From Phycisphaerales bacterium (GTDB lineage Bacteria > Planctomycetota > Phycisphaerae > Phycisphaerales > UBA1924): a DNA stretch of 44,971 bases. The notes beneath the pieces were generated by a model. That model saw nothing but the letters and a program-made list of their open reading frames with translations, did no database searches and was not told the DNA's origin. The first letter of the stretch is position 1, and each line of letters begins with the position of its first letter. The translations under genes and the position numbers were made by a program. The stretch is taken from positions 1 through 44,971 of the forward strand of contig JAJDDE010000209.1 in NCBI GenBank assembly GCA_029260475.1, given 5' to 3'. This document shows positions 1 through 44,971 of the stretch, piece after piece.

Positions 1-1
1 T

Positions 2-505
2 GAGCGCACCGTGGAGGGTGAGCTGATCCCGATGGCCCTCGAGCACGGCATGGGCGTGACCCCCTGGTCGCCGCTGAAGGGCGGCATCCTCTCGGGCAAG
101 TACAAGAAGGGGCAGATGCCCGACGAGGGACGCTACGCCGAGGATTCCAAGCATCTGAACGACACGACGTGGGCAATACTCGATGAGCTTGAGAAGGTGG
201 CGAAGGATCGCGGGTGCAGCGTGCCGCAAGCGGCGCTGGCGTGGGTGCGGCAGAGGCCGGGCGTGGATTCCACGATCATCGGCGCCCGGCGTATGAGCCA
301 CCTCGAGGACAATCTGGGCTCACTGGACTACGAGCTGACGCAGGCTCAGATGAAGTCGCTCGACGAGGCGAGCCAGCCCAAGCTGAACTTCCCGCACGAC
401 TTCCTGGACTTCGTGACCGACGGTGTCCAGAACTCGACGACGGTGAATGGGAAGACCTCGAATGCGTGGGACGCGGGGCCGAAGGATGACGGCGAGCGGT
501 GGTGA
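2..505 (+). CDS. Aldo/keto reductase, C-terminal part (5' end outside window)
   Basis: The reading frame is open from the first bases, so the gene starts upstream of the window. The visible 168 residues are the C-terminal half of an NAD(P)H-dependent aldo/keto reductase. TPWSPLKGGILSGKY is the typical loop after the barrel strand that holds the cofactor, and the later stretch SVPQAALAWVRQRP followed by STIIGARRMSHLEDNL is the NADP-binding end of the (beta/alpha)8 barrel. The catalytic Asp-Tyr-Lys-His residues lie in the missing half. The family reduces aldehydes and ketones in the cytoplasm; the substrate cannot be told. The stop codon at 503-505 lies just before the next gene. Confidence 0.9.
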   Translation, partial: ERTVEGELIPMALEHGMGVTPWSPLKGGILSGKYKKGQMPDEGRYAEDSKHLNDTTWAILDELEKVAKDRGCSVPQAALAWVRQRPGVDSTIIGARRMSHLEDNLGSLDYELTQAQMKSLDEASQPKLNFPHDFLDFVTDGVQNSTTVNGKTSNAWDAGPKDDGERW

Positions 506-507
506 GC

Positions 508-918
508 ATGGTGATCGGGCAGTTTCGAGGCGGTGGACGGGGGATCAATCTCCGCGAGATGTACGAGTTGCTCGCGATGGCACCGGAACTCCCCGTGGCA
601 TCGTTCATCGTCGTGGTTCTGCCGGGCGTGATCCTCACGATGGTCCGCACGAAGAGCCCGCACACGCTCGACTGGGAATTCGCGATCGTGAGCGCCGGAC
701 TCGCATTCATCGCCGGGGGGCTCGCTGGGGCGATCGCGCAGTCGGTGAATCACGGCAAGCCGATCTGGTGGGCGTCGGCGGCGTATCTCATCGCGATGTG
801 CATCGCACTGTTCGTCTGCGGGCATGGCGTCAAGCACGCGCTGTGGATCACCGCGGTCTCGGCGGGTGCCGGCCTCGGTGCGGCGGGGGCCTGGAGGTTC
901 GCGGATACGCTCTTCTGA
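508..918 (+). CDS. Small four-helix membrane protein of unknown function
   Basis: I do not recognise this 136-residue protein. It shows about four hydrophobic segments: VASFIVVVLPGVILTMV, AIVSAGLAFIAGGLAGAIA, AAYLIAMCIALFVCGHG and the C-terminal ALWITAVSAGAGLGAAG, so it is probably an inner-membrane protein. The frame is also open from a GTG at 499 that overlaps the reductase stop; I chose the ATG at 508 because it starts just after that stop. It sits in a same-strand run with the reductase and another small membrane protein, so co-transcription is likely. No conserved motif hints at a role. Confidence 0.65.
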   Translation: MVIGQFRGGGRGINLREMYELLAMAPELPVASFIVVVLPGVILTMVRTKSPHTLDWEFAIVSAGLAFIAGGLAGAIAQSVNHGKPIWWASAAYLIAMCIALFVCGHGVKHALWITAVSAGAGLGAAGAWRFADTLF

Positions 919-967
919 GCAATATCAAGGCGGTTCAAGGGCCGCGAGCCGCCAAGCCGATGACCCG

Positions 968-1366
968 ATGATGCCCGAGTTGTCCGAACTGATGATAGTG
1001 CTCGCCGGTCCGCTGATGATGAGCGTCGTCGCGATGGGTGTGATGGCGTTCTTCGTGAGCCCGGCGCTCGCTTGGCCTATGGCGCTGGGGCTCTCGCGCG
1101 AACGCACATTCGGGCAGCGGTTCTCACGAGCCTTCATCGCGGCCACGATCGGGCTCTTCGGCGCGACGCTCGTCGCGATGATGGACCCGCACTTCGCGTT
1201 CGTCCTGTCTGTCTACGCGCTCATCGTCCTGATGATCCTCCTCTGGAGCGGCGAGAGCGTCTACCGCTCCGTCGTCGGCCTGCTCGCACCCTTCTCGTTC
1301 ATGCTGCTGCTCTACCTCTTGCTCACGCTGGGCGTGGTCGTCGTGCTTGTGTCCACGCGGCTGTAG
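968..1366 (+). CDS. Small membrane protein of unknown function
   Basis: This 132-residue protein is mostly hydrophobic. The segments are roughly residues 7-37 (MIVLAGPLMMSVVAMGVMAF and following), 50-68 (AFIAATIGLFGATLVAM), 73-92 (FAFVLSVYALIVLMILLW) and 98-128 (LLAPFSFMLLLYLLLTLGVV and following). It is probably an integral inner-membrane protein. The frame is open upstream to 824, but that part is not hydrophobic and reads like a shadow of the preceding gene, so the ATG at 968 was chosen. It has no recognisable domain. It lies 49 bp after one small membrane gene and 17 bp before a thioredoxin-like gene, which suggests a shared transcript. Confidence 0.65.
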   Translation: MMPELSELMIVLAGPLMMSVVAMGVMAFFVSPALAWPMALGLSRERTFGQRFSRAFIAATIGLFGATLVAMMDPHFAFVLSVYALIVLMILLWSGESVYRSVVGLLAPFSFMLLLYLLLTLGVVVVLVSTRL

Positions 1367-1383
1367 CGCGCATACCCTCAAGG

Positions 1384-1959
1384 ATGCTCACAGCCCAATT
1401 CCTCGCGTCCGAATTCGACTCCGCCAAGCCCTACGCCGACCACGTCACCATGGGCAACGAGCAGCAGCACGCCGGCTGGGCTCGCATCCACGAGCAGGCG
1501 ACCCTCACGGACGATTGCAAGGCGATGCTCAGCGGCTTCACGCGCCAGATGAAGGTGCTCGTCTCCTCTGGCGTCTGGTGCGGCGATTGCGCACAGCAGG
1601 TGCCCTTCCTCGATGTGATCAGTCGGGCGGCGCCGACAGGGCTCGTTGATGCGCGGTATGCCGATCGCGACCAGCACGCGGAACTGGCGGAGCACCTGAA
1701 GATCTGCGGCGGCCTGCGCGTGCCGGTGGCGGTCTTCATGGCGGAGGACTTTGAGTTCGTCAGCCTCTTCGGTGACCGCACGCTCACGCGCTACCGCGCG
1801 ATGGCGGAGCGGTCGCTGGGGGCGGCGTGCATGGTGCCCGGGGCACCGCTGCCGGACGACGAGGTGAACGGCACGCTCAAGGACTGGGTCAACGAGGTGG
1901 AGCGGGTCCACATCCTGCTGCGATTGTCGGCCCGACTGCGTCAGAAGCACGGGGACTGA
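1384..1959 (+). CDS. Thioredoxin-like protein
   Basis: A 191-residue thioredoxin-fold protein with the redox motif WCGDC (Cys66 and Cys69) after a hydrophobic strand (KVLVSSGVW), and RVPVAVFM near residue 117, where the cis-proline loop faces the active site. There is no signal peptide, so it probably works in the cytoplasm as a disulfide reductase. The start at 1384 follows a weak purine stretch (AAGG). The N-terminal 50 residues (ASEFDSAKPYADHV region) are longer than in plain thioredoxin and resemble the family of thioredoxin-like proteins with a helical N-terminal extension. The partner is unknown; the neighbours give no pathway. Confidence 0.85.
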   Translation: MLTAQFLASEFDSAKPYADHVTMGNEQQHAGWARIHEQATLTDDCKAMLSGFTRQMKVLVSSGVWCGDCAQQVPFLDVISRAAPTGLVDARYADRDQHAELAEHLKICGGLRVPVAVFMAEDFEFVSLFGDRTLTRYRAMAERSLGAACMVPGAPLPDDEVNGTLKDWVNEVERVHILLRLSARLRQKHGD

Positions 1960-1999
1960 GCCCCGGTCTTTCGCCGCGCCGGCGCGGTATTCTGAGGGC

Positions 2000-2437
2000 G
2001 TGATGCATCTCACACAGACCGAGCGGGACCGCTTCGACGCGATGGTCGAAGAAGCGATCGCGCTGTTGCCCGACGAGATCCGTGTGCTGCTCGACGAGGT
2101 GCCTGTGGTCGTGGAGGATGCGCCCTCCCGCGAGCTGTGCGAGACGTTGCTGCGTGAGTGGGGGGTCCAGGACGATCCGGAGGAGACGCCCGAGCGTCTG
2201 ATGGACGAACTGTGCGGCCTGCACGACGCGACGCCCTTCACCGAGGAGACCGTCGAAGAGCCGACCCGCGGCACGGGGCACATCATGCTCTTCCGACGCG
2301 GGATCCTGAACGAGGCCGGCGGCTGGAGCGCGGGCGAGGAGATCGTCTTCGAGGAGATCGGCGTCACGCTCCTCCACGAGATCGGGCACCAGTTCGGGCT
2401 CGAGGAAGACGACCTGGACAGGCTGGGCTACGCGTAG
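2000..2437 (+). CDS. Zincin-like metallopeptidase family protein (MMP-type, DUF1025-like)
   Basis: A 145-residue protein whose C-terminus carries HEIGH (residues 126-130) in the context TLLHEIGHQFGLEEDDLDRLGY, the hallmark of the small bacterial zincin-like metallopeptidase family (Pfam PF06262 type). The preceding stretch GHIMLFRRGIL and the acidic N-terminal half also match that family. The two histidines would bind zinc and the glutamate would activate water; the glycine-rich tail with Asp residues could supply the third ligand. It has no signal peptide. Starts at GTG 2000 and ATG 2003 are both possible. Substrates of this family are not established. Confidence 0.85.
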   Translation: MMHLTQTERDRFDAMVEEAIALLPDEIRVLLDEVPVVVEDAPSRELCETLLREWGVQDDPEETPERLMDELCGLHDATPFTEETVEEPTRGTGHIMLFRRGILNEAGGWSAGEEIVFEEIGVTLLHEIGHQFGLEEDDLDRLGYA

Positions 2438-2511
2438 GCGAAGAAGAATCGAACGTTGATCAGAACACCAACGGTGCGGGCGATGGTCCGCCCAAACCAA
2501 GGAGAGCCGGG

Positions 2512-4305
2512 ATGCTGAAGCGACTGATGACGGGCGTGCTGATCGGGCTCGCGGGGATAGCGAGCGTGGCGCAGGCCGACGTCGCGTACATGGAGCTCGA
2601 CGGCCCGATCATCGAGCGCGACCCCGCGGGCTCGGGGCTCTTCGCGGACCCGGACCAGCGCACGCTGCGGCAGTTCATCCAGAGCATCGGGGCGATGGAG
2701 GGGCGGGCCGACATCGACGCGCTCGTGCTGCGCATCAAGGGCGGGTTCGCGATGGGCGGCACGCAGGTGGACGAGGTCGGCGTAGCGCTGGAGTCGCTGA
2801 GCGACTCGGGCACGCCTGTCCACATCTTCGCGGAGAACTACGGGCCGCTGGAGGTGCTGCTCGCGAGCTACTGCGACGAGGTGCTCATGCAGCGTGGCGG
2901 CGGTTTCAGCTCTCCTCGCATCTACATGGAGGAGATGTTCCTCGCCAGCGCGATGCGCAAGGTGGGCCTCGAACCGAGCTTCGTGCAGGTGGGCAAGTAC
3001 AAGGGCGCCGAGGAGATGATGGCGAATTCCGAGCCCTCCGAGGCGTGGGAGCAGAACATCTCGGGGCTGCTCGATGCGATGTACGCGAACCTCACGCGGC
3101 GCATCGGCGATGGCTTCGATCTCAAGCCCGGGCAGGTCGAGAACGCGTTGAAGGAGACCTTCTGGGCCGACGGCGAGCATGCGAGCGGGGCGGGCCTGCT
3201 CGACGCGGAGATCGACTTCCTCGATCTGCGCGAGCACCTGGAAGATCACTACGGCGAGGGCTTCGGGTACGAGCGAGACGTCTGGGCGAGCCGCGGGATC
3301 GAGCGGCCGGACTTCGAGAGCATGGGCCCGCTGCAGGCGATCACCACGCTGCTGAGCATGCTGTCCTCCGAGTCCGCGCAGCGCAAGACCTCGCGCGACA
3401 CGGTGGCGCTGCTGTACGTGGACGGCGCGATCGTGGACGGCGAGTCGTCCAGCGGCGGCCTCTTCGGGGGCGCATCGGTCGGCAGCGTGACACTGCGCAA
3501 GGCGCTCGCGCAGATCGAGAAGGACGACAACGTGAAGGGCGTGGTGATCCGCATCGACTCGCCCGGCGGGTCGGCGATCGCCTCAGAGATCATCTGGCAG
3601 GGCGTTCGCCGCGTCGCGGAGGCGGGCAAGCCGGTGTGGGTCTCCGTCGGGTCGATGGCCGCCTCGGGTGGGTACTACATCGCGGTCGCGGGCGAGAAGG
3701 TGTATGTCACCGAGGGCTCGGTCGTCGGGTCTATCGGTGTCGTCGGCGGCAAGGTGGCGATGGGCGGTCTGTACGAGAAGCTGGGCATCAACGTCGTCGC
3801 CCGCTCGCGCGGCCCGCGCGCGGACCTCTTCTCGAGTCTCGAGCCGTGGGAGGGCGAGCAGCGTGCGTTCATCAAGCGGATGATGACGGAGACGTACAAC
3901 AAGTTCGTGGGGCGCGTGGAGGCGGGGCGCGAGGGCATCGATATCTCACGGACCGCGGAGGGCCGGCTCTTCCTGGGCGCGGGCGCGGTAGAGATGGGCA
4001 TGGCCGATGCGTTGGGCGGAGTGGACGTGGCGCTGGGCGACATGGCCCGCGGGCTCGGTCTGCGCGAGGGCGCCTACGACGTCTTCGAGTACCCCGAGCC
4101 GCTGAGCTTCGAGGAGATGCTGCAGAGCGCGATCCCCTTCGCGAGCGCGCCACCGGTGGGTGCTACCAGCGAGATCGCCGGCCTCATGCGCGAAGTGCTG
4201 GGCGAACGCGCGTGGCACAAGGTCGGCACCGCGGCCCGCGCGGTGATGGAGCTGCGCGACGAGCCGGTGGTGCTGACGATGCCGCGGGTGCTGATCGAGC
4301 GGTGA
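2512..4305 (+). CDS. sppA: Signal peptide peptidase SppA, 67K (duplicated) type
   Basis: A 597-residue serine protease that degrades cleaved signal peptides at the membrane. Residues 1-22 (MLKRLMTGVLIGLAGIASV then AQA) form a signal peptide or anchor. As in E. coli SppA there are two tandem crotonase-like S49 domains: the first holds the catalytic lysine in GKYKGAEE, the second the nucleophile serine in SMAASGGYY, preceded by IDSPGGSA. Length and order match the long Gram-negative form rather than the short Bacillus form. The ATG at 2512 has a good ribosome site (AAGGAG 8 bases upstream); the open frame further upstream to 2158 overlaps the metallopeptidase and is not coding. Confidence 0.95.
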   Translation: MLKRLMTGVLIGLAGIASVAQADVAYMELDGPIIERDPAGSGLFADPDQRTLRQFIQSIGAMEGRADIDALVLRIKGGFAMGGTQVDEVGVALESLSDSGTPVHIFAENYGPLEVLLASYCDEVLMQRGGGFSSPRIYMEEMFLASAMRKVGLEPSFVQVGKYKGAEEMMANSEPSEAWEQNISGLLDAMYANLTRRIGDGFDLKPGQVENALKETFWADGEHASGAGLLDAEIDFLDLREHLEDHYGEGFGYERDVWASRGIERPDFESMGPLQAITTLLSMLSSESAQRKTSRDTVALLYVDGAIVDGESSSGGLFGGASVGSVTLRKALAQIEKDDNVKGVVIRIDSPGGSAIASEIIWQGVRRVAEAGKPVWVSVGSMAASGGYYIAVAGEKVYVTEGSVVGSIGVVGGKVAMGGLYEKLGINVVARSRGPRADLFSSLEPWEGEQRAFIKRMMTETYNKFVGRVEAGREGIDISRTAEGRLFLGAGAVEMGMADALGGVDVALGDMARGLGLREGAYDVFEYPEPLSFEEMLQSAIPFASAPPVGATSEIAGLMREVLGERAWHKVGTAARAVMELRDEPVVLTMPRVLIER

Positions 4306-4372
4306 GAGGGATCGGCTAATGGTGCCGTGCTTGTCATCCTTCTCTCGCAGAACGGGATCGGAAGGCGCAAGC

Positions 4373-5452
4373 TCAGGCGTCGTGTTCCGGTTCGAAACGG
4401 AACTCGTAGGCCAGCGGTCGGAGTGCCGCGCTGCTCGGCTCGAAGGGGTGGATGCAGCGTGTCTCCCCTCCCGAGCACGTTGGCTCATCGGATCGCGTCA
4501 ACTCGATCTCTTTGACAACAACGAGCGCGTATTCATCGGGAGCCGCCTGTGCTGATTCGACCTCTCGTCTCGTCACAAGAACTCGCTCGCCCCTTCCGGT
4601 AGTCCCCTTCACCTCGACCTTGATCGTGCGCCCATTCGCTCTAAACACCAAGTCATACGGCTTCGACTTGTACGCCCAGCGATCGAGTAGTTCCCAGCCG
4701 TCGCGCTCTAGATATGCGATCGCTTCGCGCATCGCGTGGTGTTCGATCGCTCGGCGTTCGTCGGCGTTGGCGCAGAAGCCCTGGCCGCCTTGCCTACCGT
4801 CGATCCCATCATTGAGATCCTCAAGAACCGCGGATTCGGGATGCTCAAGGAGGTTGTCGCCCTCATATTGATCGATCCACGCGAGTGTTTCGTCCCACCA
4901 CTTGGGCGGATCCGGCTGGCCCGAATCCGAGTGCAGATAGCGGAGGTTCGCCTGCCCGAAGCGCCCTTCGCCGCGTGTAGGGACGCGCATAGTGCGGCAA
5001 TTGGCCGGCAGGAGCACGGCATCCTCAACGCGGCACATCGTCTGCCATATGCCATGATCGCTTGACGGTGCGGGTTGCTCTTGGGCGTGCACAAGTGCGT
5101 TACGGTACCACCCGATCACCCGTTGCCCGCCTTGGTCCGGTGCGGTGGAGGTCCACACCACGAGATCGACACGGCGCGGGTCTGCGTCGGAGGAAGGATC
5201 GACTCTATGTAGGTTGATCCGATTGCTTGGGAGCGAACTCACGAATCCGTAGAGGTGCCCTTCGTGCGGAAGGAATGAGGTGACCTCAGCGCCCACGTAT
5301 TCTTCGTTGTACTTACCGCCACCGATTGGCTCTTCGGTCCCGTCGTAGAGTTTGGTCCAGCCGACTCGATACAGCACCGCCCGGAGTGGTGTGCGTTCCA
5401 TGATTGTGCTCCCAAACCGCATCTGAGATGCGGATCGCATGATATCGGGCAT
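4373..5452 (-). CDS. DUF3883-domain protein with PD-(D/E)XK-like nuclease signature
   Basis: A 359-residue protein. Residues about 235-330 match the DUF3883 family: RRAIEHHAMREAIAYL, then GWELLDRW, YDLVF with Asp267, VEVKGT with Glu280 and Lys282, and TRREVESAQ; the D...ExK arrangement is that of PD-(D/E)XK nucleases. The N-terminal half holds a second module (LVVWTSTAPD, then QRVIGWYRNALV) whose fold I cannot name. Proteins with DUF3883 are frequent in restriction and defence loci, so a DNA-targeting role is inferred. It lies alone, 11 bp downstream of yebC on the same strand and facing sppA. Starts at 5452 (with CAGGA upstream) and 5401 are both possible. Confidence 0.75.
   Translation of the reverse strand: MPDIMRSASQMRFGSTIMERTPLRAVLYRVGWTKLYDGTEEPIGGGKYNEEYVGAEVTSFLPHEGHLYGFVSSLPSNRINLHRVDPSSDADPRRVDLVVWTSTAPDQGGQRVIGWYRNALVHAQEQPAPSSDHGIWQTMCRVEDAVLLPANCRTMRVPTRGEGRFGQANLRYLHSDSGQPDPPKWWDETLAWIDQYEGDNLLEHPESAVLEDLNDGIDGRQGGQGFCANADERRAIEHHAMREAIAYLERDGWELLDRWAYKSKPYDLVFRANGRTIKVEVKGTTGRGERVLVTRREVESAQAAPDEYALVVVKEIELTRSDEPTCSGGETRCIHPFEPSSAALRPLAYEFRFEPEHDA
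5417..5433. repeat. 17-bp perfect palindrome at the start of the DUF3883 gene
   Basis: Two 8-base arms (CCGCATCT and its exact complement) are separated by one base. The site lies between the two candidate start codons of the DUF3883 gene (5452 and 5401). If translation starts at 5401 it would sit in the leader, where a dimeric repressor could bind; if it starts at 5452 the palindrome is inside the coding region and may be chance. Confidence 0.4.
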
Positions 5453-5463
5453 CGACGGTCCTG

Positions 5464-6216
5464 TCAGCCCTCCACCGCCTCGAGGTCTTCCTCGCTTGCA
5501 CTCATGTTGGTGTACACCTTCTGCACGTCGTCGTGGTCCTCGAGCCCATCCACGAGGCGGAGCACCTTGCCGACGTCTTTGCCCGTAACCTCCGCCTCGT
5601 TCCCGGGAACCATCGTCAGTTCCGCGTCTGCGAGTTCGATGCCCGCGTCCTCGAGCGCCTGCTTGACGGTGAGGTAGGCGTCGGGGGCGGTGGTGATGGT
5701 GAAGCCGCCCTCTTCTTCGGCGACGTCCTCGGCGCCCGCCTCGAGCGCGATCTCCATGAGCTTGTCCTCGGAGGCCTCACCCTCCTCGATCGAGATCACG
5801 CCCTTCATCTCGAACATGAACGCGACGGAGTTCGCGTTGCCCATGTTCCCGCCCGCCTTGGAGAAGATCATGCGCACGTCGCCCGCGGTGCGGTTGCGGT
5901 TGTCGGTGAGGCAGTCCACGATGATCGCGACGCCAGCGGCGGCGTAGCCCTCGTAGCGGACCTCTTCCCAGTTGTCGCCGCTCTCGGTCAGCCCCGCACC
6001 CTTCTCGATGGCGCGCTTGATGTTGTCCTTGGGCATGTTCGCGGACTTGGCCTCGTCGATCGCGTAGCGCAGCGAGAGGTTGGTATCGGGATCGGGCCCG
6101 CCGTCTTTGGCGGCGACCATGATCGCCTTGGAGCATTTGCTCCAGACCTTGCCGCGCTTCGCGTCTTCGCGGCCCTTCTTGTGCCTGATGTTCGCCCATT
6201 TGCTGTGCCCAGCCAT
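5464..6216 (-). CDS. yebC: YebC/PmpR family protein
   Basis: A 250-residue member of the YebC/PmpR family, described as transcriptional regulators and, for YebC-type members, as translation factors that help ribosomes at proline stretches. The N-terminus MAGHSKWANIRHKKG and the stretch NMPKDNIKRAIEKG are diagnostic, as is NRNRTAGDVR in the middle. The length is normal. The start at 6216 has GAGGAG about 10 bases upstream. The frame runs on upstream only because the region overlaps the end of the next gene. It lies 74 bp downstream of the TPR gene of the nusA operon and could be its last member or have its own promoter. Confidence 0.95.
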   Translation of the reverse strand: MAGHSKWANIRHKKGREDAKRGKVWSKCSKAIMVAAKDGGPDPDTNLSLRYAIDEAKSANMPKDNIKRAIEKGAGLTESGDNWEEVRYEGYAAAGVAIIVDCLTDNRNRTAGDVRMIFSKAGGNMGNANSVAFMFEMKGVISIEEGEASEDKLMEIALEAGAEDVAEEEGGFTITTAPDAYLTVKQALEDAGIELADAELTMVPGNEAEVTGKDVGKVLRLVDGLEDHDDVQKVYTNMSASEEDLEAVEG

Positions 6217-6290
6217 GGTGGCGGCTCCTCGCTGCTCGTGATCGTGTGTGTGTATGTCGCTTCCGGCGGGGAAGCGGGAGGGGATGGTAT

Positions 6291-9200
6291 TCAGGGACCG
6301 GCGGCCTCGCCCGGGTCCTGCTCGCCCGGTATGGGCGGCGTGAAGCCGGGGCCGTGGGGCGGGGCGATGGGGGGCTCGTCGCCCACGCCGGCGGCGTCGA
6401 TCTTGGCCCGCAGCGCGTCTCGGAGATCGATGTACTCGCGGGTCGATCGCGGGAACTCGTCTCGCGCTTGCCCCGGGGCAACGCCCTGTTGCTGCAGGAG
6501 CCGCTCGGTGAGCGGGAGCGCTCTCGCCCACGCATCGAGCGCTTCCTCGCCTCGCCCGGCGGCCCAGAGGGCATCGCCCAGGTGATCGCCGATCACCGGC
6601 GCGCTCGTCGTAGCTCCCGCGGCGGAGGCGAAGCGGTACGCCTCCCGGAGCAGATCGATCGCGCCCCGCTGCTGCTGTGCGTCTTCGAGCACGCCCAGCT
6701 TGTAGAGGACCCACGCGTGGGAATCGATGAACGAGTGGTTGGTGGGCGTCTGCTTGTACGCGAGGAGCGTCATCGCGCGGGCCTCGTCGAGACGCTCGCC
6801 TCGCTCGGCGTAGCGGTAGCCCAGATCGTTGTTGATCGAGGCGCTCTTCGGGCTGATCCGCAGGCCCAATCGAGACAGCGCGTCGGCGCGAGCGACGTCT
6901 TGTGGTACGTCTTTGTCGTTGAAGGCGTAGGAGAGCGCGTGCGCCTCGAGCGCAACGATCTCGATGTCCACGTTGTTGCGCACGTCCTCGTTGACCAGGA
7001 AGTTCGAGGTGAGCTTGGCGTAGAGCGCGGGCATCGGGTCTTGGAGGTTGAGGAGGGTGTCCACGATGTCGCGCCCGTGCTCGCCGGGCGACAGCTCGAG
7101 CCCCGGGCGTGCGAGGCCGGAGATGAGATCGAGGGAGCGCCCCATTGCGGTGGCGCTCATGCGCGCCTCGGGGGTGTCGTAGCCGGGAGGCGACACGCTG
7201 TTGGACTCGACCACGGCGCGAGCGGCGAGGTTCATCGAGGCGTCGTAACGCTCCATGCGTACCGCCTGGGCCCGCTCCGAATCGCGTTCCTCGCGGTTGA
7301 CGATGTCCGCGACGGTTTGGGCGTCGCTGAAGAGTTCGGTGGCGCCGATGAGCGCGAGTTCTGGCGCGCGCTCGGTGTGCCGGGCCATCGCGCGACGCGT
7401 CGCATCCAGCACCGCGTTGATGTCCGGGTGGGCCGAGGCGAGCGCGCGGATCGCGAGCTCGTCGGCCTCGAAGGGCGTCGTTGGGATGCCCGCGTGCAGG
7501 CGGATGATTACCGGAGTGACGTCCGCCTCGCCCGGGCGGCGGGAGGCCGCCTCGCGGAAGAGCCTGCGGAAGAGCTCGACGGACCAAGGGCCGAGGTCAA
7601 CGCCCGTCCGCTCCGCGTGCGGCAGCAGCAGATCGAGTTCTTTGGAGAGATCGTCGGGGTCGCCCAAGCGCGCGAGGATGAGCGCCCGGTCCTTCAGGCG
7701 ATCGATGGAGTCCGGGAAGCGGCGCAGGCGGCGCAGCGCGAGCGTCTCAACCTGCTCGGGTGAGCGGGCGTGCTCCGCGTAGACGCGTTCGAGTTCTGTT
7801 GCGATGAGCAGGTCGCCCGGGTTGTCGTCGTACCAGAATTCGAGCGTGGAGATCGCACGCCGCAGGCGGTTGCGCTGGATGTGGACCTCCGCGAGCAGCG
7901 CCCGGAGGTGCGAGAGCGCGGGTCGGTGCTCGAGACGCGCCTCGAGCCACGCCTCGGCGCGGGCCGATCGATCGGTCTCCAGCCACAGATCGACGAGTGC
8001 GCGTACAGGCAGCGGATCGTCCAGGCGCTCCTGAGCGAGATCCATGAGCAGGCCCTCGGCGATGTCGGCGTAGCCGCGGCGCAGCGCCTCCGAGGCGCGC
8101 AGCACGCCCGCGTCGTGCGGTTCGTCCGCCAGGGCGAGCAGGCGAGAGGAGGCCATGGCGTACAGCTCGACGCTCGGCTCGGGGCCCTTGGGGGCGTGCA
8201 GCATGACCAGCGCGCGGAGCGGTTCGCTCGCCTCGGGGACGGCGCGGTGCGTGCGCATGAGCAGCGTTGAGGCGACGCGGAGATCGCCCGCGTCCTGCGC
8301 GATGCGGGCCGCGAGCATCGATCGACGCACGAAGACGGGCTCTTGCGTCTCGTCGGTGTTCTGCAACGCCATCAACGCGCGCTCCGCGGCCCTCTCGTAG
8401 TCCGCGCCCGCCCAGAGGAGCAGCGCGCCGAGTTCGAGACGCTGCGCCGTGTCGGTCTCGAGGGAACCGCCGACGGAGCGGAGCAGCGCGTAGTCGCCGA
8501 TGAGATGGAGCGTCCTGGCGCGTGCCGCGAGGAGCGCGGGGTGGGCGGGGTCCTCGACGAGGCGCGAACGGACGAGCCCGTCGCCCTTGCGTGCCCGCCC
8601 GAGTTCGCAGTAGAGGTACGCGCGGATGGCGACGGCCTCGGGGCCCGGCTCGAGCGCCTCGGTCTGCTCGAGCAGCGCATCGGTGTCGGTGGTGTTCCGC
8701 AGCATCTCGGTGACGAGCGTGTCGAGAGCGAGCGGGTCCTGGCGCACACCCTCGAGCGCGGCTTCGAGCGAGAGGCCCAGGGCCTCGCGCTGGGCGGCGC
8801 GGGTGGGCTCGCCGAGAAGCGCCGGCACACCGGCGTGCTGCGCGTAGGAGGCGGCCGCCTCGAAGACGGTGCTGGCGTCGTCCGGTCGCCCCGCCTCTTC
8901 GAGCAGGTGCGCGAGCGTGCGGAGCATCAGCGCCCGCGCGCGATCTGTGATCGCGGTTCGGTTGTCATCGAGCGTGCCCGCGAGGACCCAGAGGTCATCG
9001 GGCGTCCCCGGCGCTCCGTGGGCGAGCAGCAGCGCGAGGCTGTTGCGGTTGTCGGTATCCAGAGGATCGAGCAGCAGCGCGCGCCTGAGCAGCATCGCCC
9101 CACGGAACCGGTCGTTCTCCGCGTGGGCGATCTCGGCGCCGAGTGAGAAGAGCTGCGGGTGCCCGTTCTCGAGAAGAGCCGATGCGACGCGGAGCTCGTC

Positions 9201-9419
9201 CCAAGCTCGCCGGAACTCGCCGTTCTGGAGCGCCGCCCGCGCGTTGTCGATCGCCGAGCGGGCTGCCTCGGGCATCGCTGCGAGTGGCGCGGCGTTGGCC
9301 GGGGGTGAGATGGACGACAGCACGCCCTGCAAGGACGCGTCCTGCGCGGACGCGATAGGGGCCAGGGCGAGGATCGCGCCCAGCACGAGGCCGGCTCGCG
9401 TGTGCCCGCTGTGGCTCAT
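6291..9419 (-). CDS. Large exported TPR-repeat protein
   Basis: A 1042-residue protein with an N-terminal signal peptide (hydrophobic core LVLGAILALAP, then IASAQD). The rest is a long row of helical pairs rich in Ala, Leu, Arg and Glu with tetratricopeptide-like spacing, for example AIDNARAALQNGEFRRAWDE near the start and NDLGYRYAERGERLDEARAM near residue 850. The C-terminus is Pro/Gly rich. TPR arrays are protein-binding scaffolds, here probably in the periplasm. The ATG at 9419 overlaps the stop of the upstream gene by 4 bp, so translation is likely coupled. Partners are unknown. Confidence 0.85.
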   Translation of the reverse strand: MSHSGHTRAGLVLGAILALAPIASAQDASLQGVLSSISPPANAAPLAAMPEAARSAIDNARAALQNGEFRRAWDELRVASALLENGHPQLFSLGAEIAHAENDRFRGAMLLRRALLLDPLDTDNRNSLALLLAHGAPGTPDDLWVLAGTLDDNRTAITDRARALMLRTLAHLLEEAGRPDDASTVFEAAASYAQHAGVPALLGEPTRAAQREALGLSLEAALEGVRQDPLALDTLVTEMLRNTTDTDALLEQTEALEPGPEAVAIRAYLYCELGRARKGDGLVRSRLVEDPAHPALLAARARTLHLIGDYALLRSVGGSLETDTAQRLELGALLLWAGADYERAAERALMALQNTDETQEPVFVRRSMLAARIAQDAGDLRVASTLLMRTHRAVPEASEPLRALVMLHAPKGPEPSVELYAMASSRLLALADEPHDAGVLRASEALRRGYADIAEGLLMDLAQERLDDPLPVRALVDLWLETDRSARAEAWLEARLEHRPALSHLRALLAEVHIQRNRLRRAISTLEFWYDDNPGDLLIATELERVYAEHARSPEQVETLALRRLRRFPDSIDRLKDRALILARLGDPDDLSKELDLLLPHAERTGVDLGPWSVELFRRLFREAASRRPGEADVTPVIIRLHAGIPTTPFEADELAIRALASAHPDINAVLDATRRAMARHTERAPELALIGATELFSDAQTVADIVNREERDSERAQAVRMERYDASMNLAARAVVESNSVSPPGYDTPEARMSATAMGRSLDLISGLARPGLELSPGEHGRDIVDTLLNLQDPMPALYAKLTSNFLVNEDVRNNVDIEIVALEAHALSYAFNDKDVPQDVARADALSRLGLRISPKSASINNDLGYRYAERGERLDEARAMTLLAYKQTPTNHSFIDSHAWVLYKLGVLEDAQQQRGAIDLLREAYRFASAAGATTSAPVIGDHLGDALWAAGRGEEALDAWARALPLTERLLQQQGVAPGQARDEFPRSTREYIDLRDALRAKIDAAGVGDEPPIAPPHGPGFTPPIPGEQDPGEAAGP

Positions 9420-10129
9420 CCCTTGCGTCCCGAGGCGGGCTTCTTGGTCGTCTTTTTCTTGGAATGCGCGGGCGTTGCGGGCGCTTTCTTGGTGGTCTTC
9501 TTGCGTCCCGATGCGCCGGCGGGCTTGTCCATCCAGTCCACCATGCGCTGGTGGAAATCCAGCGCGTCGGCCGCTTTCACCTGGCGCTCCAACGAGCCCT
9601 GCGCGCTCTCGATGGTCGTGCCCTCCTCGAAGACCTCGGCCTCGATCAGGCGCGCCATCGTGCGTTCGTCGAGCGGGACGGCGTGGGAGCCGAAGGCGAC
9701 GAGGCTCGTGCGGGCGCTCACGAAGGGGGGCGTGTCGTCGATCGACTCGAGGTACTTGCGCCCCTCGCGCTTGCCCAGGGTCTTCGCGTTGTCCAGCGAG
9801 ACGGTGTACTCGCGGGCGAAGATGGTTTCGAGGGCGATGAGCATCCGCTCGGTGCGCTCCTGCGCGAGCGGGTAGGTCTTGCCCAGGATCTGTGTGATGT
9901 CTTCCACGCGGGTGACGCGGAGGTCGTTGTGGTTGAGCACGCTGTCCATCAGCCGCTTGTACGCGCTGCGGGCGCGGGTGAGTGGGGCCTCCCACAGCAG
10001 GAAGCTCAGGACGAGTTCGCCGATCGCGTCGATCGCGCCCTCTTCGTTCTGGGTCGGGCTCTCGACGGGGCTCGCCTTGGCACGCTTTAAAAGCGATTCG
10101 ATCATCGACGCGGGGTCCTGCTTGCTCAC
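9416..10129 (-). CDS. HhH-GPD / endonuclease III-like protein (tentative)
   Basis: A 237-residue protein starting at GTG 10129, whose first bases overlap the rbfA stop (GTGA). The middle contains YKRLMDSVLNHNDLRV, LGKREGRKYLES and PFVSARTSLVAFGSHAVPLD, an order that resembles the helix-hairpin-helix region and following helix of endonuclease III-type glycosylases, but the catalytic Lys/Asp and the iron-sulfur cysteines are not evident. The last 30 residues are a basic Lys/Thr/Ala tail (KKTTKK repeated), often seen in nucleic-acid-binding proteins. The position after rbfA in the nusA-infB operon would normally hold unrelated genes such as truB. The function is inferred only from the fold resemblance. 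Confidence 0.6.
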   Translation of the reverse strand: MSKQDPASMIESLLKRAKASPVESPTQNEEGAIDAIGELVLSFLLWEAPLTRARSAYKRLMDSVLNHNDLRVTRVEDITQILGKTYPLAQERTERMLIALETIFAREYTVSLDNAKTLGKREGRKYLESIDDTPPFVSARTSLVAFGSHAVPLDERTMARLIEAEVFEEGTTIESAQGSLERQVKAADALDFHQRMVDWMDKPAGASGRKKTTKKAPATPAHSKKKTTKKPASGRKG

Positions 10130-10581
10130 GTGTCGTCGTCTCCCGGGGCTGTCTCGGAGGGGGGGGTGGAATGGGCGGTGGAGGGGGTGTCGTCGGCGGG
10201 GGGCTGTTCTAGGGCTGTACCGGCGTCGGCGAGCGCCGTCTCGGCCTTCGCCTTCGCGATAGCCTCGAGCACCGCCGCCTGCTTCTTCAGCGAGGTGTCG
10301 AGCTTGAAGACAAACTCGGGCACGCGGTGGATCGAGACCAGCTCGGCGGCCTGGCGCCGGACGTGGCGCGATGCGTCTCGCAGCGCGTACCACGCGAGCT
10401 TCTGCTTCTTCTCGGGAAGCACCGAGACGCTGAAGACCGCGGTCTGCATGTCGTCGGTGACCTTCACGCGGGTCACGGTTATCATCGTGCCCTCCAGGCG
10501 TGGGTCAGCTAGGCCGTCGTTGATGACGGACTGCGCCGCGCGGTGGAGCACGGAACTCATCTGCTCGGTGCGTTTGCTCAC
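10126..10581 (-). CDS. rbfA: Ribosome-binding factor A
   Basis: A 151-residue KH-fold protein that binds the 30S subunit and helps mature the 5' end of 16S rRNA. The N-terminus (SKRTEQMSSVLHRAAQ) and DPRLEGTMITVTRVKVTDDMQTAVFSV are typical, followed by RVPEFVFKLDTSL. The acidic, proline-rich tail of about 35 residues is longer than usual. The GTG at 10581 overlaps the DUF503 stop by 4 bp and its own stop overlaps the next gene by 4 bp, so the three are probably translationally coupled. The order infB-ylxP-rbfA is the conserved one. Confidence 0.93.
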   Translation of the reverse strand: MSKRTEQMSSVLHRAAQSVINDGLADPRLEGTMITVTRVKVTDDMQTAVFSVSVLPEKKQKLAWYALRDASRHVRRQAAELVSIHRVPEFVFKLDTSLKKQAAVLEAIAKAKAETALADAGTALEQPPADDTPSTAHSTPPSETAPGDDDT

Positions 10582-10964
10582 GAGCCCTCGCCCTTCTCCG
10601 CGAGCTCTCTGAGCATGCGGGCTTCCAACTCGGTGACGGTCTCGATCGCGGGGGCGTCGGACTCCTCGTCGATCATCTCCGCGCCCGTCACGCGCCGGCG
10701 GCACACGCCGAGCTCGCCGTCCGTGAGGGCCCGCAGCTTCTCGGTGCAGGTGTCCATCACCTCGTTGCACCGCGACGGATCCCTCGCGACGACGCTCAGC
10801 CCCATCACCGCGCGACCCAGCGCGTCGTGCGCACCGACCTCCGCGACGCTGACCTGGTGCTCGCGGTGCAGCCGGTCTTTGACCGAGCGCACCACGGAAC
10901 GCTTGTCCTTCAAGGACCGCGCGTCGTGGACGAGGAGCTCGAATTGCATCACGCCGATGAACAT
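10578..10964 (-). CDS. DUF503 (YlxP-like) family protein
   Basis: A 128-residue protein that matches the YlxP/DUF503 family: MFIGVMQFELLVHDARSLKD at the start followed by KRSVVRSVKDRL, and VAEVGAHDALGRAVMGLSVV in the middle. Family members are small ferredoxin-like-fold proteins encoded between infB and rbfA, and in Bacillus YlxP has been linked to ribosome assembly. The C-terminal 30 residues (acidic, helix-rich) are an extension. It starts 16 bp after the infB stop and overlaps rbfA by 4 bp. Its biochemical role is unproven. Confidence 0.9.
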   Translation of the reverse strand: MFIGVMQFELLVHDARSLKDKRSVVRSVKDRLHREHQVSVAEVGAHDALGRAVMGLSVVARDPSRCNEVMDTCTEKLRALTDGELGVCRRRVTGAEMIDEESDAPAIETVTELEARMLRELAEKGEGS

Positions 10965-10980
10965 GGTGAAACAGACTCAC

Positions 10981-13767
10981 TCAGAGCGTGCGTGCGATCT
11001 CGTTCTTGATGAAGCACTCGAGGATGTCGCCCGCCTTGATGTCGTCGTAGCCGGCGATCTTCATGCCGCACTCCATGCCGTTGCGGACATCCTTCGCGTC
11101 GTCCTTGAACCGCTTGAGCTGCTCCAGGACACGGTCCTGCTCGATGACGATGTCGTCGCGGGTGACGCGGATGAGCGCGTGACGCTCGATCTTGCCGTCC
11201 GTGACGTAGCAGCCGGCGACCGCGCCAACCTTCGAGATCCTGAAGACCTCGCGGACCTCCGCGTGACCCAGGATCTCCTCGCGGATCTCCGGCTCGAGCA
11301 GGCCCTCGGCGGCCTTCTTCACGTCGTCGACGATGTCGTAGATCACGCGGTACGCACGGATCTCGACGCCCTTCTCCTCCGCCAGCGTGCGGGCACGACC
11401 CGACGGGATGACGTTGAAGCCCATGATGACCGCCTTCGACGCCGCCGCGAGGCGGACGTCCGACTCGGTCACGCCACCGACCGCGGCGTGGAGCACGCGG
11501 ACGTTGATCTCGTCGTTGGAGATCTCCTGGACGGAGTTGCGGATCGCGTCCACCGAGCCCTGCACGTCCGCCTTGAGGACGATGAGGACTTCCTTCTTCT
11601 CCATCTCCGTCATGTGCGCGAACATGGAGTCGAGCGTGGTGAGCTTCGGCGCCGCCAGGGAGCTCTCGCGCTCCTGGTCGCGGCGCTGCTCGGCGGCTTC
11701 CTGCGCGAGCTTGAGCGTCTTGACGGTGTAGAACTTGTCGCCGGCGTCGGGGATCTCGTCGATGCCGGAGATCTGCACGGGGGTGGAGGGGCCGGCCTCC
11801 TTGGCGCGTGCGCTCTTGTCGTTGGTCATGTCACGCACGCGACCGAAGCCGCGGCCCGCGACGATGAAGTCGCCGACCTTGAGCTGACCCTGCTGGACGA
11901 GCAGGTTCGCGGTGGCGCCGCGTCCCTCCACCATCCGGGACTCGATGACGGTGCCCGAGGCGTAGCCGCCGAAGTCGGCGGTGTACTCGTGGATCTGCGC
12001 GGTGAGGTCGATGAGCTCCAGGAGTTCCTGGACGCCCGTGCCCTTGGTCGCGGAGGTGAAGACCACCTCGGTCTCGCCGCCCCACGCGGTGGGGTTGAGC
12101 TCGTGCGCCGCGAGTTGGCCGTAGATCTTCTGGAGGTTGGCCTCTTCCGAAGCGCCGGGGAGATCGATCTTGTTGAGCGCGACGATGAGCGGGACGCCCG
12201 CCGCCTTCGCGTGGTTGATCGACTCGATGGTCTGGGGCATGACGCCGTCGTCCGCCGCGATGACCAGGATGATGATGTCGGTCATCGTGGCGCCGCGGGA
12301 GCGCATCTCACTGAACGCCTCGTGGCCCGGCGTGTCGAGGAAGCAGACCTGCTTGGCGTCGTCGTCCTCGGAGACGTTGACGACGAAGGCGCTGGTCGCC
12401 TGCGTGATGCCGCCGGCCTCGCCCGCAGCGACGTTCGCGTTGCGGATCTTGTCGAGCAGCGACGTCTTGCCGTGATCGACGTGGCCGAGGATGGTCACGA
12501 CGGGGCGGCGCGGGCCCTGGTTGATGGTCTCGCGCTGCTCGAACTGTTCGATCACCGCGCTCTGTCCTGTCTTCACGTCCTCGACGACGAGATCGATCTC
12601 GTAATCGAGCATGATCTCCTGCGCCTTGTCCACCTCGATGCCGGCGTTCACGTTCGTCATGATGCCCTGCATAAAGAGCTTCTTGACGATGTCCGCCGCC
12701 TTCACGCCGGTCGCGGCGGAGAGGTCCTTGATCGTCAGCGGGGAGGAGACTTTGACCTCGCCGCCCTTCTCAGCGGGGGTCTCGGCCCGGTGCTGAGACT
12801 GCTTGGACTTCATCTTCTGGTCACGCCGGCGCTGGCGGAGGTAGCCCTCCGAGCGGTTGAGGCGCTGCTCGCGTTCGATCAGGTCTTGGGCGCGCCAGAC
12901 GCCGCCGCCTCCGGTGCTCTGGCCGCGACCGCCACGCCCGCCGCCTCGTCCGGCGTCCTTCGGGCCATCGTCACGACCGCCGCCGCGACGCTTGTTGCGG
13001 CGGCCTGTGTCGGCTCCGCCAGCGGCGGGGACGTCCTGAGGCATCATCGGGCCCGCGGGGCCACCCGGCCCGCTGGGGCCGCGGTTCATGTTCGAGCGCG
13101 GCTTGCGCGGCTCGGGGATGCGATCGGGCTGCTCGATGCGGATCACCTTCGGGCCGCTGAGCTTCGCGGGTGTCTTCTTCTCGTCTTCCAGGCGCGTGCC
13201 GACGGGCTTGATCTCCGTCGGACGCTGCGGCACGTTCTGCGGCGCGACCGCGACGGTCCGCGGCTTGGGCGGCGCGACGGGCTGCGTCGGCTGCCTGGGC
13301 GCCGCGGTCGGGGCGGCTGGCGTGTCCACCGGCGCGGTGGGCGCTTCGGGGGCTTCGACAACGGGCGGTGCTGCGGGCGCTTCGGAGACGGGCTCGGGCG
13401 CCTCAACGGGCGCTGCCTGAGGCTTCTCGGTGGGAGCGGCGGGCGCTTCGGCCTCTCCGTTCGTGTCCGCGGGCGCAGCGGTCGCCTTGGTCGCCGCTTT
13501 CTTGGCGGTGGCCTTCTTGGCGATGCGCCGGGCTCGCGGCTTGGCCTTCACCTTGTCGAGATCGACCTTCTCGGTCTCCTCGACGGCTGTTGCCGTCCCG
13601 CCGTCACCGCCACTGTTGAACCACTCGCGCACCGTCGCTTCGAGTCCGATCGAGACGGAGGACATGTGGTTCTTGATGTTGGGGATGCCCTCGGCCTTGC
13701 ACTTTGCAACGATGGCCTTGGACTCCACATCCAACTCTTTTGCAATCTCGAAAACGCGCTTCGCCAA
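10981..13767 (-). CDS. infB: Translation initiation factor IF-2
   Basis: A 928-residue GTPase that brings initiator tRNA to the 30S subunit. Residues 1-50 ([19 protein letters not shown] onward) form the first IF2_N module. About residues 60-330 are a low-complexity Ala/Pro-rich linker ending in an Arg/Gly-rich stretch ([18 protein letters not shown]). A second IF2_N module follows ([20 protein letters not shown]). The G domain shows GHVDHGKT near residue 425, DTPGHEAF near 474 and NKID near 527. Domains II, III and the tRNA-binding C-terminus (ending [12 protein letters not shown]) are complete. It lies 99 bp downstream of nusA, in the usual order. Domain length is normal apart from the long linker. 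Confidence 0.97.
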
Positions 13768-13866
13768 GTGGCTCTGCTCCGGTTGGAAGGATCGGTTGGT
13801 GTCGGGGTCGGGGTGTCGAGTACGAATCAGTCTCGGGGATGGATCAATCGGTGAGGCGCTGGCGCG

Positions 13867-15276
13867 TTATGCGCCCTTGCCCTCGTCGCTGTCGCTCGCG
13901 TTGTTGAGGATGGCGTCGGCCTGCGACTCGGCCTCCTTGGCCGGTGCAGCGTCCTCGCCCTTGGGGGCCAGCGCGGGCATGCTGCCGACAGAGAGGATCG
14001 CGGCCGCTGCGAGATCGGAATCGACCTCGCCCTCGCCGCCCTCGAGCACGTGGCGGGCGGCTTCCAGCTCCTCGGCCTTGCGGCGTTCGTTCTCGACCTT
14101 CTCGAGAGCCTGCTGCTCGGCGACGACCTTCGCCTTCTCGGCGGCGGTCGTGAGCACCTGCTCGGCGAGGTCTTCGGAGATCTCGAGTTCCGTGCCGATG
14201 ACCTCGGCGCCGACCTCTTCGATGTCGAAGACGCTGACGATGCCCAACGCCGCGAGGCGGTCGAGCTGCTCGTCGGAGATGCCGTCGAGGACCGAGAGGG
14301 TCTCGGACATGGTCTCGAGGCCCTTGTTGAACTCTTCGGGGGTGAGGATGTCGATGTCCCAGCCGGTCAGACGGGCCGAGAGGAGCACGTTCTTGCCCCG
14401 CTTGACGATCGCCAGCGAGAGCTGATCGTCGTTGACGACCACGGTCGCGCGCCCGAGCTCGAAGCAGAGGCTGACCTCCGCGATCTCCGCGGGCTTGAGC
14501 GCGTTCTGGATGAGGATCTGGCTGGACTCGTTCCAGCGGACGATGTCGATCTTCTCGCCGTTGAGCTCGTCCACGATGTTCTTGATGCGGCTGCCGCGGA
14601 CGCCGACGCAGGCGCCGACCGCATCGACCTTGGAGTCGATGGAGCTGACCGCGAGCTTGGTGCGGAATCCCGCCTCGCGGGCCATCGCCTTCACCTCGAT
14701 GATGCGCTCGTTGACCTCGGGGACTTCCACCTCGAACAGACGCTTGATGAAGTCGGGATGGGCGCGGCTCAGCACGATCTTGATCTGGTTGCCCGCGTCG
14801 CGGACGTCCAGGATCAGGCAGCGGATGCGGTCGCCCGGGTGGAACTGCTCACCGGGGATCTGTTCCGAGCGGGGCATGAAGGCCTCGGCGCGGTCGATGG
14901 TGACGACCAGGGAGCCGCCCTCGTACCGCTGGGCGGTGCCCGTCACAACCTCGCCGACGCGTTTGATGAACTCGTCGTAGACGCTGTTGCGCTCGTCCTC
15001 GCGGAAGCGCTGGATCATGACCTGCTTGAAGGTCTGGGCGGCGATGCGACCGAAGCCCTCGGCGTCGAGCTCGAAGGGCTCCTCGTGGCGCGTCATCTCG
15101 ATCACGCCGGTCATGCGGTCGATCGTGCACACGAACTCTTCGGGGTCGATCGTGTTGTGCTTCTTGCGGGCGGCGGAGACCATCGCCTGCTCGAGGTCCG
15201 TCAGCAGGAGCTCACGATCCACGTTGCGCTCACGCGCGATGGAGTCAACGAGTCGGAGCATTTCCTGAGTGTTCAT
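13867..15276 (-). CDS. nusA: Transcription termination/antitermination factor NusA
   Basis: A 469-residue RNA-polymerase-binding factor controlling pausing, termination and antitermination. The N-terminal domain (MNTQEMLRLVDSIARERNVD onward) is followed by an S1 domain (about residues 115-190, GDRIRCLILDV) and two KH domains, the first with GVRGSRIKNIVDELNGEKID. The C-terminus has one acidic helical repeat (DEQLDRLAALGIVSVFDIEE) rather than the two of E. coli, then a charged tail rich in Glu and Ala. The ATG at 15276 has AGGAGAAG about 9 bases upstream; the open frame beyond it is leader. It is first in the operon; rimP, normally just upstream, is absent. Confidence 0.96.
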   Translation of the reverse strand: MNTQEMLRLVDSIARERNVDRELLLTDLEQAMVSAARKKHNTIDPEEFVCTIDRMTGVIEMTRHEEPFELDAEGFGRIAAQTFKQVMIQRFREDERNSVYDEFIKRVGEVVTGTAQRYEGGSLVVTIDRAEAFMPRSEQIPGEQFHPGDRIRCLILDVRDAGNQIKIVLSRAHPDFIKRLFEVEVPEVNERIIEVKAMAREAGFRTKLAVSSIDSKVDAVGACVGVRGSRIKNIVDELNGEKIDIVRWNESSQILIQNALKPAEIAEVSLCFELGRATVVVNDDQLSLAIVKRGKNVLLSARLTGWDIDILTPEEFNKGLETMSETLSVLDGISDEQLDRLAALGIVSVFDIEEVGAEVIGTELEISEDLAEQVLTTAAEKAKVVAEQQALEKVENERRKAEELEAARHVLEGGEGEVDSDLAAAAILSVGSMPALAPKGEDAAPAKEAESQADAILNNASDSDEGKGA

Positions 15277-15667
15277 ACGCTTGCTTCTCCTGCCCGCGTC
15301 CGTCGCGGGCGTCCTGCGAGAGGTCGGGATGTCGGGATGTACTGAATCCGGAATCAAAAAGAGTCAAAAACCAAGACGAGCCACACGCCGCGAGAAAAAC
15401 GCGGAGGTGGCCCGTGGACGCACGAGGCGCGGGGACGTCGCTCTGACTTCAAGTCACCTCATAGAGGCCACTCCAAGCGCCTGAGCGACCCGACCACCGA
15501 CCGACGCGCTCATAACAGAGCACGCCTGGACCATAGAGGGGGCGTCACCGTGCATCGATTTGAACCACGGGTGTCATCATCCACGCACAGCGCTGTGGGG
15601 CGGTGCCGCGATACCGAACAGGCCAGTGTAGCACGCCGATCAAGAAAAACCGCGACCGACACGCCTT
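15277..15667. other. Long leader/intergenic region between nusA and the STAS gene
   Basis: About 390 bases without a recognisable gene. It must hold the nusA promoter on the minus strand; a loose candidate is TTGACT at about 15360-15365 followed by a poor -10. The minus strand also has a small CCGCG/CGCGG hairpin (15389-15405). A T-loop-like string near 15550-15561 does not fold into a tRNA. I see no conserved riboswitch, and the length leaves room for an unrecognised nusA leader element. Confidence 0.4.
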
Positions 15668-16087
15668 GTGGCTCCCCCCGGCCCGGTTGTGCGAGACACG
15701 CCCGCCTGCGACGATGCCCCTGTGCATGACGCGATCGAGACGAATCTGGCGGGAGAAGCGGGGGCGGTGCTCGTGGTGCGCCTGCCCCCGGATCTGAACC
15801 ACCTGACAGCAGACAAGGTCCGAGCCTGCGTGGAAGCCCGTCTCCCAGAGCACGACGAGGCGGGAGTGGTGCTCGACGCATCATCATTAACGCTGATTAC
15901 GTCCATCGGGGTCGCCGCCCTGCTCCAGGTGCAGGAATTCACCCGTAACCGGGGTGTGAGGCTGTGTCTCGCTGGGCTGACCGGAGAGGCGATGCACTTC
16001 CTCGAGATGTTGCGGCTCGAGGATCGGTTCGAGCGCTGCCAGGACGTCGAGAGCGGCCTGCTCTATGCCCAGACCGGGCAACGCTGA
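15668..16087 (+). CDS. STAS-domain protein (anti-sigma-factor antagonist-like)
   Basis: A protein of up to 139 residues with one STAS domain: VLVVRLPPDLNHLTADKVRA, then GVVLDASSLTLITSIGVAALL, where the serine in TSIGV occupies the place phosphorylated in SpoIIAA/RsbV-type antagonists, then RLCLAGLTGEAMHFLEMLRL. Such proteins sequester anti-sigma factors when unphosphorylated. Two GTG starts are possible, 15668 and 15722; the second removes a poorly conserved Pro-rich leader. No anti-sigma kinase gene is adjacent. It converges on fliM with 24 bp between the stops, so it is not in that operon. Confidence 0.85.
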   Translation: MAPPGPVVRDTPACDDAPVHDAIETNLAGEAGAVLVVRLPPDLNHLTADKVRACVEARLPEHDEAGVVLDASSLTLITSIGVAALLQVQEFTRNRGVRLCLAGLTGEAMHFLEMLRLEDRFERCQDVESGLLYAQTGQR

Positions 16088-16111
16088 TCCCGCACGGGTG
16101 GCGCTCGCGGA

Positions 16112-17128
16112 TCAGTAACGGTCGTCAACGGTGATCGGGCGGATGACCCGGAGCGCGCGATTGCCGCGATGCTGACCGAGCTCGACCAGGAGCTTGGGCT
16201 CGCCCTCCACGTACATCACGCTGGGGGAAGCCACGTTCTTCTCCGTGGTGATGATGTCGCCCACGCTGAGCTCGACGAGGTCTCGCATCGTGATCGTGGT
16301 CTCCGCGAGGATCGCGCTGGTGTCCAGCGGGGCCTGGCGGAGCTGGCCCCGGATCGACTGCTCGTACCGCTCGCCCGTCTTGTTCTTCGGGGCGCTGAAC
16401 CAGCTCTGGGCCGCCAACGCGTCCATCAGCGGCTCGATCACCGCGTAGGGGATGCACAGGTTCATCGTGCCTGCCCGGTTGGACATACGCATCTCCAGCC
16501 CGACGACGACCACCACCTCGTTCGGCGGCACAATCTGCACCAACTGCGGGTTCGACTCCGAGCCCGAGAGCGCGAACGTCAGCTCCGCGACCGTCGCCCA
16601 CGCCTCCTGCAGCGAGTCGATGCAGCGATCGATCACCTTGGAGATGAGCCGGTTCTCGATCGCCGTCAGCGGGCGCTGCGGGATGAAGAGTTCCTGGTTC
16701 GTACCGCCCAGCAGGCGGTCGATGATCGGGTAGATGATCAGCGGCGAGATCTCGAAGCAGATCTGGCCCTCCAACGGCTCGGCGGAGAGCAGGTTGAAGC
16801 TCGTCGGGTTCGGCAGCCCCGCGATGAACTCCGAATAGGTCATCTGCTCGCAGCTCGAAAGCTTGACCTCCACGATCGTGCGCAGGAACGAGCTCAGCGA
16901 CGCGCCGGCGGCACGGGCGAACGTCTCGTGCAGCGTGTGGATCGCTCGCATCTGGTCCTTCGACACACGCTCCGGGCGTTTGAAGTCGTACGTCCGGACC
17001 TCGACGTTTTTGAGATCCTTGCGGCTGCGCGAGAAGATGGCCACGTCGTCGTGACGCTCCTCCACCTCACCCGAGTCCACCGCAGCCAGCAGGGCATCGA
17101 CTTCACTCTGGTCGAGGATGTCGTTCAT
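16112..17128 (-). CDS. fliM: Flagellar motor switch protein FliM
   Basis: A 338-residue component of the flagellar C-ring that binds phosphorylated CheY and sets rotation direction. The N-terminal peptide DILDQSEVDALLAAVDSGE is the CheY-binding segment, followed by the CheC-like middle domain (EQMTYSEFIAGLPNPTSF, IIDRLLGGTN) and a SpoA/FliN-like C-terminal domain (LVELSVGDIITTE, LVELGQHRGNRALRV). Length and order are normal. It stands without other flagellar genes; it shares the 195-bp region upstream with the divergent dsbD. It implies that the organism is or was flagellated. Confidence 0.96.
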   Translation of the reverse strand: MNDILDQSEVDALLAAVDSGEVEERHDDVAIFSRSRKDLKNVEVRTYDFKRPERVSKDQMRAIHTLHETFARAAGASLSSFLRTIVEVKLSSCEQMTYSEFIAGLPNPTSFNLLSAEPLEGQICFEISPLIIYPIIDRLLGGTNQELFIPQRPLTAIENRLISKVIDRCIDSLQEAWATVAELTFALSGSESNPQLVQIVPPNEVVVVVGLEMRMSNRAGTMNLCIPYAVIEPLMDALAAQSWFSAPKNKTGERYEQSIRGQLRQAPLDTSAILAETTITMRDLVELSVGDIITTEKNVASPSVMYVEGEPKLLVELGQHRGNRALRVIRPITVDDRY

Positions 17129-17322
17129 GGGGCTCCGGGCGGCGGGGGGACAGAACAGACGAGGGAGACACAGCGGGCGCAGAGCGTCCGCAGACGACGG
17201 GCGTCACCCACCAGATATCGGGCTCGCACCGCCCCCGCCTTGAGGCACGCATCGGAGCTCGCCCGCCTGAAACGGCGTTCGGGAGGAACAATCGGGGGCT
17301 CGGCGGTGATTAGAGTGTCACT

Positions 17323-19224
17323 ATGAGCATGAGAACCGCGATCAAGAACCCCCTCGCCTTCAGCACCCTGGTCCTGGCGCTGAGCGTCGCCGCCCTCTTC
17401 GCGCCACAGGCGTTCGGGCAGGGTTCGGAGTCCAAAGAGGCCGCCGCCCCGCCGCCGGTGAGCGTCGGGCTGGAGTTGGAGGACCATGAAGCGGTCGCGG
17501 GTGAGACGATCAAAGGCGTCCTCACGCTCGTCCATCAGGAGGGTTTCGCCTCCTGGCCCGCCGACGCATCCCTGATCCCGAGCGACTTCGGCCTCGCGAC
17601 GCCGCTGAGCTTCGCACTCGACAGCACAAGCGCCGCGTTCGCGACGCTCGACAGCGTCACCTACCCCGACCCGGTGCAGCGCACGACCACCGACTCGTTC
17701 CTGGGCGGCGAATTCGACGTCCTCGGCTACGCCGGCACCGTCGAGTTCCCCGTGATCATCACGATGACGCAGGACACCGAGGCGAGCACCATCACCTTCG
17801 ATATCACCCTCCAGGCCTTCACGAAGGAGTCCGAGGGCGAGTTCGAGACGATCAGCGTCAGCGCCGCCCTGAACAACCCCAACGCGCCGCAACCCATCGT
17901 CGCCCGCGCCTCGTTCTTCGGCATCCCCATGCCGGACTTCACGACCCCCTCCGGCACGCTCCTGCTCTTCCTCTTCGCGGTGATCGGCGGCTTCGTGCTG
18001 AACCTCACGCCCTGCGTGCTGCCGGTCATCCCGCTCAAGGTCATGACGCTCACGCAGCACGCCGGTGAATCGCGCGGCAGAGCCCTCTTCCTCGGCGGCA
18101 TCATGTCGCTCGGCGTCATCGCCTTCTGGACGCTCCTCGGCGCGCCCCTCGCGATCATCGTCGCGGTGGGGGGCGACTTCATCGACCCCTCCGCATTCAT
18201 CTTCGGCAGGTGGTGGATCACGCTCGCGATCGGCGCGATCATCTTCCTCATGGGGCTGGGCATCATGGGGATGTTCTCGATCAGCCTGCCGCAGAAGACC
18301 TACATGATCAACCCGAGCGCAGACAACGCGTCGGGGTCGTTCCTCTTCGGCGTGATGGCGGCGGTCCTGGGCCTGCCCTGCTTCGGCTTCGTGGTCGCGC
18401 CGTTGCTCGCGGGCGCCGCGACGATGCCCCCGCTGTCGATCCTCATGGTCTTCGTGGGTCTGGGCGTGGGTATGGGCGTGCCATACCTGGTCTTCAGCCT
18501 CTACCCCAAGCTCCTCGCCTTCATGCCCAAAGCGGGGCCCGCGAGCGAGCTCATCAAGCAGATCATGGGGCTGCTGCTCATCGCCGGTGCGCTCTTCTTC
18601 GTCGGCGCGGGCATCAACAGCCTTTACAAAGCACATCCGTTCCTGAAGGAACAGCTCGTGCTCTGGCTCATCACAGGCACCGTGATCGGCGCGGGCGCGT
18701 TGCTGGCGTACCAGACGGTCAAAATTACCAAGAGCCCCGCCAGACGCTTCGTCTTCGTCGGGCTCGGCCTCCTCATCATCGCGGCCCCCGTCGCGGTCGC
18801 GGTCCAGGCCGGTACCAAGGCCCACACGAAGTACGAGCGTGAACGCGACCTCGCTGAAGACGCCGCCAAGAACGGCTACACCACCGGCGGCTGGAACACC
18901 TACTCCGCCGAAATCGTCGAGAAGGCGGCGAATGCCGGCGCGGTGATCGTCATCGACTTCACCGCCGACTGGTGCATCAACTGCAAGTTCCTCAAGGCCC
19001 AGGTGCTCGAGGTGAAGCCGGTAGACCCCGTCCTCTTCGGTCCCGGCGTCGTCCCCTTCAAGGCGGATATCGACTACCCGGAAGCCAAGGCCTTCCACAA
19101 GGAGCTCGGTTTCACGGGCATCCCCCAGCTCATGATCTACGGCCCGGGCCTCGAACAGCCCTGGATCTCCTCCGGATACACCCCCCAGCAGGTGCTCGAC
19201 GCGATCAAGCAGGCCCAAGGCTGA
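17323..19224 (+). CDS. dsbD: DsbD-type thiol:disulfide interchange protein
   Basis: A 633-residue membrane protein that moves electrons from cytoplasmic thioredoxin to periplasmic disulfide proteins or heme/cytochrome maturation. After a signal peptide (residues 1-32) comes a periplasmic immunoglobulin-like domain (about 45-200), then about eight membrane helices with the two redox cysteines Cys231 (NLTPCVLPV) and Cys353 (GLPCFGF), and a C-terminal thioredoxin domain with Cys551 and Cys554 (DWCINC) and the cis-proline loop GIPQLMIY. All key cysteines of the membrane and C-terminal parts are present. The N-terminal domain lacks an obvious cysteine pair, as in the ScsB/cytochrome-type variants. 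ATGs at 17323 and 17329 are both possible. Confidence 0.93.
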   Translation: MSMRTAIKNPLAFSTLVLALSVAALFAPQAFGQGSESKEAAAPPPVSVGLELEDHEAVAGETIKGVLTLVHQEGFASWPADASLIPSDFGLATPLSFALDSTSAAFATLDSVTYPDPVQRTTTDSFLGGEFDVLGYAGTVEFPVIITMTQDTEASTITFDITLQAFTKESEGEFETISVSAALNNPNAPQPIVARASFFGIPMPDFTTPSGTLLLFLFAVIGGFVLNLTPCVLPVIPLKVMTLTQHAGESRGRALFLGGIMSLGVIAFWTLLGAPLAIIVAVGGDFIDPSAFIFGRWWITLAIGAIIFLMGLGIMGMFSISLPQKTYMINPSADNASGSFLFGVMAAVLGLPCFGFVVAPLLAGAATMPPLSILMVFVGLGVGMGVPYLVFSLYPKLLAFMPKAGPASELIKQIMGLLLIAGALFFVGAGINSLYKAHPFLKEQLVLWLITGTVIGAGALLAYQTVKITKSPARRFVFVGLGLLIIAAPVAVAVQAGTKAHTKYERERDLAEDAAKNGYTTGGWNTYSAEIVEKAANAGAVIVIDFTADWCINCKFLKAQVLEVKPVDPVLFGPGVVPFKADIDYPEAKAFHKELGFTGIPQLMIYGPGLEQPWISSGYTPQQVLDAIKQAQG

Positions 19225-19284
19225 GGGCGGTGCAGGCGGTGCCGGGCCGAGAACCTCGCCCACGCCCTCGAAACGCCTGATCTC

Positions 19285-19313
19285 TTGACCGGGCACAGAA
19301 TCAGGGCTACGTT
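19285..19313 (+). promoter_or_regulatory. Sigma-70-type promoter, formerly of tRNA-Gly
   Basis: TTGACC (19285-19290) and TACGTT (19308-19313) are separated by 17 bases, about 38 bases upstream of the half tRNA at 19352. It fits the promoter of the original tRNA-Gly gene, which is now cut off from its 3' half by the integrated element. Confidence 0.6.
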
Positions 19314-19351
19314 TGTCTCCCCGCAGGCGAAAGCCCGCGGGTTCCACCCCT

Positions 19352-19392
19352 GCGTGTGTAGCTCAGTGGTAGAGCGTCACGTTGCCAACGTG
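19352..19392 (+). pseudogene. tRNA-Gly 5' half (left attachment site of integrated element)
   Basis: This stretch equals the first 41 bases of the complete tRNA-Gly(GCC) at 21615, with a single difference (T instead of G at acceptor position 4). The last 37 bases (19356-19392) are identical and run from the acceptor stem through the anticodon loop to the end of the anticodon stem. After 19392 the similarity ends abruptly and no T arm or 3' acceptor follows. The acceptor change would break pairing with the surviving 3' half, so it probably arose after inactivation. It keeps the original promoter. Confidence 0.85.
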
Positions 19393-19432
19393 GCCGACCA
19401 TTGAGACAAGGTAAGGGTAGTTGGTAGCCTGC

Positions 19433-20467
19433 TCAGCTGTCAAGATCTACCTCTAAAGACCATTTGTCGAGATCAAGAATAAACACCATTGTGTACAGGA
19501 TCCTGCCGATCGCGTACAAGCTCGGTGCCATTTTGTAGTATACCGACAGTGCGCATGCGGGCGACTTCTCATGGAGAATTACTCTGTAGTATTTCTCTGC
19601 GTTTATAATATCGATCTCACGATATTTGGGAACGTATGCATGGATGCCTCGTTTGAACACGGTTACCTGCTGGGCCCTTTCTAGCAATTCCTGCTCGTCC
19701 TGAGAATCCTCTGAGATCAAAATACTGTGTTGTGTAAGAGTACTTGCTATGTATTCCGCCTTATGGATTACGTGATCAATCGAGATTGTTTGGGGATGAT
19801 CGCTCGATATGGTTCCGATATCGGATCGAATTTGATCGATTTTTTGTTTAACAGTTAGTGCCAGGCAGTCTTGCAGAGTGAGAACGGTGTAGCGACTCGT
19901 ATAAGGCTTACACTTAATCAGATTCTTAGTCAACGCCCGCCTGAACACATCTAATTTGCCTGGCGTGTATTCGTCTGAGTGCTGTGTCACGCGATACAGA
20001 ATCGCGGCGTCGAGCGAGGAGTTTTCATCCATTTTCTTTGGATCGAAGTTCGCTGATCGTGCTGATAGCGCGTTGAGCATTTCGCATGCGTGGGTGTAGT
20101 ATTGCCATGCGATGATATCCGCCGGAGCCTGATGCAAATCCCCAACGTGAAAAAGATCGCCACGTATGCGGTGAGCCGTCATTGCATATTGATATTGCTC
20201 GTTGTCAATAAGATCCATGTGCTTCAGGGCCTTCAGCTTGTCCTTAAAGTACTGGCTCTGGGCGAGGTCCTTAACGTTTTTCGGAAGAGCCTCGGCCTCG
20301 CCGGACCAGAGCGTCATCGCGACATACTCATGGACGAGTAGTTCGACGACGTTGTCGATTAGGATTAACGCGAGTCTCTTGTGTTGATTTGTGTGCTCAC
20401 CCAGGAACTTGCCGGCGAGCAAGAGTTGTTCAACATGCTGAGAAATATCCGTTGTGTGTGGAAGCAC
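19433..20467 (-). CDS. Cargo protein with HEPN-like R-x4-H motif, unknown function
   Basis: I do not recognise the family of this 344-residue protein. The N-terminal 150 residues are helical: LAGKFLGEHTNQHKRLALIL, LIDNVVELLVHEYVAM, then a short stretch with RGDLFH (Arg102 to His107) before the helix IAWQYYTHACEMLNAL. An R-x4-H motif between helices is the active-site signature of HEPN ribonucleases; the resemblance to growth-blocking and defence HEPN proteins is inference. The C-terminal half shows no known motif. There is no signal peptide. The only start in frame is GTG at 20467 with a weak ribosome site. It is AT-rich, unlike its neighbours, and is the sole intact gene of the element. Confidence 0.7.
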   Translation of the reverse strand: MLPHTTDISQHVEQLLLAGKFLGEHTNQHKRLALILIDNVVELLVHEYVAMTLWSGEAEALPKNVKDLAQSQYFKDKLKALKHMDLIDNEQYQYAMTAHRIRGDLFHVGDLHQAPADIIAWQYYTHACEMLNALSARSANFDPKKMDENSSLDAAILYRVTQHSDEYTPGKLDVFRRALTKNLIKCKPYTSRYTVLTLQDCLALTVKQKIDQIRSDIGTISSDHPQTISIDHVIHKAEYIASTLTQHSILISEDSQDEQELLERAQQVTVFKRGIHAYVPKYREIDIINAEKYYRVILHEKSPACALSVYYKMAPSLYAIGRILYTMVFILDLDKWSLEVDLDS

Positions 20468-20651
20468 GCAAAATCCGCTTATCGTTTATTTTCTTTAAAT
20501 CAAGGCGGGTTCGCCCTGTGTTTGTTTCTAGGAGAAGCAAGAGTGTACCACATGGACTTCTCGGGGCAATGTGTCTCTCGGTCTTCTCTTTATTGATGGC
20601 GTTGGGCGTTGGAGTTTTGCAGTTGAGTAGCCGGTGCATTGCGTCATTGAT

Positions 20652-21332
20652 CTACTCCACGATCGACGGCCTTTTTGCAGTGCGAGAGTCCGGGGTTGGG
20701 GTGAGATTAGGATGATTCATGAACGGTTGCGAGATCGAACTTGATGAATCGAGCACGTGAGATATCCGCTGTGCCTCGAGGAGGTCTCGTTGGACGTAAT
20801 GCTCGGTCATCCGAACGGTTCGGTGTCCTAGTACTTGGCGTGCGATCTCATATCCGAACTCACGCGCGATACGGGTCGCGGCCAGCCGTCGCAGCTGCGA
20901 CGGGGTCCAGATCTCGACGCCAGCCAAGACAGCTGCACGCCTGACGGCTTGTCGGTAGCCGCTGGACGAGTACGGTCTTCCGTGACGACTCGGGAAATAC
21001 AGCCCCATATACCCCGGCGTCGGGAGCGATTGCATCACAGATCGCGGAATCGGAACGATGCGGGCGTGTCCGTGGTGTTCGGTCTTGTGCTCGACTGGCC
21101 GGTAGATCACCGCGCCGCCGCTCCGCTCAATCCTGTGAGTACTCATCGTCAGAAGCTCGGAACTCCTCATGCCCGTGAGTGCGTGAATGCGGACCGCTCT
21201 CTTGAGGGTGTTCGGGAGATAGGCGATCGTCGCCGGTGCGGCACTCCATCGAACCGCCCAGGTAGTCCAGGCGGACGACGTGAGCCCAGACCCGGGTCTT
21301 GTCCTTGGTCTGGAGGTTGCGAACGTCGCCAT
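20652..21332 (-). pseudogene. Truncated tyrosine recombinase (integrase), catalytic domain only
   Basis: From residue 37 the 226-residue frame matches a tyrosine recombinase catalytic domain of the planctomycete type: LPNTLKRAVRIHALTGMRSS with Arg56, Lys83 in EHKTEHH, TPSQLRRLAAT with Arg148, LGHRTVRMTEHY with His170 and nucleophile Tyr179. The box II histidine is replaced by Ser145. The N-terminal core-binding domain is missing: the first 35 residues do not look coding, and a different frame is coding-like there. The tail after residue 200 is Ser/Pro rich. It is probably a nonfunctional remnant of the enzyme that integrated this element. Confidence 0.78.
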
Positions 21333-21363
21333 CTTAGGCGTTACCGGAGAGTACGAGCTGCAT
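21223..21363 (-). pseudogene. Short decayed coding remnant upstream of the integrase
   Basis: The minus-strand frame from ATG 21363 reads MQLVLSGNA, a TAA stop at 21336-21334, then DGDVRNLQTKDKTRVW and HVVRLDYLGGSMECRTGDDR. Codons after the stop nearly all end in G or C, as in coding DNA, whereas the frame used by the integrase fragment does not look coding here. It is either the N-terminal part of the integrase separated by a frameshift and a nonsense codon, or the remains of another small gene fused by deletion. I cannot name it. Confidence 0.45.
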
Positions 21364-21392
21364 GCGAGAACCCTTCTGGGCCAGGCATGCAG
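21358..21392. repeat. Inverted and direct repeats near the right end of the element
   Basis: CTGCATGC (21358-21365) and its exact complement (21385-21392) flank 19 bases that contain CCCTTCTGG (21371-21379); the same 9 bases recur at 21424-21432. Such repeats next to an integrase gene and attachment site could be arm-type recombinase sites, but short repeats in this sequence may also arise by chance. Confidence 0.4.
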
Positions 21393-21481
21393 AGTGCAGA
21401 CGCGTCTGTCACGGGATCACTGGCCCTTCTGGACCAATAAATGAAAATGCCCCCGCATTGGGCGGGTTGGCGAGCTCAGGC

Positions 21482-21510
21482 TTGACTGGACGGGTGTCCG
21501 GGGCAATCAT
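21482..21510 (+). promoter_or_regulatory. Candidate replacement promoter for tRNA-Gly
   Basis: TTGACT (21482-21487) and AATCAT (21505-21510) are 17 bases apart, inside the element and about 105 bases upstream of the complete tRNA. Since the chromosomal promoter stayed with the dead left half, some promoter of this kind must now drive the tRNA. No closer match is visible. Confidence 0.45.
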
Positions 21511-21584
21511 GCTCGGCCTCCTCGCGGTTTACGCCGCTTGGGGGACCAGCCCTCCGAGGGGGTCTATGACCTCGGAGAGCAGAA

Positions 21585-21611
21585 GGGTCGGATGAACCAT
21601 TCATCCGGCCC
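21585..21611 (+). repeat. 12-bp hairpin directly upstream of tRNA-Gly
   Basis: A 12-bp stem with one G-U pair and a 3-base loop (CCA, 21597-21599) ends 3 bases before the tRNA. It has no T tract, so it is not a classical terminator. It lies inside the element and may guide tRNA 5' processing or be a recombination site. Another 7-bp inverted repeat (CTCCGAG) lies just upstream near 21552-21577. Confidence 0.55.
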
Positions 21612-21614
21612 CTC

Positions 21615-21686
21615 GCGGGTGTAGCTCAGTGGTAGAGCGTCACGTTGCCAACGTGAATGTCGACGGTTCGAATCCGTTCACCCGCT
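21615..21686 (+). tRNA. tRNA-Gly(GCC)
   Basis: The cloverleaf is complete: acceptor GCGGGTG pairs with CACCCGC (21679-21685) and the discriminator T is at 21686; D arm GCTC/GAGC; anticodon stem TCACG/CGTGA with loop TTGCCAA, anticodon GCC; variable loop ATGTC; T arm GACGG/CCGTT around TTCGAAT. CCA is not encoded. The 5' 41 bases lie in the element's right attachment site and the 3' part is chromosomal. An S9 peptidase follows after a terminator. Confidence 0.95.
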
Positions 21687-21694
21687 TTTCTGGC

Positions 21695-21739
21695 GACCCC
21701 GGACCATCCCTTGCGGAAGGCCCGGGGTCGTGTCGTTTT
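21695..21739 (+). terminator. Intrinsic terminator after tRNA-Gly
   Basis: An 8-bp stem GACCCCGG/CCGGGGTC (21695-21702 and 21722-21729) is followed by a T-rich tail ending in TTTT at about 21736-21739. It lies 9 bases after the tRNA and separates it from the peptidase gene. Confidence 0.6.
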
Positions 21740-21803
21740 GGGCACCCACGGGCCCGCCGGCGGTAGATTGAGAGACCCTTTCACCCTCGCTCCCGGAGGC
21801 CCT

Positions 21804-23882
21804 GTGCCCAAGTCGATCACCCTCGCCGCCCTCGCGCTCGCCATTCTGCCCGGTCTCGCGCCGGCTCAAGAGGAGCCCAGGCTGTTCCAGCCGCAGGACG
21901 TCTTCGAGCTCGAGCGTGCCGGCGATCCGCGGATCTCGCCCGACGGGGAGCGTGTGGTCTACACCCGTCTCGGGTTCGACGTGCTCACCGATCGCTCGAC
22001 GAGCGACCTCTGGATCATCAACGCCGACGGCACCGGGCACCAACCGCTAGTCGCCCTCGACGGCAACGCCTCGCAGCCGCGCTGGTCGCCCGAGGGGGAC
22101 CGGCTGGCCTTCGTGTCCTCGAAGGACGGGCGGTCACAGGTCTTCGTCCACTGGTTCGACTCGGGTCGCACCGCGCCGATCACACGGCTCACCGAATCGC
22201 CGAGCAGCCTGACCTGGTCCCCCGATGGCGAGTCGCTGGCCTTCAGCATGTTCGTGCCTACGGACAAGGCCTCCGCCGCATCGCTGCCCAGCGCGCCCAA
22301 GGACGCGGACTGGGGGCCCGCCTTCGAGGTCGTCGATCGCCTTACCTACCGCGTGGACGGTCGAGGCGGACTGCCGCACGGCAACACCCACCTCTTCGTG
22401 ATCTCCAGCGAGGGCGGCACGCCCCGTCAGCTTACCTCGGGTGACTTTGATCATTCGGGCCCGCTCTCGTGGTCGCTAACCGGCGACGCGCTCTGCTTCA
22501 GCGCCAACCGGCGCAAAGACTGGGAGACCGAGCCCCAAGACTCAAACATCTTCCGCGTGGACGTGAACTCGGGCGAGCTCACCCAGCTCACGGACCGCTA
22601 CGGCCCCGATGACGCGCCCGCGGTCTCGCCCGACGGCAAGGCCATCGCCTACACCGGATTCGACGACACGCATCAGGGCTACCGCATCTCGCGCCTGTAC
22701 GTCATGAACGCTGACGGAACAGATCCGCGCGTTATCGCCGGTTTTCTCGACCGGTCCCTCTCGAGCCCCACGTGGGACGCGAAGGGGACGGGTGTCTTTG
22801 TGAGCTACGACGACCACGGCGCCACCGCCATCGCATGGATCGACACCACCGAGCGGGGCGCACGATCGAACATCGGGCCTCTCCGCCCCGTCGTGGGGGA
22901 CGCGGGAGGTCTCTCTCTCGGTCGTCCGTACGGCGGGAGCTCCTTCACCGTCAGCGACGATGGCCTCATTGTGTACACACGGCAGGCCACCGACCGCCCC
23001 GCAGACCTCGCGCTGGTGCGTGGGGGCGAGCACGCGCGCACCATCACGCACCTCAACGAGGACCTCCTCGCCCACCGCGACCTCGGCGAGGTCCACGAAT
23101 TCTCGGCACCCTCCTCCGTCGATGGCCAGCGCATCGAGGGCTGGTACGTCACGCCCCCCGACTTCGATCCGGAGAAGACGTATCCGCTCATCCTCGAGAT
23201 TCACGGCGGCCCCTTTGCCAATTACGGCCCGCGCTTCGCCGCCGAGCTGCAGCTCTACGCCGCCGCCGGTTACGTCGTGCTCTACGCCAACCCCCGCGGC
23301 TCAACGAGTTACGGCGAGGCCTTCGGCAACGCGATTCACCACGCCTACCCGGGCGACGACTACCACGACCTCATGTCCTGCGTGGACAGGCTCATCTCCA
23401 GAGGCTTCATCGACACCGACCGCATGTTCGTCACCGGCGGCAGCGGCGGGGGGGTGCTCAGCGCGTGGATCGTCGGCAAGACCGACCGCTTCCGCGCCGC
23501 CGTCGTGCAGAAACCGGTGATCAACTGGTACAGCTTCGTGCTCTACGCCGACTTCCCGGCCTTCTTCTACAAGTACTGGTTCCCCGGCCCGCCCTGGGAG
23601 CACCAGGACCACTACATGGCCCGCTCACCGATCTCACTCGTCGGCAACGTCACCACGCCAACGATGCTCATCACCGGCGAGCAGGACTTCCGCACGCCCA
23701 TGCCCGAGACCGAGCAGTACTACACCGCGCTCAAGATCCGGGGCGTCCCGACCAAGATGGTCCGCGTCCCCGATGCGGGGCACGGGATCGCGTCGAAACC
23801 GAGCAACCTGATCGCGAAGGTCGCAGAGGTGCTGAGCTGGTTCGAGGAGCACGGAACGGATGCGGACGAATCGCAGGAGTGA
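21804..23882 (+). CDS. Exported S9-family prolyl oligopeptidase (acylaminoacyl-peptidase/DPP-like)
   Basis: A 692-residue serine peptidase. A signal peptide (SITLAALALAILPGLAPAQ) directs it to the periplasm or beyond. About residues 25-400 form a beta-propeller with WD40/TolB-like repeats (SQPRWSPEGDRLAFVS, SLTWSPDGESLAF, APAVSPDGKAIAYT). The C-terminal alpha/beta hydrolase domain has the triad Ser547 (GGSGGG), Asp628 (GEQDFR) and His660 (DAGHGI), with the oxyanion segment EIHGGPFANYG. It cleaves short peptides or acylated N-termini. The GTG at 21804 has CGGAGG five bases upstream; the open frame further upstream crosses the tRNA and is not coding. Confidence 0.94.
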   Translation: MPKSITLAALALAILPGLAPAQEEPRLFQPQDVFELERAGDPRISPDGERVVYTRLGFDVLTDRSTSDLWIINADGTGHQPLVALDGNASQPRWSPEGDRLAFVSSKDGRSQVFVHWFDSGRTAPITRLTESPSSLTWSPDGESLAFSMFVPTDKASAASLPSAPKDADWGPAFEVVDRLTYRVDGRGGLPHGNTHLFVISSEGGTPRQLTSGDFDHSGPLSWSLTGDALCFSANRRKDWETEPQDSNIFRVDVNSGELTQLTDRYGPDDAPAVSPDGKAIAYTGFDDTHQGYRISRLYVMNADGTDPRVIAGFLDRSLSSPTWDAKGTGVFVSYDDHGATAIAWIDTTERGARSNIGPLRPVVGDAGGLSLGRPYGGSSFTVSDDGLIVYTRQATDRPADLALVRGGEHARTITHLNEDLLAHRDLGEVHEFSAPSSVDGQRIEGWYVTPPDFDPEKTYPLILEIHGGPFANYGPRFAAELQLYAAAGYVVLYANPRGSTSYGEAFGNAIHHAYPGDDYHDLMSCVDRLISRGFIDTDRMFVTGGSGGGVLSAWIVGKTDRFRAAVVQKPVINWYSFVLYADFPAFFYKYWFPGPPWEHQDHYMARSPISLVGNVTTPTMLITGEQDFRTPMPETEQYYTALKIRGVPTKMVRVPDAGHGIASKPSNLIAKVAEVLSWFEEHGTDADESQE

Positions 23883-23923
23883 TGCGAGCGGAGTAGTCGC
23901 CGTTCGCGCGGTCAGCTCATGCA

Positions 23924-24280
23924 CTACGCGTCACGAAACTGCTCCGCGTCCAACCGCCGCTCCTCAGAGCGCCGATACTGCTTGGCGATCACCGGCGTCA
24001 GCAGCGCCGACAGCATGGTGCAGAGGCCGCCCAGCAAGAGGAATGGGAAGTAGACGTGGTAGGGCTGGTCGCTGAAGACCGCGACGAGGCCGATGATCGC
24101 GGCGATCACCCCCAGCACGCCCCACGCGATGTAGTAGCCCAAGACGAGCGACTTGTAGGTCCCGCGCGGCACGAAGTACCCCGCCAGCGGGCCGCCCACG
24201 CCTCCGAAGAGCACGCCAACCGCGCCGCCCGCGATGCCTCCGATGAGTCCCGCTGTCTCTGAGTCGAACCAAGGGTCCAT
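23924..24280 (-). CDS. Small membrane protein paired with DUF2089 regulator
   Basis: A 118-residue protein with three or four hydrophobic segments: GLIGGIAGGAVGVLFGGVGG, LVLGYYIAWGVLGVIAAIIG and FPFLLLGGLCTMLSALLTPV. The C-terminus is charged (RRSEERRLDAEQ). It has no named domain. The start has a strong ribosome site (AAAGGAGAT 5-6 bases upstream). It lies 41 bp downstream of the DUF2089-type regulator gene on the same strand, a common arrangement of such a regulator with a small membrane protein, so the regulator may control it. The role is unknown. Confidence 0.75.
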   Translation of the reverse strand: MDPWFDSETAGLIGGIAGGAVGVLFGGVGGPLAGYFVPRGTYKSLVLGYYIAWGVLGVIAAIIGLVAVFSDQPYHVYFPFLLLGGLCTMLSALLTPVIAKQYRRSEERRLDAEQFRDA

Positions 24281-24321
24281 GGTGATCTCCTTTTCGGTGT
24301 GGGCGTAAGAGCGCCCGGTGT

Positions 24322-24654
24322 TCAGGTCTGCCCGTCGCGCCGAGCGGTATCGCGGATCGCGTTCGCGCTCGAGCGTGTGAGTTCACCACGCGCCACGAGG
24401 TCCGCCAGCAGGTCCGAGAGTGGGTCGGGCGTGCGCCCCTCCATCACGCCCTGCAGCCGCTCGATTGTCCGATCGAGGCGGGCTCGGATCGTGGGGTAGC
24501 TGACGCCGTAGGACTTGGCGAGCGCCTTGAGGGAGCCCGATTGCAGCGTGAGGCGGGTGATGAGGTCCAGATCCTCTCGCGGCAGCTGCGCGAGGGGGTG
24601 GTTCTGGAGGGGGGACTCGTGATTGTGATTTGTTGAAGTCACTTTGAACATCAT
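24322..24654 (-). CDS. DUF2089-like helix-turn-helix protein
   Basis: A protein of about 110 residues whose core LPREDLDLITRLTLQSGSLK continues as ALAKSYGVSYPTIRARLDRT, a helix-turn-helix of the DUF2089 family that resembles sigma-region-4 domains. The second half (DPLSDLLADLVARGELT) is a short acidic helix pair typical of this family. It is probably a DNA-binding regulator of the adjacent membrane protein gene. Candidate starts are ATG 24654 and 24651; a TTG at 24699 would add 15 residues without support. It is divergent from pdxJ; the shared region of about 80 bases is AT-rich. Confidence 0.8.
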   Translation of the reverse strand: MMFKVTSTNHNHESPLQNHPLAQLPREDLDLITRLTLQSGSLKALAKSYGVSYPTIRARLDRTIERLQGVMEGRTPDPLSDLLADLVARGELTRSSANAIRDTARRDGQT

Positions 24655-24734
24655 ACAGGTCGATGAAGCGATGTGCAAGTGAAATTGAAGAATATTCAAG
24701 GGTGCGCGTCTGAATCCGCGGGTACCGTCACCCC

Positions 24735-25514
24735 ATGCCCCAGCTCTCCGTCAACATCGATCACGTCGCGACCCTCCGCAACGCCCGCTACCGCAGCGCT
24801 CAGCAGGCCGCCCCGGGCGCCTCGCCCGATACGTTCGCGGAGCCCGACCCGGTGCGGGCCGCCCACGAGGTCGAACTCGGTGGCGCGCACGGCATCACGG
24901 TCCATCTCCGCGAGGACAGGCGCCACGTCACCGACCGCGACGTCGAACTGCTCCGCCCGCTCGTCCGCGTGCGCTTCAACCTCGAGATGGCGGCGACCGA
25001 CGAGATGGTCGGCATCGCCTCAGCCGTGCGCCCGCACAGCGCCATGCTCGTTCCCGAAGGGCGCGAGGAAGTCACCACCGAGGGCGGGCTCGATGTCGCG
25101 GGGCAGGCCGACCGTCTCCAGGGCGTGGTCGCGCGCCTCAAGGACGCCGGGATGTTCGTGAGCTGCTTCATCGATGCGCAGGAGCGACAGGTCCGGGCGT
25201 GCGCGAAGCTGGGTGTCGACATCTGCGAGGTCCACACCGGCCCCTACGCGCACGCCTTCGCCCAGCACGGCGGCGACTTCCGACAACCCGAACTCGAGAA
25301 GGAACTCGATCGCGTCAGCGCGGCGGGGCAGAACATCATCGAGGCGGGCATGCGCTTCAACGCGGGGCACGCGCTGAACTACGCGAACGTGCGCCCGATC
25401 GCGGACCTCGAAGACGTAGGCGAGCTGCACATCGGGCACGCGATCATCAGCCGCAGTGTGTACGTGGGGCTGCGCGAGGCGGTGATGGAGATGGTGAGCC
25501 TGATCGACAGCTGA
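24735..25514 (+). CDS. pdxJ: Pyridoxine 5'-phosphate synthase PdxJ
   Basis: A 259-residue TIM-barrel enzyme that condenses 3-amino-2-oxopropyl phosphate with deoxyxylulose 5-phosphate, the last step of DXP-dependent vitamin B6 synthesis. Diagnostic stretches are LSVNIDHVATLRNAR at the start with the catalytic histidine, GAHGITVHLREDRRH, FNLEMAATDEM, EVHTGPYA and FNAGHALNYANV. The length is normal with a slightly long N-terminal loop. It stands as a single gene between the divergent DUF2089 gene and the convergent LOG gene. The DXP route fits the absence of pdxS/pdxT here. Confidence 0.97.
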   Translation: MPQLSVNIDHVATLRNARYRSAQQAAPGASPDTFAEPDPVRAAHEVELGGAHGITVHLREDRRHVTDRDVELLRPLVRVRFNLEMAATDEMVGIASAVRPHSAMLVPEGREEVTTEGGLDVAGQADRLQGVVARLKDAGMFVSCFIDAQERQVRACAKLGVDICEVHTGPYAHAFAQHGGDFRQPELEKELDRVSAAGQNIIEAGMRFNAGHALNYANVRPIADLEDVGELHIGHAIISRSVYVGLREAVMEMVSLIDS

Positions 25515-25518
25515 CTCA

Positions 25519-25555
25519 GGATGGCATGGTCGAGCGCCGTCAGGCCATGCCACCC
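25519..25555. terminator. Convergent hairpin between pdxJ and the LOG gene
   Basis: Arms 25519-25531 and 25543-25555 form a 13-position stem with one mismatch and one G-T pair around an 11-base loop. It starts five bases after the pdxJ stop and lies before the convergent LOG gene's stop. It lacks a T tract but is placed to end transcription in both directions. Confidence 0.5.
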
Positions 25556-25564
25556 GGATCGCTC

Positions 25565-26341
25565 TTAGATCCCCGGTTCGTTGGGATCCAGGCGCGTGAA
25601 CCGGCGGGATTTCACACCCTCGCGCGTGCCCTCGCCCGAATCGGTTTCGTGACCGACCATGTACCGGTCCGGCACGCTCTTGCGCCCCTGGACGTAGTCG
25701 TCCACGATGTCCGCTGCCTCCACGATGTCGTCGGTGAGGTGAACCAGGTCGAGATCATCGGGCCCGATCGTGTGGTACCCGTCGCGCATCGTCGATCCGA
25801 CCCAGTCAAAGAGCCCGCTCCAGAACTTCGTGTCCACGCAGACCACTGGGAACGGGTCGATCTTGAGCGTCTGGATGAGCGTGAGGCTCTCGAAGAACTC
25901 GTCGAGCGTGCCGAAGCCGCCCGGGAAGATCACGAAGGCGCTCGCGTACTTCACGAACATCACCTTGCGGCAGAAAAAGTAGTTGAAGTCGAGCTTCAGG
26001 GTCTGGTAGGGGTTGGGATCCTGCTCGTGGGGCAGGGCGATGTTGAGGCCCACCGAGACACCCTTGCCCTCGCACGCGCCGCGGTTGGCGGCCTCCATGA
26101 CGCCCGGCCCCCCTCCGGTGATCACCGGCAGGCGACGCTCGGCGAAGATCTTGCCGATGGCACGGGCGGACTCGTAGGTCGGCGTGCCTGGCCCGGTCCG
26201 TGCCGAGCCGAAGACGCTGACCGCCGGCCCGAGATGCTGGAGCGTCTCGAAGCCCTCCACAAACTCGGACATGATCTTGAAGACACGCCACGACTCCTGG
26301 GCGGCGGGGGAGGGATGGTGCGTAGAAGGGCTGTCGTTCAT
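25565..26341 (-). CDS. LOG family protein (TIGR00730-type nucleotide hydrolase)
   Basis: A 258-residue Rossmann-fold protein with both signatures of the LOG family: GGGPGVMEAANRGACEGKG and PGGFGTLDEFFE, whose Arg/Glu residues bind and hydrolyse the N-glycosidic bond of AMP or cytokinin riboside monophosphates (phosphoribohydrolase), often misnamed lysine decarboxylase. The N-terminal extension (SWRVFKIMSEFVEGFETLQ region) puts it among the larger bacterial LOG proteins. The in vivo substrate cannot be told. It is divergent from folC, with a 99-bp shared region. Confidence 0.9.
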   Translation of the reverse strand: MNDSPSTHHPSPAAQESWRVFKIMSEFVEGFETLQHLGPAVSVFGSARTGPGTPTYESARAIGKIFAERRLPVITGGGPGVMEAANRGACEGKGVSVGLNIALPHEQDPNPYQTLKLDFNYFFCRKVMFVKYASAFVIFPGGFGTLDEFFESLTLIQTLKIDPFPVVCVDTKFWSGLFDWVGSTMRDGYHTIGPDDLDLVHLTDDIVEAADIVDDYVQGRKSVPDRYMVGHETDSGEGTREGVKSRRFTRLDPNEPGI

Positions 26342-26440
26342 GGTCTGGCCTCAGGAGCGATGAGAGGTGGCGGTTCGAAGGGCGCCGGGACGTTTCCGAG
26401 CGTGTGGTTATCGCGCGGTGCGAGGCTAGGATCATCGACT

Positions 26441-27895
26441 ATGGCAGGCACCGGCAACTCCACCAAAGCGTCCAAACAAACCACGAATACCAAGAAGAAG
26501 CGGAGCCGGGCCCCGAAGAAGCCAGCGAAGTCCATCACGACCTTCCGCAGCGCCAAAGAGTGGCTCTACGGGCTGGTGGATGTCGAGCGCACCCGCACGA
26601 GCCGTGTGAACCCCGAGATCTTCAAGCTCGATCGCATGAGCGCGCTGCTCGTGAAACTCGACAGCCCGCAGGACGAGCTCAAGTGCATCCACATCGGTGG
26701 GACCAACGGCAAGGGCTCCACAGTCCTCATGCTCGACAGCGCCCTGCGTGCCTGCGGCCTCACCGTCGGCACCTACATGAGCCCGCACCTCGAGGACGTG
26801 CGCGAGCGCGTCGGCGTGGGCGGGCAGCCCATCAGCCAGCACTTCTTCGCCCAGCACATGGCCAAGGTGGAAGCCGCGGCCAACGCGCTGCCCAAGAAGT
26901 ACGGGCAGCCCACGTTCTTCGAAGCGATGACCGCGCTCGCGTTCCTGCACTTCGCGGAGCAGGCGGTGGATATCGCGATCATCGAGGTAGGCCTGGGCGG
27001 GCGCCTGGATTCCACGAACGTCATCAAGCCCCTCATCAGCGCCGTGGCGCGCGTGGGCCTGGACCACACCCAGTTCCTGGGCGACAACGTCGCGGACATC
27101 GCGCGCGAGAAAGCGGGCATTTTCAAGAGCGGCGTGCCCGCGTTGACGGTGCCGCAGGAGAAGGGCGTCGTGGACGCGATGCGCGGGGTGGCGGAGGCCG
27201 CGGGGACGACACTTGAAGTGGTGGCCGACGACATCGACTTCTCGCACCGCTTCGAAGCGGGCGAGCGCACGGGGCCGCACGTCCGCGTGGGCCTCGCGTC
27301 CTCGCGACGCACGTTCGAGCACGTCCCCGTGCCCCTGCCCGGCGAGCACCAAGCCTTCAACTGCGGCCTCGTGCTCGCGATCATCGACCGCATGGGCGAG
27401 CACGGGTTCGAGCTGCCCGAACCGCTGGTCGTGGAGGGCCTCGCCCGGACGGTAGCGCCGGGTCGGATGGAGCTCGTGTGGCGCGAACCGCGCGTGCTGC
27501 TGGACGGGGCCCACAACCCCAGCGCGATGGCCGCCCTCGTGCGGACGCTGGGGAGCGCCGCGCCCTACGACTCGATGGTTATGGTCTTCGGCTGCAGCGC
27601 CGACAAGGACGTGGACAAGATGCTCCAGGAAGTCGCCAAGGGTGCCGACAAAGTGGTCTTCACGAAGGCCAAGGGCAACCCCCGGGCCGCCGACCCGCAC
27701 GACCTCGCGAGCCGCTTCGCCGACATGAGCCACAAGATGCACCAGGTGGGCGAGACGATCGACGAAGCCCTCAAAATCGCGGCCCAGGCCAGCGGCAAGG
27801 GCGACCTGATCGTGGTCACCGGCTCCTTTTACCTCGTGGGCGAGACGCGCAAGCACCTCTCGCTGAAGGCGAAGCGGGCCGCCGCTGAGGCCTAG
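26441..27895 (+). CDS. folC: Bifunctional folylpolyglutamate/dihydrofolate synthase
   Basis: A 484-residue Mur-ligase-family enzyme that adds glutamate to folates and may also make dihydrofolate from dihydropteroate. After a basic Lys-rich N-terminal extension (about 35 residues) come the P loop GGTNGKGST near residue 86, the SPHLEDVRERV stretch typical of FolC, LGGRLDSTNV, and in the C-terminal domain LDGAHNPSAMAA. The start at 26441 was chosen because the frame upstream is noncoding on this strand, overlapping the divergent LOG gene. It lies 31 bp upstream of leuS and probably shares its transcript. Whether the FolC has both activities cannot be read from sequence. Confidence 0.95.
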   Translation: MAGTGNSTKASKQTTNTKKKRSRAPKKPAKSITTFRSAKEWLYGLVDVERTRTSRVNPEIFKLDRMSALLVKLDSPQDELKCIHIGGTNGKGSTVLMLDSALRACGLTVGTYMSPHLEDVRERVGVGGQPISQHFFAQHMAKVEAAANALPKKYGQPTFFEAMTALAFLHFAEQAVDIAIIEVGLGGRLDSTNVIKPLISAVARVGLDHTQFLGDNVADIAREKAGIFKSGVPALTVPQEKGVVDAMRGVAEAAGTTLEVVADDIDFSHRFEAGERTGPHVRVGLASSRRTFEHVPVPLPGEHQAFNCGLVLAIIDRMGEHGFELPEPLVVEGLARTVAPGRMELVWREPRVLLDGAHNPSAMAALVRTLGSAAPYDSMVMVFGCSADKDVDKMLQEVAKGADKVVFTKAKGNPRAADPHDLASRFADMSHKMHQVGETIDEALKIAAQASGKGDLIVVTGSFYLVGETRKHLSLKAKRAAAEA

Positions 27896-27926
27896 GCCCT
27901 CTCGCACCGGGGGCTACACTGGCCCC

Positions 27927-30900
27927 ATGCCCGAGACCGAACACCAGAGCCCGTCCCAGCACCAGTCCCAGGACGCCAAGACGCCCTTCCGCTACAACGC
28001 GCAGTTCGCTCAGACGATCGAGCGTGCGAGCCAGGAGCGGTGGGAGCAGTCGGCGGTCTTCGAGACCAAGAACCCCGGCGACGACGGCTTCGACGCCACC
28101 AAGCCCAAGTTCTACGCGATGGACATGTTCCCCTACCCGTCCGCAGCGGGTCTGCACGTCGGGCACCCGCTCGGGTACATCGCGACGGACATCGTCAGCC
28201 GCTACAAGCGCATGAAGGGTTTCAACGTCCTGCACCCGATGGGCTGGGACGCCTTCGGCCTGCCCGCCGAGCAGTACGCGATCAAGACGGGCGTCCACCC
28301 CGCGGAGACGACGTCCAAGGCGATCGACAACTTCCGGCGTCAGCTCAAGCGCTTCGGCTTCAGCTACGACTGGTCGCGCGAGGTCTCCACGATCGACCCG
28401 GGCTACTACAAGTGGACGCAGTGGATCTGGCTGCAGATGTACGGCGCGTACTACGACCGCGCGCAGAAGAAGGCACGCCCGATCGCGACGCTCGTCGAGG
28501 AGTTCGAACGCGACGAGGCGCGCAGCGGGTCCAAGGGCGAGGTGCTGCGGCGGGGCGACAAGGTGTGGGGCGGCGCGCGCCCGTGGGACAAGCTCACCGA
28601 TCGCGAGCGGCGCGACGTCATCGACGGCCTGCGCCTCGCGTACCTGGGCGAGCAGACGGTGAACTGGTGCCCCAAGCTCGGCACGGTGCTCGCCAACGAG
28701 GAGATCATCGACGGCAAGAGCGAACGTGGCGGGTTCCCCGTCGTCCGCAGGCCGATGCGCCAGTGGATGTTCCGCATCACCTCCTACGCCGATCGGCTGC
28801 TCGCGGGACTCGCGGACCTCGACTGGCCCGAGTCCACGCGCACCATGCAGCGCGAGTGGATCGGTCGCTCCGAGGGTGCCTACGCCGACTTCGCCTGCGG
28901 CAAACGACGCGTCCGGGTCTACACCACACGCCCCGACACCCTGTACGGCGCGACCTACATGGTGCTCGCGCCCGAGCACCCGCTCGTCGATGAGCTCATC
29001 CAGGAGAAGTACGGCGACTCCGCCCCGAAGTCGTGGAGGGCCCAGGGCTTCCCCGGTGCTCAGGAGCTCGTCGCGAAGGGAGCCTCGCCGCGCGAGGTCG
29101 CCGACGCCTACCGCGCGCACGTCGCGGGCCGGTCGGACGTCGATCGTCAGGAAGCCAAGGACAAGTCGGGCGTCTTCATCGGCGCGTACGCGATCAACCC
29201 CGCGACCGACGAACGCGTGCCCGTCTTCATCGCGGACTACGTGATGATGGGCTACGGCACCGGCGCGATCATGGCGGTCCCCGCCCACGACACCCGCGAC
29301 TTCGAGTTCGCCTCGCTCTTCGGGCTGCCCATCAAGGACGTGGTGTACTCGGGCACGCTCAACGCGATGAAGTACTTCTTCGACCACGTGACCGAGGGCG
29401 AGGCGCGTTCCGAGCGGTGGTTCTGGCTGCTCGCGGACCTACTGGGGATCGTGACGCCCGAGGGCGCCGAGCCCGTGTCGTACGCCGACGCCCTCGAGCG
29501 AGCGCGCAATACGCGCTCCATGCAGGTCGAGCCGCCCAAGGCGGACGTCGATGCCTCCACGCTCGAGAAGGATGTGCCGGGGATCATCGGTGAGCGGCGC
29601 GGCGTCGTCCGCATGCAGTGGATGGAGGCGATCGAGTCCATGGGCTTCGAGACCTTCCAGGAGGGCAAGGCCTGGTTCGACGAGGGCGTAGTGCACCAGA
29701 GCCGGGGCGAGGCGTACACGAGCGAAGGCTTCGCGGTAAACTCGGGTCCGCTCGACGGCATGCGCCAAGTCGAGGCGAAGACCACCGTCACGAAGCTGCT
29801 CGAACAGAAGAAGCTCGGCGAGCACGCGGTGCAGTTCCGCCTGCGCGATTGGTTGTTCAGCCGCCAACGCTACTGGGGTGAGCCCTTCCCGATCGTCTTC
29901 GACGAGGCGGGCGATCATCACGCGGTCGCCGATGACAGGCTGCCCGTCGAGTTGCCGGTGCTCGACGACTACACGCCCCCCGAGAGCGACGACCCCACGC
30001 CGCTGCTGGGCAAGGCGACCGACTGGGTGCGCACGACGGCGGGCGCTGCGGGCGTGACGGGCCTGCCCCCCGAGGCGATCGTCACGCGCGAGACCAACAC
30101 GATGCCCGGCTGGGCGGGCAGTTGCTGGTATTACCTGCGCTATATGGATCCGCAGAACCACGCGCGGATCACGGGCGAGGAGGCCGAGCGGTACTGGACC
30201 TCCGGCGGCGGTGTGGACCTGTACATCGGCGGTGCCGAGCACGCGGTGCTGCACCTGCTCTACGCACGGTTCTGGCACATGGCCCTCTTCGACCTCGGGC
30301 ACGTCTCGACGCCCGAGCCCTTCCAGAAGCTCTTCCACCAGGGGCTCATCACGAGCTTCGCGTACCAGCGCGCCGACAAGAGCCTCGTGCCCATCGACGA
30401 GGTCGAAGAGCGGGATGGCGCGTTCGTGGAAACCGCGACGGGCGAGGGTGTGACGCAGACGGTCGCGAAGATGTCCAAGACCCTGCGCAACGTCGTGAAC
30501 CCCGACGAGATGATCGCGGGCTACGGCGCCGACACCACGCGACTCTACGAGATGTACATGGGCCCGCTGGACCAGTCCAAGCCCTGGAACACCGACGATA
30601 TCAGCGGGATGTACCGCTTCCTGCAGCGTGTCTGGCGGCTCGTGGTGAGCGAGGAGTCGGGCGAGATGGTCCTGCGCGATACGCCCGACGAATCCACCGA
30701 GAAGATGCTGCACCGCACCGTCGCGAAGGTGGGCGACGACATCGAGCGTCTGGCGTTCAACACCGCGATCGCCGCGATGATCGAGCTCGTGAACCACGCC
30801 TCCAAGGCGGGCGGGTTCACCGCGGACCAAACGGAACGCTTCGCACGGATCCTGTCGCCCTTCGCGCCGCACCTGTGCGAGGAGCTGTGGTCGAAGCTCG

Positions 30901-31154
30901 GTAAGACCGAGGCGTTGGCGCTGGTCGGTTGGCCCGAGTACGACCGGGCGCTCCTGGTGGACGATGAGGTGGAGGTGCCCGTGCAGATCATGGGCAAGGT
31001 GCGAGCGCGCATCACCGTCGCCGCGGGCCTCGATCAGAAGGCGCTCGAAGAGGCGGCGCTCGCGGATGTGCGCGTGCAGGAACTGCTGGAGGGCAAGACG
31101 GTGCGCAAGGTCATCGTGGTGCCGGGCAAGCTCGTGAACATCGTCGCGAACTGA
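27927..31154 (+). CDS. leuS: Leucyl-tRNA synthetase
   Basis: A 1075-residue class I synthetase that charges tRNA-Leu. The HIGH-type motif is HVGH in PYPSAAGLHVGHPLGY near residue 75 and the second signature is KMSKT near 848, a variant of KMSKS. The editing domain (CP1) with GTGAIMAVPAHDTRDFEF lies near 445, and the anticodon-binding helix bundle and C-terminal domain (VRARITVAAGLD) are complete. It is about 200 residues longer than E. coli LeuRS; extra segments lie after residue 175 (IATLVEEFERDEARSG region) and between about 470 and 600 (FFDHVTEGEARSERWF onward). A GTG or ATG start at 27927 has no strong ribosome site. Confidence 0.96.
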   Translation: MPETEHQSPSQHQSQDAKTPFRYNAQFAQTIERASQERWEQSAVFETKNPGDDGFDATKPKFYAMDMFPYPSAAGLHVGHPLGYIATDIVSRYKRMKGFNVLHPMGWDAFGLPAEQYAIKTGVHPAETTSKAIDNFRRQLKRFGFSYDWSREVSTIDPGYYKWTQWIWLQMYGAYYDRAQKKARPIATLVEEFERDEARSGSKGEVLRRGDKVWGGARPWDKLTDRERRDVIDGLRLAYLGEQTVNWCPKLGTVLANEEIIDGKSERGGFPVVRRPMRQWMFRITSYADRLLAGLADLDWPESTRTMQREWIGRSEGAYADFACGKRRVRVYTTRPDTLYGATYMVLAPEHPLVDELIQEKYGDSAPKSWRAQGFPGAQELVAKGASPREVADAYRAHVAGRSDVDRQEAKDKSGVFIGAYAINPATDERVPVFIADYVMMGYGTGAIMAVPAHDTRDFEFASLFGLPIKDVVYSGTLNAMKYFFDHVTEGEARSERWFWLLADLLGIVTPEGAEPVSYADALERARNTRSMQVEPPKADVDASTLEKDVPGIIGERRGVVRMQWMEAIESMGFETFQEGKAWFDEGVVHQSRGEAYTSEGFAVNSGPLDGMRQVEAKTTVTKLLEQKKLGEHAVQFRLRDWLFSRQRYWGEPFPIVFDEAGDHHAVADDRLPVELPVLDDYTPPESDDPTPLLGKATDWVRTTAGAAGVTGLPPEAIVTRETNTMPGWAGSCWYYLRYMDPQNHARITGEEAERYWTSGGGVDLYIGGAEHAVLHLLYARFWHMALFDLGHVSTPEPFQKLFHQGLITSFAYQRADKSLVPIDEVEERDGAFVETATGEGVTQTVAKMSKTLRNVVNPDEMIAGYGADTTRLYEMYMGPLDQSKPWNTDDISGMYRFLQRVWRLVVSEESGEMVLRDTPDESTEKMLHRTVAKVGDDIERLAFNTAIAAMIELVNHASKAGGFTADQTERFARILSPFAPHLCEELWSKLGKTEALALVGWPEYDRALLVDDEVEVPVQIMGKVRARITVAAGLDQKALEEAALADVRVQELLEGKTVRKVIVVPGKLVNIVAN

Positions 31155-31169
31155 TCGGAACAACGCGGA

Positions 31170-32498
31170 TCAGCGGTCGTGTCGGATCCGTTGCGGCTCG
31201 TCGCGGGCGCGCAGCTGGCGGTTCTCTTGTTCGGCGCGCTGCGCATCAACGATCCGCTCGCTGAGCACCGCATGGAGGTCGTCGATGCGGAGTGCCGCTT
31301 CGTCCATGCGCTCGCGGAGACGCGTGCGTGTCGGCTCATCCGTGGAGCTCGCCAGAGCTCGCCCGAGAGAGGCGAGATCGTCGCGCAGGCGGACGATCTC
31401 GCTCACAACGGGCTTCGGGTCGGGCGGTAGTGCGCTCGCGCCGGTCGCGGTGCGGCCGTTCCGGAGCTTGAGCTCCGCCGCGATCTGTCGATCGACGACC
31501 GCGTTGTTCGCGCGGACGCGGACCTGCGCGATCATGCGTTGGGGTTGCTGCAGGGCCTTGTTGCCGAGGGCTTGCTTCTCGATCTCCATCAGTTTGGAGT
31601 ACTGCTGGAAGGATTGTCGCGCCATGTCCTGCGTGCGGCGCGGCGCGTAGGGGTCTAGCACGTTGAAGTCGTTGGTCATCGGTGCCGGGCCGCTCTGGAC
31701 CGGGTTGATCGCGAGCCGTTGCGGCATGTCGCCCAACGGCTCGGGCCAGAACGAATCCGTGAGCGGCATCCGGGCGTCGGGCTCGTTGAGCATCCCCGTC
31801 TCGCGTTCTAAGCGGATGCGGAGAGATTGGGCACGCACGTCGTCGGGGCGAGCGGTCTGCGCGTGGTTGTTGATGTCGCCCAGGGGGACGTTGAGCTCGA
31901 GCCGCTCTTCCCGACCATCGACCTCGCGGATGATCGTCATCGCGACCGTCTCGCCCGGGATGCGGCTGAAGACCTGCGTCCGGATCGCACGCGAAGCAAC
32001 GCCTCGGTCGGCCAGCTGGTTCGGGTCCAGGTCCATCGCGAGGAAGTCGATGCCGTCCACGCCCGTGATCAGGTCGTTCTCGCGCACCAGGTTCTGCTGG
32101 ACCGCGGGGAAGTTCGCGTTGACGGCACCGACGATGAGCCCGCGTCCGTCGGTGGCCTCGTTCGAGAACGTGATGCCGATCGCGCCGACGGGGAGCGCGG
32201 TGTACCGCTCCAGAAGGATCGATTCGAGCGACACACGCTGCTCCGGGCTCAGGGCATCTTCGGTGAGCAGCGACCGCACCTTGGCATCGGTCAACGACGG
32301 GTGCTGTGCGAGCGCGGCACGCGCGGCGTCGCGATCGAAGAACGACGGGGCGTCGAGCATCCCGATGATCTCGTCAACGCCGTTCTCGGGTCCGATGTGC
32401 CCGTCCGCGCCGTCCTGCGCGAGCACGGTGCCCGCGAGCAGCACGATCGCGAGGGACGAGGTCAGTCGTAATCCGGTGATGTGTCGGGTCGGTCGCAC
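31170..32498 (-). CDS. Exported PDZ-like domain protein
   Basis: A 442-residue protein with a signal peptide (LTSSLAIVLLAGTVLAQ). About residues 105-210 look like a PDZ domain: VGAIGITFSNEATDGRGLIV, VRENDLITGVDGIDF and GETVAMTIIREVDGREERLE. The N-terminal part (EIIGMLDAPSFFDRDAARAA) is a short HEAT-like helical repeat seen in exported planctomycete proteins. The C-terminal 150 residues are charged helices (RLRDDLASLGRAL, RERMDEAALRIDDL) likely to form a coiled coil. No protease domain is present. It is transcribed towards leuS and separated from it by 15 bp, and lies 15 bp downstream of the APH-type kinase gene. Confidence 0.75.
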   Translation of the reverse strand: MRPTRHITGLRLTSSLAIVLLAGTVLAQDGADGHIGPENGVDEIIGMLDAPSFFDRDAARAALAQHPSLTDAKVRSLLTEDALSPEQRVSLESILLERYTALPVGAIGITFSNEATDGRGLIVGAVNANFPAVQQNLVRENDLITGVDGIDFLAMDLDPNQLADRGVASRAIRTQVFSRIPGETVAMTIIREVDGREERLELNVPLGDINNHAQTARPDDVRAQSLRIRLERETGMLNEPDARMPLTDSFWPEPLGDMPQRLAINPVQSGPAPMTNDFNVLDPYAPRRTQDMARQSFQQYSKLMEIEKQALGNKALQQPQRMIAQVRVRANNAVVDRQIAAELKLRNGRTATGASALPPDPKPVVSEIVRLRDDLASLGRALASSTDEPTRTRLRERMDEAALRIDDLHAVLSERIVDAQRAEQENRQLRARDEPQRIRHDR

Positions 32499-32513
32499 GG
32501 GGCTCTCCTCGCC

Positions 32514-33578
32514 TCAGCCCAGCGAACGGACGAGGCCGTCCGCGTGGTCGCGGATCCAGCGAGTCTTCCGCTCGATCATCGCGAGGAAGACACCGCCATC
32601 GATACCGGCGAAGAGACCCGACGCTGCGATCGGTGCGACCGCCTCGGCGATCAGCGTCTCCGCCATGAGCCACGGTAGGGCGCTGATCTCCGCGGAACTC
32701 AGGGGGTCGGCGAGCTGCGACTCGTAACCCCTGCAAAAGTGAGTGAATCGGTCGGTATCGAGGTTGTCGGGCCAGGAGGAGGGGTCCGGGCCGCCCTTTG
32801 TGAGCGAGAATTGGAGGCAGCCCTGCGCCACATCGATGGCCCGTGGGCCCAAGCGGGCGGCGTCGAAGTCCACCACGGCGCTCACCGCGTGCGCCTCGAA
32901 GTGCAGGTTCCCGGGGTGCCAGTCCGCGTGGATCACCTGCTCGGGCCAGTTGCCAAGGCCCTGTTCGTCGGCCTTGTGGGAGGCGTGGGAGTAGAGGGCC
33001 GCCAGCTCGCTGGCGGGCTTCGCGGCGTTCTGAAGCTCGTTCTCGATCGTCGCCAACTGGCCCACAACCGTCGGGGAGGCGTGCGGCCCGGGCTGGTGAG
33101 CGACGGAGCCCGAGTCGGTGAGCGATTGCAGGTGGCGGTGGCACAGCGCGAGCGCCGCGCCCGCGCCCTCGGTCTGAGGCCCCGTGCCCGCGTACCGCTC
33201 ACCAGGCGCCCATCGGACCAGCTCGTACAGACGCTCGCCCACCGCGACCATCGGCTTGCCCGACCGTCGCGAGCCGACCAGGGCCGGCGCGGGGAAGCCG
33301 GCGTCGGTGAGGTGCGCATGGACACGCTGCGTGAAGCGCACGCGATCGAGGTCCTTGCGGGTCTCTTTGCGACGCTTGAGCAGGAAGAGCCCGTGCGGGC
33401 AACGGATGACGTGCTTGATCGAGGCGGGGTCGCCGAGCGGGACGCGGTGGATGCGCTCGATGACGCCCATGTCGTAGTGCGAGAGCGCGATGGCGAGTTC
33501 CGCCTCGGGCGGCACGGGCGGCGCCGGGCCCGAGGCGACGGTCTGCGCGGTCCCGGGCTGTGCGCTCGTATCGCTCAT
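32514..33578 (-). CDS. APH-family (aminoglycoside-phosphotransferase-like) kinase
   Basis: A 354-residue protein-kinase-like enzyme. Motifs are IRCPHGLFLLKRR for the ATP-binding lysine, VIHADWHPGNLHF with the catalytic Asp and Asn of the HxDxxxxN loop, and VVDFDAARLGPRAID for the magnesium-binding Asp. This set is shared by aminoglycoside kinases, homoserine and choline kinases and CotS-type proteins, so the substrate is open. The N-terminal 30 residues are Pro/Ala rich. The ATG at 33578 overlaps the stop of yicC by 4 bp (ATGA), so the two are translationally coupled. Confidence 0.85.
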   Translation of the reverse strand: MSDTSAQPGTAQTVASGPAPPVPPEAELAIALSHYDMGVIERIHRVPLGDPASIKHVIRCPHGLFLLKRRKETRKDLDRVRFTQRVHAHLTDAGFPAPALVGSRRSGKPMVAVGERLYELVRWAPGERYAGTGPQTEGAGAALALCHRHLQSLTDSGSVAHQPGPHASPTVVGQLATIENELQNAAKPASELAALYSHASHKADEQGLGNWPEQVIHADWHPGNLHFEAHAVSAVVDFDAARLGPRAIDVAQGCLQFSLTKGGPDPSSWPDNLDTDRFTHFCRGYESQLADPLSSAEISALPWLMAETLIAEAVAPIAASGLFAGIDGGVFLAMIERKTRWIRDHADGLVRSLG

Positions 33579-34465
33579 TCGACGTTCTGCACCTGCTCCT
33601 TGATGCGATCGATCGCGCCCTTGATCTCCACCGTTGCGCGGGAAATGGTCGAGTCGGCCGACTTGCTGGCGATCGTGTTCGCCTCGCGGAGCATCTCCTG
33701 GGCGAGGAAGTCCAGCGTGCGCCCGACGGGTCGGTCGTCGGTGTTGTCCAGCAGTTCCTGGTACTGGTCCAGGTGGCCCGACAGGCGGGCGACCTCTTCT
33801 GAGATGTCGGACTTCTCTGCGTACACCGCCACCTCGCGGATCAGATCCACCTGCTCGACGCGGACGCCCGCGTCCTTGAGCATCGTCTCGACACGGAGCC
33901 GCAGACGGCGCTCGTACTCTTCGACGGCGCTCGGCGCCTGTTCCGCGATCACCGCCAGCTTCTCCGCGATCACAGAGCGGTGTCCCATGAGGTCTTCGAC
34001 GAGGAAGACGCCCTCGCGTTCCCTCATCGCCACCAAATGCAGCAACGCTTCGTACAAAAGGCCCTTGAGGACCTTGCGGGCCCGTTCGATGCGGCTCTCT
34101 TCGTCCGTCGGGGCCTGCATCACGCCGGGGAGCGAGAGCAGGGGGCCGAGTTGGAGCGTCACCGTGCCGTCGGCGATCTGCGGGGTCTTGGAGACCTGCT
34201 CGATGTAGCTGGAGAGGGCGCCGTGGTTCACCGTCATCGCGGCGGAGGCGGAGGTGTCCGAGACCTTGACGACGCAGGTGATGGTGCCGCGCGTCAGACG
34301 CTTGCGGAGGTGCGACTCCACCTCCGGCTCGAGGGCCTGAAGCTCATCGGGCAGGCGGATGTTGGTCTTGAAGTACTTGTTGTTGAGCGAGCGGAGCTCG
34401 AGGAAGTAGTGGACGCCGTCGGCGTTGGCGGTCGCCTCGCCGAAGCCGGTCATGGATCGGATCAT
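33575..34465 (-). CDS. yicC: YicC family ribonuclease-adaptor protein
   Basis: A 296-residue YicC protein: MIRSMTGFGEA at the start, ELRSLNNKYFKTNIRLPDEL, the central PGVMQ segment and the C-terminal DUF1732 part with EVARLSGHLDQYQELL, GRTLDFLAQEMLREANTI and KGAIDRIKEQVQNVE are all diagnostic. YicC-type proteins have been reported as endoribonucleases or RNase adaptors in E. coli. In many bacteria the gene stands next to gmk; here gmk is absent and an APH-type kinase follows with a 4-bp overlap. The length is normal. Confidence 0.95.
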   Translation of the reverse strand: MIRSMTGFGEATANADGVHYFLELRSLNNKYFKTNIRLPDELQALEPEVESHLRKRLTRGTITCVVKVSDTSASAAMTVNHGALSSYIEQVSKTPQIADGTVTLQLGPLLSLPGVMQAPTDEESRIERARKVLKGLLYEALLHLVAMREREGVFLVEDLMGHRSVIAEKLAVIAEQAPSAVEEYERRLRLRVETMLKDAGVRVEQVDLIREVAVYAEKSDISEEVARLSGHLDQYQELLDNTDDRPVGRTLDFLAQEMLREANTIASKSADSTISRATVEIKGAIDRIKEQVQNVE

Positions 34466-34518
34466 GCGCGAAGGTTCCTGCTCTGCCGGAAGGGGTGGTG
34501 GTGTCGGAAGTGGCGGGC

Positions 34519-35085
34519 TCAGCCGCCGGTGGACTGGTCGTCCGGCGCGGGGTCGGTTGCCGGTTCGGTCGCGGGCTCCGCGGGGTCGTCGGGCGTCACG
34601 GGCGCGTCGTCGCCGGCGCCGGTATCAATCGAGGCACCGAGGCCGCTGTCGGGGCCGGGCACACGATTCGGGTCCGCAGGCGTGAGCGTGATCGGGTTGC
34701 CTTCGCTGTCGGTGAATGTCAGCGGATCACCCGCTGTACCGGTGCCGGTCGTAGTGTTGGCGGGCGTAGCGGGTGCCACCTGGGAGGGCGTCACGCTCGC
34801 GTCAGCGGGGCGGAGCACGAAGTTCAATCCGATCGCGCAGGCGAGGAAGAGCACGAAGGTGGTGATCGTCGCGAAGGTGAGCGCATCGCCGGTCTTCGCA
34901 CCGAAGGCCGTCTGGCCCGCGCCATCAGACGCGGCACCGAAGGCGCCGGAGAGGCCGCCGCCCTGCGGGCGCTGGATGAGCACCACCAGCACCATCACCA
35001 GGCTGATGAGGACGAAGAGGATGATCAGGAAGGAGTCCCAGGAGAACTGGAAGCCTTGTTGGGCGAGCACGGAGAGAGCGGTCAT
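34519..35085 (-). CDS. secG: Protein translocase subunit SecG with long tail
   Basis: A 188-residue subunit of the SecYEG channel. The first 85 residues are SecG: two helices (SFLIILFVLISLVMVLVVLI and TFATITTFVLFLACAIGLNF) joined by the conserved loop QRPQGGGLSGAFG. The remaining 100 residues are a Pro/Thr/Asp/Gly-rich tail without known domain. Such tails are common on planctomycete SecG. The gene follows tpiA by 72 bp on the same strand, a tpiA-secG pairing seen in many bacteria. Most of the tail is likely disordered and exported or cytoplasmic; the topology is not decided by the sequence. Confidence 0.92.
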   Translation of the reverse strand: MTALSVLAQQGFQFSWDSFLIILFVLISLVMVLVVLIQRPQGGGLSGAFGAASDGAGQTAFGAKTGDALTFATITTFVLFLACAIGLNFVLRPADASVTPSQVAPATPANTTTGTGTAGDPLTFTDSEGNPITLTPADPNRVPGPDSGLGASIDTGAGDDAPVTPDDPAEPATEPATDPAPDDQSTGG

Positions 35086-35157
35086 CGGTCTGCCTTCGTT
35101 CGGGATCGGGCGTCGTGGCCCGGGGCGTTTCGGGTGGCCCGGACTATAGAGCGCCGG

Positions 35158-35940
35158 TCAGGGCGAGACGACGCCCGCTGCCGCTTCGACGATCGAGGCG
35201 AAGGCGTCCGCCTTCAGGGCCGCCCCGCCGATGAGCCCGCCGTCGATATCCGGCTGGGCCAGCAGCTCGGCGGCGTTCTCGGGTTTCATCGACCCGCCGT
35301 ACTGGATGCGGATGCTGTCGGCGGTTTCTTGGGAAAAGAGCCCCGCGAGTACCGCGCGGATCTTCTGGTGGGCGTCCTGGGCGTCCTGCGGGCTCGCGAC
35401 TTTGCCGGTGCCGATCGCCCATACAGGCTCGTAGGCGACGGTCAGACGTTCTTTCGCGACCGCCTCGTCGAGGCCCGCAAGGGCGCTCTCGAGCTGGTGC
35501 CGGTTCACCTCGTCGGTCTTGCCCGCCTCGCGCTGCTCGATCTTCTCGCCGATGCAGAGCACGCAGCCGAGCCCCGCGTCGAGGGCGGCGTGCGTCTTCT
35601 CGCGCACCAAGGCGTCGGTCTCCATGAGCACATGCCGGCGCTCGGAGTGCCCGGTGAGCACGAAGGACGCCCCGCACTCCTTGACCATCGCGACGGAGAC
35701 CTCGCCCGTGAAGGCGCCGGTGGTGCCCGGGTAGGCGTCCTGCGCGCCCACGAGCAGGCCCGCCTTGCGGAGGTCGGGGCCGCAACTGGGCATGTGCAGG
35801 TGGGTGGGGCAGGCGCCGACGTCCACGCTGCCCAGGTACGGCGCGAGGGCGGGGCCGAGCGCTTCGGTGAGCGCCTTGGCGCCCGCGTAGTCGGGGTTCA
35901 TCTTCCAGTTGCCGGCGACAAAGGGTCTGCGGACGCCCAT
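35158..35940 (-). CDS. tpiA: Triosephosphate isomerase
   Basis: A 260-residue TIM-barrel enzyme that interconverts dihydroxyacetone phosphate and glyceraldehyde 3-phosphate in glycolysis. VAGNWKMNPDYAGA holds the substrate-binding Asn and catalytic Lys, TGHSERR the catalytic His, VAYEPVWAIGTGK the catalytic Glu with the flexible lid, and IQYGGSMKPENA and DGGLIGGAALKADAF the phosphate-binding loops. All catalytic residues are present and the length is normal. It is probably co-transcribed with secG downstream. A 49-base gap separates it from an unrelated exported protein upstream. Confidence 0.97.
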   Translation of the reverse strand: MGVRRPFVAGNWKMNPDYAGAKALTEALGPALAPYLGSVDVGACPTHLHMPSCGPDLRKAGLLVGAQDAYPGTTGAFTGEVSVAMVKECGASFVLTGHSERRHVLMETDALVREKTHAALDAGLGCVLCIGEKIEQREAGKTDEVNRHQLESALAGLDEAVAKERLTVAYEPVWAIGTGKVASPQDAQDAHQKIRAVLAGLFSQETADSIRIQYGGSMKPENAAELLAQPDIDGGLIGGAALKADAFASIVEAAAGVVSP

Positions 35941-35989
35941 CGGTGCTCGCTCCTCGGGTGGGGGGGTTCGTGAGGCGCGAGTGTACCGC

Positions 35990-37051
35990 TCAATCGGCGG
36001 CGTGGGCCTGGTCGTAGCGTTTCCATATGAGCTTGCCCGTGCTGGAGCCGCGCGCGTCCGCCAGCGTCGCGGCGAGGGCCCAGAGGTTGGCGTCGCCGGT
36101 GCGGGCCGCTTGGCGAGCCACGCGGGCCTGCATGCTCGTCAGGCTGGCGGACTCGAGTCCGAGTGCCTTGTGATCGATGGGGTTCTCGCGCAGCTCCGGC
36201 TGGTCCTCGAGAGCCTCGGCGAGGTCGCGGGCGGCACGCTCGATCTGACCGTCCAGGGCATAGAGCACCGCCGCGATGCGGAGGTTCGAGCGGTCGGTGG
36301 AGTCCTCATCGCGGTCCTGGTCGCGTTTGAGATAGATCGCACCCGCTCGGTTCATCGCCTTCTCTTCGATCGCCACGAGCGCCGGGTCCTTCGGTTCCGG
36401 TTCGATGCGTACGGGCTGCGCCAGGAAGAGGTCGTAGTTGATCAAGCGCGGCAGCTCGAGCAGCGGCGGGAAGGAGTACGTGGAGCGGGAGGTGGTGTAG
36501 TAGGAGTCCTCGAAGATGTTCCGCGAGCCGCCGGTGCCGTAGACGCCGTTGCCAAAAACGCCGGTGTTGAAGAAGCCCGAGCTGTTGCGCTCGCGCGAGC
36601 CCTGGATGATCAGGCCGTCGTTGGCTTCGAGGAAGTCTTCGGCGGTGATGATCGGGCGCACCACGCCGTCGTAGTCGATGAACGAGAGCGTGCGGGCCCG
36701 GTTGTTCCGACGGATGGTGTCGGCGAAGTAGCCGCGGCTGTACCAGTAGGAGATCAGGTTGTCCCAGGTGTAGAAGCGGTCGCGCACGAGCGTGGGGTCG
36801 AAGAGGCGCGCGTAGCCGCCGTCGAGCGGAGGGACGTTCGAGAAGGGCGCGTTGGCGATGGGGTTGTTGCGGATGGCCCGGTAGCGCATGACGCTGTCGC
36901 CGGGCACCGTGGCGTTGTCCTTCGCGTCCGTGCTCTGGGCGGGAGGCGCGTCATCGGCGGGCTCACTCTGGGCGGGTTGGCTCTGCGCGAACAGCGCCCC
37001 GCCGGTGACGGTGAGGCTCAGGGTCCATATGGATGCAGCGAAACGGGGCAT
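35990..37051 (-). CDS. Exported protein of unknown function
   Basis: I do not recognise this 353-residue protein. It starts with a signal peptide (SIWTLSLTVTGGALFAQSQ) followed by a Pro/Ala/Asp-rich linker. The middle has aromatic- and Asn-rich stretches (DRFYTWDNLISYWYSRGYFA and SGFFNTGVFGNGVYGTGG) and the C-terminal 100 residues are helical (LRIAAVLYALDGQIERAARD and ALEDQPELREN), reminiscent of one or two TPR units. The ATG at 37051 has AAGGAG 4-5 bases upstream, which decides the start against the longer frame. It is divergent from the lipoprotein gene and 49 bp upstream of tpiA. Confidence 0.75.
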   Translation of the reverse strand: MPRFAASIWTLSLTVTGGALFAQSQPAQSEPADDAPPAQSTDAKDNATVPGDSVMRYRAIRNNPIANAPFSNVPPLDGGYARLFDPTLVRDRFYTWDNLISYWYSRGYFADTIRRNNRARTLSFIDYDGVVRPIITAEDFLEANDGLIIQGSRERNSSGFFNTGVFGNGVYGTGGSRNIFEDSYYTTSRSTYSFPPLLELPRLINYDLFLAQPVRIEPEPKDPALVAIEEKAMNRAGAIYLKRDQDRDEDSTDRSNLRIAAVLYALDGQIERAARDLAEALEDQPELRENPIDHKALGLESASLTSMQARVARQAARTGDANLWALAATLADARGSSTGKLIWKRYDQAHAAD

Positions 37052-37254
37052 GGCGCTCCTTCGATCAGACACCCGATTGTTCGCGCCCCGGGTCTGCGGA
37101 GCGCCCACGTCCACCCGGAAAGGCGGCGCGAGTGGGGCCAGGCCCACTCAAGGGGTACAGACGCATACCCGCACGCCCGGTTCGCGCCCCATGTAGTCTG
37201 TTCTGCACGCGAGGCGGCGGAGCCCCTCAGCACCAGCCCGGTTGGAGACCACGC

Positions 37255-37893
37255 ATGGACGCACGCCAACGAACCCCGACCACCTCCCTAGCGATGATCG
37301 GCGTCCTCGCGCTCGTCTTCGCCTCGGCGATCGCGGGCTGCTCGATCTTCAACAACTCGGGGGCACCCTCCAAGCCGATCTACGTCTCGGGGCAGACGGG
37401 CGACGTCCTGACGGTGCCCTACCCCAACGGCGTCTACGTCGAGAGCGACAACAACACCGCCGACCTCTACTTCACCACGATCCCCGGTGTCGGTGAGCCG
37501 GGCGTCAGCATGAAGGGCGTCAGCGGCTCTGTCCTCCACGTCCACATGTTCCTGAAGCCCCGGGCGGGCAAGACGCCCATCGACTTCACCGCCTCCAACG
37601 TCACCATCACGCACATCCTCGTCGCCGAGGGCGCCGTAGGCGTCTACGGCGGCGCGGGCTTCATGCTCCCCTCCAGCGACCCCGGTGCCTCCACCTTCGG
37701 CGGTGCGCTCCGCGACGTCACCCTCCGCCCCACCTCGCGCACCGACGGCTTCTCCGACCAGCTCGGCTGGAACGAACTCGCGGGCACGCTCCGCGCCTCA
37801 CGCGACCCCGAACGCGCCTCCCAGATCGCGGCGTGGGTAGACGCGGTGCTCGCAGATGATCGGCTGGTGGCGACGGCGGAAACCGAACGCTAA
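37255..37893 (+). CDS. Putative lipoprotein of unknown function
   Basis: A 212-residue protein with a lipoprotein signal peptide: basic start, hydrophobic core MIGVLALVFASA, and a lipobox ending IAGC. The mature part is polar and beta-rich (YVSGQTGDVLTVPYPNGVYV, TADLYFTTIPGV, VGVYGGAGFML), and the last 60 residues contain helices (ERASQIAAWVDAVLAD). No domain is recognised. It should be anchored in a membrane facing the periplasm. It converges on the amidohydrolase gene with 7 bp between the stops. The region 37052-37254 upstream holds the divergent promoters but no clear signals. Confidence 0.75.
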   Translation: MDARQRTPTTSLAMIGVLALVFASAIAGCSIFNNSGAPSKPIYVSGQTGDVLTVPYPNGVYVESDNNTADLYFTTIPGVGEPGVSMKGVSGSVLHVHMFLKPRAGKTPIDFTASNVTITHILVAEGAVGVYGGAGFMLPSSDPGASTFGGALRDVTLRPTSRTDGFSDQLGWNELAGTLRASRDPERASQIAAWVDAVLADDRLVATAETER

Positions 37894-37900
37894 TCGGGCC

Positions 37901-39016
37901 TCAGTGCTCGTCGTACCACTTCAGAATCGTGCCCTCGCACGCCCCGCGGTAGAGCGTGCGCAGCGTGCTCTCGGGCAGCGCGTGCCCCGTGAGCGTTGGG
38001 GCGCTCATCTCGTCGTGCCGGTCCGGGTCGATCATGTGGAGGTCCGGGTCGGCGATGGGGGACTCGCCAGTGCGCCCGGTTTCGAGCATCGTGCGGTACG
38101 CGTAGTACCGGCTCGCGTAGAGGTCGAACGCCTCCTGGCGGCTCGACGCCTGCGTGCCCATATCGCGCGGCCCCGCCTCGTCCGTCAGGTGCTCGTCCAT
38201 CGTCACGATGTCCGAGCCGTAGAGCACGCGCCCCGCAAAGCGGTTGAGGAACCCGAGCAGTTCGTCCGTGGGGTGCTTGCTGAGCTCGCGGACCATCCAC
38301 TTGGTCGCGCTCGTGTCGATCACGAAGTTGGGATGGCGATCGAGGAAGCCGGAGAGAAACCCGAGGTCCTCGGGCCAGCCGCCCATGTGCGCGATGAGCC
38401 AGAGGCGCGGGTACTCCTCCCCCAAACGCTCTAACGCGTCGTACTGCTCGGCCTTGGTGCCGTACCACGCACTGTCGGTGTACTTCGATTCGAACCACGT
38501 GTCCGGGTCGGCGATGTGCACCATGAAGGCCATGTCGAGGCTGGCGGCGTGGTCCATCTGCTTGCGCCGCCAGGGGTGGTCGAGGGTGACGAGCTTCGGG
38601 TCCAGCCCGTGGTACTTCATCATGTCGCGACCGCGCGGGCCGCACCAGAACTTGAGCATGCGGGCGCCGAGCCCGTGCCAGGCGGTGATGTTGTCCATGT
38701 AGCCCTGGGTGTGGGCGTGGGCGGGGTCGTGTGAGGTGTATTCGGGGACCGCGACGAAGCGGATGCGCTCGCCCATCGCGTTCTTCACGCCCTCGGCCTG
38801 AGCGAGCTGGGTCTGGCTGAAGGTGAGCTCGACGCCGTAGAGGTCGCAGACCTCGCGGTAGAGCGTGGCGGCCTCCGCCCCGTTGATGTGGGCGTGCGCG
38901 TCGATAATCGGCACCACGGGCGGGCCCAGCCGCTGGGCCTCGGCTCGGTAGTCGAGCCCGAAACGGTTGGCAGCAGTGGCGGGACAAGACCCCGCGGACG
39001 TCTCGGTGGTGCTCAT
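37901..39016 (-). CDS. Amidohydrolase family 2 (TIM-barrel) metal-dependent hydrolase
   Basis: A 371-residue amidohydrolase-superfamily protein of the amidohydrolase 2 (ACMSD-like) group. IIDAHAHING gives the metal-binding H-x-H at the end of strand 1, FMVHIADPDTWF and LIAHMGGWPED the further histidines, and VLYGSDIV the catalytic Asp at strand 8. The family decarboxylates or hydrolyses small carboxylic or lactone compounds, so the substrate is open. The start at 39016 was preferred over the longer frame to 39091, whose leader looks noncoding. It converges on the lipoprotein gene. It is divergent from mraZ, sharing an upstream region of about 220 bases. Confidence 0.85.
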   Translation of the reverse strand: MSTTETSAGSCPATAANRFGLDYRAEAQRLGPPVVPIIDAHAHINGAEAATLYREVCDLYGVELTFSQTQLAQAEGVKNAMGERIRFVAVPEYTSHDPAHAHTQGYMDNITAWHGLGARMLKFWCGPRGRDMMKYHGLDPKLVTLDHPWRRKQMDHAASLDMAFMVHIADPDTWFESKYTDSAWYGTKAEQYDALERLGEEYPRLWLIAHMGGWPEDLGFLSGFLDRHPNFVIDTSATKWMVRELSKHPTDELLGFLNRFAGRVLYGSDIVTMDEHLTDEAGPRDMGTQASSRQEAFDLYASRYYAYRTMLETGRTGESPIADPDLHMIDPDRHDEMSAPTLTGHALPESTLRTLYRGACEGTILKWYDEH

Positions 39017-39134
39017 GGGCCAATCGTAGGGACGATGAGCCCGCACGCCCCTACAGCACCCGTGGACCCCCCCGGACCATGCGTTGGGCAACGGTGCAGG
39101 CCATCACCCCCGCAACCGGTGAATTCGCACGGGT

Positions 39135-39208
39135 GTGGGTGGCGTGGGGCAAGATTCGGGCGAAATGTGTCGAAGTGTGTTGCGGAGTGGGGCATCGTGT
39201 CGTACGCT
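39135..39208 (+). promoter_or_regulatory. mraZ promoter with 10-bp-spaced MraZ-type operator boxes
   Basis: Four GTGK boxes lie exactly 10 bases apart: GTGT at 39167, GTGT at 39177, GTGG at 39187 and GTGT at 39197. Two more GTGG boxes stand at 39135 and 39144, with a 9-base offset. Known MraZ proteins bind tandem direct repeats (TGGGN or GTGG-type in E. coli, AAAGTGT in Mycoplasma) with a 10-bp period upstream of their own gene. A promoter, TTGCGG (39180-39185) and TACGCT (39203-39208) with 17-base spacing, overlaps boxes 3 and 4, as expected for autorepression. Confidence 0.65.
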
Positions 39209-39239
39209 GCTCTCCGAACCACTGGACGGAGCCTCATGC

Positions 39240-39698
39240 GTGCTTTTTACCGGGCAATACGAACATTCGATCGACGCGAAGGGTCGCCTCGCGGTGCCGG
39301 CGGATATCCGTCAGCGCTGGGACTCGACGCGCGACGGGGCGGCCTGGTTCGCGGTCCCCTGGATCGGTGGGCTCGTGCGGCTCTACACGGAGACCAGCTT
39401 CGTGAGCAGGGCGGAAGGACTGGGAGGCTCGCTGCTCCCGGACGAGGACGAAGCGGAGCTGCAAGCCACCTTCTTCGGCCTCGCGGAGCGGATCGAGCCG
39501 GACAGCGCCGGGCGTATCCGCATGCCGGACTCGATGCGGGAGATGGCGGGGCTCGGCACGGAGGTCGTCCTCGTCGGAGCGGGGGATCGGCTTGAAGTGC
39601 GGGACCGTCGGGATTGGGAACAGAGCAAGAAGGACCGGCTGGCCCAACTGCCGGACCTGATGAAGCGGATCAGCGCCAAGAAGCGCGCCGAGGGATGA
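39240..39698 (+). CDS. mraZ: Transcriptional regulator MraZ
   Basis: A 152-residue MraZ protein, made of two AbrB-like swapped-hairpin domains that assemble into a ring and bind tandem repeats upstream of their own gene. Domain 1 holds LFTGQYEHSIDAKGRLAVPA, domain 2 ERIEPDSAGRIRMPDSMREM followed by AGLGTEVVLVGAGDRLEVRD. The GTG at 39240 begins the conserved part and has CGGAG eight bases upstream; the ATG at 39236 is out of frame. The usual downstream partner rsmH (mraW) and the division cluster are absent, so mraZ is an orphan here. A noncoding hairpin-rich stretch follows. Confidence 0.93.
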   Translation: MLFTGQYEHSIDAKGRLAVPADIRQRWDSTRDGAAWFAVPWIGGLVRLYTETSFVSRAEGLGGSLLPDEDEAELQATFFGLAERIEPDSAGRIRMPDSMREMAGLGTEVVLVGAGDRLEVRDRRDWEQSKKDRLAQLPDLMKRISAKKRAEG

Positions 39699-39712
39699 GA
39701 GAGGGAGCCGCG

Positions 39713-40098
39713 CGTCACCCTAGCGGGTGACGAATGCGGATGACGCCGAGCACGGATCGCTCGGCAGACAAGTGGAGCGGCGGCGCAAGGATGCGTCGCC
39801 CCGATCGAGCCCCCAAGGCATCTGAGCGCAAGGACGCGCTCGCCGGCTCCTTCTTCTCGTCACGGAGAGAAGGGCCACCGCCACGGACGGGACCAGTTCG
39901 ATCAACGCTCTGACACAGAGCGCCCCGCGCCGCCCGAACGCGCCGCGTGGCATTTCCCCGTCCGCTCCCCGCACCCGTGCGGGGGCGGCTTCTGAACCAC
40001 CACCCTCTGCGGCGATCGTCCACCACCACCACCTTTCCACCACATCGACGCCGTAGACCACCGCGGCCTCCCGTCACTGGGAGGCCGCTGTTGTTTTT
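39713..40098 (+). ncRNA. Candidate CsrA-sequestering small RNA (CsrB/RsmZ-like)
   Basis: No convincing gene lies between the mraZ stop and the terminator. Instead there is a row of stem-loops: 39713-39732 (8 bp), 39745-39765 (7 bp, loop ACGGATC), 39779-39800 (9 bp with one G-U, loop AGGA inside CAAGGATG), 39824-39841 (6 bp, loop AAGGAC), about 39853-39872 (6 bp, loop GTCACGGA), 39906-39922 (7 bp), 39962-39988 (11 bp with one bulge) and the terminator. ANGGA occurs five times (39752, 39787, 39830, 39862, 39883), four of them in loops. CsrA/RsmA binds ANGGA in hairpin loops, with CARGGAUG as the core of the selected consensus, so a CsrA sponge is inferred. No promoter is clear; the RNA could be cut from the mraZ transcript. 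Confidence 0.5.
40063..40098 (+). terminator. Strong intrinsic terminator downstream of the candidate small RNA
   Basis: A perfect 10-bp stem (40063-40072 with 40079-40088) closes a six-base loop GTCACT and is followed by TGTTGTTTTT (40089-40098). It acts on the plus strand; the minus strand has no T tract next to the stem. It lies about 365 bases after the mraZ stop, which implies a transcript that crosses the whole hairpin region. Confidence 0.85.
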
Positions 40099-40108
40099 GG
40101 GACCGATT

Positions 40109-40242
40109 CTGGGTGGCCGGGAACAGCCGCTCTGGGCTGCTCCCGGGTTCGGCATCGTTGGGGCTTGTGCGGGCTTTCGTGTTTCGCGGGTGCGAGATCG
40201 GACATCCCCGGGAGCGGCGAAGCGCCGTTCCCTGCCACCCAG
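40109..40242. repeat. REPIN-like inverted doublet of palindromes
   Basis: The left arm (40109-40147) and the right arm (40207-40242, read on the other strand) share CTGGGTGGC, GGGAAC and GCTCCCGGG in the same order with few differences. Each arm is itself a hairpin: left CCGGGA-x-CAGCC / GGCTG-x-TCCCGG, right 10 bp around AAG. Two inverted palindromes separated by a 59-base spacer is the form of a REPIN, the mobile doublet of REP sequences. A 12-base direct repeat (CGCTGTTGTTTT) stands at 40086 and 40243 around it. A structured RNA is the alternative reading. Confidence 0.55.
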
Positions 40243-40252
40243 CGCTGTTGTT

Positions 40253-40642
40253 TTAGTCGTCTGCGAGTTGTGACAACTTGTCTAGGACAGCCGTGGTCAC
40301 TGTCGAGTTGTCGAGGCGATCTTTGTGGAAACGCCTGTCCCATATGATGAGGCAATGGACGATCGTCGCCTCAGTCTCGGGGTGCTCTCGATCAGGGCCA
40401 ATGAGGAACGTCGATGCGTAATCGCCGACTTCATCCGTACACACAATGGAAATCAACCAAGGAGCTTCTTCGTTGATCCGCTTCGCGTCTTTGAGACGTT
40501 CCCGGACCGAACCCTCGAAGAGCTTTGGGTCAATCGTGTGAGGATTCTCAAGCGCTACCGGATGTGCGGAGACGATTAGATCAACTAGCTCGCCTCGCGT
40601 GAGGCTGGTGATTCGGAACCGCTTGAGGTCGAGCCCGCCCAT
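40253..40642 (-). CDS. Hypothetical protein at the end of the serine operon
   Basis: I do not recognise this 129-residue protein. It has a plausible globular make-up: LKRFRITSLTRGELVDLIVS, then PKLFEGSVRERLKDAKRI, WLISIVCTDEVGDYASTFLI and an end DKLSQLADD. It has no signal peptide or membrane segment. The start at 40642 follows the serC stop by two bases, which supports co-transcription. Its base composition is less GC-rich than serC, which suggests later acquisition. Its stop codon overlaps the right direct repeat of the REPIN-like element. A plus-strand frame inside it (40325-40579) is less convincing. Confidence 0.6.
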   Translation of the reverse strand: MGGLDLKRFRITSLTRGELVDLIVSAHPVALENPHTIDPKLFEGSVRERLKDAKRINEEAPWLISIVCTDEVGDYASTFLIGPDREHPETEATIVHCLIIWDRRFHKDRLDNSTVTTAVLDKLSQLADD

Positions 40643-40644
40643 CG

Positions 40645-41760
40645 TTACCCGTTCTTCGACGCGAAGTCCTTCATGAACCCCACGAGCGCCTCGACGGCCT
40701 CCTTGGGCACCGCGTTGTAGAGCGAGGCGCGCATGCCGCCCGCGTCGCGGTGGCCCTTGAGGTTCGCCAGCCCCTGGGCCTCGGCCTGGTTCACGAAGTC
40801 GCCCTCGAGATCATGGTTCGCGCAGCGGAAGCAGACATTCATGTTGCTGCGGCTGCCCTCGGCGACGTTGGCGGTGTAGAAGCTCGAATCGTCCAGGAAG
40901 TCGTAGAGCACCGCCGCCTTCTCGGCGTTGCGTTGCCCCATCACCTTGAGCCCGCCCTCCTTCTCGATCCACTCGAAGACCTTGCCCATCAGGTAGATCG
41001 CGAACGTGTTGGGCGTGTTCGGGCGGCTGCCCTGCTCCATCATCACGTCGTACCGCATGAGCGTGGGCGTGTTCTCGCGGTGCTTGCCGACGAGGTCCTT
41101 CCGCACGATCACGAGCGCGCAGCCCGCGGGGCCCAGGTTCTTCTGGGCGCCGGCGTAGATGAGCCCGTACTTGGAGACGTCGATCGGGCGCGAATAGATG
41201 TTGCTCGACGCGTCGGAGACCAGGGGCGAGGGGGCGTCGGGGAGTGTCGTGAACTCGGTGCCGAAGATGGTGTTGTTCTCGGTGAAGTGGCAGTACGCCG
41301 CGTCTTTGCAGAGGTCGAAGGTGTCCTGCGCGGGGATGTAGCTGAAGTTCTTGTCCTCGCTTGAGGCCGAGACGTGGACCTCGCCGTACATCTTGGCTTC
41401 CTTGATGGACTTCTTGCTCCAGGCGCCGGTGTTGATGTAGTCCGCGTGCCCGCCGACGGGCAGCAGGTTCGCGGGCACCATCGCGTTCTGGAGCGTCGCG
41501 CCGCCCTGGACGAAGAGCACCGCGTAGTCGTCGGAGATGTTGCCGATGCGCCGGCAGGCGGCCTCGGCCTCGTCGATCACGCGGTCGAAGACCTTGCCCC
41601 GGTGCGAGTGCTCGAGGATGCCGATGCCCGAGGCGTCGATGTTCCAGAGGTCCGCGCGGGCCTGGTTGAGCACGTCGTCGGGGAGGCAGGCGGGGCCCGC
41701 GGAGAAGTTGAAGATCCGGGCCGTGCCGGTCGCGGTGTTAGCAGTATTGACAGCGCTCAT
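40645..41760 (-). CDS. serC: Phosphoserine aminotransferase
   Basis: A 371-residue PLP enzyme that converts 3-phosphohydroxypyruvate and glutamate to phosphoserine, the second step of serine synthesis. FNFSAGPACLPDDVLNQA, GIGILEHSHRGKVF, VLFVQGGATLQNAMVPANL, the PLP lysine in YAGAQKNLGPAG, and HRDAGGMRASLYNAV at the end are diagnostic. The length is normal. The ATG at 41760 overlaps the serA stop by 4 bp. It lies between serA and an unknown small gene in the same operon. The enzyme is cytosolic and should also serve pyridoxal synthesis together with pdxJ. Confidence 0.97.
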   Translation of the reverse strand: MSAVNTANTATGTARIFNFSAGPACLPDDVLNQARADLWNIDASGIGILEHSHRGKVFDRVIDEAEAACRRIGNISDDYAVLFVQGGATLQNAMVPANLLPVGGHADYINTGAWSKKSIKEAKMYGEVHVSASSEDKNFSYIPAQDTFDLCKDAAYCHFTENNTIFGTEFTTLPDAPSPLVSDASSNIYSRPIDVSKYGLIYAGAQKNLGPAGCALVIVRKDLVGKHRENTPTLMRYDVMMEQGSRPNTPNTFAIYLMGKVFEWIEKEGGLKVMGQRNAEKAAVLYDFLDDSSFYTANVAEGSRSNMNVCFRCANHDLEGDFVNQAEAQGLANLKGHRDAGGMRASLYNAVPKEAVEALVGFMKDFASKNG

Positions 41761-43001
41761 GAGGAGGCTCCGATCGTGGTGACGGCGCCGGGCGCCTTGA
41801 GGACGGTGAGGTCGGCGGAGATGACATCGTCGGATTTCGCGCGGATGGCGGCGAGGACGTCCGCCGACGGCTCCTCGTTGAGGCGCAGGCGCGCGCACGC
41901 CGCGTGCCCGCCTTCGTAGATGATGTTCTCCATCTCTTCGATGTTGATGTGCGCCGAGCCGATCGCGCCGACGACGTGCGCCAGCACACCCGGCTTGTTG
42001 AGGTGGCGCACGACGAGCAGCCGCTTGGCGCGGCTGCGCGCCTCGCGGTTGATCACGTTCGGCGCGTTCCCAGAGTCTCGGTAGGCCAGGGCGATGCGCA
42101 CGGTCTCAGCGGCGATCGCCTCCTGCGCCTGGTCGGTGGAGGCACCGACGTGGTGCGTGCCGACGAAGAGCGGGTGCCTGGCGATCGCCAGATCGCTTGT
42201 GCTGTCCGAGCCGCCCGGCTCGTTCTCGTAGACGTCGAGCCCCGCGCGGATCTTCTTGCTCTCCATCGCTTTCAGCAGCGCCGCCTCGTCGACGACCGCG
42301 CCGCGCGTGGTGTTCACGAGGGCCGCGCCGTCCTTCATCTCGCTCAGGAACTTGGCGGAGACCATGTGCTTGGTGTCGGGGTTGGAGGAGACGTGCAGCG
42401 TGACGATGTCCGCGCGGCGCGCGACATCGATCGGGAGCTCGGCGCGTTCCACGCCCAGCTCGCGCGCCACCGAATCGGTCAGGGAACGGCTCCAGGCGAC
42501 GACGGGCATGCCGAAGGCGTGCGCGCGTCCGATGACCTCGCGCCCGATCGAGCCCGTGCCGATCACGCCCAGCGTGCGCCCGAAGAGGCCCGGCGCCTTG
42601 CCGTACCCCTTCTTGTCCCACTTGCCCTCGCGCAGGTCGATGGTCTGCTGCGCGATGAGGCGATCGCACGCGAGGATGAGTCCCCACGCGAGTTCCGCGA
42701 CGGCGATCGAGTTTTTGCCCGGGCAGTTGGCGACGAAGACGCCCTTCTTGCTCGCGGCCTCGACGTCGATCGTGTCGTACCCAGCGCCGGCGCGGATCAC
42801 GAGGCTGAGGTCCGTCGCCTCGTCGAAGACGCTCGCGGGCACCTTGGTGGAGCGCACCACGAGGATGTCCGCGTCGTGCTCCGAAGCCGCCTTGCCGATG
42901 GCCTCCGGCGCGAGGTCGGGCTGCGAGCTGACCTCGCAACCGGCGTCTTCTAAGGCCTTGATCCCCGACGCCTGGAACTTGTCCGCGATGAGTACGCGCA
43001 T
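41757..43001 (-). CDS. serA: D-3-phosphoglycerate dehydrogenase
   Basis: A 414-residue NAD-dependent dehydrogenase that oxidises 3-phosphoglycerate to 3-phosphohydroxypyruvate, the first step of serine synthesis. The Rossmann motif is GVIGTGSIGREVIG, the active-site arginine is in NTTRGAVVDE, and the catalytic histidine is near VGTHHVGASTDQAQEA. The C-terminal ACT domain (VVRHLNKPGVLAHVVGAIGS and INIEEMENIIYEG) is the site of serine feedback in many forms. The length is that of the short E. coli-like type. It starts 57 bp after the DUF1015 gene and overlaps serC by 4 bp. Confidence 0.96.
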   Translation of the reverse strand: MRVLIADKFQASGIKALEDAGCEVSSQPDLAPEAIGKAASEHDADILVVRSTKVPASVFDEATDLSLVIRAGAGYDTIDVEAASKKGVFVANCPGKNSIAVAELAWGLILACDRLIAQQTIDLREGKWDKKGYGKAPGLFGRTLGVIGTGSIGREVIGRAHAFGMPVVAWSRSLTDSVARELGVERAELPIDVARRADIVTLHVSSNPDTKHMVSAKFLSEMKDGAALVNTTRGAVVDEAALLKAMESKKIRAGLDVYENEPGGSDSTSDLAIARHPLFVGTHHVGASTDQAQEAIAAETVRIALAYRDSGNAPNVINREARSRAKRLLVVRHLNKPGVLAHVVGAIGSAHINIEEMENIIYEGGHAACARLRLNEEPSADVLAAIRAKSDDVISADLTVLKAPGAVTTIGASS

Positions 43002-43058
43002 GACCTGCCTCCGTTCTCGAGCGTGTGTCGCTCGGGCCTCATTCTAGCGGGTCGCGCC

Positions 43059-44300
43059 TCAGTCCAGCGTGTGAACGAAGAACCCGGAGCGGAGTTTCGG
43101 CTCAAACCACGTGCTTTTGGGGGACATGATCTGGTCGGCGTCAGACACGTCGATGAGTTGCCCGATGGTGACGGGGGCCATCGCGAAGGCGACGGCGCCC
43201 TTGCCGGCGTCCACGCGCTTGCGGAGCTCGCCCACGCCCCGGATGCCGCCGACGAAGTCGATGCGGTCGTCCGTGCGGATGTCGCCGATGCCGAGTACGG
43301 GGGCGAGCACGCGGTCGTAGACGATCTGATAGTCGAGGGCCGCGACGGGGTCGGTGGCGTCGATGGAGTCCGCTGGGATGGTCACCCTGTGCCAGGAGCC
43401 GTCCACGTACACATGGAACCGGCCGGTGCCCTCCGGCTCACCCTCTTTGACGGGTTCGACCGAGCCCACGCCCGCGAGCTTCTCGAGGAACGCCGAGGCG
43501 CTGAGCCCGTTGAGGTCCTGCACCACGCGGTGGTACCCGAGGATGGTCAGTTCGCTCGCGGGGAAGAGCACGCACAGGAACCAGTTGTACTCCTCGTTGC
43601 CTGTGTGGTTGGCGTTTCTGGCGGCCCGTTCTGCGCCGGCGCGGGCGGCGGAGGCGCTGCGGTGGTGCCCGTCGGCGACGTACGCCTCGGGGATCGCACC
43701 GATCGCCTCGACGAAGGGCGCCTCGTCCTCGATGCGCCACACGGTGTGACGCACGCCGTCGCTGGCCTTCATGTCGTAGAGCGGCGTCTCCTTCATGCCC
43801 GCTCCGATCAGCGCGGTGATCGCGTCGGAGTCCTTGTGCATCAGGAAGACGGGGCCCGGGTTCGCGTTGATCGCGAGCGTGTGGTTGGTGCGGTCGTCCT
43901 CTTTGACCTGGCGCGTCTTCTCGTGCTTCTTGATGACGTTGTTGAGGTAGTCCTCCACGTGGCAGCACGCCACGACGCCCGTCTGCGAGACCTCGACGCC
44001 GTTGATCTTCGCCTGCTGGCGGTAGAGGTACACCCGCTCGCGGTCCTCGCGCTCCAGCACACCCTCGTTCACGAACTCGCTCAGGTTCTGCCTCGCGGCG
44101 GCGTACACCTTCGGGTCGTACGGGCTCACCGCGTCGTCCAGCCCGATCTCCGCGCGGATCACGTGCAGGAAGCTACGCGGGTTGCCGTGGGCCATCTGTC
44201 GCGCCTCGGCGCGGTCCATCACGTCGTAAGGGAGGCTCACGACCCGTTCAACGAGGTCGGCGCGCGGGCGGAGGGCGGCGAAGGGCTTGATTCGGGGCAT
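43059..44300 (-). CDS. DUF1015 family protein of the serine operon
   Basis: A 413-residue DUF1015 protein. MPRIKPFAALRPRADLVERV, VVSLPYDVMDRAEARQMA, NPRSFLHVIRAEIGLDDA, EDYLNNVIKKHEKTRQVKED, YVADGHHRSASA and LDYQIVYDRVLAPVLGI are family hallmarks. The motif DGHHR is also found in ParB/sulfiredoxin-fold proteins, a fold to which the free-serine kinases SerK and SbnI belong. Together with its place upstream of serA and serC this suggests serine phosphorylation or a regulatory role; that is inference. The start at 44300 has CCGGAG seven bases upstream. The longer frame into the divergent gene is not coding. Confidence 0.9.
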   Translation of the reverse strand: MPRIKPFAALRPRADLVERVVSLPYDVMDRAEARQMAHGNPRSFLHVIRAEIGLDDAVSPYDPKVYAAARQNLSEFVNEGVLEREDRERVYLYRQQAKINGVEVSQTGVVACCHVEDYLNNVIKKHEKTRQVKEDDRTNHTLAINANPGPVFLMHKDSDAITALIGAGMKETPLYDMKASDGVRHTVWRIEDEAPFVEAIGAIPEAYVADGHHRSASAARAGAERAARNANHTGNEEYNWFLCVLFPASELTILGYHRVVQDLNGLSASAFLEKLAGVGSVEPVKEGEPEGTGRFHVYVDGSWHRVTIPADSIDATDPVAALDYQIVYDRVLAPVLGIGDIRTDDRIDFVGGIRGVGELRKRVDAGKGAVAFAMAPVTIGQLIDVSDADQIMSPKSTWFEPKLRSGFFVHTLD

Positions 44301-44420
44301 CGGGAACTCCGGCGGTGTCGGGAGGTAGAACGGAATACTGAGGGGGTGCAAAGGATACACCACCCCCCGCCGAGTACCGTCTGTCACCGCCCGCTCCGTG
44401 CCACCGAGGAACCCCCGCCC

Positions 44421-44971
44421 ATGCGCCACGCTCTCGCCCTGCTGTGTCTCTTGACCCTCGTGCCCCTGGCGACCGCGCAGGAGGGCGAGCCGCAACGAGG
44501 CCTGTGGTGCTTCGCCAGCGACCGGCAGGACGCCCAACTCGCGCTCGAAGCGTCGCTCAAGAACAGCGTGGATCGGGACGAGCTCCGCGCATGGCACGAA
44601 CTCGCCTGCGCCAGGCCCCACCCCGCGGGGTCACCGGGGGACCGCGCGCTGATCCAGAGCCTCGCGACCGAACTCACGCGGATGGGCCTCGGCGTGGAGG
44701 TCCAGTGGTTCGAAGCGCTGCTCGCCCACCCGGTCAGCGCCTCGCTCGAACTCATCGCGGACGGGGCGGTCACCGAACTCCCGATCAAGGAGCCGCCGGT
44801 CGAGGGCGACGCGTGGTCGTCTGACGATGAACTCTCCATCGGCTTCAACGCCTTCAGCGCCACGGGCAGCGTGACCGCGCCCTACGTCTACGCGAATTAC
44901 GGCACGTGGCAGGACTTCGAGCGACTTGAACAACTCGGTGTGGACGTCACCGGCAAGATCGTCATCGCGCG
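44421..44971 (+). CDS. PSMA-like M28 family metallopeptidase, N-terminal part (3' end outside window)
   Basis: The frame from ATG 44421 stays open to the window end, giving 183 residues. A signal peptide (ALALLCLLTLVPLATAQ) is followed by ELAWHELA-type helix and RPHPAGSPGDRALIQSL, the stretch in which glutamate-carboxypeptidase-II-like enzymes read EPHxAGTxxD, then GLGVEVQWFEALLAHPV. The last part, YVYANYGTWQDFERLEQLGV and TGKIVIAR, starts the PA (protease-associated) domain. The zinc-binding peptidase domain lies outside. It is divergent from the DUF1015 gene with a 120-bp shared region. Confidence 0.88.
   Translation, partial: MRHALALLCLLTLVPLATAQEGEPQRGLWCFASDRQDAQLALEASLKNSVDRDELRAWHELACARPHPAGSPGDRALIQSLATELTRMGLGVEVQWFEALLAHPVSASLELIADGAVTELPIKEPPVEGDAWSSDDELSIGFNAFSATGSVTAPYVYANYGTWQDFERLEQLGVDVTGKIVIA

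Follow-up and report, generated by a model that had tools for sequence, protein, structure and literature searches.

Positions 39699-40098 of the DNA analyzed here (a stretch of 44,971 nucleotides from a Phycisphaerales bacterium, hereafter the window) contain a tandem array of hairpins behind mraZ, which we read, with a probability of roughly 0.7, as the untranslated 3' part of the mraZ transcript, or as a small RNA released from it, that acts as a CsrA sponge. This reading draws on the conservation of a motif and its hairpins, their strand specificity and stem covariation, the co-occurrence of csrA and a matching hairpin on flagellin mRNAs. Dozens of relatives carry such an array, unannotated, behind mraZ and would probably likewise make a CsrA sponge RNA.

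The hairpin array and its probable transcription unit

The initial annotation had proposed a CsrA-binding RNA with five ANGGA motifs within 39752-39887, and its description of the motifs proved accurate. The five lie at 39752, 39787, 39830, 39862 and 39883, and all but the last are in hairpin loops. The site given as 39786 does carry the core of the selected CsrA consensus (CAAGGATG, in the 39787 hairpin), the 39830 site does form the hexaloop AAGGAC, and no ANGGA follows in the next 170 bases, or anywhere further on within the 500 bases examined past mraZ. A sixth ANGGA, at 39702, was outside the original count. The features of the locus are listed in Table 1.

Table 1. Features of the mraZ locus and the array behind it; CsrA-site hairpins are predictions
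Feature	Position	Strand	Details	Basis
MraZ-box-like promoter repeats	39163..39193	+	GTG at 39167, 39177 and 39187 (10-bp period)	sequence
mraZ	39240..39698	+	GTG start	Pfam MraZ, 2.4e-18
Hairpin without GGA	39713..39732	+	8 bp, loop UAGC	sequence and fold
CsrA-site hairpin A (predicted)	39745..39765	+	7-bp stem, heptaloop ACGGAUC	sequence and fold
CsrA-site hairpin B (predicted)	39779..39800	+	8-bp stem, hexaloop AAGGAU, CAAGGAUG core	sequence and fold
CsrA-site hairpin C (predicted)	39823..39842	+	7-bp stem, hexaloop AAGGAC	sequence and fold
CsrA-site hairpin D (predicted)	39851..39874	+	8-bp stem, octaloop GUCACGGA	sequence and base-pair scan
Fifth ANGGA	39883..39887	+	ACGGA, outside any good loop	
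CACCACC tracts	39997..40034	+		recurrent in relatives
Intrinsic terminator	40063..40098	+	11-pair stem (40063-40088) and T tract	terminator scan

The further claim that the clustering is not a simple effect of composition was assessed against 5000 dinucleotide shuffles of 39699-40098, and it holds. The region contains 6 ANGGA and 4 loop sites, as compared to shuffle means of 1.3 and 0.07, respectively; 6 ANGGA were reached in 7/5000 shuffles and 4 loop sites in 0/5000. The RNA from 39690 to 40098 (409 nt) showed a folding z of -7.5 relative to shuffles. A coding reading of the region was rejected, as the overlapping ORFs on both strands are without a Pfam match; a tRNA or tmRNA identity was also rejected, none having been found there.

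The intrinsic terminator that had been placed at the end of the array was recovered (Table 1) and is likely the 3' end of the RNA. Among family genomes, a simple scan detected a terminator behind mraZ in 23/36. CACCACC tracts were found behind mraZ on the sense strand of 20/39 family genomes and on the opposite strand of none (approx. 3 expected), and may represent a further functional module of the RNA. These tracts often take the form CACCACC-CGGCGGCGGGG-CCACCACCACC and lie between the hairpin array and the last terminator (e.g., in L037, L042, L046, L032 and L039). Directly past the terminator of the window, a large inverted repeat (CTGGGTGGCCGGGAACAGC ... GTTCCCTGCCACCCAG) occupies 40104-40247; it was flagged by a sub-threshold microRNA model alone.

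Probably, mraZ is the first gene of the transcript. Its description as an orphan agrees with the location of rsmH, which sits on a different contig. No sigma-70-like promoter was seen from 38500 to 41500, and co-transcription with mraZ is thus the simplest reading. A GacA/UvrY box (TGTAAG-N6-CTTACA) is absent near the array, the sole match in the window (at 28942) being at chance level. The GTG repeats ahead of mraZ are, we presume from MraZ autoregulation, MraZ boxes. In the mraZ upstream regions of 39 family genomes, we counted 69 GTG pairs at 10-bp spacing, present in 32 genomes, as compared to 0-15 pairs at each spacing of 5-9 and 11-19 bp and 35 pairs at 20 bp.

Loop register and stem covariation in relatives

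Orthologues of mraZ were found in 59/61 genomes searched. BLAST of the array DNA against 40 relatives returned short chance matches only; the signal becomes visible only after anchoring on mraZ. This DNA is not conserved, but its architecture recurs behind mraZ throughout the order. Behind each mraZ, several ANGGA stand between complementary arms in unalignable sequence. Overall, the GGA is kept in the loops of relatives, a point on which the initial annotation had made its proposal depend, as indicated by hexaloop, pairing and loop-site counts behind mraZ.

ANGGAN hexaloops closed by 4 bp or more numbered 52 on the sense strand behind mraZ, in 30 genomes, as compared to 0 on the opposite strand and a mean of 1.2 (maximum 5) in shuffles. 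No such hairpins occurred further downstream on the sense strand of the same relatives. Three sense-strand hexaloops were found in the 350 bases upstream of mraZ and six in the mraZ coding sequence, i.e., at rates per kb more than 10 times lower than behind mraZ.

Two or more loop sites behind mraZ were present in 26/39 f1, 6/6 f2, 3/3 f63 and 7/9 f68 genomes, in 0/9 genomes outside the class and on the minus strand in none throughout; in the genome background, which comprised 800 kb of one relative (G210) and the window, 0.2% of 400-base windows reached this number. Across both strands of the 800 kb from G210, the top ANGGA-hairpin cluster is the one behind mraZ (at C2:293650, with the mraZ match ending at 293562). 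Secondary clusters in this genome, at C2:65800 and C1:531, were dismissed as scattered ANGGA with no comparable array. Many of the relatives' genomes are fragmented assemblies, and arrays are weak in several family members (L100, L109 and L115).

The covariation analysis of mraZ 3' regions that had been suggested initially used all 168 ANGGA within 350 bases of mraZ from 39 genera of the window's family, unselected for stems. Arms were complementary at a loop length of six only. Pairing beside the six-base loop was 73/76/67/57/56%, as compared to 46/44/43/38/40% after shuffling, and 0 of 1000 shuffles matched the observed pairing; loop lengths of 4, 5, 7, 8 or 9 gave no comparable pairing run at these sites. 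Hairpins with at least 4 pairs numbered 70, their sequences were all distinct (70/70), and G-C, A-U and G-U pairs all appeared at their stem positions, each in either orientation.

As a mixed-genera MAFFT alignment was uninformative, within-genus alignments were used instead. Within one genus (f4), the orthologous hairpin holds the loop UCAGAAGGAGA while the stem varies on both sides, with the compensatory arms CGCCGCCG/CGGCGGCG, CGCCGCUG/CAGCGGCG and CGUCGUUG/CAACGACG. The genus g23 hairpin GGGGCUC-ANGGA-(C/U)-GAGCCCC has A, G, C and T at the N position in four species, which corresponds to the tolerance known for CsrA/RsmE-bound loops, i.e., ANGGAN (PMC7652899). The array thereby illustrates how Csr sponges with an unrecognisable primary sequence can be found from the loop register and covarying stems alone.

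CsrA, FliW and the flagellin leader

CsrA was detected in 61/61 genomes and FliW in 60/61, the source genome included. The search for csrA in the source genome, which had been named as a check on the proposal, returned two copies, and the flagellar gene fliM reported for the window was located at 16112-17128. The first copy, csrA1 (116 aa), is closely flanked by fliW upstream and flagellin downstream, and aligns to Bacillus/Geobacillus-type CsrA, including part of the C-terminal extension, the part of CsrA that binds FliW (PMC7652899). The second, csrA2 (68 aa), is located after a nifU-like gene. Both CsrA copies align to solved CsrA chains across the RNA-binding region.

The same type of hairpin occurs in flagellin leaders. 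At 15/21 flagellin loci, an ANGGAN hexaloop closed by a stem of 4-7 bp contains the ribosome-binding site, and four more of the 21 have an ANGGAN hairpin just upstream of the ribosome-binding site. In the source genome, this leader hairpin reads CCAAUC-ACGGAG-GAUUGG. The hairpin at the flagellin ribosome-binding site is, from its sequence, a likely CsrA target site. Flagellin leaders with ANGGAN hairpins were seen across the order (L001 1840-2010 and L202-L221).

We hypothesize a strict link between the array and csrA2, for which the genomes speak on both sides. In 6/6 sampled genomes of the sister family f2, a convergent csrA2 (74-85% identical to that of the source genome) lies just beyond mraZ and the array, and the family member G021, which is without fliW and csrA1, has a single csrA2-like csrA and keeps the array, making it a natural test case. 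On the other hand, f5 genomes, in which the array is sometimes kept, are mostly without csrA2. The class genomes without detectable csrA are two from f69 (G251 and G257), which have no loop sites, and one from f68 (G330), which keeps some.

Known Csr/Rsm RNAs and probable mode of action

The label "CsrB/RsmZ-type" given to the array initially is apt as an analogy, the ANGGAN hexaloops being RsmZ-like, and fails as membership in an Rfam Csr/Rsm family. No Rfam family reached its cut-off over the array, and neither TwoAYGGAY nor Bacillaceae-1 had a match in these loci. The top Csr/Rsm match was RsmW (RF02809), which covers hairpins B-D with 28.2 bits against a cut-off of 52, with no evidence for common descent. 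Several GGA loops in one RNA, the ANGGAN hexaloop, csrA in the genome and a non-coding RNA with a terminator are traits shared with the sponge class. Similarity to the CsrB/RsmX/Y/Z/W families of Rfam and a GacA/UvrY-controlled promoter are lacking, and FliW is present, its absence being a reported correlate of sponge RNAs and not a strict definition (PMC7366521, PMC4682653). RsmZ, RsmY and RsmX of Pseudomonas likewise are non-coding RNAs with tandem ANGGAN hexaloop hairpins and an intrinsic terminator in genomes with CsrA; unlike them, the array is planctomycete, attached to mraZ, without a GacA box or Rfam match above cut-off, and accompanied by FliW.

With E. coli CsrB and CsrC, the array shares the idea of a multi-site CsrA-binding RNA. 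The 22 GGA of CsrB are for the most part CAGGA, and our strict ANGGA-loop rule, which is simple and tuned to RsmZ-like loops, found no site in this positive control; the rule was therefore calibrated on the flagellin leaders of the same lineage. TwoAYGGAY and Bacillaceae-1 RNAs, one or both from outside Gammaproteobacteria, are also CsrA binders predicted from motif matches (PMC4333381), but these are two-site motifs of Firmicutes without a link to mraZ. UpsM of Rhodobacter is also a small RNA from an mraZ transcription unit; however, it is the 5' leader of mraZ, and the abstract on it does not describe a CsrA sponge (PMC5089854).

Experimental identification of Csr sponges is confined to Gammaproteobacteria, and Clostridia and Bacilli have yielded predictions from motif matches (PMC4333381). 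No report of a Csr sponge in Planctomycetota was found in the literature searched, which came mostly from journals other than subscription ones. FliW and small RNA antagonists of CsrA have been called mutually exclusive in a review (PMC7366521), and Planctomycetes have been listed with those in which FliW may serve this role (PMC4682653). This split between FliW and small RNAs (PMC4333381, PMC4682653, PMC7366521) is contradicted by the sponge-like array, which covaries and is family-wide in planctomycetes that have FliW. In its presumed working the array is RsmZ-like, and it lies outside the known sequence families and GacA control.

The main rival to a sponge is a cis-acting, CsrA-binding 3' UTR that would control mraZ mRNA stability or termination (ancestrally that of an mraZ-rsmH operon) with little effect on free CsrA. 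Such an element would fit the first ANGGA, which mostly lies within approx. 100 nt of the mraZ stop, and the ANGGA hairpins found in other orders between mraZ and an apparent rsmH. Among the latter is the hairpin GGCGCC-AUGGAA-GGCGCC at the end of the mraZ-rsmH gap of L125 (f68), which encloses the apparent rsmH start codon and suggests that CsrA may ancestrally have controlled the mraZ-rsmH operon. In some other orders (f8 and f9), a small ORF separates mraZ from the apparent rsmH, and some of the ANGGA at these loci lie in coding sequence. Control in cis normally calls for one or two sites close to a ribosome-binding site, however, and the family has several loop sites although no same-strand gene lies behind mraZ in the window to be controlled; we thus regard this explanation as unlikely.

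Recognition of the array by a GGA-binding factor other than CsrA is still less probable. While the lack of sequence homology to known Csr/Rsm RNAs would allow for such a factor, the exact ANGGAN hexaloop is the loop of RsmE/CsrA (PMC7652899), the flagellin ribosome-binding sites of these genomes carry the same hairpin, and csrA co-occurs with the array, next to it in f2. Functionless hairpins due to chance or composition have a negligible probability, as folding comes easily to GC-rich sequence but the array is absent from dinucleotide shuffles, the minus strand, neighbouring regions and the 800-kb background, i.e., this explanation is statistically refuted.

Acting as a sponge, the array would offer the ANGGA loops of its tandem hairpins to CsrA dimers and would draw CsrA off mRNAs such as flagellin, with its ribosome-binding site in the same type of hairpin. 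As the family's mraZ promoters carry MraZ-box-like repeats, the sponge level would probably be set by MraZ autoregulation. We infer transcription of the array, CsrA binding, titration in trans and control by MraZ. Four loop sites are few beside CsrB, and this count and the weak arrays of some family members speak against a sponge.

MraZ is a transcription factor whose gene is widely kept and whose purpose is puzzling, and the array gives mraZ a testable job. It is conceivable, with the odds somewhat against it, that Phycisphaerae have two CsrA antagonists, i.e., FliW for the flagellar CsrA1 and the mraZ-linked sponge for the short CsrA2, with MraZ as a switch through which the Csr network would be tied to the state of growth or division. 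An unusual expansion of csrA was observed in f26 genomes (e.g., G095 and G111), which have 8-17 csrA genes each.
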